Shown here piece after piece: positions 1 to 64,000 of a stretch of DNA of 64,000 nt; position 1 is the first letter of the stretch; each line of letters starts with the position of its first letter. A program made the translations under genes and the position numbers. The notes below the pieces were generated by a model, which saw nothing but the letters and a program-made list of their open reading frames with translations, was not told where the DNA came from and did no database searches. Origin of the DNA: Dactylosporangium aurantiacum (GTDB lineage: Bacteria; Actinomycetota; Actinomycetes; Mycobacteriales; Micromonosporaceae); the NCBI RefSeq assembly GCF_000716715.1, contig NZ_JNYJ01000043.1:1-64000 (forward strand). The letters are read 5' to 3'.

Positions 1-376
1 AGTGCCGCTTCAGCTCGCCGACGATCATCGGGATGGCGTAGCTGGTGAACGCGGCGCCGCGGGCCGGGTCGTAACCGTCGACGGACTTGATGAGGCCGAC
101 GCCGGCGACCTGGACGAGGTCGTCGAGGGGCTCGCCGCGGTTGCGGAACCGCCGGGCCAGGTACTCGGCCAGGGGCAGGTGCAGCTCGATGAGCCGGGCG
201 CGGACGCCGTCGCGTTCGGCGCCGCCGGCGGGCAGGTCCGCCAGCCGCAGCAGCAGCGCGCGGGCCTCCAGCTCCACGTCGCGGTACTGCGGGCGGGCGC
301 CGGACCGGGCCCGTGGGCGCGCGGCGGCGACGGTGACGGTGGACTCGGTCGCGAACGGGTGGGTGGTGGCGGTCAT
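1..376 (-). CDS. SigB/SigF/SigG-family RNA polymerase sigma factor (N-terminal part)
   Basis: Only about 125 codons are present; the gene leaves the window at its 3' side. The visible protein has the region-2 signature of general-stress/sporulation sigma factors: LPLAEYLARRFRNRGE, then DDLVQVAGVGLIKSVDGYD (core-binding helix), then FTSYAIPMIVGELKRH (the -10 recognition helix). The ATG at 376 follows an AGGGGGA ribosome site. These sigma factors are usually controlled by anti-sigma kinases and PP2C phosphatases. A PP2C phosphatase lies 1.7 kb away, so partner-switching control is plausible but inferred. Family is clear; which stress it serves is not. Confidence 0.9.
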   Translation of the reverse strand, partial: MTATTHPFATESTVTVAAARPRARSGARPQYRDVELEARALLLRLADLPAGGAERDGVRARLIELHLPLAEYLARRFRNRGEPLDDLVQVAGVGLIKSVDGYDPARGAAFTSYAIPMIVGELKRH

Positions 377-588
377 GGGGGATCCCCCTGCCTGCTGCCA
401 TGGCCGTCCGCCACGGATTGCGGGCTGCGGCCACGTGAGGATTGTCGCCAGCTGACGCCCTGGTCTCGAACGTCCGGCGCACTCCGCCGGCGGCTGGTCG
501 CGACTGTTTCACGACCGCGGCCTCATCGGCCGTTCAACCGATGCTGCGGGTCATACAAACGTACGCCTGTCGCTGGGTGATGACAAGG

Positions 589-1851
589 TTACGAACTGAC
601 GTCCGTCAGTGCCTCGTCGTCGGCGTCCGCGTCGCTGTCCGCCTCGCCGGTCCCGGCGCCCTGCCCCGTGACCGCCCCGTACACCCGCTCGACGTCGGTC
701 GCGGTGCGTTCCCACGTGTACCGGGAGCGGACCCGGTCGATCGCGGCGCTGGCGTAGCTCATCCGGCGCACCTCGTCGCCGAGCAGCCCGCGCAGCGCGC
801 CCGCCATCGCCGGCACGTCCCGCGGCGGCACCAGCAGCCCGGTGACGTTGTCGATGACGCTCTCCGCGATGCCGCCGACCTCGTACGCGACGACCGGCAC
901 CCCGCACGACATCGCCTCCAGCGGCGTGAGACCGAACGGCTCGTACCAGGGCGCGCAGGCCAGCACGTCGGCGGAGCGGTACCAGCCGGGCAGCTCCTGC
1001 TGCGGGACGGCGCCGATGAGCCTGACCCGGTCGCCGACGCCGCACCGGTCGGCGAGCTCCATCAGCCGGCGCGCCTGCGGGTCACGGTCGATGCGGTCCG
1101 GCGCCGGCCCGCCGACGACGACCAGCTCGGCTCCGGGGACGCGGCGCAGCGCCTCGACGAGGTCGGCGAAGCCCTTGCGCGGCACGAGCGGCCCGACGCT
1201 GAGGATCCGGCGCATGCCGGGGCGCAGGTGGTCGGCGCGGGGCCCGCTCGGCGCGAACAGCTCGCCGTCGACGCCGGACGGCACGATCACGGTGTCGGCG
1301 CGGCGGATGCCCAGCCGGCCGAGCTCGGTGACCTCGTCCTCGCACTGCGCGACGACCCGGTCGACCATCGTGCCGAGCGTGCGCTCCAGGCCGATGCGGG
1401 CCTCGGGGCTGCCGTCGTGGTCCTTGAGCACGCGCCGCTTCACCGTGCCCAGGCCGTGGTAGGTCTGCACGACGGGGATGCGGTGCTCGGCGGTGGCGGT
1501 CAGGGCGGCGAGGCCGCTGAGCCAGAAGTGGCTGTGGATCACGTCCGGGCAGGCCGCGTCGTCGCGCCAGCGGGCGGCGAGCGCGCGGCCGAAGTCGCCG
1601 ACGAACGGCAGCAGCGCGTCGGCGGGCAGTTCCTCGGCGGGCCCGGCGGGCACGTGCTCGACGGTGACACCCTCGGCGGTCGTGACGACGTCGTCGAGGT
1701 CCGCGGCGGCGCGCCGGGTGTAGACCCGCACGTCGTGCCCACGCCGGCCGAGCGCCGCGGCGAGGGCGGTGACGTGGGTGTGCTGTCCACCGGTGCCCGA
1801 GCCGCCGAGCGCCAACGGGCTCGCGTGCACGGACACGATCGCGATCCTCAA
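589..1851 (-). CDS. GT4-family glycosyltransferase
   Basis: A 420-residue retaining glycosyltransferase of the GT-B/GT4 type. The N-terminus reads MRIAIVSVHASPLALGG, the first beta strand of the Rossmann acceptor domain, with a GGxGTGGQHTHV loop. The C-terminal donor domain has the E-x7-E motif (YEPFGLTPLEAMSCG, about residues 302-316) that binds the sugar-nucleotide. I start it at TTG because that gives the family's N-terminus; no ATG or GTG lies in frame nearby. The acidic tail (EADSDADADDEA) is not part of the fold. Acceptor and sugar cannot be read from sequence; sucrose-phosphate-synthase-like, trehalose-synthase-like or cell-envelope roles are all possible. Confidence 0.88.
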   Translation of the reverse strand: MRIAIVSVHASPLALGGSGTGGQHTHVTALAAALGRRGHDVRVYTRRAAADLDDVVTTAEGVTVEHVPAGPAEELPADALLPFVGDFGRALAARWRDDAACPDVIHSHFWLSGLAALTATAEHRIPVVQTYHGLGTVKRRVLKDHDGSPEARIGLERTLGTMVDRVVAQCEDEVTELGRLGIRRADTVIVPSGVDGELFAPSGPRADHLRPGMRRILSVGPLVPRKGFADLVEALRRVPGAELVVVGGPAPDRIDRDPQARRLMELADRCGVGDRVRLIGAVPQQELPGWYRSADVLACAPWYEPFGLTPLEAMSCGVPVVAYEVGGIAESVIDNVTGLLVPPRDVPAMAGALRGLLGDEVRRMSYASAAIDRVRSRYTWERTATDVERVYGAVTGQGAGTGEADSDADADDEALTDVSS

Positions 1852-2038
1852 CCCGCACCCGCCCGCGACGAAGATGCCTCTTGCACTGCGCGCACCTCCA
1901 CGTGGCCGACTGCGCTGACCTGCCAACGCCCCTACCCGGGCCCGATGGTGGTAAACATCAACGGTCGAGTCACAACCGGCTCGGTGACACACCGGATCCG
2001 CCCGTTCACGGCGGCTCGGGGCGAAGACGTTGGAGGAC

Positions 2039-4606
2039 ATGGTGGCCAAGCCGTCGGGCGCTGGTCGGTCGGGTGCCGGACCGGCCGGACAGGCGCGGCC
2101 GTCCACGTCGGCCGCGCCGACGCAGCCCGCCGCTCCCGCTGGTCCCGCTGCGGCGGCGGCCGACGGGGGCAGCGCCGAGCCGGCCGAGGCGCTCGCCGCG
2201 CTGGTGGCCAAGCTGCGCGCCGAGCTCACCGGCGTCCGGACCGCGATGCGCAACCGCGCCGTGATCGAGCAGGCCAAGGGTGTGCTCGTGGAGCGGCTCG
2301 GGGTCAGCCCCGACCAGGGGTTCGACCAGCTGGTCCGGCTGTCGCAGCGCACCAACATCAAGCTGATCGAGGTCGCCGCGGCGATCGTCGGCACCACGTC
2401 GCCCGACCCCGACGCACCCGATGTGGTGAACCTCATCGACGACGAGCTGCGCCAGCACGTCGCGCGCAGCCGCACCCGCGCCGCCGCCACCTCGGAGGCG
2501 CCCGCGCCGGCCGTGGAGAAGCCGCGCCGCCGGGCCAGCCGCACCCCGGAGGTCGAGGCGCTGCAGTCGCAGCACCAGCTGCTCAGCGCCCGCATCGCGG
2601 CCGCCCGCGGCTACGACGAGATCGCCGAGGTCCTCGGCACCGCGCCGACCGCGTGGCCCGGGCCGAGCTCCATCATGATCACGCTGCTCGACCCGGACGG
2701 GGCGCAGCGCGGCGTCGGCACGTACGGCATTCCCGGTGAGGTCCGCAGCCGCTGGTCGCGCATCCCTCCGGACCCGGCGCTGCCGCTGGTCGTCGCCGTG
2801 CAGGAGGTCGAGGCGATCTGGCTGGTCGGCGGCGAGGAGGTCACCCGCCGGTTCCCGGTGATGGACCAGCTGCCGTTCAGCGGCGACACCGTGCTCGCCT
2901 CGCCGTTGATCTCCGGTGAGCGGGTCCTCGGCGGCATCATCATGAGCTGGGCCGACGGCCTGCCCGACGGCGACGAGCTGCGGCGGTACGTGGCGGCGCT
3001 GCTGGAGCCCGTGGCCCGGCAGATCGACACGCTCATCGGCGACGAGATCGCCAGCGCCTGGTTCCACGTCGAGGGCGAGGAGACCGCGCAGGCCGCCCCG
3101 GCGCAGGTGTGGCTGCCGACCGTCGTGGACGTGCTGCACAATCCCGCGGCCCTGCTGTCCCCGGTCACCGTCGACGGCCAGCTCGTCGACTTCCGCGTCG
3201 AGTACGCCAACGTCATGGCCCGGCAGGTTTTCGCCGCCGCCAGGGTCGACCCCGACGAGGCGACGCTGCTGGCCGCGTACCCGACGCTGGGCAGCACGAC
3301 CCTGCTGCCGGAGTTCGCCCGCATGCTGCACGACGGCCAGCCGCGCCGCCTGGAAGGGCTGCGCGCCGACCCGCGCACCGACGGGGTGCCGGCGGCGCAG
3401 ACCATCTCCGTGCACGCGGTGCGGCTGTGGGACCGGGTGTTCGCGGTGTGGCGCATCGCGACCGAGGCCGACCTGCTCTACGACCAGCTGCTGCAGGCGG
3501 AGCGCATCGCCGGGGTCGGTTCGTTCTGCTGGGAGCTGCGCGACCCCGAGCCGCGCTGCTCACCGGAGCTGATCCGGCTGTTCCACGGCGGCCGCGACGC
3601 CGCCGGCGTCCCCGTCGACGAGCTCACCGCCAGCGTCCACGCCGACGACCTGCTCGCCGTGCAGGACGCGGTCCGGCGCACGGTCGTGGAGGGCAAGAAC
3701 CTGCTGGCCGAGGTCCGCGGCGCCGGCCGCGTCAACGGCCGGCGGCTGCGCCTCACCGCCGAGCCGCTCTTCGACGACACCGGCAACGTGTACGCGGTGC
3801 GCGGCACCGTCCAGGACGTGACCGAGGAGCGCGCGATCGAGGCCCGGCTGCGCCGCGCCGAGGAGGCCCTGGCCGCGCAGCGGCACCGCCTCGCCGACGA
3901 ACGCCGCGCCGCCCAGGCCCTGCAGAAGGCGCTGCTGCCCACCGACCCCGAGCTCGGCCACATGCAGGGCGTCGAGATCTGCGGGCACTGCCGCTCCCCC
4001 GAGCGGGTCGGCACCGTGGACGGCGACTGGTTCGACGCCACCTCCCTGCCCGACGGCGGCACCATCCTCGTCCTCGGCGACGTCGACGACCGCGGCCTGT
4101 CCTCCATGACGACGGCGGCGCGGCTGCGGTACGCGGTGCGCGCGTACGCGGCGCTCGACATGCCCCCCGGCGACATCCTCAGCGCCGTCAACGGGATGCT
4201 CTGCGCGATGGAGGTCGAGCACACCGCCTGCCTCGTCGTGGCCCGCTACTCCCCCGCGACCCGCGAGCTGCGCTGGGCCGCCGCGGGGCAGGTCGCGCCG
4301 GTCCGGTACACGGCGGCCGGGCAGGGCACCGTGCTGTCCGGCCCGCTCGGCCTGCCGCTCGGCGAGGTGACCGAGATGCGGTACTCCGACACCATGGTGA
4401 CCCTCGACCCCGGCGACCGGGTCCTGCTCTACACCGGCGGCCAGGCCCGCGTCGACCGGCGCCGCGGCGGCGGCCTGGACCTGGTCCGCCGCGCCGGCGA
4501 GCACATCGACCTGAGCGACTTCGACGCGGTGGTCACCCACCTGGTCACCAGCCTCAACATCCCCGACGACGAGGACGTCTGCGCGATGCTCGTGCACGTG
4601 CCCTGA
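2039..4606 (+). CDS. ANTAR-GAF-PAS-PP2C (SpoIIE-type) phosphatase
   Basis: An 855-residue regulator. After a Pro/Ala-rich start comes an ANTAR RNA-binding module (about residues 50-120; AMRNRAVIEQAKGVLVERLG), then a GAF-like domain (about 180-350), one or two PAS folds (about 350-600; the second reads ERIAGVGSFCWEL and ends VRGTVQDVTEE), a short coiled coil, and a C-terminal PP2C/RsbU phosphatase. The metal motifs are DGDWFD and GDVDDRGL. RsbU-type phosphatases dephosphorylate anti-sigma-factor antagonists. The start is ambiguous: TTG 2030, ATG 2039 or GTG 2042 (GGAGG at 2032-2036 sits closest to a good distance from 2042). The nearby SigB/F gene fits partner switching. ANTAR on a phosphatase is unusual because it normally acts in transcription antitermination. 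Confidence 0.85.
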   Translation: MVAKPSGAGRSGAGPAGQARPSTSAAPTQPAAPAGPAAAAADGGSAEPAEALAALVAKLRAELTGVRTAMRNRAVIEQAKGVLVERLGVSPDQGFDQLVRLSQRTNIKLIEVAAAIVGTTSPDPDAPDVVNLIDDELRQHVARSRTRAAATSEAPAPAVEKPRRRASRTPEVEALQSQHQLLSARIAAARGYDEIAEVLGTAPTAWPGPSSIMITLLDPDGAQRGVGTYGIPGEVRSRWSRIPPDPALPLVVAVQEVEAIWLVGGEEVTRRFPVMDQLPFSGDTVLASPLISGERVLGGIIMSWADGLPDGDELRRYVAALLEPVARQIDTLIGDEIASAWFHVEGEETAQAAPAQVWLPTVVDVLHNPAALLSPVTVDGQLVDFRVEYANVMARQVFAAARVDPDEATLLAAYPTLGSTTLLPEFARMLHDGQPRRLEGLRADPRTDGVPAAQTISVHAVRLWDRVFAVWRIATEADLLYDQLLQAERIAGVGSFCWELRDPEPRCSPELIRLFHGGRDAAGVPVDELTASVHADDLLAVQDAVRRTVVEGKNLLAEVRGAGRVNGRRLRLTAEPLFDDTGNVYAVRGTVQDVTEERAIEARLRRAEEALAAQRHRLADERRAAQALQKALLPTDPELGHMQGVEICGHCRSPERVGTVDGDWFDATSLPDGGTILVLGDVDDRGLSSMTTAARLRYAVRAYAALDMPPGDILSAVNGMLCAMEVEHTACLVVARYSPATRELRWAAAGQVAPVRYTAAGQGTVLSGPLGLPLGEVTEMRYSDTMVTLDPGDRVLLYTGGQARVDRRRGGGLDLVRRAGEHIDLSDFDAVVTHLVTSLNIPDDEDVCAMLVHVP

Positions 4607-4622
4607 CCCGGGCGGCGGTCAG
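4603..4622. terminator. Hairpin shared by two convergent stop codons
   Basis: CTGACC and GGTCAG form a 6-bp stem with an 8-nt loop. The TGA stop of the phosphatase is in the left arm and that of the Nudix gene in the right arm. Short, no U-tract; a bidirectional terminator is plausible. Confidence 0.4.
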
Positions 4623-5356
4623 CGGGGCCTGGCCTGCGGCTGCGGGCGCAGCATCGGCGGGGTGAGGACGGTGGCGGGTCCGCGGCGGTACAGGTTCGCG
4701 GGCCGGCCGGTCTCCGGGAGGCGCTGCTGCCCGGTCGCCTCCAGGAACCCCTCGGCGCCGAGCACCTTGCGGTGGAAGTTGCGGGGATCGACGGGCTGGC
4801 CCCACACCACCTCGTACACCTGCCGCAGGTCGCCGATCGTGAACTGCGGCGGGCAGAAGGCCGTCGCCACGGTCGTGTACTCCAGCTTCGCCCGGGCCCG
4901 CTCCACCGCGTCGCACAGGATCGCGTCGTGGTCGAAGGCGAGGCCGCCGCCGGTGAGGAACGGCTCGACCGGCCGCCAGTGCGCGTCGGCGGCGTCCGTG
5001 CCGGCGGACGGCTCCGGCAGGAACCCCTGGATCGCCAGGTAGGCGACGGTGACGACGCGCCCCCGAGGGTCGCGGCCCGGGGTCGCGTAGGTCCGCAGCT
5101 GCTCGAAGTACAGCCGGCCGGCGTCCAGGCCGGTCTCCTCGGTCAACTCGCGCGCGGCGGTGTCGTCAAGGTCCTCCTCGGCCCGGACGAACCCACCGGG
5201 TAGCGCGAGCTGCCCTCTGAACGGCTCGTTGCCGCGCTCGATCAGCAGGACGTGCAGGGTCCCGTAGCGGACAGTGAGCACCACAAGGTCGACGGTGAGT
5301 GTCGTTGCGGCCCGCCCGGCATGGTTGGTCATCGTCACACGATAGCTATACGTCAT
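4619..5356 (-). CDS. Nudix hydrolase with C-terminal winged helix (NrtR-like)
   Basis: A 245-residue protein. Residues about 20-165 are a Nudix domain with a complete Nudix box starting at GGFVRAEEDLDD and ending RELTEETGL (G-x5-E-x7-R-E-U-x-E-E-x-G-U). The C-terminal third (LEYTTVATAFCPPQFTIGDL, then FHRKVLG) is the winged-helix part found in NrtR-type NAD-metabolism regulators and related COG4111-like proteins. In that family the Nudix domain may sense ADP-ribose and release DNA. With an intact box it could also be catalytic. The ATG at 5356 gives the longest form; ATG 5332 (MTNHAGRA) is an alternative. It lies divergent to the membrane-protein/nucleosidase module, so control of that promoter is possible. 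Confidence 0.82.
   Translation of the reverse strand: MTYSYRVTMTNHAGRAATTLTVDLVVLTVRYGTLHVLLIERGNEPFRGQLALPGGFVRAEEDLDDTAARELTEETGLDAGRLYFEQLRTYATPGRDPRGRVVTVAYLAIQGFLPEPSAGTDAADAHWRPVEPFLTGGGLAFDHDAILCDAVERARAKLEYTTVATAFCPPQFTIGDLRQVYEVVWGQPVDPRNFHRKVLGAEGFLEATGQQRLPETGRPANLYRRGPATVLTPPMLRPQPQARPR
5342..5349. promoter_or_regulatory. ATAGCTAT palindrome at the Nudix gene start
   Basis: A perfect 8-bp palindrome in a locally A+T-rich patch overlapping the first codons of the longer Nudix form and facing the divergent gene at 5492. It would lie just upstream of the start if translation begins at 5332. A candidate operator or -10 element only. Confidence 0.25.
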
Positions 5357-5491
5357 CTTGACGCGAACTCCGTCACGGGCTTAACGTCACTTGTACATAA
5401 AGACCGTGTGCGATGCGTTGCGGTGCGTGACGCGCCCACCCTGCGCCGGTCCGGCTCATCCGACGGCCCACCGACACGCTGTGGAGCAACG

Positions 5492-7195
5492 ATGACGACC
5501 AGCACGCGCCCGCCACGCCAGGCCGGGCCACGCGACGAGACCCCCGCCCCGGCGGCACCGCCGATGGCGGCGACCCGACACCTGTGCGCCGGCACGTACC
5601 TCGATGAGGAGTTCTGCCGGCTCGCCCTGCGCGAGGTCTACGACCAGCCCCGGCGCCTCGTCGCGCCGTCCTACGGCTTCGACCTCGGCACCGTCCTCGG
5701 CCACGCCCGGCGGGCCGGCCGCGCCAACCTGATCCGCGACGCGGTCGTGACCGCCGCGTTCGCCATCGCGTTCTTCTCGATCATCGGCATCCCGGCGGTC
5801 CTGGCGGTCGGCAGCGGGCTCCTGCTGCTGCAGTGGGCCGTCATGCTGTGGCGGATCACCGTCACCGTCGTGCACCTGCTGCGCGCCGGCGACTACGCCG
5901 GACTGCTGCGGATCCGCTTCCGGATCTTCCTGGTCAGCGGCGTCACGGCCGTCGCCTTCTTCCTGGCGGTCACCGTCCTGCCGCTGGTGGGGGTCGCCGT
6001 CCTCGGCGCCATGTTCGCCACCAACGCCGGCGCCGGCGACGCCGACGTGACCACCGTCATGCTGCTGCTGCAGGGCAGCGTGTACGGGCTCATCGCCGCG
6101 GTCCTCGTCGGCGCGCTCGGCACCGGCATCTGGCGCCAGCAGCAGCTGGAGCACCTGGCACCGGGGATGGTCCCGGAGCCGCCCGCGCCGGCGCCGCGGT
6201 ACGAGGAGATCTACCAGGAGCAGCAGGGCAACGTCACCGTGTTCGCCGGCCCCCGGCCGTTCGTCGGCTCCGGCGAGGACACCGGCACGTGGGGCACCGC
6301 GCTGCGGCTGCTGCGCGCCGACCGCGACCCGCTGCACCCGACCCCCGAACGGCAGCGGATCTTCAACCGCCTGCCGTTCACGACCGACGAGCTGCTGCGC
6401 GCGGTCCGCGGGCGGGTCGAGGCGCTGGCGCACCAGAGCGACCCGGCGCACCGGCTGCCCGGCCTCGCCGTCGAGCACCGGGTGTTCATGGCCGGCAGCG
6501 AGATCGCCGCCGCCGAGTTCCGGCCCGCGCTGCCGGCCGCCGAGGTCGCCGCGCTGGTCGCCGACCCGACCAGGCCGGCCCGCCTCTTCCTCGCCTTCCG
6601 GGTCGTGTCCTGGGACGGGCAGCTGGTCACCAACGTCTACGTGCACTGCGCGCTGCACGGCAACACCCTGTACCTCGAGGTGTCGTGCTGGGCGCTGCCG
6701 CCCTGCAAGTGGGCCTACCGGATCGTCGACGACGTGCGCGGCACCGGTCCCTTCGCGTTCATCCGGGCGGCCGTGCACAGCCTGGCCGACATGCCGCGGA
6801 TGGTCGGCCGGGCCCCGCTCAACCTCGCGCGGCTGGCCCTGGACAAGATCGGCAACGCGTCGACGGGCGGCGGCGGCGCCCGCTCGCGGCGCTACGACTA
6901 CGGCGCCGCGGTCAGCGTCCGCGAGGCCGGGTCCGACGAGTTCCTGGAGCACTCGCTGCACTGGCACGACGTGCAGAAGTACACGCGGATCATCGAACGG
7001 CAGGTCGTCGCCGCGGTGTACGACTTCCTCGACGAACACGACGTGGACCTGTCGGAGTTCCGGATGCGGGCCATGAACATCCTCAACACCGGCGTCTGGC
7101 ACTCCGGGAAGGGCGACGTCAACATGGGCGGCGGCAACCTCTTCGGCGCCGGGCCCGCGACGCCCGGCCAGCCCGGCCGCGGGGAGCGGTCGTGA
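5492..7195 (+). CDS. Four-helix membrane protein with C-terminal GGGNxFG motif
   Basis: 567 residues. The soluble N-terminus (MTTSTRPPRQ...) is followed by four predicted membrane helices at about residues 84-105, 106-128, 148-172 and 185-210. A cytoplasmic-looking domain of about 300 residues follows; it includes GNVTVFAGPRPFVGSG, a phrase I recall from uncharacterised actinobacterial membrane proteins. Residues 532-552 carry a Gly/Asn-rich motif (HSGKGDVNMGGGNLFG core) that is repeated almost exactly at the N-terminus of the next gene. The stop overlaps the next start by 4 bp (GTGA), so the two are translationally coupled. I do not recognise a catalytic domain. The shared motif suggests the two products bind or co-polymerise. 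The start ATG at 5492 follows a GGAG. Confidence 0.8.
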   Translation: MTTSTRPPRQAGPRDETPAPAAPPMAATRHLCAGTYLDEEFCRLALREVYDQPRRLVAPSYGFDLGTVLGHARRAGRANLIRDAVVTAAFAIAFFSIIGIPAVLAVGSGLLLLQWAVMLWRITVTVVHLLRAGDYAGLLRIRFRIFLVSGVTAVAFFLAVTVLPLVGVAVLGAMFATNAGAGDADVTTVMLLLQGSVYGLIAAVLVGALGTGIWRQQQLEHLAPGMVPEPPAPAPRYEEIYQEQQGNVTVFAGPRPFVGSGEDTGTWGTALRLLRADRDPLHPTPERQRIFNRLPFTTDELLRAVRGRVEALAHQSDPAHRLPGLAVEHRVFMAGSEIAAAEFRPALPAAEVAALVADPTRPARLFLAFRVVSWDGQLVTNVYVHCALHGNTLYLEVSCWALPPCKWAYRIVDDVRGTGPFAFIRAAVHSLADMPRMVGRAPLNLARLALDKIGNASTGGGGARSRRYDYGAAVSVREAGSDEFLEHSLHWHDVQKYTRIIERQVVAAVYDFLDEHDVDLSEFRMRAMNILNTGVWHSGKGDVNMGGGNLFGAGPATPGQPGRGERS

Positions 7196-8124
7196 CCACG
7201 CACAACTCGGGGGTCTCGCACTCCGGCACCGGCGACATCACCCTGGGCGGCGGCAACGTGTTCGGCGGCCGCGGCAACGCCGGCAGCCACAACCCGGTGT
7301 GGACCCGCGGCGCCCCGCGGGCCGAACCGCCGGCCGAACCCCCGGCACAGACGCGGGACCGCGCCGACGTCGGGGTGATCACGATCCTGAGCGAGGAGAC
7401 CGAGGCGGTCGCCGAGGTGCTGCGCCGGCGGGTCACCGAGCTGCGGGCCTCGCGCGGTCCGGTGTTCTTCGACGGCCGGGTCCCCGCCGGCGACCGGTCG
7501 CTGCACGTCGTCGGCGTCCAGGCCGGCGGGCCGGGGCAGCACCCGGCGGCGGGCGCCTTCGCGCACCTGCAGCGCCACGCCGCGCCGCGCACCACCGTGG
7601 TGGTCGGCATCGCCGGCGGCATCCACCGGGACCTGCGCCTCGGCGACGTGGTGGTCAGCGACGACGTCCTGTACTACGAGGCCCGCAAGGACAAGCCCGG
7701 CGAGACCCTGCACCGGGGCCAGGCGCACACCGCGCCGCTGGTGATCCGCTGGGCGGTGAACGCGTTCTTCAGCGCCCGCGGCGAGCCGTTCCCGCTCACC
7801 GTGGACCGCAGGGAGTTCCGGGTGCACCACGGGCCGATCGCCTCGGGCGAGGCGGTGATCGCCGACGCGGCGTCACCGATCCGCCAGTTCGCGGTCGCGT
7901 ACAACGACAAGATCGCGGCGGTCGAGACCGAGGTGTTCGCCGTGGCGCACGCCTTCCACGAGGCGGTCCCGCACGACCCGGACCTGGTCGGCTGGCTGAC
8001 GGTCCGCGGCATCTCCGACCACGCCGACCAGGCGAAGGACGACGCGACCCACGTCGCGGCGGCCCGCCACGCGGCGGCCGTGTTCGACCTGCTGCTGCCG
8101 GCGCTGAGCCCGCCGTCCCGGTAG
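7192..8124 (+). CDS. PNP/MTAN-superfamily nucleosidase with N-terminal GGGNxFG motif
   Basis: 310 residues from a GTG overlapping the previous stop. Residues 5-25 carry the motif shared with the upstream protein (HSGTGDITLGGGNVFG core), then a Pro-rich linker to about residue 55. Residues 58-305 are a nucleoside phosphorylase/nucleosidase domain: GVITILSEETEAV start, phosphate/ribose-loop strand VVGIAGGIHRDLRLGD (residues 138-152), ribose-binding Glu cluster VETEV (E245, E247) and the purine-binding acid in GISDHAD (D276). The closest housekeeping relatives are MTA/SAH nucleosidase and AMP nucleosidase. The N-terminal motif and coupled membrane partner argue against a salvage enzyme and for a regulated effector, for example an ATP- or NAD-related nucleosidase. 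Substrate is unknown. Confidence 0.85.
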   Translation: MTTHNSGVSHSGTGDITLGGGNVFGGRGNAGSHNPVWTRGAPRAEPPAEPPAQTRDRADVGVITILSEETEAVAEVLRRRVTELRASRGPVFFDGRVPAGDRSLHVVGVQAGGPGQHPAAGAFAHLQRHAAPRTTVVVGIAGGIHRDLRLGDVVVSDDVLYYEARKDKPGETLHRGQAHTAPLVIRWAVNAFFSARGEPFPLTVDRREFRVHHGPIASGEAVIADAASPIRQFAVAYNDKIAAVETEVFAVAHAFHEAVPHDPDLVGWLTVRGISDHADQAKDDATHVAAARHAAAVFDLLLPALSPPSR

Positions 8125-8202
8125 AGCCACCCCGGGGCGGGTCGCCGCCCGTCCCGGGGTCGGGCCCCGGCCCTGCGGCCCTCCGCGCCGCGGGGCCGGA
8201 CA

Positions 8203-8250
8203 GGCCGGCCCGGACATCATGACCGAGGGGGGACGATGTCCGGGCCGGCC
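8203..8250. terminator. Strong bidirectional hairpin
   Basis: GGCCGGCCCGGACATC (8203-8218) and GATGTCCGGGCCGGCC (8235-8250) form a perfect 16-bp stem with a 16-nt loop, between the convergent nucleosidase and hypothetical genes. Confidence 0.75.
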
Positions 8251-8253
8251 CGG

Positions 8254-8874
8254 TCACACGGTCCTGGTGTCCCAGTCCCACGGCAGGCCCAGGCCGTCGA
8301 ACCGGCCGAGGGCGTCGCGGTGGCGGGCGGCCAGCACGACCCGGTCGGGGCCGAGGTGGCCGAGCAGGTCGTCGTCGCCGTAGTAGCGGGTCCGCGGGTC
8401 CGGCCAGCGCCACAGCGGGTCGTCCAGCTCGCGCAGGCGCAGCCGGACCTGGCGTAGCGCGTCCGGGGACGGGGACATGAGGACGAGGCCGTGCAGGGGC
8501 GCGTACGTCGCCTCGTACACCGCGGCGTACACGAGGAACCGCGACAGCGGCACGCCGGTGGCGGTCGTGTCGTTCTCCACGACGAGCGGGTCGGCGGGGC
8601 CCGGGGCGTAGGAGTACCAGTCCTCGGCGCCGACCCAGAAGCGGACCAGCCCGGCGGACTCGACGAGGTCGGCGGGGTCGAGCATCACGTGGTCGCGGCT
8701 CAGCGGCAGCGAGTAGCGGGCCGCGGCGCGGTGCCAGCCGGCGAGCGGCTCCGGCAGGTGGTCGGGCAGGTCGAGGTCGCGGCGGGGGCGGTCGGGCAGC
8801 CCGTACCAGCGGGCGACGAAGCGGCCGAGGCTGTCGTCGGCGATCACGTCGAGCTCGTACACGCCCCAAATCAT
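8254..8874 (-). CDS. Hypothetical protein, 206 residues
   Basis: A well-formed reading frame with G/C third positions, starting MIWGVYELDVIADDSLGRF. It is soluble, acidic and tryptophan/tyrosine-rich (FWVGAEDWYSYAPG, WRWPDPRTRYY) with no signal peptide, membrane helix or recognisable catalytic motif. The alternation of short hydrophobic strands and helices is vaguely like SMI1/KNR4 (SUKH) proteins, but I see no diagnostic residues. It stands alone, convergent to the nucleosidase module across a strong terminator and divergent from the TRAP transporter. Confidence 0.7.
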   Translation of the reverse strand: MIWGVYELDVIADDSLGRFVARWYGLPDRPRRDLDLPDHLPEPLAGWHRAAARYSLPLSRDHVMLDPADLVESAGLVRFWVGAEDWYSYAPGPADPLVVENDTTATGVPLSRFLVYAAVYEATYAPLHGLVLMSPSPDALRQVRLRLRELDDPLWRWPDPRTRYYGDDDLLGHLGPDRVVLAARHRDALGRFDGLGLPWDWDTRTV

Positions 8875-8960
8875 GCCCGGTGACCCACCGTTGCCGTTTC
8901 GCGACCAAAACCTGAACTATCACGGTTACGAATATTTATGAAATCTTGTACTCTCCGCCC

Positions 8961-11108
8961 GTGCCGGAACCCGAGAGCCCCAGGCCGGACGTGGTCGAGC
9001 CCGGCTCGGCACCCGCCGCGCCGCAGACCGCCGCACCGCAGACCGCCGCGCCCGGGACCGCCGCGCCCCGGACCGCCGTCGCCGACGTCGACGCGACCCT
9101 CAAGGACGACAGCGTCCGCGAGCTCGCCGCCCAGTTCGAGGACGAGAAGCCCGGCCGCCGGCTCACCGGCGCCGTCGACACCGGGGTCACCGTCGCCGCC
9201 GCCGCGTCGGCGGTCCTCGTGCTGTGGCAGGTGTTCCGGCCCCTGGCCCAGGGCGGCCAGTACTACCTCGCGATCTTCCTCGCCTGCGTCCTGCCGCTGG
9301 TGTTCGTCGTGTACCCGTCCGGGGTGCGGCTTCGTCGTACACCGGCGGCGGACCCCGGCCGCGGGCCGACCCCCGGCGACTGGATCCTCGCCGCGGTGGC
9401 CCTCGCGGCGTGCGCCTACCCGCTGCTGCCGTTCGCCAGCGGCGGCTACGACGCGTTCCTGAACCGTCAGGGGCAGCTCGACCCGCTGGACGTCGCCATG
9501 GGCACGGCGCTGCTGCTGCTCGTGCTCGAGGCGTGCCGGCGCACCACGGGCTGGGTGCTGCCCGTGGTGTGCGGGGTGTTCCTCGCGTACGACTACTACG
9601 GCGGCTACCTGCCGCAGACCTGGTCGCTGGCGCACCTCGGGCTGGACTTCGACCAGATCGTCGACGCGCTGTACAACTCGCAGAGCGGCTTCTACGGCAC
9701 CCCGCTCGACGTGGCCGCGTCGTACATCGTGCTGTTCACGATCTACGGGGCGGTCCTGGACGCGTCAGGGGCCGGCGCGTTCTTCGTGGAGCTGTCCGTG
9801 GCCGCGTTCCGCCGGTCGCGGTCGGCGGCCGGGCGCACCGCGGTCGCGTCCGGGTTCCTGCTCGGCACCGTGTCGGGGTCCGGCGCCGCGACCACGGTCA
9901 GCATCGGCGCGGTCACCTGGCCGATCCTGCGCCGGGCCGGCTACCCGGCGGACCGGGCCGGCGGGATGCTCGCCGCGGCCGGCGTCGGCGCGATCCTGTC
10001 CCCGCCGACGCTCGGCGCCGCCGCGTTCATCATCGCGGAGTACCTCGACGTGTCCTACCTGTCAGTGCTCGGCTGGGCCACGGTCCCGACGCTGCTGTAC
10101 TACCTGGGCATCCTGCTCGCCGTCGAGATCGACGCGCGGCGGTTCGGGGCGCGGCCGGTGGCGTTGCGGGTCCGCTCCCCGTGGACGCTGCTCGGCCGGT
10201 TCGGGTACCACTTCGCGTCGCTGCTGGTCATCATCGTGCTGCTGGCGCTGGAGCAGCCGGCGACCCGCGCCGTCATCTACGCGACCCTCCTCGCGGCGCT
10301 GCTGTCGTTCCTGGACCGCCGGCACCGGCTCACCCCGCGGCGCCTCGTCGCGTCGCTCGCCGCCGGGATCCGCGGGGTGCTGCCCGTCGTCGCGGTCTGC
10401 GTCGCGGCCGGCATCATCACCGCCAGCACCACCAAGACCGGCCTCGGCCCGCAGCTGTCGGGGCTGATGGTCGACTGGGCGCAGTCGCTGGCGAGCGGGC
10501 ACACGGCGGTGATCGCGTTGACGGCGGTGTTCGCCGCGGTCGCGCTGACCCTGCTGGGGCTCGCGGTGCCGGTGACCGCGTCATTCATCATCGGCTGGGT
10601 CATCATCGGCCAGGCGCTGCTCGAGCTCGGCGTCGACCGGCCCGCGACGGCGATGTTCATCTTCTACTTCGCGGTGCTGTCCGAGGCGACCCCGCCGACC
10701 GCGCTCGCGTCGGTGGCCGCCGCCGCCGTCACCGGCGGCAAGGTGTTCCCGACGATGTGGCAGACGCTGCGGTACGCCCTGCCGGCCTACCTCGTGCCCA
10801 TCGCGTTCGTGGTCACCCCGGCCGGCCGGGGGCTGCTCGGCTTCGGCGGCTGGGACGACGTCGGGTTCGCCTTCGCCGCGTCCGCCGCCGGGGTGCTCGC
10901 GTTGTCCGTCGCCGCCGGCGGCTGGCTCATCGGCGCCGGCCCGGCCGGCCCCGCGGCCCGTGTCCTCGCCGGCCTCGCCGCGCTGGCGCTGCTGTGGCTC
11001 TCCCTGTGGACGGTGCTCACCGGTGTCGCGCTGCTGCTCGCCGCGGCGGTGCTGGTGCTCGTCCGCGCATCCCGTTCGACCCCGTCACTGGAGGAGGAAC
11101 CCGCGTGA
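8961..11108 (+). CDS. TRAP transporter fused permease (4TM/12TM, TAXI-type)
   Basis: About 715 residues, nearly all hydrophobic after an Ala/Pro-rich N-terminus. It is a fusion of the small (DctQ-like) and large (DctM-like) TRAP membrane subunits. The large-subunit core is visible: GTVSGSGAATTVSIGAVTWP and AAGVGAILSPPTLGAAAFI, then a second inverted half with VPVTASFIIGWVIIGQALLE and SEATPPTALASVAAAAVTGG. With the following receptor it forms a sodium- or proton-driven secondary importer of organic acids or amino-acid-like solutes. The GTG at 8961 is preferred over TTG 8946; neither has a good ribosome site. The stop overlaps the receptor start (GTGA). Confidence 0.92.
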   Translation: MPEPESPRPDVVEPGSAPAAPQTAAPQTAAPGTAAPRTAVADVDATLKDDSVRELAAQFEDEKPGRRLTGAVDTGVTVAAAASAVLVLWQVFRPLAQGGQYYLAIFLACVLPLVFVVYPSGVRLRRTPAADPGRGPTPGDWILAAVALAACAYPLLPFASGGYDAFLNRQGQLDPLDVAMGTALLLLVLEACRRTTGWVLPVVCGVFLAYDYYGGYLPQTWSLAHLGLDFDQIVDALYNSQSGFYGTPLDVAASYIVLFTIYGAVLDASGAGAFFVELSVAAFRRSRSAAGRTAVASGFLLGTVSGSGAATTVSIGAVTWPILRRAGYPADRAGGMLAAAGVGAILSPPTLGAAAFIIAEYLDVSYLSVLGWATVPTLLYYLGILLAVEIDARRFGARPVALRVRSPWTLLGRFGYHFASLLVIIVLLALEQPATRAVIYATLLAALLSFLDRRHRLTPRRLVASLAAGIRGVLPVVAVCVAAGIITASTTKTGLGPQLSGLMVDWAQSLASGHTAVIALTAVFAAVALTLLGLAVPVTASFIIGWVIIGQALLELGVDRPATAMFIFYFAVLSEATPPTALASVAAAAVTGGKVFPTMWQTLRYALPAYLVPIAFVVTPAGRGLLGFGGWDDVGFAFAASAAGVLALSVAAGGWLIGAGPAGPAARVLAGLAALALLWLSLWTVLTGVALLLAAAVLVLVRASRSTPSLEEEPA

Positions 11109-12112
11109 AACCCAGGATTCTGCTCACCGCCACCCTCACCGTCGTCGCGTTGGCCGGCTGCGGGGGCCGGCAGGACGCGAACACCAAGGACACCGACACC
11201 GCCGCGGCGATCACCTGCGAGGTCACCGCCGACACCCGCATCTCCATCGCGACCGGCAACACCACCGGCGTGTACTACGTCGTCGGCAACGCCCTCGCCA
11301 CCCAGGTCACCAAGGCCACCAACGACAAGGTGAAGGCGACCGCGGCCGAGACCAGCGCCTCCGTCGCCAACATCCAGGGCCTCGACAAGGGCCAGTACCA
11401 GGTGGCGTTCTCCCTCTTCGACAGCGCCACCGACGCCGTGCAGGGCAAGGCCGCCTTCGACGGCAAACCGGTGAAGCTCGCGGCACTCGGCCGCATCTAC
11501 GACAACGCCACCCAGGTCGTCGTCCGCAAGGACTCCGGCATCACGTCCGTGGCCGGCATGAAGGGCAAGCGGATCTCCACCGGCTCCCCCAACTCCGGCA
11601 CCGAGGTCATCGCCAAGCGCATCCTCACCGCCGCCGGCCTCAACCCCGACACCGACATCCAGCCGCAGCGCCTCGACCTGCCCAAGACCACCGAGGCCAT
11701 GAAGGCCGGCACGATCGACGCCTTCTTCTTCTCCGGCGGCCTGCCCACCGGCGGCGTCACCGACCTGTTCACCACCAGCGCCGACAAGGTCCAGCTGCTC
11801 GACCTCGGCAGCCTGCTGCCGGAGATGCAGAAGCTCGGCCCCGCCTACCAGGAAGGCACCATCCCCGCCGCCACCTACAAGACCACGGCCGACGTGAAGA
11901 CCATCGTGGTGCCGAACGTCCTGCTCGTCCGCGAGGACATGGACGCCAACCTCGCCTGCGTCCTGACGAAGACCCTCATCGAGAAGCGCGACGAGCTCGT
12001 CAGGGCCAACGCCGCCGCCAAGGGCATCACCCTCGAAACGGTCCGCAAGACCGACCCGGTCCCCCTCCACCGCGGTGCCGTGGCCGCCCTCGACAAGGCC
12101 GGCGCGAAGTAG
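11105..12112 (+). CDS. TAXI-family TRAP solute receptor (lipoprotein)
   Basis: 335 residues from a GTG preceded by GGAGGA. A lipobox (VALAGC, Cys19) follows a short hydrophobic signal, so the protein is membrane-anchored outside the cell. The fold signature is TAXI: ISIATGNTTGVYYVVGNALA at the start of the mature domain, VAFSLFDSATDAVQG in the ligand lobe, and GKRISTGSPNSGTEVIA. TAXI receptors pair with fused permeases exactly as here. The known ligand of some is glutamate or another dicarboxylate; this one cannot be assigned from sequence. Confidence 0.92.
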   Translation: MKPRILLTATLTVVALAGCGGRQDANTKDTDTAAAITCEVTADTRISIATGNTTGVYYVVGNALATQVTKATNDKVKATAAETSASVANIQGLDKGQYQVAFSLFDSATDAVQGKAAFDGKPVKLAALGRIYDNATQVVVRKDSGITSVAGMKGKRISTGSPNSGTEVIAKRILTAAGLNPDTDIQPQRLDLPKTTEAMKAGTIDAFFFSGGLPTGGVTDLFTTSADKVQLLDLGSLLPEMQKLGPAYQEGTIPAATYKTTADVKTIVVPNVLLVREDMDANLACVLTKTLIEKRDELVRANAAAKGITLETVRKTDPVPLHRGAVAALDKAGAK

Positions 12113-12126
12113 CGGCCTTGTGCGCT

Positions 12127-12165
12127 CCGGGCCGCTCCGCGCTCCCCCTGGCCGGAGCGGCCCGG
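12127..12165. terminator. Bidirectional hairpin after TRAP operon
   Basis: CCGGGCCGCTCCG (12127-12139) pairs perfectly with CGGAGCGGCCCGG (12153-12165). It lies 14 nt after the receptor stop and before the convergent hypothetical gene. Confidence 0.75.
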
Positions 12166-12179
12166 CCGGCCACCTTCGC

Positions 12180-12512
12180 TCACCTCGCGGCCGCCCGGTG
12201 CCGCGCCACGATCGTGGACAGGGCGGCCTGGATCTCACGGGCGGCGAGCTCGGCCCTGCGCAGTGCGGCGAGGTCGTCGGCGTCAGCGGGGTAGAACGTC
12301 AGGCGGCCGTCGTCGTGCAGGGTCATCGGCACGTCGACGCGGTCGAGGATCGCGCAGAGCAGCTCCTGTCCGTGGCGGAGAGCGGCCGACGACCTGCGCA
12401 GCGCGTCGGCGGTCGCCCGGCGGTCGTCACGCAGCCGCAGGGCCGCCTCGTGCATCGCCCGCCAGTCGCCCCGCACCCGCCACACATCGTCGACGGTGAT
12501 CGGCGCAGTCAT
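12180..12512 (-). CDS. Small helical hypothetical protein, 110 residues
   Basis: Starts at ATG 12512 (MTAPITVDDVWRVRGDW). Most of the protein looks like two long amphipathic helices rich in Arg, Ala and Asp (EAALRLRDDRRATADALRRS; ALRRAELAAREIQAALSTIV), with a short beta-like middle (DVPMTLHDDGRLTFYPADAD). It has no membrane segment or known motif. The frame continues upstream into repeat DNA, but codon quality falls there, so the shorter start is used. Function unknown. Confidence 0.6.
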   Translation of the reverse strand: MTAPITVDDVWRVRGDWRAMHEAALRLRDDRRATADALRRSSAALRHGQELLCAILDRVDVPMTLHDDGRLTFYPADADDLAALRRAELAAREIQAALSTIVARHRAAAR

Positions 12513-12569
12513 GGGTTTGACGGTAGGTGTGGGCTTTTCCGGGTGGGAAGCAGCGATTTCCTCCTGTGG

Positions 12570-13470
12570 ATAACCCTTGCGGTCCGCGTGCGGGACCGCT
12601 GCACCGTTTCCATGTATCTGTTCAGGCCAGGGGACTTCGTGGTTCCGCGCGGCCCTGCCGGCCGCGCGCATGGGCGGCGTGGTCGCTGTGGGTGCCGTGG
12701 TCGCGGTGATGTTCCCCGGCGCCCGTCCTCACCTGCCCGGCCGCCGTCGAGGGCATCATTCGGTGGTGCCACACCGCCGAGCGTTCCAGCACCAGGACAT
12801 ACCGCACTGAGGACAATCATTGCGGTCCGCGGTGGCCCTCAACGCCCAGCATCGATGGTCTTTCGTTCTTGAACCCACCACGGGTGGAACCACAGAATGA
12901 CGACCTCGACGGCGGCCAAACACGTGAGAACGGCGCCCGGGGACCATCACCCCAGGCACGGCAGGCACCGGGACCACGCCACCCTGTCGCGCGGCCGCCC
13001 GGCCGCGCGGAACCACGAAGGCCGCAGCACTCGCCAGCGAAACACACATGGCGCAGCGGTCCCGCACGCGGACAGCAACCAACGGCCCACCCACCAGCTC
13101 AACAACCGACGGTCTTTGTTCTTGAAACTGCACGCGGAGTGGCACCACCGAACGACGACCTCGACGGCGGCCGACCATGTGAGGACGGCGCCCGGGGACC
13201 ATCACCCCAGGCACGGCAGGCACCGGGACCACGCCACCGACGACGATCGCTGCAAGCCCGCGGCGCGGAGCCACAGCACGACGACCTCAACGGCGGCGGG
13301 ACATGTGAGCACCGCGCCCGGCGACCATCAAGCCAGGCACGGCACCCACAGACGACGATCGCTGCAAGCCCGCGGCGCGGAGCCACAGCACGACGACCTC
13401 GACTGCGGCGGGACATGTGAGGACCGCGCCCGGCGACCATCACGCCAGGCACGGCACCCACAACGGCCAC
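12570..13470. repeat. Non-coding field of direct and inverted intergenic repeats
   Basis: About 1 kb (12513-13529) with no convincing gene. A unit whose core reads ACGACCTCGACGGCGGCC, then GTGAGGACGGCGCCCGG, then GACCATCACCCCAGGCACGG occurs at 12891-12983 and 13142-13238. Diverged copies lie at 13239-13350 and 13351-13462, and an inverted copy at 12691-12772. A second element (GCAGCGGTCCCGCACGCGGAC at about 13052-13072) is found inverted at about 12584-12604. Two further copies of a TCTTTcGTTCTTGAA phrase precede the direct units (about 12859 and 13112). The unit looks like a mobile or slippage-born intergenic repeat. Confidence 0.75.
13239..13462. repeat. Perfectly abutting 112-bp tandem duplication
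   Basis: Units 13239-13350 and 13351-13462 match at about 108 of 112 positions. Both begin GACGACGATCGCTGCAAGCC and end GGCACGGCACCCACA. This is a recent duplication within the larger repeat field. Confidence 0.9.
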
Positions 13471-13529
13471 TCGCCAGCAATGACGCCTGGCGCAGGCGGG
13501 CCGCAGTCACAGCGGCCGGCCCGGGCGGC

Positions 13530-15854
13530 TCACACGGTGACGGTCTCGGCCACGGCGGCCAGCTCGCTCGAGTGGCTGCCGAACACCCCCACCGTCGGCG
13601 GTCGTGGCGTGAAGCCGGGCAGGTTGTCGAGCCCGTCGCTGCCGTCCACCACGCGCAGCCGCAGTGGGCCGGGGCCCTCCAGGACGAGGGTGACCTCGAT
13701 GCCGTCGGTGGGTGGGCCGTGGAAGACGACGCCGAAGCGGTCCTGCTCGGTGAGGTACGGCACGGCGTCGCGGCCGGCGACCGTGGCCTGCTGGACGCGG
13801 CGGGAGCCGACCTCGCCGTAGAAGGAGACGAACCGGACCTGCCGCTGCGGGGCGAGCCGGAACCGCACGGTGCGCCGGTCGCCGCTGGTGGTGTCGGACA
13901 GGACGGTGACGGTCGGGGCGGGCAGCGCCGCCGTCTGGGCCGGGCCGACGGACAGCTTGCCGGCGGGCAGGACCGGGAAGCGCTGGTCGAGTGCCTGCCG
14001 GTCGCGCACGTACCGGGAGGTCCAGGCGCCCGGCGACTGCTCCAGGCTGACCCATTGGGCGGTGCCGGTGTCGCGGTCCAGCGCATACATGAGGTGGGTC
14101 GGCTCGGGGTGCCCGGCGTCCCAGCGGTCGACGACCATGCCGGTGGTGGTGCAGGCGAGCGCGACCACGAGCGCGGCGGCGGCCGGGGCGGCGCCGAGGG
14201 GGCGGTGCCGGTCGGCGCCGGCGGGGCGGAAGAGGGGCTCGAACGCGGGCAGCGCGGCGAGCCCGAGCAGGGTGGCGAAGAGCGCCGGGGCGGCGCCGGT
14301 GGCGAGGCCGAGCGCGGGGAAGAACAGCGCGACGGTCGGGGCGAGGATCAGCACGGCGACGGCGGCGCCGGCGGTGAGCACGGCCGTGGCGAGCCACGGC
14401 TTCGGCACGTACAGCGCGGCGATGCCGGCCAGGGCGCCGGCCAGGGCGGGCAGGGCGACGAGGTAGGAACCGCCGGGGATGGCGGCGGCGAAGACCAGGC
14501 CGAGGACGGCGAGCAGGCCGAGGGCGCCGGTGGCGAGCGGGACGGGGCCGAGCCGGCGGCGGGTCAGCGCATACCAGGCGAGCAGGACCGCGGCGGTGAG
14601 CGCGACGACGCCGAAGCGGAACCAGGTGGGGCGGGCCGGGTCGAGCAGCTCGCCGTAGCCGGGGCGCAGCGCGACCAGCAGCGCCCACAGCACCTGGGCG
14701 GCGACGGCGACGGCGACGAGCGGCACCAGGGCGAGGCCGAGGCCGGCGAGGCTGCGCGGCACGGACGTGAGGCCGCGGCGGCGGGCCAGGAACACCAGGG
14801 CGGCGACGGCGAGCAGGGCCAGGACGGCGATCGGCCAGGTGAGCGCGGCCGGGTAGCGCACCAGCAGCCCGGCGAACGGGAAATACACCGCGTCGCCGGC
14901 GGCGGGGCGCAGCAGCGGCGGCAGGTCGGCGCCGCCGAGCGTGCGGGCCAGGGCGAGGGCGTTGTCGCCGTGGTGCTGCAGGCTCGCCTTGTCCATCGTC
15001 GAGGGCCGGTCGAACGGGCTGTGGTAGACGCTGGAGCCGTCGATGTAGGCGGTGTTGAGGCCGGTGAAGCGCGACTGGCCCAGGAACGGGGTGAAGTCGG
15101 TGTCGTTGGACAGCAGCCGGTAGACCTCGACGGCGAGGCTGGTGCCGACGGGGTGCGGGGTGCGCGCGTAGACGTCGATGAGGTCGGCGTTGCCGACGGA
15201 GGTCTGGAACATGACGGCGGGGCCGCTGCTGCCGCGGGCCTCGAAGTTGAGCACGACGGACGGTTTCTGGCCCAGCGGGTGCCGGCTGACGAACGCCTCG
15301 GCGCCGCAGAGGCAGGCCTCCTCGGCGTCGGTGAACAGGAACACGACGTCGTTGCGGGGTGGCGCGCCGGTGGTCAGGGCGCGGGCGACCTCCAGCAGGG
15401 TGCTGGTGCCGGCGCCGTCGTCGTTGGCGCCGTAGCTGACCTGCACGGAGTCGTAGTGCGCCATGAGGACGACCTGGCCGGTGGAGGCGGCGCCGGGCAG
15501 GACCGCGACGACGTTGCGCACCCGGGCCATGCCGCCGTCGCCGAACTTGCCCGCGTTGACCCCCACGGTGTCCTGGACCTCGGGGCGCAGCCCGTAGCCG
15601 GTGAGGGTGGCCACGATGTGCTCGCGGACCCGGTCGGCGGCGGGGCTGCCGGTGACGTGGACCTCCTGGCCGATCCGCTCGACGTGGGTGAACGCGCGGG
15701 CGGCGGAGAAGTCACCGGCGGGTGCCGAGGCGGAGCGGGGCGCCGGCGGCTGGACGTCGGCGATGCTCAGCACGGCGAGCAGCGCCAGCGCCACGAGGGC
15801 GGCGGCGGCCGCCAGGGGTCGCCGCGACGGTGCGGCGAAGCTTCGGTCGGACAA
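13530..15854 (-). CDS. Membrane-anchored M28-family zinc metallopeptidase
   Basis: 774 residues. One N-terminal membrane helix (about 13-32) leads to an extracytoplasmic M28 aminopeptidase domain with all metal ligands visible: H133 and D135 in AHYDSV, NDDG (144-147), the E178-E179 pair in DAEEACLCG, E205 in NFEARG and H278 in YHSPFD. After about residue 310 come eight or so membrane helices, then a C-terminal soluble domain of about 200 residues. This plan matches the Fxna/ERMP1-like class of M28 peptidases. The TTG start at 15854 has AGGAGG at the right distance; ATG 15881 is in frame but lacks one. Substrate unknown; probably peptide trimming at the envelope. Confidence 0.9.
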   Translation of the reverse strand: MSDRSFAAPSRRPLAAAAALVALALLAVLSIADVQPPAPRSASAPAGDFSAARAFTHVERIGQEVHVTGSPAADRVREHIVATLTGYGLRPEVQDTVGVNAGKFGDGGMARVRNVVAVLPGAASTGQVVLMAHYDSVQVSYGANDDGAGTSTLLEVARALTTGAPPRNDVVFLFTDAEEACLCGAEAFVSRHPLGQKPSVVLNFEARGSSGPAVMFQTSVGNADLIDVYARTPHPVGTSLAVEVYRLLSNDTDFTPFLGQSRFTGLNTAYIDGSSVYHSPFDRPSTMDKASLQHHGDNALALARTLGGADLPPLLRPAAGDAVYFPFAGLLVRYPAALTWPIAVLALLAVAALVFLARRRGLTSVPRSLAGLGLALVPLVAVAVAAQVLWALLVALRPGYGELLDPARPTWFRFGVVALTAAVLLAWYALTRRRLGPVPLATGALGLLAVLGLVFAAAIPGGSYLVALPALAGALAGIAALYVPKPWLATAVLTAGAAVAVLILAPTVALFFPALGLATGAAPALFATLLGLAALPAFEPLFRPAGADRHRPLGAAPAAAALVVALACTTTGMVVDRWDAGHPEPTHLMYALDRDTGTAQWVSLEQSPGAWTSRYVRDRQALDQRFPVLPAGKLSVGPAQTAALPAPTVTVLSDTTSGDRRTVRFRLAPQRQVRFVSFYGEVGSRRVQQATVAGRDAVPYLTEQDRFGVVFHGPPTDGIEVTLVLEGPGPLRLRVVDGSDGLDNLPGFTPRPPTVGVFGSHSSELAAVAETVTV

Positions 15855-16017
15855 GGTGGGCCTCCTGGGGGGTGCCCACATTCTGCACGCCACCACCGAC
15901 AGAAACACCGCGGGAACGCAAGGCCGGTCGCCCGGACGGAGTGCAGTGGGTCATGATCGGGTGCCGGATGGTTGTTGGGGATCCCACGGGGCCCGTGACT
16001 GCCTAGCGTCATCGTCC

Positions 16018-16398
16018 ATGAGCAACGAACGCACCCCCGCCGTCCCGACCGCCTTCGACGCCAGCTACCTCGCGACCGCCGAGCTTGACGCCAGGTTGTA
16101 CCTGGACCAGGTCATGGCCATGGTCGGCGTCGACGGCCTGGTGGAGGCCCTGGCGCAGCCGTTCCTGCTGGCGAAGGTCGACCAGCACGCGGCCGCCGTC
16201 CGGCAGAGCATCACGGCCGCCGGGAAGCCCATCGACTCGATCTCGCTGGCCGGCTACGCCCGCAGCGTCATCGCCGTGCACCAGCGGCACGGCCGGCCCC
16301 TGCCGACGCCGGACAGCGTCGACTGGAGCGACGCGGACTGGACGGTGCTGCGCCTGGTGTCGGTGTGCTCGCTGGCCGACGCCGCCGACGCGTTCTGA
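16018..16398 (+). CDS. Hypothetical protein, DUF6401-like
   Basis: 126 residues starting MSNERTPAVPTAFDASYLAT. The phrase GLVEALAQPFLLAKVDQHAAAVRQSI is similar to the DUF6401 family, small actinobacterial proteins often annotated near natural-product genes. This assignment is from memory. It is all soluble, with no motif that tells a reaction. It is divergent from the M28 peptidase and convergent with the Smr gene, with a shared hairpin between. Confidence 0.7.
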   Translation: MSNERTPAVPTAFDASYLATAELDARLYLDQVMAMVGVDGLVEALAQPFLLAKVDQHAAAVRQSITAAGKPIDSISLAGYARSVIAVHQRHGRPLPTPDSVDWSDADWTVLRLVSVCSLADAADAF

Positions 16399-16418
16399 CC
16401 GCCGGCGGCGGCGGTCAG
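16395..16418. terminator. Hairpin built from two convergent stop codons
   Basis: CTGACCGCC (16395-16403) and GGCGGTCAG (16410-16418) form a perfect 9-bp stem with a 6-nt loop. Each arm contains the stop codon of one of the two convergent genes. Confidence 0.6.
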
Positions 16419-16693
16419 CGCCGACCGCGGCCGGTGGACTCGTTCCAGCGGAAGTGCACGAAGAGCCGGCCGAAGTTGTCCGAGTCCTTCTCCACCCGGT
16501 GGTACAGCGCCTTGATCTCGCGCTGGTCCAGGAAGCGCAGGACCCGCTTCTTCAACGCCCCCGACCCCTTCCCGGGGATGATCTCGACGAGGGTGGCCCG
16601 TTTGGCCACCGCCTCGTCGATGATCCCCTTCAGCGCGCGGTCGATGTCGCCGCTGCGGTTGAAGATGTCGTGGAGGTCCAGCTTCAGCTTCAC
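16415..16693 (-). CDS. Stand-alone Smr-domain protein
   Basis: 92 residues, a single Smr (small MutS-related) domain. The diagnostic LDLH (LKLDLHDIF) and IIPGKGSGALKKRV motifs are both present. Smr domains have nicking or RNase activity in several bacteria and eukaryotes. Single-domain forms are common in actinomycetes and often annotated DNA mismatch-repair-like without evidence. The GTG start at 16693 lies 5 nt after the rhodanese stop, so it is the last gene of the cysteine dioxygenase operon. The link to sulfur metabolism may be only positional. Confidence 0.85.
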   Translation of the reverse strand: MKLKLDLHDIFNRSGDIDRALKGIIDEAVAKRATLVEIIPGKGSGALKKRVLRFLDQREIKALYHRVEKDSDNFGRLFVHFRWNESTGRGRR

Positions 16694-16698
16694 ACGCT

Positions 16699-17070
16699 CT
16701 AGTTTGACACCGGCAGCCCGGCGTGTTTCCACGCCTTGAAGCCGCCGGCCAGGTCGGTGGCCCGGTGCAGGCCGAGGTCCTGCAGGGACGCGGCGGCCAG
16801 CGACGACGTGTAGCCCTCCGAGCAGAAGACGACGACGGGCAGGTCGAACCGGTCGGCGATGGGCAGCCTGGCGTCGCTGCGGGGGTCGAACCGCCACTCC
16901 AGGACGTTGCGCTCGACGATGATGGCGCCCGGGATCCCGCCCTCGGCGGCGCGCTGCGCGGCGGGGCGGATGTCGACCAGGACGGCGCCGTCGGGCACCT
17001 CGTGCGGCGCGAGGCGGTGCAGGCGGGCGCGGGCGTCGGCGAGGATGTCGTCGATGGAGCGGCCGGTCAC
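16699..17070 (-). CDS. Rhodanese-like sulfurtransferase
   Basis: 123 residues, one rhodanese domain. The active-site loop is C83 in VFCSEGYTSSLAA, preceded by the LVDIRP strand and followed by LAGGFKAWKHAGLP, the standard C-terminal signature. The loop C-S-E-G-Y-T-S suits a persulfide-transfer enzyme. The GTG start overlaps the stop of the upstream cysteine dioxygenase by 4 bp (GTGA), so the two are co-translated. In this setting it probably handles sulfane sulfur or sulfite arising from cysteine breakdown. Confidence 0.92.
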   Translation of the reverse strand: MTGRSIDDILADARARLHRLAPHEVPDGAVLVDIRPAAQRAAEGGIPGAIIVERNVLEWRFDPRSDARLPIADRFDLPVVVFCSEGYTSSLAAASLQDLGLHRATDLAGGFKAWKHAGLPVSN

Positions 17071-17522
17071 CAGTCGGCTCCCGCCCGGGAGATGGATTCG
17101 ACGCTGAGGCGGCCCTCGTGCAGCCGGTAGCGGGTCATGACGGAGAGCGCCGGGCTGTAGGCGTGCACGGTGACGGCGGGGCGGGTGCCGGCGTTGACGA
17201 CGCGGTGCACGTGGTGGGCGCCGAAGCGGCGGCCGCTGCCGGCGGTCATCGTGGTGTTGCGCAGGGAGCCGTGCTGCACGGTCTGCTCGACGATCTCGCC
17301 GGACACGACGGTGAACGCGCCGCCGGCGCCGCCGTGGTCGTGCAGGTCGGTGGCCTGGCCGGGCAGCCAGGTGAGCAGCCACACCTCGTGGTCGTCGGCG
17401 GCGTGCAGCCGCCCGTACCAGCGCTGGCGGGGGTCGAAGCGGGGCTCCAACGGCCACGCCTGCGGGTCCTCGGCGTGCCAGCGGGCGACGGAGAGCAGGT
17501 CCGTCCGGGTCGCGACAGTCAT
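17067..17522 (-). CDS. Cysteine dioxygenase family protein
   Basis: 151-residue cupin. The iron ligands are visible as H61 and H63 (TDLHDHGGAGGAF) and H106 (AHHVHRVVN), with HAYSP at 120-124 supplying the catalytic Tyr122. Bacterial cysteine dioxygenases of this size convert L-cysteine to cysteine sulfinate; 3-mercaptopropionate dioxygenases are close relatives and cannot be excluded. First gene of a three-gene operon (dioxygenase, rhodanese, Smr). The ATG at 17522 has GGAG 8 nt upstream. A perfect inverted repeat sits about 25 nt upstream of the start. Confidence 0.9.
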   Translation of the reverse strand: MTVATRTDLLSVARWHAEDPQAWPLEPRFDPRQRWYGRLHAADDHEVWLLTWLPGQATDLHDHGGAGGAFTVVSGEIVEQTVQHGSLRNTTMTAGSGRRFGAHHVHRVVNAGTRPAVTVHAYSPALSVMTRYRLHEGRLSVESISRAGADW

Positions 17523-17546
17523 GGCAAATACTCCATTATTCTCATC

Positions 17547-17558
17547 TCCTAAGTAGGA
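17547..17558. promoter_or_regulatory. Candidate operator TCCTA-N2-TAGGA
   Basis: A perfect 5-2-5 inverted repeat in an A+T-rich stretch directly upstream of the cysteine dioxygenase gene. It sits where the promoter should be, so it probably binds a repressor, perhaps a cysteine- or sulfur-responsive one. No regulator gene lies beside it. Confidence 0.5.
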
Positions 17559-17667
17559 ATTACTATCACACGCCGCCCCGCCGCGCGACGGCAACAGGCG
17601 GATGTGCGTGAAATGACAGCGGCGTACGGCACCCTGGCGGAGGACACACCAAAGGGGGAACACCACC

Positions 17668-18624
17668 ATGAGCTTCGCTTTCCAGGCCACCGGCCTGGTC
17701 AAGCGCTTCGGCCGGACCACCGCCCTGGCGGGCGTGGACCTCGCCGCCGAGCCCGGCACGGTGCTCGGGGTCCTCGGCCCCAACGGCGCGGGCAAGACCA
17801 CCGCCGTGCGCATCCTCGCCACCCTGCTGCGCCCCGACGCGGGCACCGCGGTCGTCGGCGGGTACGACGTCGTCAAGCACCCCGCCGCGGTCCGCCGCAT
17901 CAGCGGGCTGACCGGGCAGTTCGCCTCCGTCGACGAGGACCTGACCGGCACCGAGAACCTGGTCCTCATCGGCCAGCTGCTCGACCTGCGCCGGCGCGAC
18001 GCCAAGGCCCGCGCGGCCCAGCTGCTGGCCGACTTCGACCTCAGCGAGGCCGGCGACCGGCCGGTCAAGACCTACTCCGGCGGCATGCGGCGCCGCCTCG
18101 ACCTGGCGGCGAGCCTCGTCGGGCGGCCCGCGATCGTGTACCTCGACGAGCCGACCACCGGCCTCGACCCGGCGAAACGCGAGGACGTCTGGAACATGGT
18201 CCGGGCCCAGGTGCGGGAGGGCACCACGGTCCTGCTGACCACGCAGTACCTGGAGGAGGCCGACGCCCTCGCCGACGAGATCTCCGTGATCGACCACGGC
18301 AAGGTGATCGCGCACGGCACGCCGGCGCAGCTCAAGCACATCGTCGGCGGCCAGACGATCAGCGTGCGCCCGGCCGACCCGGCGCACCTGGAGACCGTCT
18401 CCACCATCCTGGCGAAGATCTCCGGCGGCCAGGTCGAGTCCCGCGGGCGCGGCGTGCTGTCGGTGCCGGTCGACGACGGCCGGGTCCTCGGCACCGTCGT
18501 GCGGCGCCTGGAGGAGGCCGGCATCGACGTCATCGAGCTGTCGCTGCACCTGCCGAGCCTCGACGAGGTCTTCTTCACCCTGACCCGCGGCACCGCCGCC
18601 ACGCACCAGGAGGTGCCGGTATGA
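17668..18624 (+). CDS. DrrA-like ABC exporter ATPase
   Basis: 318 residues. Walker A GPNGAGKT (37-44), ABC signature YSGGMRRRLD, Walker B IVYLDEPTTGLDP and the H-loop region TTQYLEEADALAD are all intact. The C-terminal tail (LHLPSLDEVFFTLTRG) is the DrrA-type extension of daunorubicin-resistance ATPases. With the overlapping permease it forms a drug or natural-product exporter. ATG 17668 follows AAAGGGGGA. It is divergent from the cysteine dioxygenase operon. Confidence 0.95.
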   Translation: MSFAFQATGLVKRFGRTTALAGVDLAAEPGTVLGVLGPNGAGKTTAVRILATLLRPDAGTAVVGGYDVVKHPAAVRRISGLTGQFASVDEDLTGTENLVLIGQLLDLRRRDAKARAAQLLADFDLSEAGDRPVKTYSGGMRRRLDLAASLVGRPAIVYLDEPTTGLDPAKREDVWNMVRAQVREGTTVLLTTQYLEEADALADEISVIDHGKVIAHGTPAQLKHIVGGQTISVRPADPAHLETVSTILAKISGGQVESRGRGVLSVPVDDGRVLGTVVRRLEEAGIDVIELSLHLPSLDEVFFTLTRGTAATHQEVPV

Positions 18625-19412
18625 CCACATTGACCGCGGCGGTCCCGGGCCGGCCGTTCGGCCTGGTCAGGCACAGCCTGGTGATGGCCCGGCGCAGCCT
18701 CATCAAGACCATGCGCACCCCCGAGCAGCTGCTGGACGTGACGCTCCAGCCGATCATCTTCATCGTGCTGTTCGTGTACCTGCTGGGCGGCGCCATCGCC
18801 GGTTCACGCCACGACTACCTGCAGTTCCTGCTGCCGGCGCTGCTGGTGCAGAACGTGCTGTTCGCCTCGGCGCCGACCGGCGTCAGCCTCAACACCGACA
18901 TCAAGACCGGCGTGTTCGACCGGTTCCGCAGTCTGCCGATCGGCCGGTCCGCGCCGCTCATCGGCGGCGTGCTCGGCGACATGATCCGGTTCGTGGTGTC
19001 GATCGTGGTGATGCTCGGCTTCGGGTACCTGCTGGGCTTCCGCTTCGGCACGAACCCGCTCGCGGTGATCGCCGCGTGCCTGCTGGTGATGTTCATGGCG
19101 TTCAGCTTCAGCTGGATGTTCGTGCTGCTGGGCATGCTGGTGCGCGAGCCCGGCGCGGTGCAGGGCCTCGGCTTCGTGATCATGTTCCCGCTGACGTTCG
19201 GCACCAACGTGCTCGTCCCGACGAACACGCTGCCCGGGTGGCTGCAGGCGTGGGTGAAGGTCAACCCGGTCGCCGACGCGATGCAGGCCGCCCGCGGGCT
19301 CATGGTCGGCGGGCCGGTGCTCGACGCCGTGGTCAAGACCGTGCTGTGGTCGCTGGGCATCCTCGCGGTGTTCGCGCCGCTCGCGGTGCGCGCCTACCGC
19401 CGCAGGACCTGA
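18621..19412 (+). CDS. DrrB-like ABC-2 exporter permease
   Basis: 263 residues with six predicted membrane helices and the ABC-2 signature GVFDRFRSLPIGRSAPLIG. The C-terminal half includes FPLTFGTNVLVPTNTLPGWLQ, which is typical of DrrB. It starts at ATG 18621, overlapping the ATPase stop by 4 bp. Its 3' end overlaps the convergent AfsR-like gene by 19 bp, so terminal antisense interference is possible. Substrate unknown. Confidence 0.93.
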   Translation: MTTLTAAVPGRPFGLVRHSLVMARRSLIKTMRTPEQLLDVTLQPIIFIVLFVYLLGGAIAGSRHDYLQFLLPALLVQNVLFASAPTGVSLNTDIKTGVFDRFRSLPIGRSAPLIGGVLGDMIRFVVSIVVMLGFGYLLGFRFGTNPLAVIAACLLVMFMAFSFSWMFVLLGMLVREPGAVQGLGFVIMFPLTFGTNVLVPTNTLPGWLQAWVKVNPVADAMQAARGLMVGGPVLDAVVKTVLWSLGILAVFAPLAVRAYRRRT

Positions 19413-22400
19413 GCCTGCACGAACGCCAACGCCGCGGCGCGGTCCAGGGCCGCGCCGCGGCGCACCGCCTCCTCGAACCCGTCGGCGCCCAGCACGTCAC
19501 GCAGCGCCGCGGACTGCGCGACGAGGTCGGCGTTGGACAGGTCGTCTCCCCCGGCGAACCCGCGGGCCACGCCGAGGATCCGCGCGGCCGTCCCCGGCTC
19601 GCCGCGGGCCGCGGCGACGGCCGCCGCGCCGATCGCGACCTGCGCCACGACTGGCATGTCCCGCACCGGCACCGCCAGCTCCAGGGCCTGCGCGATGTGC
19701 TGCCCGGCCGCCGGCAGGTCACCGCGGCGCAGGTCCAGCTGCGCCATGGCGACCTGCACCAGCGCCCGGTACTGCGGCGCCACCAGCGGCGACTCGGCCT
19801 GCCACCGCCACGCCTGCAGGTAGCAGCGCTCCGCCTCGTCGAGGTCACCGGCGTAGCGGGCCAGCTGGCCGAGCTCCAGCATCGCGTGCGACACGTCGCG
19901 CGGCAGCGCCGCCGGGTCCTCGGCGAACCTGCGCAGCTCGGCGCGGGCCGCGTCCACCCCGTCGGTGTGCCGGCGGATCGCGGCGAGCTTGATGCGCTGG
20001 TACGCCTGGCCGGTCCGCAGTCCCAGCTGGCGGTGCAGGTCGATCGACTCGGCGAACAGCGCGGCCGCCGTGGCGAAGTCGCCGCGCCGGGCCCGCACGT
20101 CGGCGATCGACGCCAGGGTCATCGACAGCCCCCACCGCTCGCCGACCTCGCGGAACGCGGCCGCCGCCGCCTCGTGCGCGGTCAGCATGCCGGTGATGTC
20201 GCCGTCGTTCTCCCGCAGGTACCCGAGGATCGACAGCAGCATCCCGCGCGACCACGGCTCCAGCGGCCCGGCGAGGCGGCGCCCGACCGCCTCGGCGCCC
20301 CGGACGCTGTCGTCGCCGAACATCAGCACCACCGGCTCGACCAGCTCGACGAACGGGTGCCCGGTGCCCGGCGGCACCTGCGCGGCGAGGCGCAGCACCT
20401 CGTGCAGCAGCTCGACGTCGAACTGGAAGTCCCCGGCGAAGCCGCTGTTGATGAGGTACACGGCGAGCACGACCGTGCGCACGTCCGCCGGCACGTCACC
20501 GGGGACCTTGAGGATCCGGCCGAGCTGCCCGGCGGCCTCGGCGTGGTTGTCCTCGAACGTCCAGAACCAGCCGCACGCGGCGCCGAGCCGGAACGCGGTG
20601 GCGGCGTCGGCGTTGTCGCAGGCGTGCGCGACCGCGGCGTGCAGGTTGGCCCGCTCCGGCCGCAGCCGGGCCAGCCAGTCCAGCTGGGCGGCGGTGCGCA
20701 GGTGCGGCTCGGCCCGCTCCGCCAGGGCCAGGTAGTGCGCGGCGTGCGCGGACCTGACCTGCCCGGCGCGGCCGGTGCGCAGCAGCTCCTCCAGGGCGAA
20801 CTCACGGATCGTCTCCAGCATCCGGTACCGCACCGTCGCGCCCGCCACGACCTGCAGCAGTGACCGGTCGACGAGCAGGTCCAGCAGCGGCCCGGCGTCG
20901 GGCACTCCGGACACCGCGGCGGCGGCGTCGGCGTCGAACGTGCCGGGGAACACCGCGATCGCGGCCGCGAAGTCCCGCTCCGGCGCCTCCAGCAGGTCCC
21001 AGCTCCAGGCGACGACCGCGTGCAGGGTCCGGTGCCGCGGCAGGGCGGTGCGGCTGCCGCCGGTGAGCAGCCGGAACCGGTTGTCGAGGCCGGCCGCGAG
21101 CTGCTCGGTGGTGAACGAGCGCAGCCGCGCCGCGGCCAGCTCGATCGCCAGCGGCAGCCCGTCGAGCCGGCGGCAGATCTCCGCCGCGGCCGGGGTCACC
21201 ACGAACCCGGGGCGCACCGCCTCGGCCCGGTCCCGCAGCAGCCGCACCGCCGCCTGCGGGTCGAGGGGCCCGACGGGGAACAGGGTCTCGCCGAGGATGC
21301 CGAGCGGCTCCCGGCTGGTCGCCATGATCCGCAGCTTCGGGCAGCGGCCCAGCAGGTCCTCGCTGAGCCGGGCGGCGGCCTCCACGACGTGCTCGCAGTT
21401 GTCGAGCACGAGCAGCGCGGCGGCCGGGGCGAGGATCTCGGCGAGCCGGTCGGTGGCGTCGACCCGGCGGGTCCACTGCGGCGCCTCCAGCTGCCCGCCG
21501 CTGTCCAGCGCCCGCAGGACCGCGGCCGGCACCTCGGCGGCCTCGGCGACCGGGGCCAGCTCCACCAGCCACGCCGGGTGCGGGTCGCGGGCGGCGACGG
21601 TGGTGGCGAGCCGGGTCTTGCCGGCGCCGCCCGGGCCGACGAGGGTGACCAGCCGGCGGTCCAGGATCTGCGTGGCGAGCCGGTCCACGTCCTCGTCGCG
21701 GCCCACGAAGCTGGTCAGCGGGGTGCGCAGGTTACCGCCGGGACGGTCGGTGAGCGCCAGCAGGTGCGCCTGGCGCAGCTGCGGCGACGGGTCGACGCCG
21801 AGCTCCTCGGCGAGCCGCTGCCGGCACTCCTCGAACGCGGCGAGGGCCTCGGCCCGGCGGCCCTGCGCGTGCAGCGCCGTGACCAGCTGGGCGGCGAGCC
21901 GCTCCCGCAGCGGGTGCGCGGCGGTCAGCTCCCGCAGCCGCGCCACCAGGCCGGGTGAGCGTGGGCCGGCCGCCTCGACGTGGTCCTCGATCGCGGTGAG
22001 GCGCAGCTCCTGCCAGCGGGCGGCGAGCGCGTCGTCGACGTCCGGGGCGCCGCGCCACAGGTCCAGGGCCTCGGTGAGCAGCGCCGCGGCGCGGGCCGGG
22101 TCGCCGTCGCGCAGCGCCCGGCGGCCCTCGCCGGCGAGCCGCTCGAAGCGGTGCGCGTCGACCGCGTCGGCGGGGACGTCGAGGCGGTACCCGCCGGCGC
22201 CGGACACGAGCGCCGGGTGCCCGCCGAGGGTTTTGCGCAGCCGCGACACGAGCGACTGCACGGCGTTGGCCGGGTCGCTCGGCGCGGCGTCGGGCCACAG
22301 CGCCGCGGCGAGCCGCTCCACCGGGACCAGCCGGCCGGGCTCGCAGGCCAGGCGGGCCAGCAGGGTCCGCAGCCGGGCGCCGGTGACGTCGACGGGCCGC

Positions 22401-22444
22401 CCGTCCACCTCGACGGTCAACGGCCCGAGGATCCCCACCCGCAT
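19394..22444 (-). CDS. AfsR/SARP-type transcriptional regulator (SARP-BTAD-NB-ARC-TPR)
   Basis: 1016 residues. Residues 1-95 form an OmpR-like DNA-binding domain (MRVGILGPLTVEVDG). The bacterial transcriptional activator domain follows to about 250, then an NB-ARC/STAND ATPase with Walker A GPGGAGKT at about 269-276 and LLVLDNCEHVVE as Walker B. A winged helix comes next and a long TPR-like C-terminus. It is the architecture of large SARPs that switch on secondary metabolism. ATG 22444 is preferred over GTG 22453, which lies inside a terminator stem. The nearest plausible target is the convergent DrrAB exporter. Confidence 0.93.
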   Translation of the reverse strand: MRVGILGPLTVEVDGRPVDVTGARLRTLLARLACEPGRLVPVERLAAALWPDAAPSDPANAVQSLVSRLRKTLGGHPALVSGAGGYRLDVPADAVDAHRFERLAGEGRRALRDGDPARAAALLTEALDLWRGAPDVDDALAARWQELRLTAIEDHVEAAGPRSPGLVARLRELTAAHPLRERLAAQLVTALHAQGRRAEALAAFEECRQRLAEELGVDPSPQLRQAHLLALTDRPGGNLRTPLTSFVGRDEDVDRLATQILDRRLVTLVGPGGAGKTRLATTVAARDPHPAWLVELAPVAEAAEVPAAVLRALDSGGQLEAPQWTRRVDATDRLAEILAPAAALLVLDNCEHVVEAAARLSEDLLGRCPKLRIMATSREPLGILGETLFPVGPLDPQAAVRLLRDRAEAVRPGFVVTPAAAEICRRLDGLPLAIELAAARLRSFTTEQLAAGLDNRFRLLTGGSRTALPRHRTLHAVVAWSWDLLEAPERDFAAAIAVFPGTFDADAAAAVSGVPDAGPLLDLLVDRSLLQVVAGATVRYRMLETIREFALEELLRTGRAGQVRSAHAAHYLALAERAEPHLRTAAQLDWLARLRPERANLHAAVAHACDNADAATAFRLGAACGWFWTFEDNHAEAAGQLGRILKVPGDVPADVRTVVLAVYLINSGFAGDFQFDVELLHEVLRLAAQVPPGTGHPFVELVEPVVLMFGDDSVRGAEAVGRRLAGPLEPWSRGMLLSILGYLRENDGDITGMLTAHEAAAAAFREVGERWGLSMTLASIADVRARRGDFATAAALFAESIDLHRQLGLRTGQAYQRIKLAAIRRHTDGVDAARAELRRFAEDPAALPRDVSHAMLELGQLARYAGDLDEAERCYLQAWRWQAESPLVAPQYRALVQVAMAQLDLRRGDLPAAGQHIAQALELAVPVRDMPVVAQVAIGAAAVAAARGEPGTAARILGVARGFAGGDDLSNADLVAQSAALRDVLGADGFEEAVRRGAALDRAAALAFVQAQVLRR

Positions 22445-22452
22445 GCGCACCA

Positions 22453-22486
22453 CTGTGCCACCCGCCCGTGACGGCGGGTGGCACAG
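22453..22486. terminator. Terminator of the S1 protease gene
   Basis: CTGTGCCACCCGCC (22453-22466) pairs with GGCGGGTGGCACAG (22473-22486), a perfect 14-bp stem with a 6-nt loop, 14 nt after the protease stop and just before the AfsR-like gene. Confidence 0.75.
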
Positions 22487-22499
22487 GTGGGGGTGGTGC

Positions 22500-23534
22500 C
22501 TAGTAGACGCTGACGCCGTACACGCTCAGCGGCTCGGTGACCGGCTGGAAGTACGTGACGCCGCCGCTGCTGCAGTTGCCGCTGCCGCCGGAGGTCAGGC
22601 CCAGGGCCACCGAACCGGCGAAGAGCGAGCCGCCGCTGTCGCCGGGCTCGGCGCAGACCGTGGTGCGGATCAGGCCGCTGACCTGGCCCTGCGAGTAGGT
22701 GACGGTCGCGTTGAGCTGCGTCACCGAGCCGCTGCGCACGCCGGTGGTGGAGCCGCTGCGGCGCACCGACTGCCCGACGGTGGCGTTGCCGGCGGAGGTG
22801 ATGTCCTGGAACGAGCCGTTGTACAGCGACACGTTGCCGGGGTGCGCGACACCGGAGGCGTAGCGCACGATGCCGTAGTCGTTGCCGGGGAAGCTGGTGC
22901 CGGCGCGGGTGCCGAGGACCGAGCCGCCGCTCGTCGTCCAGGTCGAGCCGATGTTGGTGCAGTGCCCGGCGGTCAGGAAGTAGTACGTGCTGCCGCTGAC
23001 CACGTTGAAGCCGAGCGAGCACCGGGAGCCACCGCTGTAGATCGCCTGCCCGCCGGAGATGGTCGAGCGCAGCTCACCGGGGAGCCGCTCGATCTTCGCG
23101 GCGCTGCCGAACGACGCGACGGTCGCCTCGATGGTCTTCACGTGCTCCGCCGTGACCGTCGGGTCGATGGAGACGACCACCTGGTTGGCGACCGGGTCGA
23201 CGGCCCAGGCGGTGCCCGGGACGGAGACCTTCGCGCCGAGCGTCGCGGTGATGCGGGCCAGCTCGGCGCCGCTGTGCTTGACCTTGCGGGCGACGGCGCC
23301 GGTCGACTCGACGCTCTTGGCGGTGTTCGCGTCGGTGACGGTGACGACCATCTTGCCGAGCTGGGCGTCCCAGTAGGCGCCGGCGGTGGCCAGCCCGAGC
23401 TGCTCGACGAGCGCGTCGGTGCTGCCGATCGGCGCGGCCTGGGCCGGCGACGGCGTGAGGAACGATCCGGCGACGAGGGCGGTGCCGGCGGCGATGACCA
23501 CGGCGCGACGGAGTCTGGACCTTGTGAGTCTCAC
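22500..23534 (-). CDS. Secreted S1-family serine protease (alpha-lytic/streptogrisin type)
   Basis: 344 residues. A signal peptide of about 33 residues ends AQA. A pro-region (about 34-160) of the alpha-lytic type acts as folding chaperone. The mature protease begins near [11 protein letters not shown]. The catalytic triad is H191 (LTAGHC), D219 (FPGNDYG) and S300 (EPGDSGG). Cysteines flanking the His and Ser loops suggest disulfides. GTG 23534 has GGGGAGG 5 nt upstream. The promoter region holds an unusual array of CCGATR half-sites (see 23549-23592), so expression is probably tightly controlled. Confidence 0.95.
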
Positions 23535-23548
23535 GTGAGCCTCCCCTA

Positions 23549-23592
23549 TATCGGAGCCGATAAATATCGGCCGCGACCGATGCTGTCATCGG
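23549..23592. promoter_or_regulatory. Array of five CCGATR half-sites upstream of the protease
   Basis: Three perfect inverted repeats made of one half-site: TATCGG-N2-CCGATA (23549-23562), CCGATA-N2-TATCGG (23557-23570, sharing a half-site) and CCGATG-N4-CATCGG (23577-23592). They lie 15-60 nt upstream of the protease start, over the likely promoter. Confidence 0.65.
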
Positions 23593-23650
23593 ACGGGGAG
23601 GCACACAAGATTCGAGGTCCAAATTGCCCCATAGCACCCGTGTCATATCA

Positions 23651-24448
23651 CTAAGCGACTATCCCTTCTAGGAGGTATGCGCTGATCGGTCCGTACAGGT
23701 GCGGCTGGACGTTGTCGTCGATCGGCACCGTCACCGACACCCGGCCCTCGGCCTCACCGATGAACAGCGCCGGGTCGTTGCTGTCCGCGAACGACACCAC
23801 GTCCAGCCCCGCGGCGGCCGCCGCGCCCGCGAACCCGTGGTCGGCGAAGACCAGGTCCGGCAGCGGCTCGCCGCGCCGCTCCAGGTCGGCCAGCATCGCC
23901 CGCATGCCGTCCGGCGAGTGCGTGTGCCACAGGGCGATGCCCCGCTCCGCGGCCATGGCGACGCCACCGACATACCGCAGCGCCAGCGGGAACTCACGCC
24001 CGTCGTAACGGCCCGGACGCTCGAACGGCTCCCCCGCCGCCGGGGTCAGGATCTCGCACCCGGCCGCCCGCAACGCCGCCACGACCGCCAGGTGCACCTC
24101 GACGACACCGGCCGGGTGCCCGGACGCCACCAGGACACGCTCCTTGCGGCGGGCCGCCAGCCGCAGCCGCTCCCGCATCCGGTCGAGCGCCGCGACCGTC
24201 TTGTCCGGGTCGATCCTGTCGACGCCCGTGGAACGCTCCGGATCGGGGTCGATGCCGACCCGCTCCGCCATCACACTCAGCACCTGAGCGACGGTCCAAG
24301 TCTTCAGCGGCGCGAGACCGAACAGGTAACCCTCGTGACCGTCGGCGAACGCCGCGGCGTTGCCGTAGTTGGAGTCCCGGGTGGTCTCGACATCGCCGGC
24401 GAGGAGTGCTTCACGAAGATAACTCACAAGCTCAGGCATATGACCCAT
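23651..24448 (-). CDS. Putative phosphatase (PF15698-like)
   Basis: 265 residues. Similar, as I recall it, to the actinobacterial family labelled Phosphatase (PF15698): it has VLVASGHPAGVVEVHLAV, an ALWHTHSPDGM segment and a terminal FADHGFAGAA/DSNDPALF region, with conserved His and Asp suited to metal binding. The substrate is not known. The start is ATG 24448 or ATG 24439 (MPELVSYLREALL); neither has a strong ribosome site. It lies between the protease and a divergent hypothetical gene. Confidence 0.75.
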   Translation of the reverse strand: MGHMPELVSYLREALLAGDVETTRDSNYGNAAAFADGHEGYLFGLAPLKTWTVAQVLSVMAERVGIDPDPERSTGVDRIDPDKTVAALDRMRERLRLAARRKERVLVASGHPAGVVEVHLAVVAALRAAGCEILTPAAGEPFERPGRYDGREFPLALRYVGGVAMAAERGIALWHTHSPDGMRAMLADLERRGEPLPDLVFADHGFAGAAAAAGLDVVSFADSNDPALFIGEAEGRVSVTVPIDDNVQPHLYGPISAYLLEGIVA

Positions 24449-24499
24449 GGTAGGCAAGCACCCCTGCGGCGCCGAGGAAAGCGGCCTAAGGTCACAGTC

Positions 24500-25141
24500 A
24501 TGGCCGACGTGTATCTCGAGATCAGCGACAAGAAGGTGTTCGCGGCGAGCCTCGACTGGCCCGGGTGGGGACGCTTCGCCAAGACCGAGGACGACGCGCT
24601 GCAGGCCCTGGCCGACTACGGCACCCGGTACGCGCCGATCGCCACCGCCGCGGGCTACAGCTTCCCGGCCGCGCCGACGTTCAAGGTCGTCGAACGCTGC
24701 CCGGGCACCTCCGCCACTCAGTTCGGCGTCCCCGATGCCCACCCCGAGGCCGACGGCCGCGCCGTGACGAAGGCCGTCGCCGACCGGCAGAAGAAGCTGC
24801 TGACGGCCGCTTGGGCCGCCTTCGACGCGTTCGCCGCGACCGCCCCCGCCACGTTGCGCAAGGGCCCGCGCGGCGGCGGCCGGGACCGCGACAAGATGAT
24901 CGACCACGTCGTCGGCGCCGAGGCCGGGTACGCCCGCAAGCTCGGCATCAAACACCCCCAGCCGGCGATCACCGACACCGCCGCGATCGCCGCGCTGCGC
25001 GAGGACATCCTCAGCGTCCTGGGCCGCCCCCACGACGGCGGCCCCGTCGTCGACAACGGCTGGACGTCGCGCTACGCCACCCGCCGGTACGCCTGGCACG
25101 TCCTGGACCACCTCTGGGAGATGCAGGACCGCGCCGAGTAA
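24500..25141 (+). CDS. Hypothetical protein with HicB-like start and DinB-like end
   Basis: 213 residues. The first 45 (VYLEISDKKVFAASLDWPGW, then KTEDDALQALADYG) resemble the HicB/UPF0150 fold. The last 80 are helical and end YAWHVLDHLWEMQDR, resembling the final helix of DinB-like proteins with its conserved His. Whether the DinB metal site is complete cannot be judged by eye. Monocistronic, divergent from the phosphatase. Function unknown. Confidence 0.72.
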   Translation: MADVYLEISDKKVFAASLDWPGWGRFAKTEDDALQALADYGTRYAPIATAAGYSFPAAPTFKVVERCPGTSATQFGVPDAHPEADGRAVTKAVADRQKKLLTAAWAAFDAFAATAPATLRKGPRGGGRDRDKMIDHVVGAEAGYARKLGIKHPQPAITDTAAIAALREDILSVLGRPHDGGPVVDNGWTSRYATRRYAWHVLDHLWEMQDRAE

Positions 25142-25256
25142 CCCCACCTCGCCGCCCTGGCCGCCGTCTTCGCCGCCGAGCAACGCGACGGCGGCCGGCC
25201 ACGGTGTGCGGCGCTGGCGGTGCGAGCGCCAGCGAGCATGGGGCTCCGGGTGGGAA

Positions 25257-25296
25257 CCCCCGGCCGCCCCCGGCCGCCCCCGGCCGCCCCCGGCGG
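25257..25296. repeat. Short CCCCCGGCCGCC tandem tract
   Basis: Three to four copies of a 12-bp G+C-only unit in the gap between two convergent genes (25142-25308). It may act as a structured terminator. Confidence 0.5.
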
Positions 25297-25308
25297 CAGC
25301 CGGCGGAG

Positions 25309-25905
25309 CTAGGAACCGCCCAGGCCGCGCAGCAGCAGGGCGGTCAGGGTGTCGATGGCCTCGTCGTCGGGGACGCGCGGCTCCGGGGCGGTCAGGTGGG
25401 CGTAGGCGAACATCGCCAGCATCGACCCCATCGCGTCGGCCACGACCGCCGGCCGGCCCGGGAGCCGGTGGCCGCGTGACTCCATGAGCTCCAGGTGCCG
25501 GCGGAGCATGTCGGTGTCCTCGGCGAGCCGGGTGCGGGCCAGCCCGGTGAACGGCGCCTCCAGCATCGAGGACTGCAAGAGCGCCACCATGACCGGCAGG
25601 TGGGTCCGGAACGTGTGCCAGGCGGCCGCGACGTGGGCGCGCAGCTGGACCTCGTCGGACAGGTCGTGGTCCGGGTCGTGATCGGGCAGCGCCTCGTCGG
25701 CGGTCCGCCGCATGTCGGCCAGGAGGGCCCGCAGCAGCTCCTCCTTGCTCGCGAAGTGGTCGTAGAACGAGCCCACCGCGCGGCCCGCCTCGGCGGTGAT
25801 GTCGCTGATCTTGGTGTTGAGGTAGCCGCGGGTGGCGAAGAGGTGGCGGGCGGCGTCCTTGAGGGCGGCCGAGGTCTGGGCCGCCTTCTCCCTGCGCGTC
25901 GCCAT
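25309..25905 (-). CDS. TetR-family repressor
   Basis: 198 residues from ATG 25905 (AGGTGG upstream). The N-terminal helix-turn-helix is clear: KDAARHLFATRGYLNTKISD, then AGRAVGSFYDHFASKEELL. The C-terminal ligand/dimer domain is divergent. It faces the FAD monooxygenase across a 103-bp spacer holding two matching inverted repeats, the usual sign that it represses that gene and itself. The ligand is probably a substrate of the monooxygenase. Confidence 0.93.
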   Translation of the reverse strand: MATRREKAAQTSAALKDAARHLFATRGYLNTKISDITAEAGRAVGSFYDHFASKEELLRALLADMRRTADEALPDHDPDHDLSDEVQLRAHVAAAWHTFRTHLPVMVALLQSSMLEAPFTGLARTRLAEDTDMLRRHLELMESRGHRLPGRPAVVADAMGSMLAMFAYAHLTAPEPRVPDDEAIDTLTALLLRGLGGS

Positions 25906-25963
25906 CAGGTCCCACCTTGTCACGCCCGGCGTGTTGACGACCGACCGTAGCAGCCCGTAAAAC

Positions 25964-25992
25964 TGAATCGTAATTCACCGAATACAGATTCA
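25964..25992. promoter_or_regulatory. Tandem TetR operators GAAT-N4-ATTC
   Basis: TGAATCGTAATTCA (25964-25977) and CGAATACAGATTCA (25979-25992): two copies of GAAT-N4-ATTC with centres 15 bp apart, in the A+T-rich spacer between the TetR gene and the FAD monooxygenase. Confidence 0.7.
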
Positions 25993-26008
25993 CTAAGGGG
26001 CGTGGGGC

Positions 26009-27136
26009 ATGGAAGCCGTGGTCATCGGTGGTGGGGTCGCGGGGCCGGTCGCGGCCATCGCGCTGCGCCGGGTCGGGTGGGACGTCACGGTGTACGAGGC
26101 GTACACGGACCCGGCCGGGGACGTCGGGTCGTTCGTGAGCCTCGGCGACAACGGGCTGCGGGCCCTGGAGGCGATCGGCTGCCGGGCCGCCGTCGCCGCG
26201 CGGGGCACCGCGTTGCCCCTGCTGCGGCTGTACAGCGGCAGAGGCAGCCGACTCGGTGAGGCCGCGCGGGGCCGGGTCACCCTCATGCGGGGGCATCTGG
26301 TCGAGACGCTGCGCGACCTCGCGCGGGAGGCGGGGGCGACGGTCGTCACCGGGCGGCGGCTGGTGGACGCGGGCGGCGGCACGGCCACGTTCGCCGACGG
26401 CGGCACCGCGGGCGCGGACCTGATCGTCGGCGCCGACGGCATCCACTCGCGGCTGCGCACGGTCATCGACCCGGATGCGCCGGTCGCGCGGTACGCCGGG
26501 CTGTGGACCGTCGGCGGGCACTCCGCGCACCCCGTGGAGCCGGGCGCGTTCGGCATCCTGTTCGGGGCGAGGGCGACGATGGTGTACGCGCCGACCGCCG
26601 AGGGCACGCTGTGGGCCGCCCAGGTGCCGGCGGCCCGGCCGCCGGAGGCAGCACCCGGTCAGGAGGCGCTCGCGGCGCTGTTCGCCGGGGACCGCGGGCC
26701 GGCCGCGGACCTCGTCAGGGGCACCACGCGGTGGCATCCGCGCACGCTGATGCAGGCGATGCCGGGTGGTGTACCGCGCTGGCACCGCGACGGCATGGTC
26801 GTGCTCGGCGACGCGGCCCACCCGATGGGGGCCGGGCAGGGCGCGAACCTCGCCGTCGAGGACGCGGTCGTCCTCGCGAAGTGCCTGCGCGACGAGCCGT
26901 CCGTCGGCGCGGCCCTGCGGCGGTACGAGCAGCTGCGCCGCCCCCGCACCGACCAGATGCTGAAGGTGGCCGGCGCCAACCGCGACGCGAAGGTCGCCGG
27001 GCCCGTCGCCGCCCGGCTGCGCGACGTGATGATGCCGTTCTTCTTCAAGCGGTTCGCGCAGCGGGGCAGCGCCTGGATGGACGACTACGACGTGGCGTGG
27101 AACGCGGTCAGCGCGCCGGCCTCGGCGTCGACCTGA
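26009..27136 (+). CDS. FAD-dependent monooxygenase (class A flavoprotein)
   Basis: 375 residues. FAD-binding Rossmann motif GGGVAG (7-12), the DG-type motif DLIVGADGIHSRLR and the GD motif VVLGDAAHPMGAGQGAN are all present. The fold is that of para-hydroxybenzoate-hydroxylase-like enzymes which hydroxylate aromatic or polyketide substrates with NAD(P)H. Single gene under the divergent TetR repressor, so it may be induced by a xenobiotic or antibiotic (TetX-like inactivation is one option). Its last 52 bp overlap the convergent AlkZ-like gene. Confidence 0.93.
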   Translation: MEAVVIGGGVAGPVAAIALRRVGWDVTVYEAYTDPAGDVGSFVSLGDNGLRALEAIGCRAAVAARGTALPLLRLYSGRGSRLGEAARGRVTLMRGHLVETLRDLAREAGATVVTGRRLVDAGGGTATFADGGTAGADLIVGADGIHSRLRTVIDPDAPVARYAGLWTVGGHSAHPVEPGAFGILFGARATMVYAPTAEGTLWAAQVPAARPPEAAPGQEALAALFAGDRGPAADLVRGTTRWHPRTLMQAMPGGVPRWHRDGMVVLGDAAHPMGAGQGANLAVEDAVVLAKCLRDEPSVGAALRRYEQLRRPRTDQMLKVAGANRDAKVAGPVAARLRDVMMPFFFKRFAQRGSAWMDDYDVAWNAVSAPASAST

Positions 27137-28122
27137 CGGCGGACCCGGGCGGGCAGCGGCGCGAACGGCTCCCAGACGACCGCGCCGTCGCGCCACGACC
27201 AGGTGCCGGCGACCTGGCCGTCGACGAGGAACGTGCCGATGGACTGCGGCATCCGGACGTGGAACACCTTGGTGCGGTGCTCCTCCGGCAGGATCAGGGT
27301 CCGGCGGGCGTGCGCGAGCAGGGTCGCGTCGTAGGTCGGCAGGAACCGCACCGGCGCCGGCGTGTCGGGGTCCGGCAGCGGCTGGTCGGGCAGGTCGACC
27401 AGCTCGCGGCCGCGCTCGTCGCGGAAGCGGCGCAGCTCCATCGGCGCCAGCACCTTCGCGACGTCGGCGACGCTCAAGCCGGCCCAGTCGGCGATCTCGG
27501 AGCGGTGCGCCGGGCCGAAGCCGCCGAGGTACCGGCGCACCAGCAGCTCACGGGCCTCGGCGACGGTGACGCCGGTCGGCGGGACCCAGTCCTCCGCGAG
27601 CCCGAAGAGGTCGGCCCGGCGGCGGGACCACGTGCCGGACGGCGGCACCCGGACCATGTCGAGATACATGCCGACCCCGCCGCGGACCTGTGCCCCGTAC
27701 AGCTGGTCGATCTCCGCCCGCCGGACCGGCCGCTGCCGCAGCAGCTTCCGCAGGCCCTCGGCGGCCTCGGCGAGCTGCGCCGGTCCGACGTTGTTGCGGA
27801 TGACGCGGTGGTACCAGTCGCGCCGCGCCTCGCGGACGGCGACCACGAACGGCCAGAAGTCGGCCCGTGACACGAGGTGGATGGTGGCCCGCAGCAGCGT
27901 CGCCTGCACCACCTCGCGGTCCTCGAGCAGCCGGGTCAGCGACTCCCGCTCGAAGCCCTCGATCCGGGTCCACAGCCCGATGTACATCGACGGCGCGTAC
28001 TGGGCCTGCAGCCCGGCCATCCGCTCCAGGACGGCCGGCGGGTCGGCGGGCACCCGGGCGAGCAGGCACTGCCGGGCCAGGAGTGCGCGGTTGAGGTCCC
28101 GCCACGTGAGGGTCCGCTCCAT
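27085..28122 (-). CDS. AlkZ-like (HTH_42, winged-helix) DNA glycosylase
   Basis: 345 residues of the HTH_42/AlkZ family (winged helix DNA-binding domain proteins). The likely catalytic QxQ is present as Q39-A-Q41 in AGLQAQYAP, the same position as in Streptomyces AlkZ, which unhooks azinomycin crosslinks. The E. coli relative YcaQ/AlkX has QxD instead. Downstream conserved segments include RATIHLVSRADFWPF, LPTYDATLLAH and GTFLVDGQVAGTW. No biosynthetic cluster for a DNA alkylator is visible nearby, so a general crosslink-repair role is more likely than dedicated self-resistance. The terminal overlap with the FAD gene is 52 bp. Confidence 0.85.
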   Translation of the reverse strand: MERTLTWRDLNRALLARQCLLARVPADPPAVLERMAGLQAQYAPSMYIGLWTRIEGFERESLTRLLEDREVVQATLLRATIHLVSRADFWPFVVAVREARRDWYHRVIRNNVGPAQLAEAAEGLRKLLRQRPVRRAEIDQLYGAQVRGGVGMYLDMVRVPPSGTWSRRRADLFGLAEDWVPPTGVTVAEARELLVRRYLGGFGPAHRSEIADWAGLSVADVAKVLAPMELRRFRDERGRELVDLPDQPLPDPDTPAPVRFLPTYDATLLAHARRTLILPEEHRTKVFHVRMPQSIGTFLVDGQVAGTWSWRDGAVVWEPFAPLPARVRRQVDAEAGALTAFHATS

Positions 28123-28140
28123 GGGCCCCCACGCTAGTGC

Positions 28141-28689
28141 CTACGCCACGTTGCGCAGCGCCGCCCTGACCAGCTCCATGGTGCGCTCGTAGGTCATACC
28201 CTGCTCGCGCAGCAGGCGGCCGCCGGCGCCGCGCTCGTCGCGCAGGACGCCCAGCAGCAGGTGCTCGGTGCCGATGTAGTTGTGCTTCATCGACAGCGCG
28301 ACCCGCAGCGACAGCTCCAGGGCCTTCTTCGCGTCGTTGCCGAACCGGCCGGACAGCTTGGTGCGCCGGAAGAAGAACCCGCCGCGGCGGGGCGGCTCGG
28401 CCCGCTCCAGGGCACCCGGGCCGAACGTCTCCTCGACCTTCTCGCGCACCGCGTCCAGGTCGATGCCGACGGAGCGCAGCGCCGCCGCGTCGTCGGCGCC
28501 GGCGACCGTCGCGCGCAGCTGCTCGGCCTCCACGCCGCAGGCGCGAAGCACGTCGGCGGCGATCCCGCCGGCGGTGAACATGGCCAGCACCAGGTGCTCG
28601 GTGCCGACGGTGCGGTGGCCGAGGGCGTCGGCCTCCTCGTGCGCCGACTGGACCACGGTGCGGGCCCGAGTGGTGAACCGCTCGAACAT
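28141..28689 (-). CDS. Clp N-terminal-domain protein without ATPase
   Basis: 182 residues made of two ClpA/ClpC-type N-terminal repeats: MFERFTTRARTVVQSAHEEA with GTEHLVLAMF, and GNDAKKALELSLRVALSMKH with GTEHLLLGVLRD. There is no AAA+ domain. Stand-alone Clp_N proteins may bind substrates or adaptors for ClpC or compete with its N-domain. The ATG overlaps the stop of the HTH gene by one base (TGATG), so the two form a coupled operon. Confidence 0.88.
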   Translation of the reverse strand: MFERFTTRARTVVQSAHEEADALGHRTVGTEHLVLAMFTAGGIAADVLRACGVEAEQLRATVAGADDAAALRSVGIDLDAVREKVEETFGPGALERAEPPRRGGFFFRRTKLSGRFGNDAKKALELSLRVALSMKHNYIGTEHLLLGVLRDERGAGGRLLREQGMTYERTMELVRAALRNVA

Positions 28690-28928
28690 CACTGCTCTCC
28701 CATCTGCGAAATCACTGGGGTCCGGCCGGCGTGCTTCTTGTGCACCGCCTGGCGCGTCACGTCGAGGGCGTCCGCGATCTCCTGCCACGACCAGCCGTGC
28801 CGGCGCGCGTTGTCGACCTGGAGGTTCTCCAGCGCGTCGGCGAGGCGGCGCAGCGCGACCGCGGCGCGGAGGCCGATCCGCGGGTCAGGGCTGGCCGCGG
28901 CGTCGGCGAGATCACCTGCTTCCGTCAT
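28689..28928 (-). CDS. Small HTH regulator coupled to the Clp_N gene
   Basis: 79 residues. The C-terminal half holds a helix-turn-helix, SWQEIADALDVTRQAVHKKH; the N-terminal half is a dimer-like helix (LRAAVALRRLADALENLQVD). A -10 hexamer TATGGT ends 6 nt before the ATG, so the transcript is probably leaderless. Two identical inverted repeats overlap this promoter, consistent with autoregulation. The pairing of this HTH with a Clp_N protein is common in actinomycetes. Confidence 0.85.
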   Translation of the reverse strand: MTEAGDLADAAASPDPRIGLRAAVALRRLADALENLQVDNARRHGWSWQEIADALDVTRQAVHKKHAGRTPVISQMGEQ

Positions 28929-28930
28929 GC

Positions 28931-28974
28931 GTCAACCATAGTTGACAACGCCGAGCGCGTCAACGTTGGTTGAC
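28931..28974 (-). promoter_or_regulatory. Leaderless promoter with two GTCAAC-N4-GTTGAC operators
   Basis: On the minus strand, -35 TTGACG (28963-28958) and -10 TATGGT (28940-28935) are separated by 17 nt; the predicted start is the A of the HTH gene ATG. GTCAACCATAGTTGAC (28931-28946) covers the -10 and GTCAACGTTGGTTGAC (28959-28974) covers the -35. The same sites would also affect the divergent 2OG oxygenase gene. Confidence 0.75.
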
Positions 28975-28990
28975 AGTTAATCTCCGTCGC

Positions 28991-29965
28991 ATGGACGCGC
29001 TGCCGGTCATCGACATCTCCGACCTCGCCACCGCCGCGCCGCAGATCGAGGCGGCCTGCCGCCGCAGCGGCTTCTTCTACGTGACCGGCCACGGCGTGCC
29101 GGCCGAGCTGACCGACCGGCTCGACGCCGCCGCCCGCGCCTTCTTCGCGCTGCCCGAGCAGGACAAGCTGGAGATCGCGATGGCCCGCGGCGGGCGGGCC
29201 TGGCGCGGTTTCTTCCCGGTCGGCGCGGAGCTCACCTCCGGCGTCCCCGACCGCAAGGAGGGCCTCTACTTCGGCACCGAGCTCGGCCCCGACGCCCCGC
29301 AGGTGCGCGCCGGGCTGCCGCTGCACGGCGCCAACCTCTTCCCGCGGCAGGTGCCCGACCTGCGCCCGACGGTGCTGACGTACCTGGAGCGGATGACCGG
29401 CGTCGCGCAGCGCGTCCTGCGGGGTGTGGCGCTCAGCCTGGGGCTGCCCGAGGATTACTTCGCCACGTCGTACACCGCCGAGCCGACCGTGCTGTTCCGG
29501 ATCTTCCACTACCCGCCCTCGGAGCCCGGCAGCGACGACTGGGGCGTCGGCGAGCACACCGACTACGGCCTGCTGACCCTGCTGCTGCAGGACGGCAACG
29601 GCGGGCTGCAGGTGCGCACCCCCGACGGCTGGCTGGACGCGCCGCCGGTGCCCGGCACCTTCGTGTGCAACATCGGCGACATGCTCGACCGGATGACCGG
29701 CGGCTGGTATCGCTCGACCCCGCACCGGGTGCGCAACACCAGCGGCAACGAGCGGCTGTCCTTCCCGTTCTTCTTCGACCCGGACTTCAGCCAGGAGGTG
29801 CCGCCGCTGCCGGCCACCACCCACGACGCCGGGCAGCGGTGGGACGGACAGGACCTGCGGGCGTTCACCGGCACGTACGGCGCATATCTGGTGGGCAAGG
29901 TGGGCAAGGTGTTCCCAGAGCTCATCGAGGACACCCGTCACCAGGAGGCCCCTCGCATCGGTTAG
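28991..29965 (+). CDS. 2-oxoglutarate/Fe(II)-dependent oxygenase (isopenicillin-N-synthase family)
   Basis: 324 residues. N-terminal DIOX_N part ([20 protein letters not shown]) and C-terminal 2OG-Fe domain with H189-x-D191 ([12 protein letters not shown]), H245 (STPHRVRN) and the 2OG-binding R255-x-S257 ([10 protein letters not shown]). All four key residues are intact. Likely substrates include small hydroxylatable metabolites; the family also contains ethylene-forming and gibberellin oxidases. It is divergent from the HTH/Clp_N operon, with shared operators. ATG 28991 is used; a TTG at 28970 lies inside the operator. Confidence 0.92.
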
Positions 29966-30081
29966 ACCTGTGGTCAGGCGCCGCTCCGGCGCCGGGTCGG
30001 GGCGCTGGCACGATGACGGGAGCAAACCTGCGCGCGGTGTACCTACCGTTTGAGTCACCACACCGCAACAGGAGGCCCCCG

Positions 30082-30207
30082 ATGACCACCCCGACCTCGA
30101 CCACCACGCGCAAGATCACCAACCTCGACAGCGAGCAGGGCATGCTGGTGTTCCTCGCCGTGCTCGTCCTGATCAGCGTCATCGGCGTCATCGTCGTCGG
30201 CGGTTGA
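30082..30207 (+). CDS. 41-residue single-helix membrane protein
   Basis: Starts at ATG 30082 with a perfect AGGAGG 6 nt upstream. A polar N-terminus rich in Thr (MTTPTSTTTRKITNLDSEQG) is followed by one membrane helix (MLVFLAVLVLISVIGVIVV) and ends GG. Codon use matches genuine genes. Function unknown; small single-helix proteins often modulate larger membrane complexes. Confidence 0.65.
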   Translation: MTTPTSTTTRKITNLDSEQGMLVFLAVLVLISVIGVIVVGG

Positions 30208-30273
30208 ACTCCCAGGTGACTGTGAGGCACACCGCAGTGCAATCACTGGCGCCCTTCATACCGTCTTGGGGGT

Positions 30274-30588
30274 ATGACCTCCGACGCCTCGCTCGAACAG
30301 GAGCTGCGGGACGTGTTCCAACGACACGAGCATCTCGCCGAGGACCTGCACCTCGACGACCGGCCGGCCGACACACCGTCGAGCCGGCCGTCGTCGCGGG
30401 GCCGACGCCCGGCGCCCCGCCCCGGCTCCCCGAAGCAGCGGTCCGGCCGCTCGAGCCGCCGCACCGGAGCCACGGGCGCGGCTGGCGCTTCGGGCGCTGC
30501 CGGTCCGGGCAAGGTGGGCGCTGCCGGTCCGGGCAAGGTGGGCGCTGCCGGTCCGGGCAAGGTGGGCGCTGCCGGTCCGGGCAAGCAG
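30274..30588 (+). pseudogene. Out-of-frame N-terminal part of the LCP gene
   Basis: Begins ATG with GGGGG upstream: MTSDASLEQELRDVFQRHEH, then a basic Pro/Ser/Arg-rich stretch and four GAAGPGKV-type octapeptides. This looks like the cytoplasmic N-terminus of a LytR-CpsA-Psr protein, but it is one base out of register with the LCP domain at 30596. The membrane helix expected between the two is missing. Either the gene is broken by a slippage event in the repeat, or the sequence has a collapsed repeat here. Confidence 0.5.
30493..30588 (+). repeat. 24-bp tandem repeat, four units
   Basis: Four units of GGCGCTGCCGGTCCGG + GCAAGGTG (the last ends GCAAGCAG) at 30493, 30517, 30541 and 30565. They sit exactly at the junction of the two LCP reading frames. 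Confidence 0.92.
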
Positions 30589-30595
30589 CGCGTTC

Positions 30596-31648
30596 GTGGC
30601 GAAGGACCTGGTCCTGGGGTACGCCACGGGCAGCGTCAAGCAGGAGGACCTGATCGTGCCCGCCGCCGAGCAGCAGGGCCGGCACGTAACGATCAGCGGC
30701 GCGAAGAACATCCTGCTCATGGGCATCGACCCGCGCCCCGGCCAGGACCCGTCGGAGGCGATCCGCTCCGACTCGATCATCATCCTGCACATCCCCGCCA
30801 GCCACGACCAGGCGTACCTGGTCTCGATCCCCCGCGACACCTGGGTGAAGATCCCCAAGTTCGACAACGGCAGGAAGAGCTACCCCGGCGGCCACGACAA
30901 GATCAACGGGGCGTTCGCGGTCGGCGGGCTCGGCACCACGGGCAAGGAGCAGCGCAAGTTCGGCGTCACCCTGCTCGCCGACACGATCAAGGAGAACTGG
31001 GGCGTCACGTTCGACGCCGCCGCGATCATCGACTTCACCGGCTTCCAGAACGTGGTCAACGTCCTCGGCGGCGTCGACATGTACGTCGACCAGGAGGTCA
31101 AGTCGGTCCACATCGGCCACGACGCCAAGGGCAACACCAAGGTCCCCTACATCCAGCGGGACAACGGCCGCGGCGGCACCGAGCTGATCCCGATCGCCGG
31201 GGTGACCCCGCAGACGTACCGCGTCGGCTTCCAGCACCTGGAGCCGTGGCAGGCGCTGGACTACGTGCGCCAGCGTGAGACGCTGCCCAACAGCGACTAC
31301 GACCGGCAGCGCCACCAGCAGCAGTTCATCAAGGCACTGTTCAAGCAGATCCTGAGCAAGGACGTGCTGACCGACCCCGGCAAGCTCAAGAAGGTCCTCG
31401 ACGTGATCGGCCAGTCGATGACGATCGACTCCGGCGGCATCGGCCTGGACGACTGGATCTTCGCGATGAAGGGCATCAGCGGCGAGAACCTGCTGACCAT
31501 CAAGACCAACAACGGCACGTTCTACTCGTCGTCGGAGAACCCGGGCGCCGAGGCCCTCGACCCGACGACCCTGGACCTGCTCGCCGCGATCAAGGGCAAC
31601 ACGGTGCAGAGCTTCATGCAGGAGCACACGAACCTGATCTCCAGCTAG
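30596..31648 (+). CDS. LytR-CpsA-Psr (LCP) domain, lacking its membrane anchor
   Basis: About 350 residues from the first GTG in frame, which has no ribosome site. The LCP domain is intact: ISGAKNILLMGIDPRPG, RSDSIIILHIPAS, YLVSIPRDTWVKIP, HDKINGAFAVGG and the terminal DYVRQRETLPNSDYDRQRHQ. LCP enzymes transfer teichoic-acid-type or other glycopolymers from lipid carriers to peptidoglycan outside the cell, and need an N-terminal membrane helix. Here the helix is absent and the N-terminal piece is in another frame. It may be nonfunctional, or a sequencing error may hide the true join. Confidence 0.8.
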   Translation: MAKDLVLGYATGSVKQEDLIVPAAEQQGRHVTISGAKNILLMGIDPRPGQDPSEAIRSDSIIILHIPASHDQAYLVSIPRDTWVKIPKFDNGRKSYPGGHDKINGAFAVGGLGTTGKEQRKFGVTLLADTIKENWGVTFDAAAIIDFTGFQNVVNVLGGVDMYVDQEVKSVHIGHDAKGNTKVPYIQRDNGRGGTELIPIAGVTPQTYRVGFQHLEPWQALDYVRQRETLPNSDYDRQRHQQQFIKALFKQILSKDVLTDPGKLKKVLDVIGQSMTIDSGGIGLDDWIFAMKGISGENLLTIKTNNGTFYSSSENPGAEALDPTTLDLLAAIKGNTVQSFMQEHTNLISS

Positions 31649-31689
31649 GCGCTTCGCCCTGCGGCCGCCACGACGGACGACGCCACGGG

Positions 31690-32040
31690 CCGGGGGCGAC
31701 GCGCCGGGACCCGGCGACGGACGGCGGCCGCGACGGGCCGAGGGGCGCGACGGACGGCGGCCGCGACGGGCCGAGGGCGCGACGGACGGCGGCCGCGACG
31801 GGCCGAGGGCGCGACGAGCCGAGGGCGCGACGGGCGGTGGACGTGACGGGCCGAGGGGGCGCGACGGACCGCGCCACGGCCGGCACCCCTGGCCGAAGGC
31901 GGCCGAGGACCTCGGGTCGAGGGCGCGACGGGTGGCACCGCGGGTCGAGGACGCGGCGGACAGCGGCCCGGGGCGAGCGGGCTGGGGCGGCGCCTGGTCA
32001 AGATCGCGGCGAGCGGTGCCCCGGGTCAGGGGCGCGACGG
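31690..32040. repeat. Low-complexity intergenic tract with ~31-bp units
   Basis: The 415-bp gap 31649-32063 has no gene I can support. It consists largely of degenerate repeats of GCGACGGACGGCGGCCGC followed by GACGGGCCGAGG, clearest at 31714-31840, decaying toward the next gene. Long open frames here are artefacts of base composition. Confidence 0.7.
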
Positions 32041-32063
32041 GCGGTCAGGGTAGAAACATCCGT

Positions 32064-32912
32064 ATGGCACGGATCGTCGTCACAGGAGCACACGGCAAGA
32101 CCGGGCGGGCGGTCGTCAGCGACCTGCTCGCCCACGGCCACCACGTGGTCGCCACCGACGTCACGGGACCGGCCGGCCACCTCAGCCGGCTCGGCACGCC
32201 GATGATCGTCGCCGACCTGACCGACTACGGCCAGGCCGTCGAGGTGCTGCAGGACGCCGACGCCGTGGTGCACCTGGCCAACATCCCGGCGCCCGGCATG
32301 TATCCACCGGCCGTCACGTTCAACCGCAACACGGCGATGAACTTCAACGTGTTCCACGCCGCGCAGCAGGTCGGCATCGGCCGGGTCGTGTGGTCCTCCA
32401 GCGAGACGACCCTCGGCCTGCCGTTCGACACGCCCCCGCGCTACGCCCCGGTCGACGAGGAGCACTTCCCGTTCCCCACGACCACCTACGCGCTGTCCAA
32501 GGTCGTCGGCGAGACCCTGGCCCGGGAGCTCTCCGCGTGGAGCGGCATCCCGTTCGTCGGGCTGCGCCTGTCCAACGTGCACGCCCCCGAGGACTACGCG
32601 GCGGTCCCCAGCTACTGGTCCGACCCCCACTCGCGCAAGTGGAACCTGTGGGGCTACGTGGACGTCCGTGACGTCGCCGCCGCCTGCCGGCTCGCCCTGG
32701 ACGCCCCGGTCACGGGCGCCACGTCGTTCGTGATCGCCGCGGCCGACACGATCATGGACCGCCCGTCGGCCGACCTGATGCGCGAGGTCTTCCCCGACGT
32801 GCCGCTGACCCGGGAGCTGCACGGCTTCGAGACCCTGCTGGGCATCGACCGGGCCCGCGAAGTCCTCGGGTACGCCCCGCAGCACACCTGGCGCACCGAG
32901 CTGCAGCGGTAG
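32064..32912 (+). CDS. NAD(P)-dependent epimerase/dehydratase (extended SDR)
   Basis: 282 residues. Nucleotide-binding GAHGKTG (8-14) at the N-terminus, DAVVHLANIP (SDR motif II), active-site SSSETT and YALSK (YxxxK), all in extended-SDR spacing. The C-terminal part is shortened compared with sugar epimerases. It probably acts on a nucleotide sugar or another small carbonyl compound. ATG 32064 lies just after the repeat tract. Degenerate copies of its 3' end recur downstream. Confidence 0.88.
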   Translation: MARIVVTGAHGKTGRAVVSDLLAHGHHVVATDVTGPAGHLSRLGTPMIVADLTDYGQAVEVLQDADAVVHLANIPAPGMYPPAVTFNRNTAMNFNVFHAAQQVGIGRVVWSSSETTLGLPFDTPPRYAPVDEEHFPFPTTTYALSKVVGETLARELSAWSGIPFVGLRLSNVHAPEDYAAVPSYWSDPHSRKWNLWGYVDVRDVAAACRLALDAPVTGATSFVIAAADTIMDRPSADLMREVFPDVPLTRELHGFETLLGIDRAREVLGYAPQHTWRTELQR

Positions 32913-33523
32913 CGCGGTGCGCGGCCGCCCGGGTTGCCGCCGGCGGGGGCCTCCACCCGGCATACCTCATAGGCCCCACGCACAGGGCTGCACGCCCTGG
33001 CGCACCGAGCTGCGGAGGTAACGCACACCACGGGCAGCCGGCACACCCCGCACACCACGCAGGGCTGCACGCACCCACGCGCCGAGCCGCCCGCCCTGGC
33101 TCGCCGAGCTGGAGCAGTAACGCACACCCCGCGCCGCCAGAGCGCACCTCGGACACCACCGGCACGGGCCGCACGCACCTGGCGCACCACCCCGCACGCC
33201 CTCGCACACCACCCCGCACGCCCTGGCGCACCACCCCGCACGCCCTGGCGCACCACGCCGCACGCCCTGGCGCACCACCCCGCACGCCCTGGCGCACCAC
33301 GCCGCACGCCCTCGCACACCACGCCGCACGCCCTGGCGCACCCCGGCGCAGCGGGCAGACACCCGCGCACCCGCGCAGCGGGCAGACCCCGTGCAGCGGG
33401 CAGACCCCGCGTGCCCGTCGCGGGCACACCCCGCACACCCCCACACCCCACACCACGGAGCATCGGCTGCACCCACCTGGCGCGCTGCACCGCATGCCCT
33501 CGCGTGCCGAGCTGCGGCGGTGA
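32888..33523. repeat. Recurring copies of the epimerase 3' end
   Basis: The last codons and stop of the epimerase (CTGGCGCACCGAGCTGCAGC + GGTAGCGC, 32888-32915) recur with changes at 32998-33025, 33096-33123 and 33499-33523, each ending in a stop-like TAA/TGA. The 923-bp gap 32913-33835 holds these echoes, the 22-bp array below and no supported gene. Confidence 0.65.
33181..33334. repeat. 22-bp tandem repeat, seven units
   Basis: Seven consecutive units of GGCGCACCAC(C/G)CCGCACGCCCT with small changes. There are no spacers, so it is not a CRISPR array. Confidence 0.92.
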
Positions 33524-33835
33524 ACCTGGGGCGGCCGGTCGGGACCGAACCGCAGCGGTAACTCGGTGCGGACCGGTCGGCCAACCGAACGCGTGCACCA
33601 CCGGGGCTGGGGGCTGCCCGGCCGCTTCACAAGCAACCCTAGACCACCGTAGGAAATTGATCTCCGACGTCGGTACTTTCCGTAGTTTACCCTGCACCCG
33701 CCCTCCCCCGATCGAGATCACTCGACCGCCGCCGGCCGCCCGCCGGCCCCGAGCCCGGCGGGCGGCCTCGGCCGCGGATCGATCACGCGTGACCCGGCCC
33801 GTGGCCAAGGTGGGCACGGCGGCGGGACGGGAGGG

Positions 33836-35074
33836 TCAGACCGGTGGGGCGGCGAGCAGGGCGAGCAGGTCCGGCAGCGCCGCCGGGGAGACGGCCAGCT
33901 CGTGCAGGTTGCACTCGATGCCCGACTCCGAGACCAGGACGCCCGGGGTGGCCGGGTGGACGCGGCGCCAGCCGCGGGAGGTCAGGGCCGCCTCCATCAC
34001 CACGATCACCGACGGGGTGGCGTCGAGCTCCTCGGGTTCGATCGGTGGCTCCGGCTGGGCCGGCCAGTTCGCCGCGATCAGCTCGTCGAGGCGGGTCAGC
34101 AGCACTTCCACGACCTCCGCGGGGCTGGTGGCCTGGCGGCCCAGGAGGGTCGCCACCTGGTCGTGCACGGCGCGGGCCTGGCGCACGACCCAGCCGGGCC
34201 AGGCGGTGGCCGGCACGGCGGCGAAGGTGGTCCACTCGGCGGGTGAGCGGCGCAGCACGTGCCGGGCGAGGGCGCGCTCGTCGGCGGCCGGGAGGGGGTC
34301 GACGGGCACCAGGTCCGTGGCGCGCAGCGTGACGTGCGCGGCGGTCAGTGGTGCGATCGCGCCGGCGAGGTTGGGGTGCCGGCTCATGAGCGCGGTGCGG
34401 GTGTCGTCGTCGACGGTGGCGATCACGGCGCCGGCGCGGATCGCGGCCCGCCAGCCGTCGTGGACGTCCTGGATGGCGGCGGCGGCGTGCTGCCACACCT
34501 GTTCCTCCAGGTCGAACGCGAGGTCGGCGAACTCGAACTCGGCCAGGTCGGCCTTGACCACGGCCCGGGCCGCGGTGTGCAGCCCGGAGGCGCTGCTGGC
34601 GGCCTGGTCGGCCTTGCGTTCCAGGGCGCTGGCGAACTCGCGGGTGGCGCGCAGCACGGCCGCGGCGCGGGGTGGCAGCTCGACGCGGGACGGGTCGGCG
34701 GCCTCCTCGTACAGGTCCCGCAGCCGCGCGACGAGGTGGGCGCGGCGGTGGTCGACCACGGCCAGCTCGTGTGCGACGAGGGCGCGGACCTCGTCGACGG
34801 TGAGGCAGTACAGCAGCGGCAGTCCGACGAACAGCAGGCGCCGGCGGCGGCTGGCCCAGGAGCGGATGACGCCGTGGCCGGTGAGCAGCACGGCGTCCGG
34901 TGCGGCCACGCCGACCCGTGCGGCGACCTCGGTGACCAGGGTGAGCAGGTGTCCGGTGGCGGCGACTCCCTCCGGTGGGGGTTCTGGGGGACGGCCGTAG
35001 CGCATCAGGACCCATCTGGCGCGCCACACACTGATCTTGCCGGGCAACGGATCTTCGACGACGGCAACCGACAC
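33836..35074 (-). CDS. M48-like protein with altered HExxH
   Basis: 412 residues from GTG 35074 (GAGGA upstream). The segment LFVGLPLLYCLTVDEVRALVAHELAV is laid out like an M48/HtpX peptidase helix, but the second zinc-binding His of HExxH is replaced: HELAV, with a His three residues later (VDHRRAHL). The rest is a long helical region (ATREFASALERKADQAAS) with no obvious membrane helix. It may be an inactive relative or use a shifted ligand. It is divergent from the pilus operon; a link is not shown. Confidence 0.68.
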   Translation of the reverse strand: MSVAVVEDPLPGKISVWRARWVLMRYGRPPEPPPEGVAATGHLLTLVTEVAARVGVAAPDAVLLTGHGVIRSWASRRRRLLFVGLPLLYCLTVDEVRALVAHELAVVDHRRAHLVARLRDLYEEAADPSRVELPPRAAAVLRATREFASALERKADQAASSASGLHTAARAVVKADLAEFEFADLAFDLEEQVWQHAAAAIQDVHDGWRAAIRAGAVIATVDDDTRTALMSRHPNLAGAIAPLTAAHVTLRATDLVPVDPLPAADERALARHVLRRSPAEWTTFAAVPATAWPGWVVRQARAVHDQVATLLGRQATSPAEVVEVLLTRLDELIAANWPAQPEPPIEPEELDATPSVIVVMEAALTSRGWRRVHPATPGVLVSESGIECNLHELAVSPAALPDLLALLAAPPV

Positions 35075-35143
35075 AGCGATGCATCCTCATGATGGCGGCG
35101 GGGCGCGTCAACGAGCGTCGTCCATCCGGCGTGGGTGAATCCC

Positions 35144-35170
35144 GAAAGTCACCCTGATCGGTGCCGATGA
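35144..35170 (+). promoter_or_regulatory. Sigma-28 (FliA)-like promoter of the pilus operon
   Basis: GAAAGTCA (35144-35151), 11 nt, then GCCGATGA (35163-35170). This matches the FliA consensus TAAAGTTT-N11-GCCGATAA at 12 of 16 positions with exact spacing, 24 nt before the pilB ATG. Confidence 0.6.
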
Positions 35171-35194
35171 TGCCCCTGAAGACTCGGGGGTGAG

Positions 35195-36865
35195 ATGTAC
35201 CAGACGTTCAGTCCGTTGCTGGACGCGCTGAAGCAACGTGGGGCGGACCCGGACGCGGTCGACCGGGCGGCGGCGGAGGCGGAACGCACCGGGCGGTCGA
35301 TCCGGGCCGTGCTGATCAACGATCACATCGTCACCGAGGATCAGCTGACCGAGGCGTCCGCCGACGCGTACGGGATCCAGACGCTGGACCTGGTCGGGTA
35401 CCCCATCGATCCGGCCGCGATCACCAAGATCCCGATGGCGCTGGTGCTGAGGCACCGGGTGCTCGGCATCGCCCTCAACGATCACGAGATCACCGTCGGC
35501 ATCACCGACCCGGGTGACGTCCTGGCGTTGGATGACGTCCGCGCCGCGACGGGGCTCACGGTGCGGCCGGTCGTCGTGGCCCGCTCCGAGCTGCGCAAGA
35601 TCATCGACCGGTTGAAGCGGGAGGAGAACGACCTCGGTGAGGTCGCGGAGAGCCTGCGGGCCGAGGCCGCGCCGGCGGTGTCGAACCTCACGACGCTCAA
35701 CGAGGACGCGCCGATCGTGCGGTACGTCAACTCGCTCATCGAACAGGCGATCGTGAACCGGGCGTCGGACCTGCATCTGGAGCCGGGCGAGCACAACATG
35801 CGGGTGCGGTACCGCATCGACGGCGTCCTGCACGAGGTCGACACGGTGCCCAGGCACGTGCAGTCGGCGCTGATCTCCCGCCTGAAGATCATGTCGAATG
35901 TCGACATCACGGAGCGGCGGGTGCCGCAGAACGGCCGGATCACCGTCGAGATCAACCAGCGGGCGGTCGACCTGCGCACCGCGACGCTGCCGACGGTGTG
36001 GGGCGAGAAGATCGTGCTGCGGGTCCTGGACACCAGCGGGATGGACCTGAAGCTGGCGAAGCTCGGCTTCAGCAAGGCCAACGCGGAGCGGTTCGCGGCG
36101 TCGTACAGCAAGCCGCACGGCATGCTGCTGGTGACCGGCCCGACCGGCTCGGGCAAGTCGACGACGTTGTACGCGACCCTGGCCGAGATCAGCAAGCCGA
36201 CGGTCAACATCATCACCGTCGAGGACCCGGTCGAGTACCGGCTGCCCGGCATCAACCAGGTACAGGTGGACCACAAGGCGGGCCTGACGTTCGCGGCGGT
36301 GCTGCCGGCGATCCTGCGCTCCGACCCCGACGTCGTGCTCATCGGCGAGATCCGGGACCGCACGACGGCGCAGCTGGCGGTCGAGGCGGCGCTCACCGGC
36401 CACCTGGTCCTGTCGACCCTGCACACGAACGACGCGCCGAGCGCGGTCACCCGGCTCGTGGAGATGGGCATCGAACCGTTCCTGGTCGGTTCGTCGGTGG
36501 ACTGTGTACTGGCGCAGCGGCTCGCCCGCCGGCTGTGCGACTGGTGCCGCACCGAGTACGAGCCGACCGAGGCGGAGCTGGTCGGGGCGCGCTGGCCGTT
36601 CGACCTGCTCGGCCCGCCGGAGCGGCTGTGGCGGCCGGTCGGCTGCCGGTCCTGCGCCAACACCGGCTACCGGGGGCGGATCGCGCTGCATGAGGTCATG
36701 CCGGTGTCCGCGGAGATCGAGAAGCTGGCGATCGACCGGGCCTCGGCGCACGAGATCCAGGCCGTCGCCCGCCGGGAGGGCCTGATCGACCTGCGCCTCG
36801 ACGGGCTGGCGAAGGCCGCCGAGGGGCAGACCTCGATCCCCGAGGTCGTCCGCGTCGCCGTGTAA
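35195..36865 (+). CDS. pilB: Type IV pilus extension ATPase PilB
   Basis: 556 residues. N-terminal MshEN-like domain (about 1-150), then a GspE/PilB ATPase: Walker A GPTGSGKS (about 315-322), Asp box ITVEDPVEYRLPG, Walker B DVVLIGEIRD, His box LVLSTLHTNDAPSAV. A four-cysteine zinc site (CDWC and CRSC) of the assembly-ATPase type is also present. It powers pilin polymerisation. First gene of the operon, with GGGGGTGAG before the ATG and a sigma-28-like promoter upstream. Confidence 0.97.
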   Translation: MYQTFSPLLDALKQRGADPDAVDRAAAEAERTGRSIRAVLINDHIVTEDQLTEASADAYGIQTLDLVGYPIDPAAITKIPMALVLRHRVLGIALNDHEITVGITDPGDVLALDDVRAATGLTVRPVVVARSELRKIIDRLKREENDLGEVAESLRAEAAPAVSNLTTLNEDAPIVRYVNSLIEQAIVNRASDLHLEPGEHNMRVRYRIDGVLHEVDTVPRHVQSALISRLKIMSNVDITERRVPQNGRITVEINQRAVDLRTATLPTVWGEKIVLRVLDTSGMDLKLAKLGFSKANAERFAASYSKPHGMLLVTGPTGSGKSTTLYATLAEISKPTVNIITVEDPVEYRLPGINQVQVDHKAGLTFAAVLPAILRSDPDVVLIGEIRDRTTAQLAVEAALTGHLVLSTLHTNDAPSAVTRLVEMGIEPFLVGSSVDCVLAQRLARRLCDWCRTEYEPTEAELVGARWPFDLLGPPERLWRPVGCRSCANTGYRGRIALHEVMPVSAEIEKLAIDRASAHEIQAVARREGLIDLRLDGLAKAAEGQTSIPEVVRVAV

Positions 36866-36911
36866 GCCTCAACACGGCGCGGCGCCTGCCGATGGGCCGC
36901 GTGTGGAGACC

Positions 36912-37997
36912 ATGGTGACCAGCGACGAGCGTGCCTCGCTCGACGCGATGCTGGTGTCGCTGGTGCGGGTCGGCGGCTCCGACCTGCACCTGACCGTCGG
37001 GGCCCCGCCGACGGTACGGATCAACGGCGGGCTGCGGTACCTGCCGGGCTACGACGACCTCACGCCCGCCGACACGGAGATGCTGGTCCGCGCCGCGGTG
37101 CTCAACGAGAGCCAGTGGAAGCACTTCGAGCAGGTGCAGGAGCTGGACTTCGCCTACGCGATCGAGGGCGTGTCACGGTTCCGGGTCAACCTGTACGCGC
37201 AGCGCGGCTCGTTCGGCGCGGCGTTCCGGGCGATCCCGCACACCATCAAGCCCCTCGACCAGCTCGGCGTGCCGGAGCAGGTGGCCCGTTTCGCGCACCT
37301 GCACCGCGGCCTGGTGCTCGTGACGGGCCCGACCGGGTCGGGCAAGACGACGACGCTCGCCGCGATCCTGGACCTGGCGAACCGGACCCGGTCCTCGCAC
37401 ATCGTGACGATCGAGGACCCGATCGAGTTCCTGCACGAGCACAAGCGGTGCCTGGTGAACCAGCGCGAGGTCGGCGCCGACACGACGTCGTTCTCGATGG
37501 CGTTGAAGCACGCGCTGCGCCAGGACCCCGACATCATCCTCGTCGGTGAGCTGCGCGACCTGGAGACGACGTCGACGGCGCTGACCGCGGCGGAGACCGG
37601 TCACCTGGTGCTGGCGACGCTGCACACGCAGAGCGCGGCGCAGACCGTCGACCGGGTCATCGACATCTTCCCGCCGCACCAGCAGCAGCAGATCCGGGCG
37701 CAGCTGTCCAACGCGCTGCAGGGTGTGGTCACGCAGGCGCTCGCGCCGCGCGCCGACGGGCAGGGCCGCACGATCGTCACGGAGATCATGTTCGCGACCC
37801 CAGCGATCCGGAACCTGATCCGTGAGGGCAAGAACCATCAGATCCCGTCGTTCATGCAGTCCAGCGGCAACGACGGGATGCTCTCGTTCGACCAGCACCT
37901 GGCCGAGCGGGTCCGTCAGCAGCTCGTCACGTACGAGACGGCGCTGGAGCTGTGTCACTCGGCGGAGGAGTTCCGCCGTCTCGCCGGGCGGATGTGA
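36912..37997 (+). CDS. pilT: Type IV pilus retraction ATPase PilT
   Basis: 361 residues. Walker A GPTGSGKT (about 138-145), IVTIEDPIEFLHEH, Walker B DIILVGELRD, and the PilT-specific AIRNLIREGK near the C-terminus, which distinguishes retraction from extension motors. The zinc site of PilB is absent. ATG 36912 follows GGAG directly; GTG 36903 is an in-frame alternative. Presence of PilT means the pili can probably retract and support twitching, surface sensing or DNA uptake. Confidence 0.97.
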   Translation: MVTSDERASLDAMLVSLVRVGGSDLHLTVGAPPTVRINGGLRYLPGYDDLTPADTEMLVRAAVLNESQWKHFEQVQELDFAYAIEGVSRFRVNLYAQRGSFGAAFRAIPHTIKPLDQLGVPEQVARFAHLHRGLVLVTGPTGSGKTTTLAAILDLANRTRSSHIVTIEDPIEFLHEHKRCLVNQREVGADTTSFSMALKHALRQDPDIILVGELRDLETTSTALTAAETGHLVLATLHTQSAAQTVDRVIDIFPPHQQQQIRAQLSNALQGVVTQALAPRADGQGRTIVTEIMFATPAIRNLIREGKNHQIPSFMQSSGNDGMLSFDQHLAERVRQQLVTYETALELCHSAEEFRRLAGRM

Positions 37998-39235
37998 GCG
38001 TCATGCCAGCTACCAAAACGTACGACTACCAGTCGATCGACCACGACGGCAAACGCACCAAGGGCAAGATCGAGGCGTCCAACGAGCTGGCCGCCGCGCA
38101 GCTGCTGCGCCAGCAGGGCCTGACCCCGCTCGCCATCACCGACGCGGACACGCTGATGCGGCGCGACATCCGCGTCCCCGGCCTCGGTGACCGGACGTCG
38201 TTGAAGGACCTGTCGGTGTTCTCCCGGCAGTTCGCCACGATGGCCCAGTCCGGCATGTCGCTGCTGCGGTCCCTGGCGGTGCTGGAGGAGCAGGCGCAGA
38301 AGGAGAGCCTGAAGAAGGCCATCGGCGAGGTCCGGCTCGACATCGAGGGCGGCATGTCGCTGTCCGGGGCGCTGGGCAAGCACCCCAAGGTGTTCCCGGC
38401 GTTGATGGTGGCGATGATCCGGGCCGGGGAGACCGGCGGTTTCCTCGACAGCGCGCTGGACCGTATCGCGACCAACTTCGAGAAGGACGCGCAGCTGCGC
38501 GGAAAGATCAAGAGCGCGCTCACGTACCCGGTGATCGTGCTGATCTTCACCGCCGTGATGATCAGCGCGGTGCTCATCTTCATCGTGCCGATCTTCGAGA
38601 AGATGTTCAAGCAGCTCGGCGGTGAGCTGCCGCTGCCGACGCAGATCATCGTCAACGCCAGTCACACCCTGTTCTGGCTCGGGCCGCTCGTCATCGCGGT
38701 GCTGGTGGTGTCGACGGTGACGCTGCGCAAGCTGATGGCGGCGAACCCGGCGGTGCGGCTGCGGGTGGACAGGATCAAGCTGAGACTGCCGGTGTTCGGC
38801 CCGCTGTTCACCAAGATCGCGCTGAGCCGTTTCTCCCGCAACCTCGGCACCCTGCTCGGCGTCGGCGTGCCCGTGCTGCAGGCCCTGGACGTGGTGGGCG
38901 CCACCACCGGAAACGCTGTCATCAGCAACGCCATGGCCGATCTGCAGACCGCCGTGCGCGAGGGCCGGCCGATGTCCTCGCAGCTCGGCGCGCACAAGGT
39001 TTTCCCATCGATGGTCGTGCAAATGGTTGAGGTCGGCGAAGAAAGCGGCCAAATCAGTCAGATGCTCGAAAAGATTGCCGATTTCTACGACCGAGAGGTG
39101 GACAGCGCGGCCGATGCGCTCACCGCGTCCATCGAACCGATCATGGTGCTCGTCATGGGTGGCGTGGTCGGCGGGATGATCATCTGCCTCTACCTGCCGA
39201 TGTTCTCGATCTACCAGAACATCCAGAGCAACTGA
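37994..39235 (+). CDS. pilC: Type IV pilus inner platform protein PilC
   Basis: 413 residues with two GspF domains, each with a cytoplasmic helical bundle (FSRQFATMAQSGMSLLRSL; FSRNLGTLLGVGVPVLQAL), and three membrane helices (SALTYPVIVLIFTAVMISAV; WLGPLVIAVLVVSTVTL; IMVLVMGGVVGGMIICLYLP). It joins PilB/PilT to the pilus base. The GTG at 37994 overlaps the pilT stop (GTGA); ATG 38003 is an alternative. Confidence 0.96.
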   Translation: MSVMPATKTYDYQSIDHDGKRTKGKIEASNELAAAQLLRQQGLTPLAITDADTLMRRDIRVPGLGDRTSLKDLSVFSRQFATMAQSGMSLLRSLAVLEEQAQKESLKKAIGEVRLDIEGGMSLSGALGKHPKVFPALMVAMIRAGETGGFLDSALDRIATNFEKDAQLRGKIKSALTYPVIVLIFTAVMISAVLIFIVPIFEKMFKQLGGELPLPTQIIVNASHTLFWLGPLVIAVLVVSTVTLRKLMAANPAVRLRVDRIKLRLPVFGPLFTKIALSRFSRNLGTLLGVGVPVLQALDVVGATTGNAVISNAMADLQTAVREGRPMSSQLGAHKVFPSMVVQMVEVGEESGQISQMLEKIADFYDREVDSAADALTASIEPIMVLVMGGVVGGMIICLYLPMFSIYQNIQSN

Positions 39236-39315
39236 ACACACCGACGCACATGACTGGCGCCAGGCAGTGGAGCCTCGCCACCACCACACCCCATGCAGGA
39301 GCAGGAGGCTCACCC

Positions 39316-39813
39316 ATGAAGGAAACGCTGCGCAGGATGCAGAAGAAGCGTGCCGCCGGAGACAGCGGCTTCACGCTCGTCGAGCTCCTCGTCGTCGTCG
39401 TGATCATCGGCGTGCTCGTCGCGATCGCCGTGCCGATGTACCTGAACTACCGCAAGGGCGCGGCGAACAAGTCCGCCGAGTCCGACGTGCGCGCCGCCGT
39501 CAGCGCCGTCGAGCAGTTCTACACGGAGAACGGCAACAAGTACCCGGATGACATCGTCGCGCCGGGCACCGCCGGCGCCAGCGTCGTGTTCAAGATCGGC
39601 GCGGCGACGACGGGCCAGCAGGTGGCGACCCTCTCGCCCGGTAACACCCTCGTCTACAAGCAGCTGACCACCGGCACGTACCGCATCTGCGGGATGAACG
39701 AGGACGGCAAGGTCGTGTACAAGTACGAGAGCGCCGTCGGCGGATCGGTGAAGAAGGCCACCGAGACCGACCTGGACACCTGCATCAAGGCCGCCGCGCC
39801 GGCCACCCCCTGA
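39316..39813 (+). CDS. pilA: Major type IV pilin PilA
   Basis: 165 residues. A basic leader ends at G18, followed by the class III signal F19-T-L-V-E23 and a hydrophobic helix (LLVVVVIIGVLVAIAVPMY), so cleavage by PilD after G18 leaves the required Glu5. The C-terminal globular part (about 110 residues) has two cysteines (RICGMN, DTC) that can form a disulfide. AGGAGG lies 8 nt before ATG 39316; the 80-bp gap before it may contain its own promoter for higher expression. Confidence 0.96.
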   Translation: MKETLRRMQKKRAAGDSGFTLVELLVVVVIIGVLVAIAVPMYLNYRKGAANKSAESDVRAAVSAVEQFYTENGNKYPDDIVAPGTAGASVVFKIGAATTGQQVATLSPGNTLVYKQLTTGTYRICGMNEDGKVVYKYESAVGGSVKKATETDLDTCIKAAAPATP

Positions 39814-39910
39814 CCCTGCCGTGACCGGCACTGTGGCGGCCCGCGATGACGTGGGCCGCCACACCCGGCTCTGATTCCACGACACCGCCGCTGCGGAAAG
39901 GAGCACGGTG

Positions 39911-40687
39911 ATGCTGTACGCGCTCGTCGGCGTGCTCGGCCTGGCGATCGGGTCGTTCCTCAACGTCGTCATCCACCGCGTCCCCCGCGGCGAGTCGCTG
40001 CTGCGCCCGGCGTCGCACTGTCCACAGTGCACGGCACCGGTCCGGCCGTGGCACAACGTCCCCCTGCTCGGCTGGCTGCTGCTACGCGGTCGGTGCGCCG
40101 ACTGCGCCGCCCCGATCAGCGTCCGCTACCCCCTGGTGGAGCTCGGCACGGCCACGCTGTTCGTCGCCGTCGCCGCCCGGTTCGGCTGGTCGGCGGCGCT
40201 GCCCGCGTGGCTGTACCTCGCCGCGATCGCGGTCGCCCTCGCCCTCATCGACCTCGACGTGCTGCGGCTGCCGAACGCGATCGTCCTGCCGTCCTACCTC
40301 GTGGTGCCGACGCTGTTCCTGCCCGCCGTGATCCTGGAGCGGGACTGGTCCTCGGGCCTGCGCGGGCTGGTCGGCATGGCGGTGCTGTTCACCTTCTACC
40401 TGCTGCTGTCCGTGGTGTACCCGGGCGGCATGGGCTTCGGCGACGTGAAGCTCGCCGGCGTGCTGGGGCTGTACCTCGGCTGGCTCGGCTGGGCGCCCCT
40501 CGCGGTCGGGACCCTCGCGGCGTTCCTGCTCGGCGGGGTCACCGGGATCGCGCTCATGGCCGGCGGCCGGGCCGGGCGCAAGACCGCGCTGCCGTTCGGC
40601 CCGTCGATGCTCGCCGGGGCGCTGGTCGCGCTGTTCGCGGCGGCACCGATCGCGGACTGGTACACCTCCATCCTCCTGCCCGCCTGA
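39911..40687 (+). CDS. pilD: Prepilin peptidase PilD
   Basis: 258 residues, polytopic. The N-terminal methyltransferase part has the zinc cysteines CPQC and CADC. The aspartyl-protease pair is D in LIDLDVLRLPN and D in GMGFGDVKL. It cleaves and N-methylates PilA and the minor pilins encoded beside it. ATG 39911 has AAAGGAG 7 nt upstream; GTG 39908 is an alternative. Confidence 0.96.
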   Translation: MLYALVGVLGLAIGSFLNVVIHRVPRGESLLRPASHCPQCTAPVRPWHNVPLLGWLLLRGRCADCAAPISVRYPLVELGTATLFVAVAARFGWSAALPAWLYLAAIAVALALIDLDVLRLPNAIVLPSYLVVPTLFLPAVILERDWSSGLRGLVGMAVLFTFYLLLSVVYPGGMGFGDVKLAGVLGLYLGWLGWAPLAVGTLAAFLLGGVTGIALMAGGRAGRKTALPFGPSMLAGALVALFAAAPIADWYTSILLPA

Positions 40688-40708
40688 CGGTCCTATCTAA
40701 GGAGCACG

Positions 40709-41731
40709 ATGCCTGCCGTCAACCTGATCGGACTGGACATCGGCACGACGTCCATCCGCGCGGCGGAGACCAGCAACAGCAAGGACGGGCCGGTCATCAG
40801 CAACTTCGGCCACATCCTCCTGGGCCCCGGCGTCGTGCTCAACGGCGCCGTGCAGGACGAGCACGCCGTGACGGTGGCGCTCAAGCAGCTGTGGTCGACG
40901 TGCAGATTCCGCAGCCGCAAGGTCGCCCTCGGCGTCACCCACCAGCAGGTCGTCGTCCGCGAGACCACGGTGGCGAACCTGCCGGCGAAGGAGATGCGCA
41001 AGGCGCTGCCCTTCCAGGTCCGCGACGCGCTGCCGCTGCCCCCGGAGAAATCGCTCATCGACTTCTACCCCCTCGCCGAACCCGACGGCGACACCGTGCG
41101 CGGGCTGCTCATCGCCGCGCCGAAGGAACCGGTCCTCGCCGCGATCCGGGCCATCGAGGCGGCGAAGCTGCGCGTGGTGCGGGTCGACCTGTCCTCGTTC
41201 GCGCTGCTGCGCGCCGCGTCCCGCCTCGACGAACAGGTCGAGGCGCTGGTCGACATCGGCGCCCACGCGACCAGCGTCATCGTGCACCACGACGGCGAGC
41301 CGCTCATCGTGCGGACCATCCCCCGCGGCGGCAACGAGATCACCAGGACCGTCGCCGACCGGCTCGACATCCCGGCCGAGCAGGCCGAGGAGGTCAAGTG
41401 CCGCGTCGGCCTGCGCACCGACACCGACGGGCAGACCGCCGCGGCGCTCAAGGACGCGGTGCGCCCGCTCATCAACGAGATCGGCAGCTCGTTCGCGTAC
41501 CTCACCGCCGGTGGCCGGCAGGCCCGCGTCAGCCGGCTCGCCCTGTCCGGCGGCGGTTCGATGCTGCCCGGCCTCCTCGAGGCGCTGCACGCCCAGCTGC
41601 GCGTCGAGGTGATCGCCGTGGACCCCGTCATGCGGGTGCGCGGCCTGCGCCGCGTCCGGCACGGCAGCCTCGAGCAGGTCCGCGCCTCCGCCGCCGTGTC
41701 GGTCGGCATGACCCTGGCGGGCGCCTCGTGA
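40709..41731 (+). CDS. pilM: Pilus assembly actin-like protein PilM
   Basis: 340 residues with the actin-type ATPase fold: phosphate-1 loop LIGLDIGTTSIRAAE, phosphate-2 EALVDIGAHATSVIV and adenosine motif LALSGGGSMLPGLLE. PilM is cytoplasmic and binds the short N-terminus of PilN. ATG 40709 with AAGGAG upstream; the stop overlaps pilN by GTGA. Confidence 0.95.
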   Translation: MPAVNLIGLDIGTTSIRAAETSNSKDGPVISNFGHILLGPGVVLNGAVQDEHAVTVALKQLWSTCRFRSRKVALGVTHQQVVVRETTVANLPAKEMRKALPFQVRDALPLPPEKSLIDFYPLAEPDGDTVRGLLIAAPKEPVLAAIRAIEAAKLRVVRVDLSSFALLRAASRLDEQVEALVDIGAHATSVIVHHDGEPLIVRTIPRGGNEITRTVADRLDIPAEQAEEVKCRVGLRTDTDGQTAAALKDAVRPLINEIGSSFAYLTAGGRQARVSRLALSGGGSMLPGLLEALHAQLRVEVIAVDPVMRVRGLRRVRHGSLEQVRASAAVSVGMTLAGAS

Positions 41732-43869
41732 GCGGCACCTGGTGGGAGGACGAACCGGAGCGCAAGCTCACCGGCATCGTGCTGCCCTCATGGGACGACG
41801 ACCCGGACGACGACGACCGCGCCCCGGGCCCGTCCGCCCCAGGCCCGTCCGCCCCGGGCCCGTCCGCCCCGGGCCCGTCCGCCCCAGGCCCGTCCGCCCC
41901 AGGCCCGTCCGCCCCGGGCCCGTCCGCCCCAGGCCCGTCCGCGCCGCCCCGGGCCGCCTGGCGGCCGGCGCCGCCGACCGGTGACCGGCACCCCGACCCG
42001 CTCACCGACCCCCTCACCGGCCCCCTCACCGGCCCGCTGGACCGCCCGCTCGACGGCCCACTCACCGGACCGTTCGACGGTGGCTGGCGGCAGGAGCCGG
42101 CGGCCGCGCCGTCGGAGCGTCTCGTGCCGGTCGTGCCGTCAGGCCCGCCACCTATGTGGCCGCCGACAACGCTCGAAGCCACTGAAGCCGTCACCGCGCA
42201 CCCTTCGCCGCAGGCGCGCGTCGACCTGTCACCGATCGCCGGTGCTTCTCCGGCCGCCGAGGCTCCCGAAGCGGCACTCGTCGCGCGGGCGGCGGAGACG
42301 GCCGCGCCACGGCGGGCGTTCCCCCGGTACATCGCCGGCGAGTTCGTCATGCCCGGGCCCGACGCCGCCCTCGACGCACGCACCCAGCCCGTCGAGACCG
42401 GCGACCGGCCCGGCGACCCCCTGACGCGGCCGGCCGAGACGTGGGCGCCGCAGCCGACCTCCCCACCGACCTCCCCGCCGACGGCAACGCCGGACGCCGG
42501 CCGATACGCCGCGCCACCCCCGTACACCGCGCCACCCCCGCACGCCGCGCCACCCCCGCACGCCGCGCCACCGGTGCCGCCCGTGGCGACGCCACCCGTG
42601 ACGCCCGCTCCGGTGCCCGCCCCGCAGGCGGCGCCGGAGGGGACCGACGCGCCCGCGGACGTCACCAGGCCGCTGCCCGGCGTGCAGTTCACCGCGCCCG
42701 CGAAACCGCGCCCAGCCCCCGCCCCCGCGGCCACCGAACGAACCATGCCACCCGCGACCATGCCACCCACGACCATGCCACCCACGACCATGCCACCCAC
42801 GACCATGCCACCCGCGACCATGCCACCCGCGACCATGCCACCCGCGACCATGCCACCCACGACCGTGCCGCCGGACGGTGTGCCGGCCGCGACCGCCCCG
42901 CACCCCGGCCTCCCGCACCCGGTCGCGCCCGGGATCCCGGAGGCCAGCGTGCCGCCGCCACCGCGACCGGCCCCGCCGTCCGTCCACCCCGCCACCGGGC
43001 CCGCGCAGGCTGCCGCGCCCGTGGTGCCGCAGGCCGCGCACCCGGTGGCACCCCTCGGCGCGGACGCCCCGACCGCGGTCCAGCGCGCCGTGCCCGCCGT
43101 GGTCCACGCCGCGCAGCAGGGCGCGCCCGGCACCGGACAGGACGGGCCGGCGCCGCCCGTACCGGCGAAACGGCAGCGCGAAGGTGCGCCCCACCCGGCG
43201 TTTCCCGAGGCGACGGCGCGCACCATGCGGATCCTGCCGATCGCCGCCGACCTGCTGCCCCTGGAGATCACCGACCTGCGGCGGCTGCGGATGGTGCGGC
43301 GGCTGGTGATCGCCGGGGTCGCGGTCTGCGTCGCGCTGCTGCTCGGCTGGTACGTGGTCGCCGACGGCCAGACGGACGAGGCGCAGTCGGAGCTGACCGC
43401 GGTGCAGGACCTCCGGCGCGACCTGAACCGCAAGAAGGCCACGTACACCCAGCTGGAGACGACCCGCCAGCAGATCAAGGACATCACCACCCAGCTGGGG
43501 ATCCTGATGGAGCGGGACATGTCGTGGTCGGCGCTGCTCGGCTCGCTGCGCAAGGCGGCGCCGAAGAACGTCACGGTCGCGAACGTGACCGGCTCGCTGC
43601 ACCTGGAGGGCACCGGCGCCACCGCGGGCACCTCCGGCGACGTGGTCGGCATGCTCACGCTGTCGGGCACGGCCCGGACCAAGGACGAGGTCGCCGCCTA
43701 CGTCGACACCCTCGCCACGGTCCCCGGCCTGGCCAACCCGTTCCCCTCCGAGGCGACCCAGGACGACTCCGGGCTGCACTTCACCATCCGGGTCGACATC
43801 ACCAAGGCGGCGCTCGGCGGGCGGTTCACCTCACCCAGCGCGGCCCCGAGCGCGTCAGGAGGCAAGTGA
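41728..43869 (+). CDS. pilN: PilN with a ~500-residue proline-rich N-terminal extension
   Basis: 713 residues against about 200 for normal PilN. The genuine PilN part is the last 215: a PilM-binding-like segment (MRILPIAADLLPLEITDLRR, near 500), one membrane helix (about 525-548), a coiled coil (ELTAVQDLRRDLNRKKATY) and a ferredoxin-like domain. The first 500 residues are disordered and repetitive: eight APGPS units (32-71), PLTGPL repeats, AAPPPH units, and nine TMPPx units (about 339-383). ATG 43225 could start a conventional PilN, but the long frame is coupled to pilM through GTGA and its start reads as protein (MSGTWWEDEPERKLTGIVLP). The extension would lie in the cytoplasm. Confidence 0.85.
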   Translation: MSGTWWEDEPERKLTGIVLPSWDDDPDDDDRAPGPSAPGPSAPGPSAPGPSAPGPSAPGPSAPGPSAPGPSAPPRAAWRPAPPTGDRHPDPLTDPLTGPLTGPLDRPLDGPLTGPFDGGWRQEPAAAPSERLVPVVPSGPPPMWPPTTLEATEAVTAHPSPQARVDLSPIAGASPAAEAPEAALVARAAETAAPRRAFPRYIAGEFVMPGPDAALDARTQPVETGDRPGDPLTRPAETWAPQPTSPPTSPPTATPDAGRYAAPPPYTAPPPHAAPPPHAAPPVPPVATPPVTPAPVPAPQAAPEGTDAPADVTRPLPGVQFTAPAKPRPAPAPAATERTMPPATMPPTTMPPTTMPPTTMPPATMPPATMPPATMPPTTVPPDGVPAATAPHPGLPHPVAPGIPEASVPPPPRPAPPSVHPATGPAQAAAPVVPQAAHPVAPLGADAPTAVQRAVPAVVHAAQQGAPGTGQDGPAPPVPAKRQREGAPHPAFPEATARTMRILPIAADLLPLEITDLRRLRMVRRLVIAGVAVCVALLLGWYVVADGQTDEAQSELTAVQDLRRDLNRKKATYTQLETTRQQIKDITTQLGILMERDMSWSALLGSLRKAAPKNVTVANVTGSLHLEGTGATAGTSGDVVGMLTLSGTARTKDEVAAYVDTLATVPGLANPFPSEATQDDSGLHFTIRVDITKAALGGRFTSPSAAPSASGGK
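41821..41940 (+). repeat. 15-bp tandem repeat, eight units, in pilN
   Basis: GCCCC(G/A)GGCCCGTCC repeated eight times, coding for APGPS. Confidence 0.95.
42742..42873 (+). repeat. 15-bp tandem repeat, nine units, in pilN
   Basis: ACCATGCCACCC(G/A)CG repeated, coding TMPPA or TMPPT; the ninth copy is degenerate (TVPP). Confidence 0.95.
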
Positions 43870-44414
43870 TGCGACCCGAGCGGCTGTGGATGCTCGGCGG
43901 CGTGTTCACCGCCGCCATCCTGCTGGTCGTCGGCTACTACTTCGTCATCCGGCCGCGGTACCAGGAGGCCGACGACCTCCGGACGCAGGCCAACGACACG
44001 ACCATCGAGGTGGCGAAGCTGCGCGCCCGGATCGCCGACCTGGACAAGGACAACCAGAACCTCCAGCAGTACACCGCGCAGCTCGACAAGGACCTCGACG
44101 CGCTGCCGGAGTCGGACTCGGTGGCGGCGCTGCTGCGCGAGGTGCAGAACGCCGGCGACCTGACCGGGGTCGCCGTCAGCGGGGTCAGCGTCGGCGGTGC
44201 GACCGACGTCGACGTCGCCGGGCCGTTGAAGGTGTACGCGCTGCCGATCAGCCTGACGGCCGCGGGTCCCGCCGCGAAGATCGACCCGTTCCTCGACCAG
44301 CTGCAGAAGGTGCAGCCCCGGGCGCTGCTCATCGGTGCCGCGAACCTGGCCACGACCGAGGGGCGCACCTCCCTGACCCTGACCATCCAGGCGTTCTACG
44401 CCACCGGGAAGTAG
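43869..44414 (+). CDS. pilO: Pilus alignment protein PilO
   Basis: 181 residues. One N-terminal membrane helix (MLGGVFTAAILLVVGYYFVI), a coiled coil (EVAKLRARIADLDKDNQNLQ) and a C-terminal ferredoxin-like domain as in PilO. It pairs with PilN to link PilM to the envelope. The ATG shares its A with the pilN stop (TGATG). Confidence 0.92.
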   Translation: MRPERLWMLGGVFTAAILLVVGYYFVIRPRYQEADDLRTQANDTTIEVAKLRARIADLDKDNQNLQQYTAQLDKDLDALPESDSVAALLREVQNAGDLTGVAVSGVSVGGATDVDVAGPLKVYALPISLTAAGPAAKIDPFLDQLQKVQPRALLIGAANLATTEGRTSLTLTIQAFYATGK

Positions 44415-44422
44415 CGGGCACC

Positions 44423-46147
44423 ATGCGACGGACCCCCCCTTCCGACGCCGGGTTCAGCCTCGTCGAGACGCTCACGTCGATCGCGATCATCGGCGTGGTC
44501 ATGACGGCGCTGACCACGTTCTTCGTGCGCACGACCACGACCCTCAACACGCAACGCGGCCTGCAGAGCGCGGTCCGGCTCGCCCACGACGGCGTCGACC
44601 TGGTGAAGTCGCTGCCGGGCTCGACGATCGTCGCGGGCCGCGGCGGGCTGGACGCGGCGCAGCAGCTCGACGACCTGAAGGCGGGCACCATCCCCGGCCT
44701 GCGGCTGCCGGGGCTGCGCAGCCTGCTGGACACGATGACGCCGGCGTTCGACCCGGACCTCGGCCTGCTCGGCAAGAGCGTGGCGGCGCCGGCGCTGCCG
44801 ATCGCGCCGGAGGTGGACACGGTCAACAACACCGAGTTCAAGCGGTACTGGTTCGTCGGCTCCTGCAACATGCCGCTGGGCAACCTGTCGGTCCTGCGCC
44901 CGGAGCAGCTCGGCGTGTGCAGCCTGACGTCGCTGCCCGGCATCCTCGTGCCGTACTACCGGGTGATCGTGGCGGTCACCTGGAACAACGACCGTGGGTG
45001 CGCGAACACCCGGGGCGTCTGCCACTACGTGACGCAGACCCTGGTCAGCGCGGCGGCGACGGACCCGGTGTTCAACCCGAGCGTGACCGTCACACCGCCG
45101 CTGCCGGACAACCCCGACAACCGGACCGACGAGGTGACGGTGCCGCTGGCGGCGCCGCTCACGTTGACCGCGACGACCGCGTACCCGCCGCTGACCTGGG
45201 CGGTGGAAGGGCTCCCGCCGGGGCTGACGTGGACACCCGCCGGCGTCATCAGCGGCACCCCGACGACCGCCGGCTCCTACGTGGTGCGCATCGTCGTCAC
45301 CGACGCCATGTCGTCCAACGACGCGTCGTTCACCTGGACGGTGGCCCCGCTGCCGGCGCTCGCGCCGGCCGCCCAGGCCTGGGACCCGGGCCTGCCCGTG
45401 TCGTACCAGGTGCCGTTGACCGGCGGCGTCGCGCCGTTCACATGGACGGCGACCAACCTGCCGCCCGGCGTGACGATCAACCCGGCCACCGGCCTCATCT
45501 CCGGCACCAAGACGGCGGCCGCGCCGGCGACGAACGTGGCGATCAAGGTGACCGCGGTCGACAAGAACCAGCAGAGCGCCACGGCGACGTTCCAGCTGAA
45601 CTGGAAGGTGGCGGTGCAGTTCCCGAACTCCACGACGCCGATCGCGTTGGACAAGAACGCGCAGTACACCGGGAACGTCGTCGGGTACGGCGGCACCGCG
45701 CCGTACACGTGGAGCGCGGACAACATGCCGTCCGGGCTGTCCATCGACAGCACGGGGAAGGTCACCGGCAAGGTGTCCGGCACGACCCGCTACGTGGTCA
45801 AACTGATCGTCACCGACAGCAAGGGCGTGACCAACTCGACGCTGGTGCCGGTCAACGTCACGGCGACCTCGGGGCTGCGGGTGACCTCGCCGTCGCTCGA
45901 CCCGAAGGTCTGGACGGACCCGGTCGGCCCCAAGGGCACCGCGGTCACGTTCCCGGCCCTCGCCGCGACCGGCGGGACCGGCGCGCTGACCTGGACCCAG
46001 AGCGGCCTGCCGACCGGTGTGACGCTGAGCGGCACGAAGATCTCCGGTACGCCGACGACGGCCGGCACCTACCCGGTCACCCTGACCGTGACCGACGGCA
46101 GCGGCACCAAGTCGGTCTTCATGTTCGTGTGGACGGTGACCGCGTGA
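44423..46147 (+). CDS. Minor pilin (PilV-like) fused to four Ig-like domains
   Basis: 574 residues. Prepilin leader to G10, then F11-S-L-V-E15 and a membrane helix (TLTSIAIIGVVMTALTTFFV). A pilin body with paired cysteines extends to about 235 (SCNM, VCSL, GCANTRGVC). Four He_PIG-type Ig-like domains follow at about 256-307, 336-393, 425-483 and 521-574. Each shows the phrase LPPGLTW...GVISGTPTTAGSY or a variant, then a V-x-V-T-D strand. Long minor pilins sit at pilus tips, so this is probably an adhesin presented at the tip. I know of no standard PilV of this form. Confidence 0.88.
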   Translation: MRRTPPSDAGFSLVETLTSIAIIGVVMTALTTFFVRTTTTLNTQRGLQSAVRLAHDGVDLVKSLPGSTIVAGRGGLDAAQQLDDLKAGTIPGLRLPGLRSLLDTMTPAFDPDLGLLGKSVAAPALPIAPEVDTVNNTEFKRYWFVGSCNMPLGNLSVLRPEQLGVCSLTSLPGILVPYYRVIVAVTWNNDRGCANTRGVCHYVTQTLVSAAATDPVFNPSVTVTPPLPDNPDNRTDEVTVPLAAPLTLTATTAYPPLTWAVEGLPPGLTWTPAGVISGTPTTAGSYVVRIVVTDAMSSNDASFTWTVAPLPALAPAAQAWDPGLPVSYQVPLTGGVAPFTWTATNLPPGVTINPATGLISGTKTAAAPATNVAIKVTAVDKNQQSATATFQLNWKVAVQFPNSTTPIALDKNAQYTGNVVGYGGTAPYTWSADNMPSGLSIDSTGKVTGKVSGTTRYVVKLIVTDSKGVTNSTLVPVNVTATSGLRVTSPSLDPKVWTDPVGPKGTAVTFPALAATGGTGALTWTQSGLPTGVTLSGTKISGTPTTAGTYPVTLTVTDGSGTKSVFMFVWTVTA

Positions 46148-46752
46148 GCGTGCTGCCCGGGGCCCTGGCGCGGCTGCGCCGCGACGACGGCGTCACCCTC
46201 GCCGAGATGGCCGTGACGACCGGCATCATGTCGGCGGTGATGGCCATCTTCACCACCGGCGTGGTGCAGCTGTTCCAGGCCGGCAACAACAACGAGCTGG
46301 TCGCGATGACCCAGTCGCAGCTCAACACGGCGTTCCTGCGGCTGGACCGCAACGTGCGCTACGCGGCGGGGATCAGCCGCGAGCACACCAACGCCGCCGG
46401 CAACCAGGTCGTGGAGTACCTCAACACGGAGGTCGCGTCCGGCCAGCCGGAGTGCGCGCAGCTGGAGCTGCACCGGGCCACGAAGGTGCTGCGCCGCCAG
46501 GTGTGGCCGCAGGCGACGAACCCGCCCGGCAGGTGGGTCGTGCTCGCCAACGACATCGACGTCGCCAACAGCTCGTTCAAGCTGCTGGATCCGGGACCGA
46601 ACACCGGGTTCCAGCGGCTGCGGATCACCCTGACCACGGCCAGCAACCCGGGTCGCGGCCAGGCGCAGGCGAAGACCGCGATCACGTTCACCGCACTGAA
46701 CTCCACCAGGCTCACGAAGCCGACCGACGTCTGCCCGGAGGCGAGCAAATGA
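46144..46752 (+). CDS. Minor pilin (PilW-like)
   Basis: 202 residues. Leader to G16, then V17-T-L-A-E21 and the hydrophobic helix VTTGIMSAVMAIFTTGVVQL. The C-terminal domain is about 160 residues with two cysteines (PECAQ, DVCPE). GTG start overlaps the previous stop (GTGA). It most likely forms a tip or priming complex with the genes on either side. Confidence 0.88.
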   Translation: MSVLPGALARLRRDDGVTLAEMAVTTGIMSAVMAIFTTGVVQLFQAGNNNELVAMTQSQLNTAFLRLDRNVRYAAGISREHTNAAGNQVVEYLNTEVASGQPECAQLELHRATKVLRRQVWPQATNPPGRWVVLANDIDVANSSFKLLDPGPNTGFQRLRITLTTASNPGRGQAQAKTAITFTALNSTRLTKPTDVCPEASK

Positions 46753-48314
46753 GGCTGTCCAGGTGGTGGCGTCCCCGCGACGACCGGGGGTCGCTGCCCC
46801 TCGCCATGATGCTGACCCTCGTCGGGACGTCGCTGTCCACGCTGATGGTGCCGGTGGTGATCACCCAGCTGCGGGACACCGCGGCGACGGTCGACCGGGC
46901 GCAGGCGCTGCACGCCGCCCAGGCCGGCATCGACGTCGTGATGGGCCGGATACGCGGGTCGCTGGGCAGCATCGCCAACCTGGTCTGCGTCCCGGCCGCC
47001 ACCCCGCTGCGCGGCACGGTCGGCGCCACGGTGGCCGGGGTCACCGACGTGTTGCCCGGCCGGTACCAGGTGTCCGTCGAGTACCAGGACGCGGTGAACA
47101 CGACCGTCCCGTGCGTGCAGACGGCGGCCGGGATCCTGACGGTCCAGAAGGCACCCGCGTACGCCGTCATCACCGCCCTGGGCACCGACACGCCGGGCGG
47201 GGCCACCGACCCGATCGACCCCAGGGACAGCCGCACCCGGACGCTGAGCGCCACGTACGTCTTCCGGTTCACCAACGAGAACGTCGACGGTGGCCTGCTG
47301 CGCCTGCTGGGCGGCACGTACTGCCTGGACGCCGGCTCCGGTTCGCCCGCGACGGGCACGATCGTCACCACCCAGCCGTGCAACACCGGCAGCTCGCGGC
47401 AGACGTTCGCGTACACGAAGGACCTGACGCTGCGGCTGGTCTCCTCGATCACCGCGAAGAACCCGCTGGGCATGTGCATCAGCTCGAAGGCCGACCCGGT
47501 CGTCGGTGACCTGCTGCAGTTCCAGACCTGCGGGGTCAGCCCGGTCATCCCGTACTACCAGCGCTGGAGCCTCAACGACAGCTCGAGCTTCCAGAACACC
47601 GCGAACACCGGCACCACGCTCGGCACGCTGTGCATGCACGCGAAGGCCGCCGCCACGAAGGGCGCCTTCATGGAGCTGGTCACGTGCGGCGGCTCGGACA
47701 ACACCCGCACGTTCGCGCCGGACGCGACCGTCGGCGCCGGCGCCGCCGGCGCACCCAACCAGCTGGTCAACTTCCAGCAGTTCGGCCGGTGCGTCGACGT
47801 CACCAACTTCAACGTGAACCTCGGGTTCCTCATCGTGTGGCCGTGCAAGCAGGCGCCCGTCATCACCGGCGTCGGCTGGAACCAGCGCTTCGTGGTGCCG
47901 CTCGCCCCCGACGAGAAGGGCACGGTCACCGGCCGGATCACCACGTACGACAGCACGAACAAGAAGACCTACTGCCTGACGACGTTCAAGGAGGGCGACC
48001 CGTCGCACTTCGTCACGATGAAGGCCTGCCCGGCGCCCACCGCGAGCGACGAGGAACGCGACGCCGTGGAGTGGAAGGTCTCGTACCGGGAGAGCACCTA
48101 CGGGACGAGCTACGTCATCGTCGACGCCTACGACCGGTGCCTGAGCCCGACGGACCTCGACAACCCGAAGCTGAAACCCGAGGACGTCTTCAAGGGCAGC
48201 ACCGTGGTCAGCAAGCTCACCACCGCGGTGTGCGACGGCGGCAAGCTGCAGAAGTGGAACGCGCCGCCGAACATCGCCAACCCGACACCCCTGAAGAACG
48301 TCGGGGAGAAGTGA
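46749..48314 (+). CDS. PilX/GspK-like minor pilin with ricin-type lectin region
   Basis: 521 residues. Type III-like leader to G14, then S-L-P-L-A; the usual Glu5 is missing, as in GspK/PilX tip pilins. The helix is LAMMLTLVGTSLSTLMVPVV. From about 188 onward come repeated Cys-flanked beta-trefoil segments (TYCLDAGSG, GMCISSKAD, LCMHAKAAA, RCVDVTNFN, RCLSPTDLD). Q-x-W signatures are visible (YYQRWSL, KLQKWNA) with Q-x-F variants. This indicates one or two ricin-B-like carbohydrate-binding folds. It is likely a lectin at the pilus tip. Last gene of the operon. Confidence 0.82.
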   Translation: MRLSRWWRPRDDRGSLPLAMMLTLVGTSLSTLMVPVVITQLRDTAATVDRAQALHAAQAGIDVVMGRIRGSLGSIANLVCVPAATPLRGTVGATVAGVTDVLPGRYQVSVEYQDAVNTTVPCVQTAAGILTVQKAPAYAVITALGTDTPGGATDPIDPRDSRTRTLSATYVFRFTNENVDGGLLRLLGGTYCLDAGSGSPATGTIVTTQPCNTGSSRQTFAYTKDLTLRLVSSITAKNPLGMCISSKADPVVGDLLQFQTCGVSPVIPYYQRWSLNDSSSFQNTANTGTTLGTLCMHAKAAATKGAFMELVTCGGSDNTRTFAPDATVGAGAAGAPNQLVNFQQFGRCVDVTNFNVNLGFLIVWPCKQAPVITGVGWNQRFVVPLAPDEKGTVTGRITTYDSTNKKTYCLTTFKEGDPSHFVTMKACPAPTASDEERDAVEWKVSYRESTYGTSYVIVDAYDRCLSPTDLDNPKLKPEDVFKGSTVVSKLTTAVCDGGKLQKWNAPPNIANPTPLKNVGEK

Positions 48315-48419
48315 CGATCCCGTAGGGGAAGTCCTGACACCGGTCCGCGGCATAGATCAGGGTCGCGTCCGTGCATCGCCTGGATGGCGTGCGGCCTCCC
48401 GGTGACGAGGCTGGACGCC

Positions 48420-49181
48420 ATGACCATCACCTGGGAGAAACCCGCCCTGCGACCGGTGGGGCTCGGCCGGCAGGTCGGCATCGTGGCGGCGGCGGTGACC
48501 GCGTACTTCGGGGTCCGGGGCGCCACGGAGGCGGCGACGGACACCGCCCTGGCGAACGCGGCGGCCGTCGTGCGGTTCGAGAAGTCGGTGGGGCTGTTCC
48601 ACGAGTCGTGGCTGCAGTCGACGCTCGCCGGTGCACCCGCGGTGGCGACGTTCTTCAACTGGATCTACATCTACGGGCACTGGCCGGTCATCGTCGCGAC
48701 CCTCGTCTGGCTCGCCCGGACCAACCCGGTGATCTACTACCGCACCCGCAACGCGATGCTGCTGTCCGGCGGGATCGGCCTGGTCGTCTTCATGCTCTTC
48801 CCGCTCGCCCCGCCGCGGCTGGCCGAACTCGGGCTGGTCGACACCGTGACCCAGTCCGACGGCGCGTACCGGGTGCTGCAGCCGACGATGTTCACCAACC
48901 AGTACGCGGCGATGCCGAGCCTGCACGTCGGCTGGGACCTGCTCATCGGCCTGGCGATCCTGGCCGCGGCGCCCAGGTCCGCCACCAGACCGCTGCTGCG
49001 GGCGTTCGGCGCGGCGATGCCGGTGCTGATGGTGGCGGCCGTCGTGCTGACCGCCAACCACTACATCGTCGACGCGATCGCCGGTGCCACCCTCACCACG
49101 ACCTGCTGGTTCGTCATGCGCGCCCAGGAGCGGCGCCGGCCGCACGGCTATGCCGGATGGGACGGTCTGGTCGTGCGGTAG
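48420..49181 (+). CDS. PAP2-superfamily membrane enzyme (AUR1/IPC-synthase-like)
   Basis: 253 residues with five or six membrane helices. PAP2_3 motifs: FPLAPPRL, AMPSLHVGW (active-site His) and ANHYIVDAIAG (second His and Asp). This subgroup includes inositol-phosphoceramide synthases and lipid phosphotransferases, so transfer of a lipid-phosphate headgroup is more likely than simple phosphatase action. It starts at ATG 48420, 106 nt after the pilus operon; I see no terminator in that gap. Confidence 0.88.
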   Translation: MTITWEKPALRPVGLGRQVGIVAAAVTAYFGVRGATEAATDTALANAAAVVRFEKSVGLFHESWLQSTLAGAPAVATFFNWIYIYGHWPVIVATLVWLARTNPVIYYRTRNAMLLSGGIGLVVFMLFPLAPPRLAELGLVDTVTQSDGAYRVLQPTMFTNQYAAMPSLHVGWDLLIGLAILAAAPRSATRPLLRAFGAAMPVLMVAAVVLTANHYIVDAIAGATLTTTCWFVMRAQERRRPHGYAGWDGLVVR

Positions 49182-49197
49182 GGCCTACGCTTTGCAC

Positions 49198-50100
49198 ATG
49201 GAACACCTCGACCTGGAACACCTCGGGTTCCCGGCGGACGTGATCCCGCTGCAGTACCAGGCGCTGCTGCTGTCCGACGAGCGCCGGATGGCGGCGTTCT
49301 CCACCGCGATCGCGCACGCGGTGCGGCCCGGCGCCAGGGTGCTCGACCTCGGCTGCGGGACCGGCGTGCTGTCCTACTTCGCCGCCCGGCAGGGCGGCAC
49401 CGTCACCGCGATCGAGCGGGAGCCGCGGGTCTTCGCCACCGCCGAGGCGGCGTTGCGGGCCAGCGCCGGCGACGCCGTCACCGTCCTGCACGCCGACGCC
49501 CGCGACTACCTGCCCGAGGAGCCGGTCGACGTGGTGCTGTGCGAGATGCTGCACGTGGGGCTGCTCCGGGAGCGCCAGATCGAGGTCATCAACAGCTTCA
49601 AGCGGCGGTATCTGCGCCACATCGGCGGGCCGCTGCCCCGGTTCGTGCCCGAGGCGTGCGTGCAGGCGGTCCAGCCGGTCGAGCAGGACTTCACCTACTT
49701 CGGTTACACGGTGCCGGCGCCGGTGTTCCAGCTGCCGGAGAGCTTGCAGCCGCGCACCGTGGAGGCCGCCGCGCCGCAGGTGTTCCAGCAGTTCTTCTAC
49801 ACCGACCCGCTGCCGCACCACTGCACCGGCGACCTGCGTTTCGTCGCCGAGCGGCCGGCGCTGGTCAACGCGGTAAGGGTGGTGACGAAGAATCTGCTCT
49901 GCCTGCTGTATGAGCCGCCCGGCAGCATCGACTGGACCATGAACTACCTGGTGGTGCCGCTGCGCGAGCCGGTCGAGGTGCTCACCGGCGACGAGGTGCG
50001 GATCCGGTTCGACTACTGCCCCGGCGACGAGATCACCGTCCTGGCCGACAGCCTCACCGCGAGCGTGCTCACCGCCGCCGCGCCGGTGCCCGCGCGTTGA
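49198..50100 (+). CDS. PRMT-like SAM-dependent methyltransferase
   Basis: 300 residues. SAM motif I VLDLGCGTGVLSYFA (49-63), acidic strand AIEREP, and a double-Glu-like loop LCEMLHVGLLRERQ that resembles the protein-arginine-methyltransferase active site (E-M-x...L-x-E). A C-terminal beta-barrel-like region (FQFFYTDPLPHHCTGDL) fits PRMT-type enzymes. Bacterial PRMT-like enzymes are poorly studied; the substrate could be a protein or a small molecule. The stop overlaps VanZ (TTGA). Confidence 0.82.
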   Translation: MEHLDLEHLGFPADVIPLQYQALLLSDERRMAAFSTAIAHAVRPGARVLDLGCGTGVLSYFAARQGGTVTAIEREPRVFATAEAALRASAGDAVTVLHADARDYLPEEPVDVVLCEMLHVGLLRERQIEVINSFKRRYLRHIGGPLPRFVPEACVQAVQPVEQDFTYFGYTVPAPVFQLPESLQPRTVEAAAPQVFQQFFYTDPLPHHCTGDLRFVAERPALVNAVRVVTKNLLCLLYEPPGSIDWTMNYLVVPLREPVEVLTGDEVRIRFDYCPGDEITVLADSLTASVLTAAAPVPAR

Positions 50101-50657
50101 CGCTGCTGCGCTGGGGCGCGGTCCTCGCCGCGGGCGCCGCCCTGGGCGTCGTGTGGTGGCTCGCCGCGGGCCGCCGCACCGCCGACCGCCGGCCCGCGTT
50201 CGGCCTGGTGGCGACGGTCTGCGGCACCCTGCCGTGGATCTGGATGATCCTCACCCCGTCGCCGGCGCCGCGCCGGGTGCAGCTCGACCCGGTCGAGGGC
50301 CTGGCGGGGGTGCTGCACGGCGGCTTCGGGACCGCCGCCGTGCAGCTGGTCGGCAACCTGCTCGTCTTCGCGGCGTTCGGCGCGTTCGCGCCGCTGCGCT
50401 GGCCGCGGCTGACCCTGTGGCGGGTGCTGGCACTGGCCGCGCTCGGCTCGGCGACGGTGGAGGTGCTGCAGTACGCCCTCGACCTGGGCCGGGTCAGCGC
50501 CACCGACGACGTGCTGGTCAACACCCTCGGCGCGGGCCTGGCGTACGGCGCGGGGCGGTGGCTGCTGCCGCCGCCCCGCGCCGCCGGCTCAGCTCGCTTT
50601 GATGTGGAACCGTTCGTCGGCGACGAGGGCGGCGAGCCGGTCCTCGGTCAGGGGTAG
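50097..50657 (+). CDS. VanZ-family membrane protein
   Basis: 186 residues from a TTG coupled to the methyltransferase stop. Four or five membrane helices with VanZ motifs: VGNLLVFAAFGAFAPLRWP and ATVEVLQYALDLGRVSATDD, then LGAGLAYGAGRWL. VanZ homologues give low-level glycopeptide resistance in enterococci by an unknown route; most actinomycete copies are uncharacterised. Its last 69 bp overlap the convergent gene, and its C-terminal 20 residues look like a read-through tail. Confidence 0.85.
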   Translation: MTLLRWGAVLAAGAALGVVWWLAAGRRTADRRPAFGLVATVCGTLPWIWMILTPSPAPRRVQLDPVEGLAGVLHGGFGTAAVQLVGNLLVFAAFGAFAPLRWPRLTLWRVLALAALGSATVEVLQYALDLGRVSATDDVLVNTLGAGLAYGAGRWLLPPPRAAGSARFDVEPFVGDEGGEPVLGQG

Positions 50658-51464
50658 CGCCGCGAGGGGCTTGTCGCCGCCGCCGGGGCGGTCGTCGTCC
50701 TTCTGCTGGGCCACGAACACCACGGTGCCGTCGGCGTGCCGGTAGGCGGCCCACTGGTCGAAGTCGCCCTTGGTGCCGGTGGCGAGGCCCACGGTGACGC
50801 CGGTGCCGGTCGTCACCAGCCGGCAGCTCGCCGGGGCGGTCCAGAACGCGCCCGCCACCGCGCAGGCGTCCCCGGTCACGGTGATCAGGCCCGGCTCGTA
50901 CACGGTGACCAGCAGCTGGCCGACCCCGCCGTCCTTGCCGAGCTGGGTGCTGGCCAGATACGACCACGCGTCACGGTCGCCGACCTTGTTCTCGAACTGG
51001 GCCTGCGCCATGCGCGACGCCACGAGCTGGTCCGTGCCGGGGTTGTCCAGCGCCGTGTAGCCGGCCGGCACGACGGCGAGCAGGTCGGTCATGAGCTGCT
51101 GGCCCAGGTCGTACTTGGTGCCGGCGCGGGCGGTGCGGTCCTGCTGCGGCTCCCCGTTCGGCTGGGTCGGCCAGACCGGCTTGTCGGTGGGGACCGGGGC
51201 CGGCGCGGTGCCGCCCGGTGTCGGTGTGCCGCCTGGCGCGCCGACCTGCTGCGGTGCGGCCGTGCCGAGCCCGCCGCCGGCGACCGCGACCGCCACCGCG
51301 GCCACGACGGCGGTCACCGCGACCGCGGCCCCGCCGGCGAGCAGGTTCCGGCGGCGCACGGCGCGGCGCCCGGTGCTCACGGCCACGGCCGGCGACATCG
51401 GCGGCGGTGGGGTGGCGCTGTCGAGGGCGTCGCGCAGCGACACCCGGAAGTCGTCCTCGTTCAT
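50589..51464 (-). CDS. Membrane-anchored partner of a SigE-family sigma factor
   Basis: 291 residues. A cytoplasmic segment of about 38 residues (MNEDDFRVSLRDALDSATPP) is followed by one membrane helix (LLAGGAAVAVTAVVAAVAVAVA) and an outside domain with a Pro/Thr-rich linker and two cysteines (DACAV, ASCRL). It has no zinc-binding anti-sigma motif but is co-translated with the sigma factor (ATGA), the usual arrangement in Micromonosporaceae. It is likely an anti-sigma or sensor protein. Confidence 0.75.
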   Translation of the reverse strand: MNEDDFRVSLRDALDSATPPPPMSPAVAVSTGRRAVRRRNLLAGGAAVAVTAVVAAVAVAVAGGGLGTAAPQQVGAPGGTPTPGGTAPAPVPTDKPVWPTQPNGEPQQDRTARAGTKYDLGQQLMTDLLAVVPAGYTALDNPGTDQLVASRMAQAQFENKVGDRDAWSYLASTQLGKDGGVGQLLVTVYEPGLITVTGDACAVAGAFWTAPASCRLVTTGTGVTVGLATGTKGDFDQWAAYRHADGTVVFVAQQKDDDRPGGGDKPLAALPLTEDRLAALVADERFHIKAS

Positions 51465-51973
51465 ATCCGATTCCTCGTGGCATGCGAGTGGCTGCTGGTT
51501 TCCAGATGGGTGCGTAGGGTCTGCAGCCCCCGCGCGGCCTGGCTCTTGACGGTGCCGGTCGTACAGCTGAGCAGGCTCGCCGTCTCCTCGACGGACAGGT
51601 CCTCCCAGTACCGCAGGATCAGGACGGCCCGCTGCCGGGCCGGCACGGCGGCCAGGGCGGCGATCATCGCCATCCTGTCGTCGGGTGACCGGTCGTGGGT
51701 GGCGCCGTCCAGCGGCAGGTCCGTCACCCGGACCCGGTGCCACCAGCCGAGCCGCCGCTCGTCCAGGAACGCCCGGAACAGCACCTGCCGGACATAGCCG
51801 TCGAGGGCCTCGTGCCGGCTCACCCGGTCCCACGCCAGGTACAACTTGGTGAACGCCACCTGGGTGAGATCCTCGGCCCGGTGCCAGTCGCCGCACAGCA
51901 GGTACGCCGTGCCGCGCATCGCGTCCGAACGCGCGGCGAAATACTCGGCGAACGCCGTGTCCCGATCCGTCAT
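51461..51973 (-). CDS. SigE-family ECF sigma factor
   Basis: 170 residues. Region 2 (FAEYFAARSDAMRGTAYLLC, EDLTQVAFTKLYLAW) and region 4 (AVPARQRAVLILRYWEDLSV, TGTVKSQAARGLQTLR) are those of the SigE/SCO-type ECF group (ECF41/ECF-SigE-like) common in actinomycetes. It overlaps its membrane partner by ATGA. Target genes unknown; the M3 peptidase gene is divergent from it. Confidence 0.93.
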   Translation of the reverse strand: MTDRDTAFAEYFAARSDAMRGTAYLLCGDWHRAEDLTQVAFTKLYLAWDRVSRHEALDGYVRQVLFRAFLDERRLGWWHRVRVTDLPLDGATHDRSPDDRMAMIAALAAVPARQRAVLILRYWEDLSVEETASLLSCTTGTVKSQAARGLQTLRTHLETSSHSHATRNRI

Positions 51974-52048
51974 GCGTTACTCACGGGCCCGGCAGTCGGA
52001 TCGGTTGCACAGACTTCCGGAAAAACCCCGCCCCGATACAGTCGGTAG

Positions 52049-54100
52049 GTGACCACGGACAACCCGTTCTTCGCCGCGAGTGACCTGCCGTATCAGCTGC
52101 CGCCCTTCGACCGCATCGAGACCGGGCACTACCTGCCCGCGTTCGAGCGGGGCATGGCCGAGCAGCGGGCGGAGGTCGAGGCCATCGCCACCCTGACCGA
52201 GCCGCCGACGTTCGACAACACCCTCGTGGCGCTGGAGCGCTCGGGCCGCGTCCTGCAGCGCGTGTCGGCCGCGTTCTTCAACGTCACCAGCTCCGACACC
52301 AGTCCCGACCTGCAGCAGATCGAGTCGCAGGTGGTGCCGCTGCTGTCCGCGCACGGCGACGCGATCATGCTCGACCGCCGGCTCTTCGCCCGCATCGAGC
52401 AGCTGTACGCCGAGCGCGACACCCTGGCCCTGGACGGCGAGTCGGCGTGGCTGCTGGAGCGGTACCACACCGAGTTCGTCCGCGCCGGCGCCCGGCTGTC
52501 CGAGGACGAGCACGTCCGGCTGCGGGAGCTCAACGCCGAGCTGGCCGCCCTGGCCACCGAGTTCGGCAACAAGGTCCGCGACGAGATGAAGGCCAGCGCG
52601 GTCGTCGTGCAGGACGCCGAGGAGCTCGCCGGGCTGTCCGCCGACGCGGTTGCCGCCGCCGAGGTCGCCGCCCGCGACCGGGACCTCGAGCGGGGCTATG
52701 CGCTGAACCTGATCCTGCCGACCGCGCAGCCGGCGCTCGCGTCGCTGCACAACCGGGAGGTCCGGGAGCGGCTGCACGCCGCCTCCGTCGGGCGCGGTTC
52801 CAGCGGCGGCGAGCACGACACGACCGCCCTCGTGCTGCGCATCGTGCGGCTGCGGGCGGAGCGGGCCCGGCTGCTCGGCTTCGAGCACCACGCGGCGTAC
52901 AACATCGCCGACAACACCGCCCGCAGCGTCGGCGCCGTCCAGGAGATGCTGGCGAAGCTGGCCCCGGCCGCCGTCGCCAACGCCCGGCTCGAGGCCGAGG
53001 ACCTGCAGGAGACGATCGGCGACGCGTTCACCCTCCAGCCGTGGGACTGGGCGTACTACACCGAGCAGGTCCGCCGGGAGCGCTACGCGATCGACGAGGC
53101 CGAGCTGCGGCCGTACTTCGAGCTGGAGCGGGTCCTGCACGACGGGGTGTTCTTCGCCGCCGGCCGGCTCTACGGCATCCGCTTCCAGGAACGGCCGGAC
53201 CTGCCGGCGTACCACGCCGACGCCCGCGTCTTCGAGGTCTTCGACCGCGACGGCGGGCCCCTCGGCCTGTTCATCGGCGACTTCTTCACCCGCCCGTCGA
53301 AGCGCGGCGGCGCGTGGGCCAACGCCCTCGTGCCGCAGTCGCGGCTGTTCGGCACGGCACCGGTCGTCGTGAACAACCTCAACATCAACCGGGCGCCCGA
53401 CGGCGAGCCGACGCTGCTCACCCTGGACGAGGTCCGGACCCTGTTCCACGAGTTCGGTCACGCGCTGCACACCCTCTTCTCGCAGGTGCACTTCCCGAAG
53501 TTCGCCGGCACCCGGGTCCCCCGCGACTTCGTCGAGTATCCGTCGCAGGTCAACGAGGTGTGGATGCTGTGGCCGGAGGTCCTGGCCAACTACGCCACGC
53601 ACCACCGCACCGGCGAGCCGCTGCCGGCCTCCGTGGTGGAGCGGCTGCGGGCGGCGGAGCAGTTCAACAAGGGCTTCGCGACCACCGAGTACCTGGCCGC
53701 GACGCTGCTCGACCTGGCCTGGCACACGCTGACCGTCGAGGAGGCGGCGGCAGTCACCGACGTGCTCGCCTTCGAGGCTCTTGCGCTGGAGCGGGCCGGC
53801 GTCGCGGTGCCGTTCGTGCCGCCGCGGTACCGGACCACCTACTTCGCGCACATCTTCAGCGGCGCCGCGTACAGCGCCGGCTACTACTCCTACATCTGGA
53901 GCGAGGTCCTCGACGCCGACACCGTCGACTGGCTGACCGAACAGGGCGGGCTGCGCCGCGAGCTCGGCGACACGTTCCGTGACGGCCTGCTCGCCAAGGG
54001 CGGCAGCGCCGACTCGATGGAGGTGTACCGGGCGTTCCGCGGTCGCGATCCGTTGATCGAGCCGCTACTCAAACGTCGCGGATTGATCAGTGTTCCTTAG
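52049..54100 (+). CDS. M3-family oligopeptidase (peptidyl-dipeptidase Dcp-like)
   Basis: 683 residues, cytoplasmic. Zinc motif HEFGH at 467-471 (TLFHEFGHALHTLFS) and the conserved downstream EYPSQVNE supplying the third ligand. C-terminal substrate residues YYSYIWSEVLDAD are typical of Dcp/OpdA. It removes dipeptides or degrades signal peptides and other short peptides. The GTG at 52049 is preceded by a TACAGT hexamer 6 nt away, suggesting a leaderless transcript. Confidence 0.95.
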   Translation: MTTDNPFFAASDLPYQLPPFDRIETGHYLPAFERGMAEQRAEVEAIATLTEPPTFDNTLVALERSGRVLQRVSAAFFNVTSSDTSPDLQQIESQVVPLLSAHGDAIMLDRRLFARIEQLYAERDTLALDGESAWLLERYHTEFVRAGARLSEDEHVRLRELNAELAALATEFGNKVRDEMKASAVVVQDAEELAGLSADAVAAAEVAARDRDLERGYALNLILPTAQPALASLHNREVRERLHAASVGRGSSGGEHDTTALVLRIVRLRAERARLLGFEHHAAYNIADNTARSVGAVQEMLAKLAPAAVANARLEAEDLQETIGDAFTLQPWDWAYYTEQVRRERYAIDEAELRPYFELERVLHDGVFFAAGRLYGIRFQERPDLPAYHADARVFEVFDRDGGPLGLFIGDFFTRPSKRGGAWANALVPQSRLFGTAPVVVNNLNINRAPDGEPTLLTLDEVRTLFHEFGHALHTLFSQVHFPKFAGTRVPRDFVEYPSQVNEVWMLWPEVLANYATHHRTGEPLPASVVERLRAAEQFNKGFATTEYLAATLLDLAWHTLTVEEAAAVTDVLAFEALALERAGVAVPFVPPRYRTTYFAHIFSGAAYSAGYYSYIWSEVLDADTVDWLTEQGGLRRELGDTFRDGLLAKGGSADSMEVYRAFRGRDPLIEPLLKRRGLISVP

Positions 54101-54151
54101 GTTTTGTTAAGACGTCTTCCGGTCGGGGCGCCGCGTCCATAAGCTGTCGCG

Positions 54152-54841
54152 GTGCGTGGCGCCACCCCCCGGCGGACGCCCGCTGCCGCACGCCGCCTGC
54201 ATCTGAGCAGGTTCGCGTTGCTCGCCGCGGTCAGTCTCGTCGCCTCCCTGATCAGTGTCGGTGTCTCCTGGGCGATCTTCCCCAACGAGCCGGCGGCGGT
54301 CACCGACGACACCGCGTTCGACGCCGCCAAGTTCTACGAGACCCACGCCCGGGCCAACGCCGCCCGCGGGGTCGAGCTGGCCTCCGCGCCCGGCGCGTCC
54401 CTCGTCCCGAAGCCCGTCGCCGGCCTCACCCAGGCGGCGACCAACAACGCCTTCATCGTCATCGAGGTCGGCCGCCAGATGGGCCTGCCCGAGCGCGCGT
54501 ACGTCGTGGCCATCGCGACCGCGTTGCAGGAGACGTACCTGAAGAACCTCGCCAACCCGAAGGTCCCGGCGTCGCTGAAGCTCCCCCACGAGGGCACCGG
54601 CACCAACTACGACTCCGTCGGCATCTTCCAGCAACGCGTCAGCATCTGGGGCACCGTCGAGCAGCTCATGGACCCGGCCTTCGCCTCGGCCAAGTTCTAC
54701 ACCAAGCTGATGAAGGTCTCGGGCTGGCAGTCCATGAGCATCACGGGGGCGGCCCAGGCGGTGCAGCGGAGCGCTTTCGCCAGCGCGTACGCCAAGCACG
54801 CCACCACCGCCCAGAAGATCGTCGACCAGCTGACCGACTGA
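54152..54841 (+). CDS. Secreted or anchored lysozyme-like protein
   Basis: 229 residues. An N-terminal basic stretch and one membrane helix (FALLAAVSLVASLISVGVSW) precede an outside domain. The segment VVAIATALQETYLKNL, then YDSVGIFQQR and FYTKLMKVSGWQ, is the pattern of the lysozyme-like actinobacterial family often labelled hypothetical. The Glu in ALQET could be catalytic. Likely acts on peptidoglycan, not proven. GTG start; TAAGCT lies 6 nt upstream, suggesting a leaderless start. Confidence 0.72.
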   Translation: MRGATPRRTPAAARRLHLSRFALLAAVSLVASLISVGVSWAIFPNEPAAVTDDTAFDAAKFYETHARANAARGVELASAPGASLVPKPVAGLTQAATNNAFIVIEVGRQMGLPERAYVVAIATALQETYLKNLANPKVPASLKLPHEGTGTNYDSVGIFQQRVSIWGTVEQLMDPAFASAKFYTKLMKVSGWQSMSITGAAQAVQRSAFASAYAKHATTAQKIVDQLTD

Positions 54842-55087
54842 CCTGAGCCGAGCGTTTCACGGAGCCGGCGGCACGCGTCACGGCCGGGGTTTTGCGCCGG
54901 TCGTGCGCACGGCAACCACCCGCCCACCACGGGCAACGCCGAGCAGCCGATCACACCGGCGTCCCACGTGCGGCGGGCCGCGATCCGCCACGGACCCGGT
55001 CCCTGGTCAGTGCCGGACGCGACCCGCCACCAGCGACGCCTCCACAACTCCGCCACCACCGCCCGGCCACCACGCGCACCGCACCAC

Positions 55088-55238
55088 CACCGCGACCTGT
55101 CGCCGCCCGCCGCTTACTACCGCGACCTGTCGCGGCCCGCCGCCCACCACCGCGCTCTATTGCCGCCCGCCGCTTACCTCCGCGACCCGTCGCCGCCCGC
55201 CGCCCACCGCCGGGACCCGGCACCAGCCCGCCGCACAC
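55088..55238. repeat. ~30-bp tandem repeat, five units
   Basis: The gap 54842-55301 holds no supported gene. About five units of ACCGCGACCTGTCGCCGCCC + GCCGCTTACT, with drift, occupy 55088-55238. Open frames here are repeat artefacts. Confidence 0.8.
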
Positions 55239-55264
55239 CGCGAGCCGCAGTCATCAACTTCGCT

Positions 55265-55279
55265 ACTGGTCCAACCAGT
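55265..55279. promoter_or_regulatory. FadR-type operator ACTGGTCCAACCAGT
   Basis: A perfect 6-3-6 inverted repeat that fits the FadR-subfamily consensus T-N-G-T-N3-A-C-N-A, 22 nt upstream of the FadR-type regulator start. Autoregulation is the simplest reading. Confidence 0.7.
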
Positions 55280-55301
55280 TGATGTGTGAGACAGTCACCC
55301 G

Positions 55302-56057
55302 GTGACGTTGACGCCGGCTCCTCGTAGCAACGTGTCCGACCATGTGTTCGCGCAGGTGCGCGATGCGATCCTCAGCGGGGCGTATCTGCCCGACGCGAGC
55401 CTGCCGAGTGAGCGCGAGCTCGCCGCTACGTTCGAGGTCAACCGGCACGCGGTGCGCGAGGCGCTGCGCCGGTTGCAGCAGCTCGGCCTCGTCAAGGTCA
55501 GCCAGGGCGGCGCGACCAGGGTGCTGGACTGGCGGCTGCACGCCGGGCTCGACCTCGCCATGTCCACCGCCATCTCGGCCGGCGACGCGCTGCCGGTCGG
55601 CACGCTCGTGCGCGACATGATGGAGATGCGCGCCTGCATCGGGGCCGATTCGGCCAGGCTGTGCGCGCTGCGGGGGACGGCGGCCGCGAAGGAGCAGATC
55701 GCCGCCAGGGTCGACGACCTCGCGGCCGCCGCGCCGGACCTGGACCGCATGGGCGAGGCCAACGTCGCGCTGTGGCGGGCGGTCGTCACGGGCAGCGGCA
55801 ACACGGCGTACCTGCTGGCGTTCAACAGCCTCGTCAGCGGTGCGCTCGCGGTCGGGCACGTGCCGCCGCGGCTGCGCACCGCCGAGCTGCTCGACGTCGC
55901 CGGGCACCGGCTCCTCAGCGACCACATCGCCGGCGGCGCCGGCGACCTCGCCGAGGCGCAGGCCCGGGCGCTGCTGACCGCGTCGCTCCCGGCACCGCTC
56001 TCCGCCCGGACAGGCAGCTCCGCCGCGCGGAAGGACAGCTCCACCACGCGGAGCTAG
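55302..56057 (+). CDS. FadR/GntR-family transcriptional regulator
   Basis: 251 residues. GntR winged helix at the N-terminus (DHVFAQVRDAILSGAYLPDA, SERELAATFEVNRHAVREAL), then an all-helical FCD-type ligand domain. FadR-type proteins usually sense acids or acyl-CoA and control lipid or carboxylate catabolism. The next two genes look like ether-lipid enzymes, so they are the likely targets. Starts at GTG 55302 behind its own predicted operator. Confidence 0.9.
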   Translation: MTLTPAPRSNVSDHVFAQVRDAILSGAYLPDASLPSERELAATFEVNRHAVREALRRLQQLGLVKVSQGGATRVLDWRLHAGLDLAMSTAISAGDALPVGTLVRDMMEMRACIGADSARLCALRGTAAAKEQIAARVDDLAAAAPDLDRMGEANVALWRAVVTGSGNTAYLLAFNSLVSGALAVGHVPPRLRTAELLDVAGHRLLSDHIAGGAGDLAEAQARALLTASLPAPLSARTGSSAARKDSSTTRS

Positions 56058-56167
56058 GACCCGCGCCGAGACAACCCCGCCCCGCCTCAAGCCCACCCCG
56101 CCCGAAGACCATCCCACCCCGCCCCGCGCGAGGAACACCCCGCCGCCGCGCGAAAGGAAAGCCGAGC

Positions 56168-56995
56168 ATGATCCCCGCCGTGCTCTACGCCGTGCCCGCG
56201 TTCCTGCTGCTCATCGTGATGGAGGCGGTCTCGTACCGCTTCCTGCCCGACGACGACGAGCGCGGCTACGAGGTCCGCGACACCACCACCAGCCTCTCCA
56301 TGGGACTCGGCAGCCAGGTCATCGGCGTACCGTGGAAGATCGTGGTCGCGCTCGCGTACGCCGGCCTCTACGTCCTCACCCCGCTCAAGCTGGACCCCCA
56401 CAGCCCGTGGACGTGGGTGCTGCTGTTCTTCGCCGACGACCTCGCGTACTACTGGTTCCACCGCCTGCACCACGAGGTCCGGCTCTTCTGGGCCGGCCAC
56501 GTCGTGCACCACTCCAGCGTCTTCTTCAACCTGTCCACGGCGCTGCGGCAGAGCTGGACCCCGATGACGGGCACGCCGTTCTGGCTGTTCCTGCCGCTGC
56601 TGGGCATCCCGCCGTGGATGGTGTTCCTGCAGCAGTCGATCAGTCTCGCGTACCAGTTCTTCCTGCACAGCGAGCGGATCGACCGGCTTCCCGCCGTCGT
56701 GGAGTGGTGCTTCAACACCCCGTCGCACCACCGCGTCCACCACGGCGCCAACGCCGAGTACCTGGACCGCAACTACGGCGGCATCCTCATCGTCTGGGAC
56801 CGCCTCTTCGGCACGTTCGAACCCGAACGAGCCCGCGTCGTGTACGGGCTGACGAAGAACATCACCACGTACAACCCGTTGCGTGTGGCGACCCACGAGT
56901 ACCGCGACATCTGGCGCGACGTACGGACCGCCACCTCCTGGCGCCACCGGCTGCGCTTCGTGTTCGGCCGCCCCGGCTGGCAGCCGGCCGCATGA
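56168..56995 (+). CDS. Fatty-acid-hydroxylase-superfamily membrane enzyme, alkylglycerol-monooxygenase-like
   Basis: 275 residues with four membrane helices and the full histidine set: WFHRLHHE, GHVVHHSS, FLHSE, and TPSHHRVHHG. Beyond the shared His boxes it carries phrases I know from TMEM195/AGMO: NLSTALRQSW, NTPSHHRVHHGAN, DRNYGGILIVWDRLFGTFE and VVYGLTKNI. AGMO cleaves the O-alkyl bond of glyceryl ethers. General annotation would be sterol desaturase. The cofactor (tetrahydrobiopterin in animals) is unknown in bacteria. ATG 56168 has AAAGGAAAG upstream; the stop overlaps the next gene. Confidence 0.85.
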   Translation: MIPAVLYAVPAFLLLIVMEAVSYRFLPDDDERGYEVRDTTTSLSMGLGSQVIGVPWKIVVALAYAGLYVLTPLKLDPHSPWTWVLLFFADDLAYYWFHRLHHEVRLFWAGHVVHHSSVFFNLSTALRQSWTPMTGTPFWLFLPLLGIPPWMVFLQQSISLAYQFFLHSERIDRLPAVVEWCFNTPSHHRVHHGANAEYLDRNYGGILIVWDRLFGTFEPERARVVYGLTKNITTYNPLRVATHEYRDIWRDVRTATSWRHRLRFVFGRPGWQPAA

Positions 56996-57645
56996 GACTC
57001 CCCCTGTGGCTGTTCGCCTGCGCCGCCGCCGAGCTCACGGGCGTCGCCCTGTCCTGGGAGCCGTTGCAGTGGGTGGCGAAGCCGCTCCTTGCTCCTTTGC
57101 TGCTCTGGTACCTGCTCAGCACGGCCGGCAGGTCCGCGCTCGGCTGGGGCCTGGTGTTCGCGTGCGCGGGTGACGTGGCGCTGCTCGTGCCGGGTACAGC
57201 AGCATTCCTGATCGGCATGGCGTGCTTCCTGGGCACCCAGGTCTGCTTCCTGGTCGCCTTCCTGCGCCGGGCTCCCCTGCACCGCCCGGCCGCCGCCGGC
57301 TACGCGGTGCTGTGGGCCGCGCTCAACGCCCTGCTCTGGCCGTCGCTGGGCGCGTTGCGGGTGCCGATTCTGGTGTACAGCCTCGCTTTGAGCGCCATGG
57401 CCGCCGCCGCGTACGCGGTCTCCCGCCGGGTCGCCGTCGGCGCCGCGCTGTTCCTGCTCTCGGACCTGCTGATCGGCCTGGGCGCCGCCGACCTGGACTT
57501 CCCCGGCCGGGACCTGGTCGTCATGGCCACGTACATCGCCGCGCTCTTCCTCATCACCACCGGCTTCGCCGTTCTACCGGAGGGTACCGGGGTGGTTGCT
57601 GCGCGTAGCGGCGCTGGACGGGGTGGGGTGGGTCCGGGAGAATGA
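56992..57645 (+). CDS. YhhN/TMEM86-family protein (lysoplasmalogenase-like)
   Basis: 217 residues, seven or eight membrane helices. The two conserved acidic sites of the family are visible: VFACAGDVALLVPG and ALFLLSDLLIGLG. TMEM86B hydrolyses the vinyl-ether bond of lysoplasmalogens. It starts at ATG 56992, overlapping the hydroxylase stop by 4 bp, so the two enzymes are made together. The last 20 residues (EGTGVVAARSGAGRGG) look like an added tail. Confidence 0.85.
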   Translation: MRLPLWLFACAAAELTGVALSWEPLQWVAKPLLAPLLLWYLLSTAGRSALGWGLVFACAGDVALLVPGTAAFLIGMACFLGTQVCFLVAFLRRAPLHRPAAAGYAVLWAALNALLWPSLGALRVPILVYSLALSAMAAAAYAVSRRVAVGAALFLLSDLLIGLGAADLDFPGRDLVVMATYIAALFLITTGFAVLPEGTGVVAARSGAGRGGVGPGE

Positions 57646-57675
57646 GGTGCGGCGCCTACCGGGGGGAGGCGGCAC

Positions 57676-58020
57676 ATGCCACGACCGTACTTTTCTTTGG
57701 ACGCACCAGATTCCGGGACGTTCACGTCGTTCGACTCGATCGACTGGGAGTCCCGTTTCGCGGCCGCCCGAGCCGACCGCGCCCGCCGGCGCGAGGAGCG
57801 GCTGAGGGTCAGGGCGGAGTTCGCCGAGGCGCGCCGGCACGGGTTGGTCGCCCGCCACGCCACGAAGCTCGCGCGGCTGCGGTCGGCTCAGGTGCCGGCG
57901 GCTGGACCTGGTGCGGCATCAGCGGATCCGCGTGGCGCGGCCGCGGGCGGGCCGGCCGTGCGGCCACCGGCCTGTCCGGCACATGCCGCTACGACACCGG
58001 CGCCGAGCCGGCCGGGGTCA
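57676..58020 (+). pseudogene. Coiled-coil ORF without a convincing 3' end
   Basis: GGGGGGAGG precedes ATG 57676. The first 70 codons (MPRPYFSLDAPDSGTFTSFD..., then a basic coiled coil ADRARRREERLRVRAEFAEA) look like protein. After about 57890 codon quality falls, and the frame stays open by composition alone through the opposing small gene and the kinase to 59115. It is probably a frameshifted or decayed gene, or a small protein whose stop was lost. Confidence 0.35.
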
Positions 58021-58209
58021 CAGCATGCCGTGCTGGACGATCCAGTCGAAGGAGGCGGTCTCCTCGTAGGAGAACTCCAGCGCCACGATCAGCGTGAAGC
58101 GGCGGTCGATCTGGTACGGGGTGAAGCGGTGGACGGCGCACTCCATCCAGATCGGGATGCGCGACGCCGGGTTGGCCAGGACGGCGTGTTTGCCGCAGCG
58201 GTGCTCCAT
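58018..58209 (-). CDS. Small hypothetical protein, 63 residues
   Basis: Almost every codon ends in G or C, and the composition is balanced: MEHRCGKHAVLANPASRIPI, then WMECAVHRFTPYQIDRRFTL, ending FDWIVQHGML. Two cysteines and three histidines are present but no clear metal motif. Start ATG 58209. Too short to name a family. Confidence 0.6.
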   Translation of the reverse strand: MEHRCGKHAVLANPASRIPIWMECAVHRFTPYQIDRRFTLIVALEFSYEETASFDWIVQHGML

Positions 58210-58336
58210 GGGCCGCAACGTTATCGACGGTGGCGCGATCGCATCAGCCTGCTGCCTGATACTCCATATGGTGTACGAGACGGTGCCTCCGCGCGGACGA
58301 CGACCTGGCGAGCTGCCGCCCCTAGCGTTCGACGGC

Positions 58337-60178
58337 ATGACGAAGACGAAGATGGTCGCCGCGTTCGCCGCGGTCACGTTCATCGCCGTGCTGAGCGGCA
58401 GTGGGGACCGGCTCGCCGAGGGGTCGTTGCCGTTGGCGACCTGGCTGGCGGGGCTGGTCTGGGCGCAGGTGCGGTGGCCGCTGACCGGGCTGATCGCCGG
58501 GATCTGCGGCGTCCTGGCGATGCGGATCGCCGACCTGACCACCGGTGGCTGGCTGTGGCCGGTGACGCTGCTGTACGTGTCGGTGGTCATCGGGCCACGG
58601 CCGCGGCTGCGGCTGGTCGTGGGGATCGCGGCCGTGCACGCGGTGTGCGCGTTCAACCTGGAGTGGACGGTGCTGCAGCACAGCGCGAGCCGGACGTTCG
58701 CGGGTGTCGGCCCCGACGTGCTGTGGCTGACGGCGGCGCTCGCGGTGACCGTGGCGGTCGGCAGCTGGCGGCAGTGGACCCAGGCCGCGCTCCACCAGCA
58801 GCAGGCCGAGACCGACCGCCAGCGCGCCGAGGTGGAGCGGCAACGCGCCGAGACCGACCGGCAGCGCGCGGAAGCCCAGCAGCAGCGGGCCGAGGCGGAG
58901 CGGCAACGCGCCGAGACCCACCGGCAGCGCGCGGAAGCCCAGCAGCAGCGGGCCGAGGCGGAGCAGCAGCGCGCCGAGACCGACCGGCAGCGGGCCGAGG
59001 CTCAACGGCAGCGGGCGGAAGTGGAGCGGCAGCGGGCCGAGGCGGAGCAGCAGCGGGCGGAGGTGGAGCAGCAGCGGGCACAGGAGCGGTTGCGGGTGGC
59101 GCGGGAGGTGCATGACACGGTGGCGCACACCCTGGCGGTTGTCGGGGTGCACCTCAACGTCGCCGTGGATGCGCTGGACACGGCGCCGGAGGAGGCGCGG
59201 GCGGCGTTGCGGCTGGCGCAGGACGTGCGGCGCAGGGCGATGGGTGACCTGTCCTCGCTCGTCGGGGTGCTCCGCGAGGACCTGCGGCCGACCGCCGAGC
59301 CGCTCGACCTGGAGGCGCTCGTGGCGCAGGTGCGGGCCGCCGGGCTCGACGCGCGGCTGTACGTCCACGGCGCCCCGGGCGCAGCCACCGCCAGCGGCGA
59401 CGGCCGACCTGACAGCCGACCCGACAGCGGACCCGACAGCCGACCCGACAGCCGACCCGACAGCCGACCCGACCGCGGACCCGACAGCCGACCCGACCGC
59501 GGACCCGACGGCGGACCCGACGGCGGACCCGACGGCCGACCCGACGGCCGACCCGACGGCCGACCCGACGGCCGACCCGACGGCCGACCCGACGGCGCGG
59601 CCGGAGACGGCGGCAGAGACAGAGAGCGAGACAGAGACACAGTCGGACACGACGGCAAGGGCGGACATAGCGGCGAAGACAGCGCCGGCGAAGACCGGGA
59701 CGGCGGCGAACGCGGCGACAGACGCGAAGATGGCCCCGACAGCAGCCGCGAAGACCGGGCCGGCGGCGACCGTGAAGGCACGGACAACGGCGGCAGCCGT
59801 GACCGTGAGAGCGCAGGCGGGGACGGCAGCCGCGGCGAGCGCGGAAAAGGAGGCGAGGGCGCGGGCCACGGCGGCGGGCCAGGCCAGGGCGGTGGCGCGG
59901 GTGGGCACGAGGTGTCGCTGCCCACGCGGATCGCGGTCGGGCTCATCGTGCGGGAGGCGCTCACCAACACCGTCCGGCATGCGGCGGCGCGGGTGGTCAC
60001 GGTGGAGGTTCACTACGGGGCGACGACGCGGGTGTCCGTGGTGGACGACGGCAGGGGGTCGACGGCGCCGGAAGGGCACGGGTTGACGGGGATGCGGGAG
60101 CGGGTCGAGGCGCTCGGGGGCAGGCTGACGACGAGTGGGGCCGGGGGCTTCGCCGTACACGCGACAATTCCGTCATGA
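58337..60178 (+). CDS. NarL-type sensor histidine kinase with long repeats
   Basis: 613 residues. Five or six membrane helices (about 5-145), then 13 consecutive heptads of the form QRAExxx (162-252), and a HisKA_3 phosphoacceptor at His259 (REVHDTVAHTL). A (x-x-P-D)16 insert follows, within a Gly/Asp/Arg-rich stretch (about 354-525), and the ATPase domain comes last: N box REALTNTVRHA, G1 VVDDGRG and G2 GHGLTGMRERVE. The insert lies between the dimerisation and ATPase domains, where kinases normally have a short linker. ATG 58337; stop overlaps the response regulator (ATGA). Confidence 0.88.
   Translation: MTKTKMVAAFAAVTFIAVLSGSGDRLAEGSLPLATWLAGLVWAQVRWPLTGLIAGICGVLAMRIADLTTGGWLWPVTLLYVSVVIGPRPRLRLVVGIAAVHAVCAFNLEWTVLQHSASRTFAGVGPDVLWLTAALAVTVAVGSWRQWTQAALHQQQAETDRQRAEVERQRAETDRQRAEAQQQRAEAERQRAETHRQRAEAQQQRAEAEQQRAETDRQRAEAQRQRAEVERQRAEAEQQRAEVEQQRAQERLRVAREVHDTVAHTLAVVGVHLNVAVDALDTAPEEARAALRLAQDVRRRAMGDLSSLVGVLREDLRPTAEPLDLEALVAQVRAAGLDARLYVHGAPGAATASGDGRPDSRPDSGPDSRPDSRPDSRPDRGPDSRPDRGPDGGPDGGPDGRPDGRPDGRPDGRPDGRPDGAAGDGGRDRERDRDTVGHDGKGGHSGEDSAGEDRDGGERGDRREDGPDSSREDRAGGDREGTDNGGSRDRESAGGDGSRGERGKGGEGAGHGGGPGQGGGAGGHEVSLPTRIAVGLIVREALTNTVRHAAARVVTVEVHYGATTRVSVVDDGRGSTAPEGHGLTGMRERVEALGGRLTTSGAGGFAVHATIPS
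58820..59092 (+). repeat. 21-bp tandem repeat, 13 units, coding heptads
   Basis: Thirteen 7-codon units (CAGCGCGCCGAG + 9 nt), giving an exact heptad series with Ala at one core position. A straight coiled-coil rod is predicted. Confidence 0.9.
59402..59593 (+). repeat. 12-bp tandem repeat, 16 units
   Basis: Sixteen units of GGC/AGC/CGC-CGA-CCC-GAC type, coding for (G/S/R)-(R/G)-P-D. Open in all three forward frames, so the coding frame rests on the flanking kinase domains. Confidence 0.9.
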
Positions 60179-60834
60179 CGGTGCGGGTGTTGCTGGCCGA
60201 CGATCAGGCGCTGGTCCGCGCCGGGTTCGGCAGCCTGCTGCGGCGCACGCGGGACATCACGGTCGCCGGGGAGGCGTCGACCGGGGACGAGGCGGTCCGG
60301 CAGGCCCGGCGGCTGCGGCCCGACGTGGTGCTGATGGACATCAGGATGCCGGGGCTGGACGGGATCGCGGCGACCGCGCAGATCGTCGGCGACCGGGACC
60401 TGGAAGGCACGAGGGTCGTCATCCTGACCACGTTCGAGACGGACGAGCACGTGTTCGCGGCGCTGCGGGCCGGGGCGAGCGGCTTCCTCACCAAGGAGGT
60501 CGAGCCCGACGAGCTGCGCCGCGCGGTGCGGGTCGTGGCGGCCGGGGAGGCGCTGCTGTCGCCGAGCGTGACGGCCCGGGTGATCGGCCAGTTCGCGCAC
60601 CGGCCGGCCGGGCCGGCGGGCGACGGCGGCGACCGGCTCGCCGTCCTGACCCCGCGGGAGGTCGAGGTGGTGCGCCTGGTCGCCGCCGGGCTGTCCAACG
60701 ATGAGATCGCCCGGGAGCTGTTCATCAGCCCGCTGACCGCGAAGACCCATGTGACCCGGGCGATCACGAAGGTGGGGGTACGGGACCGGGTCCAGCTGGT
60801 GATCCTCGCGTACGCGTCAGGACTGGTCAGCTGA
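60175..60834 (+). CDS. NarL/LuxR-type response regulator
   Basis: 219 residues. Receiver domain with phosphoacceptor D55 (VVLMDIRMPG), acidic pair D9-D10 and a Lys in FLTKEVEP. LuxR helix-turn-helix at the C-terminus (LTPREVEVVRLVAAGLSNDE, SPLTAKTHVTRAITKVG). Translationally coupled to the kinase upstream. The stop TGA abuts the convergent lipoprotein stop with no gap (TGATCA). Confidence 0.95.
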   Translation: MTVRVLLADDQALVRAGFGSLLRRTRDITVAGEASTGDEAVRQARRLRPDVVLMDIRMPGLDGIAATAQIVGDRDLEGTRVVILTTFETDEHVFAALRAGASGFLTKEVEPDELRRAVRVVAAGEALLSPSVTARVIGQFAHRPAGPAGDGGDRLAVLTPREVEVVRLVAAGLSNDEIARELFISPLTAKTHVTRAITKVGVRDRVQLVILAYASGLVS

Positions 60835-61809
60835 TCACGGCTTGTGCTGGTCGACGCCGAAGCCGTTGCACTGGCGGCCGCCGTTGATGCAGTGGCTGAC
60901 GAGCGTGGCCTGGCGGGCGGCGTCCCAGCCGTTCATGAAGTCGTAGTGGAACGACGAGCCGTTGCCCGACGAGTACGCCAGACCCGACGTGTTGCCGCCG
61001 GGCAGCTTGTACGGCACCTTCATCTCGAACATCGGCAGCGGCACCGGGTTGCTCGCCGGGCAGACCCCGCTGACCGGCCACACCACGTGTGACTTGTGGT
61101 CGGCGCTGTCCAGGCTGCGGCCGTCCCAGCAGCTCGGCGCCTGCATCCGTACGATCAGCGACGACCCGGCCGGGCACGACGGCGGGATGGCCTTGCCGAG
61201 GTAGTCACCGCAGTTCCAGGTGCCGCTGAACTGCGCGGCGTCCTGCAGCCGCATGTCGCCGACGATGAGCCGGAACCCGGCGGGGAACGGCTGCACGGTC
61301 CGGTAGTCCTTGACCCCGGACTTGTAGTAGATGGTGACCCGTTCCGGCTGCACGACGACGCCGTTCTGGGTCAGGGTCGGGAACCAGTACGACGACGCGT
61401 CGAGCGTGTCCTCGCACGAGGTCCGGCCCTTGAGCAGCGACTGCGGGGTGGAGGTCGCGTTCGCGGCGGGGTTGCCGACGAACGTGTGGTTGTGGGCGGC
61501 GCCCGCGAGGCCGGGGAAGACGATCGGGTCGTCGCTGAGCCGGTGCGTCTCGGTGCAGTTGGCGTGGAACTCGCGGTACTGCGCCTGCGGCGGCTTGTCG
61601 GTGAACGTCTTGACCGGCGCGGCGGTCGCGGTCGGCACCGGGCTCGACGGGGAGGCCGGGGAGGGCGGCGGGGAGGACAAGGACGGCGCGGCGCCCGAGG
61701 GCACGGCCGACGACGGCGCCGGCTGGGAGATCACCACCGGGCCCTGGTTCGGATCGCACGCGGCCAGGAACAGGCCGGCTGCCAGCAGGAACCCAAGACG
61801 TCTGCGCAC
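60835..61809 (-). CDS. DUF1996 lipoprotein
   Basis: 324 residues. Lipobox FLAAC (Cys18), a Ser/Pro-rich linker to about residue 70, then a DUF1996 domain with conserved His and Cys: EFHANCTETHRLSDDP, GAAHNHTFVGN, SYWFPTLTQNG, MQAPSCWDGRSL, SFHYDFMNGWD and the final CINGGRQCNGFG. The family is secreted in actinomycetes and fungi, with unknown function. GTG 61809 with GAAAGG upstream. Flanked by two unrelated two-component systems. Confidence 0.9.
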   Translation of the reverse strand: MRRRLGFLLAAGLFLAACDPNQGPVVISQPAPSSAVPSGAAPSLSSPPPSPASPSSPVPTATAAPVKTFTDKPPQAQYREFHANCTETHRLSDDPIVFPGLAGAAHNHTFVGNPAANATSTPQSLLKGRTSCEDTLDASSYWFPTLTQNGVVVQPERVTIYYKSGVKDYRTVQPFPAGFRLIVGDMRLQDAAQFSGTWNCGDYLGKAIPPSCPAGSSLIVRMQAPSCWDGRSLDSADHKSHVVWPVSGVCPASNPVPLPMFEMKVPYKLPGGNTSGLAYSSGNGSSFHYDFMNGWDAARQATLVSHCINGGRQCNGFGVDQHKP

Positions 61810-61877
61810 GGTTGCGGTGCCTTTCGAGATCGACGGTGCCACCCACCGCCGAACCTATGACCGCCCCCGCCGCACGG

Positions 61878-62516
61878 TCATGAGTCGAAAGTCCCAGCCC
61901 GCCACCGGACCACCGCCTCGGTGCGGCTGCCGACCTGCAGCTTGCCGAAGGCGTTGTACAGATGGTTCTTCACGGTCTTCTCGGTGAGCCCGAGCCGCTC
62001 GGCGATCGCCGCGTTGGACAGCCCGTCGCACAGCAGGTCGAGCACGTCCCGCTCGCGGTCGGTGAGGCCGGCGCGGTCCCGGGCCAGGCGGCGGGCCCCC
62101 TGCTCGCGCAGCGCCGACGCGGCCACCGACGCGGCCACCGGCGACAGCCAGCCCTGCCCGGCGGCGACGGCGAGGACCGCGCGCAGCAGGTCGGGCGGGT
62201 CGAAATGGCCGTGCACCAGGTACCCGCGGGCGCCACCGCGCAGCATCGAGGCGATCACGCCGGGGCTCGCGTCGCTGGTGAGGGCGAGCACCGCGGTGTG
62301 CCGGGCCAGGTCGTCCACGATGGACAGTCCGTCGGCGATCGGCATGCGGTGGTCCAGCAGCGTCACGTCGGGCCGGTGCCGCAGCGCGAGGGTGAGCGCG
62401 TCGCGGCCGTTGCCGGCCTCCCCCACGACCCGCACGTCGTCGCTGAGCTCCAGCACGCCGCGCAGCGACTCCCGCACGACCGGGTTGTCGTCCACGACGA
62501 GCACCGTCACCGTCAC
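61878..62516 (-). CDS. NarL-type response regulator
   Basis: 212 residues. Receiver D55 in VTLLDHRMPI and acidic D9-D10. LuxR HTH GLTDRERDVLDLLCDGLSNA, AERLGLTEKTVKNHLYNAFG. GTG 62516 overlaps the stop of a 22-codon mini-ORF (GTGA). A loop normally containing the conserved Lys reads GYLVHGHF, so the conserved Lys is not obvious. Confidence 0.92.
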   Translation of the reverse strand: MTVTVLVVDDNPVVRESLRGVLELSDDVRVVGEAGNGRDALTLALRHRPDVTLLDHRMPIADGLSIVDDLARHTAVLALTSDASPGVIASMLRGGARGYLVHGHFDPPDLLRAVLAVAAGQGWLSPVAASVAASALREQGARRLARDRAGLTDRERDVLDLLCDGLSNAAIAERLGLTEKTVKNHLYNAFGKLQVGSRTEAVVRWRAGTFDS

Positions 62517-62581
62517 GCCGTCGCCTCCGCCGCGCCCGCCACGACGAAACCGGCCAGAACGACGAGCACCGTCACCGTCAT
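62513..62581 (-). CDS. 22-codon coupling mini-ORF between kinase and regulator
   Basis: MTVTVLVVLAGFVVAGAAEA + TA. The ATG overlaps the kinase stop (ATGA) and its own stop overlaps the regulator start (GTGA). The first 22 bp are an exact copy of the start of the regulator gene, so it arose by duplication of the coupling region. The peptide is a short hydrophobic helix; it may simply carry ribosomes through, or be a membrane peptide. Confidence 0.55.
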   Translation of the reverse strand: MTVTVLVVLAGFVVAGAAEATA

Positions 62582-63759
62582 ACCGGCGCCTCCGCCGCCC
62601 CGACCGGGGTGACCACCACGAGCTCCGTGCCGCCGCCCGGCACCGACGACACCCGCAGGGAGCCGCCGACGGCGCGGGCCCGCTCCGCCATGCCGACGAT
62701 GCCGAGGTGCCCGTCGGCCTGCAGGTCGGCCAGGTCGCGCGGGGTGAAGCCGCGCCCGTCGTCGCGGACCCGCAGCTCCAGCCGGCCGGGGCCGCTGCGG
62801 ACCGTGACGTCGACGTGCCGGGCACCGGCGTGCCGGGCCACGTTGTGCAGCGCCTCGGCGAGGATGCGGACCAGCTCGTACCGCACCTCGACGCCGGGCT
62901 CCACCGGTGCCGCGTCGACCCGGACCGGGATCCGCCAGCGGTCCGACCAGTCGTACGCGGTCGCCCGCACGGTCTCGGCGAACCCCAGGTCGAGCTGGTC
63001 GATGCGCAGGCCCTCGAGCAGCTGCCGGGCCTCCCGGGCGGCGGCCTCCGCGCCGCGGGACACGGTGCCGGCGAGCTGCTCGGCGAGCGCCGGGTGCCGG
63101 CGCAGCGACTGCGGCAGGGCGAGGGCGGCGAAGGACACGCCCCGCAGCGTCTTGGCGACCGAGTCGTGCAGCTCCCGGGCGAGCCGGGCCCGTTCGGACG
63201 CGGCCGCCGAGCGCTGCGCGGCGCCGATCACGTCGACGGCGAGGTCCAGGTGCCGCTGCAGGGCCGTGGTCGCGGCCGCCGCGCCGATCCCGGCGAGGAC
63301 GCTGACCATCGGGAACGCGACGATGAACGCGGCCACGTCCGGCGGCGGGTCGTTGGCCCGCAGGACCGCGCCCGCCGCGGCGAAGCCGAGCGCCGCCTGC
63401 GCCGCCCACAGCGGCAGCGCCCGCATGCCGAGCAGCGCGCCGCCGAGCGCCGCGGCGCCCGCGACGTAGCAGAAGAACGCCATCCCGCCGCGGCTGAGCA
63501 GCAGCACCGCCACGGCGACGCCGAGGTCCGTGGCGAGGGCCGGCCACGGGTGACGGGTCACCGCGGGCCAGCGCGTCAGGACGCTCACCTCGGCGACGGT
63601 ACCGGCGGCGACGACCGCGACGACGGCCAGGATCCGCCACCAGTCCTCGACGAGCAGCAGCCCGGCGGCCGCGGCGGTGGACGCGATCGCGGCCCGGCCG
63701 AGCAGGACCGCCCGGGCGATGGCGGCCGGGGCGGCGGCGGTGACGGCGAGCGGGCCCAT
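62578..63759 (-). CDS. NarL-type sensor histidine kinase
   Basis: 393 residues. Five or six membrane helices to about residue 165, HisKA_3 His198 (RARLARELHDSVAKTL), ATPase N box EALHNVARHA, G1 RDDGRGF and G2 GHLGIVGMAERA. Smooth, ordinary kinase without inserts. ATG 63759 overlaps the preceding stop by one base (TGATG). Cognate regulator lies downstream after the mini-ORF. Confidence 0.93.
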   Translation of the reverse strand: MGPLAVTAAAPAAIARAVLLGRAAIASTAAAAGLLLVEDWWRILAVVAVVAAGTVAEVSVLTRWPAVTRHPWPALATDLGVAVAVLLLSRGGMAFFCYVAGAAALGGALLGMRALPLWAAQAALGFAAAGAVLRANDPPPDVAAFIVAFPMVSVLAGIGAAAATTALQRHLDLAVDVIGAAQRSAAASERARLARELHDSVAKTLRGVSFAALALPQSLRRHPALAEQLAGTVSRGAEAAAREARQLLEGLRIDQLDLGFAETVRATAYDWSDRWRIPVRVDAAPVEPGVEVRYELVRILAEALHNVARHAGARHVDVTVRSGPGRLELRVRDDGRGFTPRDLADLQADGHLGIVGMAERARAVGGSLRVSSVPGGGTELVVVTPVGAAEAPV

Positions 63760-64000
63760 CAGCGCAGCTGCAGGTCGTCGACGAAGAAGCGGTACGCGTT
63801 GGGCAGCATGTCGGTCGCCACGACCAGGTCGATGCGGCGCACCGGCCGGCCCGGGGCGAGCTCGCGCAGGTCGAGCTCGAACGGGGTCCACACGTCGACC
63901 GGGGCGGTCAGCACGACCGGCGGCACCCCGGACGGCTGGGTGGTCGCCGACACCGTGACCCGCAGGACGGTGCCGTGGACGCGGCCGCCGTAGACGCGCA
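63759..64000 (-). CDS. C-terminal fragment of a beta-rich secreted-type protein
   Basis: The gene enters from the right edge; about 80 codons are visible. It ends in a beta-sandwich-like segment (WTPFELDLRELAPGRPVRRI, AYRFFVDDLQLR), which resembles carbohydrate-binding or discoidin-like modules at the ends of glycoside hydrolases. Co-transcribed with the kinase. Identity not determinable here. Confidence 0.6.
   Translation of the reverse strand, partial: RVYGGRVHGTVLRVTVSATTQPSGVPPVVLTAPVDVWTPFELDLRELAPGRPVRRIDLVVATDMLPNAYRFFVDDLQLR

Follow-up and report, generated by a model that had tools for sequence, protein, structure and literature searches.

In the systems of bacterial amyloid signalling sequences (BASS; Dyrka et al. 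2020), as described in PMC8086366 and PMC7889193, NLR and Bell proteins are paired through tags of several classes, tags associated with TIR and CHAT domains being rarer. The Bell executioner bears the tag at its C-terminus, the NLR at its N-terminus, and the Bell domain is described as a small helical bundle with a transmembrane helix (PMC7889193). In fungi, the PNP_UDP-associated amyloid signalling motif (PUASM) is reported in PMC9815663 from Pezizomycotina only, with a NACHT or NACHT-WD40 NLR as partner; PUASM peptides form fibrils and one acts as a prion in Podospora (PMC9815663). In multicellular bacteria, bDLD3 and the effector-associated domains are described as modular adaptors that join PNP, TIR and further effectors to sensors (PMC8195603). 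Whether NLR-independent signalling amyloids occur in bacteria is a question asked in a 2021 review of amyloid signalling (PMC7889193).

In the window, the stretch of 64,000 nucleotides of Dactylosporangium aurantiacum DNA analysed here, a membrane protein and a nucleosidase encoded by overlapping genes carry matching tags. The features of the locus are:

4619-5356, minus strand: divergent NrtR-type gene with NUDIX and winged-helix domains; longest open reading frame, start probably an internal ATG at 5332
5352-5362, no strand: operator-like palindrome GTCA-N3-TGAC, exact match, situated between gene 1 and the divergent NrtR-type gene
5492-7195, plus strand: gene 1, putative sensor (P0001), ATG start, 567 aa
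5684-6151, plus strand: four predicted transmembrane helices, residues 65-220 of P0001 (AlphaFold2 model; hydrophobic by eye)
6233-7090, plus strand: predicted soluble alpha/beta domain and C-terminal helices, residues 248-533 of P0001 (model; weakly START/helix-grip-like)
7085-7147, plus strand: tag copy 1, NTGVWHSGKGDVNMGGGNLFG, residues 532-552 of membrane protein P0001
7192-7195, plus strand: 4-base stop/start overlap GTGA of genes 1 and 2, read from both open reading frames
7192-8124, plus strand: gene 2, putative effector nucleosidase (P0002), GTG start, 310 aa
7204-7266, plus strand: tag copy 2, NSGVSHSGTGDITLGGGNVFG, residues 5-25 of nucleosidase P0002
7369-8082, plus strand: PNP_UDP_1 domain, residues 60-297 of P0002 (Pfam)

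The two tag copies are identical at 14 of 21 residues in a gap-free alignment, exactly as the initial annotation had claimed from the open reading frames. At the DNA level 51 of 63 bases are identical (81%), so recent copying could contribute to their likeness. Local alignment of the C-terminal 45 aa of P0001 with the N-terminal 50 aa of P0002 gives a score of 85 (z 9.4), a value reached by none of 20,000 tail shuffles, and the motif written as a degenerate nucleotide pattern, allowing up to three mismatches, matches only the two tag copies in the window and nothing over 100 shuffles of it. The GTGA overlap suggests translational coupling, and the same 4-base overlap is observed in 56 of 79 related pairs, start codons having been picked by script. 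In composition the tags are Gly/Asn/Ser-rich, 20-25 residues long and located at chain ends.

Matched-tag pairing between the membrane protein and its downstream partner is well shown across related loci, and dozens of actinobacterial relatives carry such a pair, in some cases with another partner. Eighty such loci were examined, of which 79 had a testable downstream partner, giving 80 pairs with the window. Membrane protein tails score a mean of 83.8 against their own partner's head, the maximum among 10,000 re-pairings being 42.0. The motif is thereby seen to be kept in orthologous pairs, the annotation having named its absence there as grounds for rejection: all 80 pairs score at least 44 and 72 score at least 55, compared with a maximum of 44, and none reaching 55, among 306 control neighbour gene pairs. 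Alignment of tails with partner residues 61-110, or of the membrane protein residues just N-terminal of the tail with the head, gives mean scores of only 17.7 and 19.4, respectively. The own partner ranks first for 42 of the 80 tails (ties shared) and within the top three for 59, some other head scoring at least as high as the own head for 38 once ties count. Tail and head co-vary after correction for relatedness (partial r 0.44; 0 of 5,000 permutations), and in 38 of 54 cases, with 2 ties, the own head outscores that of the nearest relative. A held-out check comprised 18 loci, 3 of them repeats of loci already used; among the 15 remaining, 3 gave no head and 12 had both tail and head. The 12 include no fewer than four apparent script errors in gene calling (L092, L099, L103, L104) and one tail-less homolog, L095. 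These 12 pairs average 60.2 with the own head versus 23.1 when mismatched (maximum of 10,000 re-pairings, 51.8), and 8 of the 12 tails rank their own head first.

The partner is swapped along with the tag, and each tag matches its own membrane partner. Among the testable loci the partner is a PNP nucleosidase in 53, a CAP12-type TIR protein in 14 and another protein in 12; this last group contains, among others, small proteins, a TIR_2 protein and an adaptor with a death-like domain. For the 26 pairs without a PNP enzyme the mean score is 90.2 with their own partner versus 29.9 against PNP heads. Partners of the type found in conflict systems are, among those scanned, TIR_2, CAP12-PCTIR_TIR, bDLD3 and PNP+bDLD3. 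The recurrence in adjacent genes with different effector domains that the initial annotation had asked for is therefore observed, with PNP, two TIR families, bDLD3 and small partners. The receptor family is patchily distributed, being detected in 10 of 61 relatives and in 20 of 148 genomes of the class, D. aurantiacum itself counted. A plasmid search returned three records, each below 80% query coverage, and a phage search returned no match.

Searches of the complete genome (11.44 Mb) recovered few other candidates. A single-sequence motif query found both tag copies and one further place at E 0.33 (C39), within a FAD oxidase as judged by eye, which is treated as chance. A motif profile, built from 34 of 64 tags (30 were left out, 11 of these put aside by eye), ranked the tag copies first and second with E-values of 1.6e-6 and 0.0097; an additional 16-residue place at E 0.03 (C47) is antisense to an apparently real gene, judging from base composition, and is likewise treated as chance. 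Neither search gave a further credible copy, so that D. aurantiacum does not use the motif as a common Gly-rich tail, and the plain-tail reading against which the annotation had warned is rejected on these own-genome searches. A class-wide motif search of 148 genomes at E 0.01 matched this genome alone; that search is insensitive, since 19 further genomes in the sample possess the receptor family and it missed them all. Tagless receptor homologs also exist, one of them in the D. aurantiacum genome itself (C41), whose C-terminal end is untagged and which by eye has no neighbouring PNP gene.

P0001 gave no match to Pfam or PADLOC at E ≤1 and nothing above cut-off in NCBIfam. Its AlphaFold2 model (pLDDT 87) places the four predicted helices at residues 65-95, 99-132, 135-178 and 186-220; from the Arg-rich loops, the N- and C-terminal ends are predicted to be cytosolic, the soluble domain included. 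The soluble domain is large and conserved, and tag copy 1 lies at the start of a low-confidence C-terminal tail (residues 535-567, pLDDT <50 from 535). Foldseek comparison of the soluble-domain fold with PDB and VIA yielded weak rows throughout; in the PDB lists START/helix-grip folds were commonest yet tied with others, and a START/helix-grip identity is not claimed. Whole P0001 against viral models likewise gave weak rows alone, and a receptor profile against sequences of solved structures gave 13 weak rows, the best (E 0.0027) being a designed transmembrane protein.

P0002 matches PNP_UDP_1 (PF01048; E 2.9e-19, 69.9 bits versus a curated cut-off of 25.1) and, in PADLOC, 'Effector, PN-superfamily' (1.7e-19) and PDC-M60C (3.8e-20). 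Residues E69, E247 and D276, which by alignment would correspond to the catalytic Glu, Glu and Asp of E. coli MTAN, are kept in 119, 120 and 120 of 120 aligned proteins, respectively, consistent with a putative MTA/SAH-nucleosidase-like active site conserved in the family. P0002 scores below both MTA/SAH equivalog cut-offs (59.1 bits versus 169; 43.4 versus 73.8) and its substrate may therefore differ.

The divergent gene matches NUDIX (8.8e-17; 61.8 bits, cut-off 21.1) and NrtR_WHD (8.8e-16; 58.3 bits, cut-off 27) in Pfam, and the NCBIfam NtrR model at E 1.3e-39 but with 136.1 bits, below the curated equivalog cut-off of 400. With the string ALPGG as its identifier, and with L035 as the one homolog scanned by Pfam, a NUDIX gene is located directly upstream, on the opposite strand, in 33 of 53 PNP loci. 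Three further PNP loci have it downstream of the nucleosidase gene, and TIR-class loci yielded no adjacent NrtR-type gene. The palindrome GTCA-N3-TGAC matches three times in the window versus 0.98 expected by chance, so that the window palindrome is unremarkable taken alone. An exact match is present in 26 of 34 corresponding regions (shuffled mean 0.29, maximum 3), a count in which the window region, supplied too short, is scored as a miss. NrtR controls NAD biosynthesis in M. smegmatis, and ADP-ribose releases it from DNA (PMC6800001). The gene resembles NrtR regulators, as described there, in combining NUDIX and NrtR winged-helix domains with a palindromic site next to its own gene; it differs from the mycobacterial NrtR of that account in its palindrome, GTCA-N3-TGAC rather than GTTTTCGA-N7-TCGAAAAC, and in its neighbour, a tag pair rather than nadABC (PMC6800001).

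The initial annotation had read the locus as an amyloid signalling pair. The matched C- and N-terminal tags in adjacent genes stand, as they do in BASS, but the locus is not an NLR and Bell BASS pair. NB-ARC and NACHT domains are absent by Pfam from both window proteins and from the 14 representative partners scanned (L015, L027, L091 and L094 included); the invariant partner, a four-helix membrane protein of 567 aa with a modelled alpha/beta domain, does not resemble the Bell protein as described; the N-terminal tag is carried by partners with enzyme domains; and one BASS3 peptide shows little likeness to the window tags (z 1.6-1.9). bDLD3 occurs in two of the scanned partners of this receptor family, a likeness to the bDLD3 systems. 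In contrast to those systems as described in PMC8195603, the link here is a flexible tag of 20-25 residues instead of a folded helical adaptor, and the receptor is a four-helix membrane protein, none such figuring in that description. A literature search covering few subscription papers found no paper on this membrane protein/nucleosidase pair.

The motif had also been considered to lack a named class, an opinion that needs qualification: the window copies resemble PUASM, but the strict PUASM pattern FxGxGxQxxGxGxF is, on direct reading, unmet by either, the leading F being missing, the first G replaced by N, Q by S or W, and the last F by I or V. The window head scores 58 (z 6.0, 0/5,000) and 48 (z 4.9, 4/5,000) against two PUASM peptides, and over both copies the overall likeness spans z 3.3-6.0, whereas the head against BASS3, BASS3-like, sigma and non-aggregating peptides gives z 0.4-1.9. 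Those two peptides read xGIxxxGxGNxxVGxD (PMC9815663) where the window reads xGVxHSGxGDxxxGGG. The likeness weakens as the tag set widens. A profile of fixed-pattern tags only (drawn, prior to deduplication, from 60 of the 120 heads and 31 of the 92 tails, window copies included) gives z 2.1 against the NLR-side PUASM peptide and 2.7 against a non-aggregating fungal peptide, and 160 bacterial tags average z 0.33 and 0.50 against the PUASM peptides, BASS3 being no lower at 0.62. PUASM resemblance is thus observed for the window copies, in part for the PNP-class profile, and not for the whole tag set. As in PUASM, a PNP_UDP_1 enzyme shares its tag with the neighbouring gene's product; unlike in PUASM, the enzyme tag is N-terminal instead of C-terminal, the partner is not an NLR and the host is bacterial.

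We consider it probable that the locus encodes a signalling module of amyloid type which operates without an NLR and by which an effector that destroys nucleotides is recruited or activated; here the amyloid state, the direction of signalling, the trigger, the substrate and the role in defence are what we infer. The membrane protein would be the sensor and, once triggered, would cluster, allowing its flexible C-terminal tags to seed a cross-beta structure of amyloid type. That structure would serve as template for the corresponding tag at the N-terminus of the nucleosidase. The enzyme would in this way gather at the membrane, probably becoming active, and would hydrolyse an adenine nucleotide or nucleoside, leading to growth arrest or cell death. 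The divergent NrtR-type repressor probably tunes expression to ADP-ribose, that is, to NAD breakdown. Receptors of this family would, in relatives, drive TIR proteins, the death-like-domain adaptor and small proteins, each through its own matched tag.

The pairing and co-variation would be equally expected if homotypic docking joined the tags through short beta strands or in a small, ordered complex, a permanent tether with neither templating nor a prion-like switch; the same sequence signature would arise without amyloid, and strict adjacency with the 4-base overlap suggests a fixed stoichiometry. We nevertheless regard such docking as rather unlikely, as Gly/Asn/Ser-rich end tags with low model confidence, swapped among TIR, PNP and death-like partners, follow the known pattern of amyloid tags, and PUASM, the nearest named relative of the window copies, is amyloid by experiment as reported in PMC9815663. 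A metabolic role, in which an NrtR-controlled, membrane-bound nucleosidase handles NAD or adenine by-products and the tag is a tether, draws on the divergent NrtR-type gene in 33/53 PNP loci with its common palindrome, on the putative MTA/SAH-nucleosidase-like active site, and on the part played by NrtR in M. smegmatis NAD biosynthesis and its release by ADP-ribose (PMC6800001). It appears improbable, given that the same kind of tag joins the receptor family to TIR and bDLD3 proteins, that the distribution is patchy and that an adjacent NrtR-type gene is undetected in the TIR class.

Signalling could also run in reverse, the membrane protein being a pore-forming or lipid-binding executioner and the enzyme a sensor or signal amplifier. 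The tag polarity, C-terminal on the membrane protein and N-terminal on the partner, is that of Bell/NLR pairs as described (PMC7889193), and BASS polarity applied here would make the membrane protein the executioner. The variable part, however, is the partner, often with catalytic domains known as effectors, and the membrane protein carries a large conserved soluble domain, leaving this arrangement very improbable. Chance likeness between two Gly-rich ends, which low-complexity Gly/Ser/Asn composition might be thought to favour, is refuted by the shuffles (0/20,000), the controls (0/306 at or above 55) and the family-wide co-variation, and is given practically no weight.

The broader proposition, that bacteria have NLR-independent amyloid signalosomes built from one actinobacterial family of four-helix membrane receptors, interchangeable PNP hydrolase, TIR and death-domain-adaptor effectors and co-evolving C-/N-terminal amyloid tags, and that the PNP tag is related to PUASM, is tentative, its chance falling a little short of even. 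The 80 matched pairs provide a concrete test set for NLR-independent signalling amyloids in bacteria and, as tag and partner change together, one with built-in specificity controls. They also define a receptor family unmatched in Pfam and linked to a regulator of the NrtR type, a family responsive to ADP-ribose, and they offer a possible bacterial equivalent of a prion tag that fungi carry on PNP enzymes. If the proposition is true, the PNP-associated tag would be the second amyloid tag common to bacteria and eukaryotes, after RHIM/PP/BASS3.

Membrane protein gene, 5492-7195, plus strand, overlapping the nucleosidase gene by GTGA.
Nucleosidase gene, 7192-8124, plus strand, overlapping the membrane protein gene by GTGA.

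The initial annotation had described a matching 21-residue motif at the C-terminus of the membrane protein (putative receptor) and the N-terminus of the nucleosidase (PNP partner), and alignment recovered both stretches at the coordinates and residue numbers it gave (532-552 and 5-25), ungapped and with 14 of 21 residues identical. The alignment score of receptor tail with partner head was reached by none of 20,000 tail shuffles, and the tag pattern has no further place in the window with 3 mismatches allowed. A motif query against the whole 11.44-Mb genome returned both window copies and one chance-like place; a motif profile ranked the window copies 1 and 2, with one extra place antisense to another gene.

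Scanning one genome per species detected 177 receptor relatives, the best 80 of which were analysed, all 80 bearing actinobacterial names. A partner ORF lies immediately downstream of the receptor in 79/80 loci, a script having selected its start codon and reading frame, and on these script-chosen starts 56 of the 79 pairs show a 4-base gene overlap; the remaining locus, L047, stops at a contig end and was left out of the pairing set. Of the 79 partners, 53 were classed as PNP by profile and 14 as TIR on the string VFVVHGRDE, which leaves 12 others. Pfam was applied to 14 representatives, including L015 and L027, and L091 and L094 from the held-out loci, and covering 5 of the 10 small partners among the 79, with the following assignments.

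Pfam assignments of partner proteins at related loci
L016: TIR_2.
L045, L049, L059: CAP12-PCTIR_TIR.
L018 (L018:7676-8071): bDLD3 alone fused to the tag.
L019 (L019:7582-8913): tag-PNP-bDLD3.
L015: PNP.
L024, L027, L069, L083, L091: small proteins, DUF5955-like, below cut-off.
L072, L094: no usable Pfam match.

Thus, recurrence of the tag in adjacent pairs with differing effector domains, the check proposed at the outset, is observed, with PNP, TIR and bDLD3 among the 79 downstream partners. L018 and L019 link flexible tags with folded death-domain adaptors. At L089, in a genome listed as the same genus, tail and head repeat those of L021 from Dactylosporangium sucinum.

Pairing specificity was investigated by local alignment of the last 45 receptor residues with the first 50 partner residues in the 79 loci and the window. 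Own pairs had a mean score of 83.8 versus 35.1 for mismatched pairs, the highest of 10,000 re-pairings giving a mean of 42.0, and the own partner ranked first for 42/80 tails (ties shared) and in the top three for 59/80. Real pairs scored at least 55 in 72/80 cases, with a minimum of 44, whereas 306 other same-strand neighbour pairs from the same loci, genes being called by base composition, had a mean of 20.2 and a maximum of 44, none reaching 55. Two further controls, the tail against partner residues 61-110 and the receptor stretch preceding the tail against the head, gave means of 17.7 and 19.4, respectively. As relatives resemble each other anyway, relatedness was corrected for: in 54 PNP pairs (the 53 and the window) tail similarity correlates with head similarity at a partial r of 0.44 given both protein bodies (0/5,000 permutations), and the own head exceeded the nearest relative's head in 38/54, with 2 ties. 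Against PNP heads the 26 non-PNP pairs scored 29.9, compared with 90.2 for the own partner; hence the tag was swapped along with the partner. In the L091 pair a 23-residue run is identical in tail and head. Held-out loci agree in part, the own partner ranking first in 8/12, a set in which at least 4 look like wrong gene calls.

The receptor family, counted with its tail-less members, has a patchy distribution: 10/61 relatives (among them 3 of the 7 genus genomes), 20/148 in the class sample and 4/119 in the phylum sample, counts which include the own genome and may be lower bounds since each genome's candidates were scored in part. L086 (own genome, C41:25000-38000; gene at 6233-8341, minus strand) and L095 form a tail-less subfamily; by eye, L086 adjoins a 1281-aa protein with HEAT-like repeats and no PNP partner was seen beside it. 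In 20 loci (e.g. L041:8643-9296) the PNP gene is directly followed by a third gene, of ∼220 aa and with a hydrophobic N-terminus, and in 11 loci a gene for a small membrane protein, in most cases of 206-262 aa, lies directly upstream of the receptor gene, 10 of these loci being TIR-class and the other L047 (L047, L049, L055, L059, L063, L064, L067, L073-L076); one protein of each kind was scanned, neither giving a Pfam match. In the window, 8946-11108 and the next ORF encode a large transporter-like membrane protein and then a lipoprotein-like periplasmic binding protein, TRAP-TAXI-like by eye.

PUASM is described as a fungal tag common to PNP_UDP enzymes and NLRs, two peptides of which form amyloid-like fibrils, one with prion behaviour in Podospora (PMC9815663). 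The window head scored 58 (z 6.0, 0/5,000 shuffles) and 48 (z 4.9, 4/5,000) against these peptides and the tail 39 and 36 (z 3.4 and 3.3; 31/5,000 each), while BASS3, BASS3-like, sigma and non-aggregating sigma-like peptides gave z of 0.4 to 2.7. The bacterial PNP-class tag profile scored the enzyme-side PUASM peptide at 19.6 bits (2/20,000 shuffles), the NLR-side peptide at 5.5 bits (592/20,000) and a non-aggregating peptide at 16.7 bits (236/20,000). General PUASM likeness is absent over all 160 bacterial tags. The window tag, by its own alignments, is thus PUASM-like, a likeness due perhaps to shared ancestry or perhaps to convergence on the same enzyme. The window pair differs from PUASM in pattern and in partner and, having no NLR, is not BASS by definition; its mode of working would resemble both. 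NLR-independent signalling amyloids in bacteria are presented as an open question in a 2021 review (PMC7889193), and searches of an open-access library showed no published report of this tag pair.

The economical reading is that the receptor would hand its signal to a replaceable effector through homotypic tag assembly. In length, placement at the chain end, composition, low-confidence modelling and exchange between partners, the tags fit published descriptions of amyloid signalling motifs in BASS and fungal pairs (PMC8086366, PMC7889193), although the tags may simply dock without amyloid and, going by BASS polarity, it is the membrane protein that would be the executioner. With the partner as effector, nucleotide depletion appears the likeliest output, because PNP_UDP modules hydrolyse ATP during immune cell death according to a 2025 review (PMC12881547).

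Expression of the module may itself be regulated.

NUDIX and NrtR winged-helix gene, 4619-5356, divergent from the receptor gene (domain matches; NtrR model score under its cut-off).
Palindrome GTCA-N3-TGAC, 5352-5362, between the divergent genes.

By the string ALPGG and sequence clustering, an NrtR-type gene is divergent and directly upstream in 33/53 PNP loci; a further 3 have it downstream, and no adjacent one was detected in TIR-class loci. The palindrome is exact in 26/34 intergenic regions, gene ends included (shuffled mean 0.29, maximum 3), a non-independent test because the pattern was derived from the same regions, the excess being large nonetheless; it occurs in 3 places in the window (5352-5362 and two others) versus 0.98 expected. 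ADP-ribose is reported to free DNA-bound NrtR in M. smegmatis (PMC6800001), and the NrtR-type gene suggests that expression of the module would rise with ADP-ribose. The NrtR-type gene and palindrome, conserved next to many PNP-class pairs, possibly mark a new target of NrtR that lies outside NAD biosynthesis.
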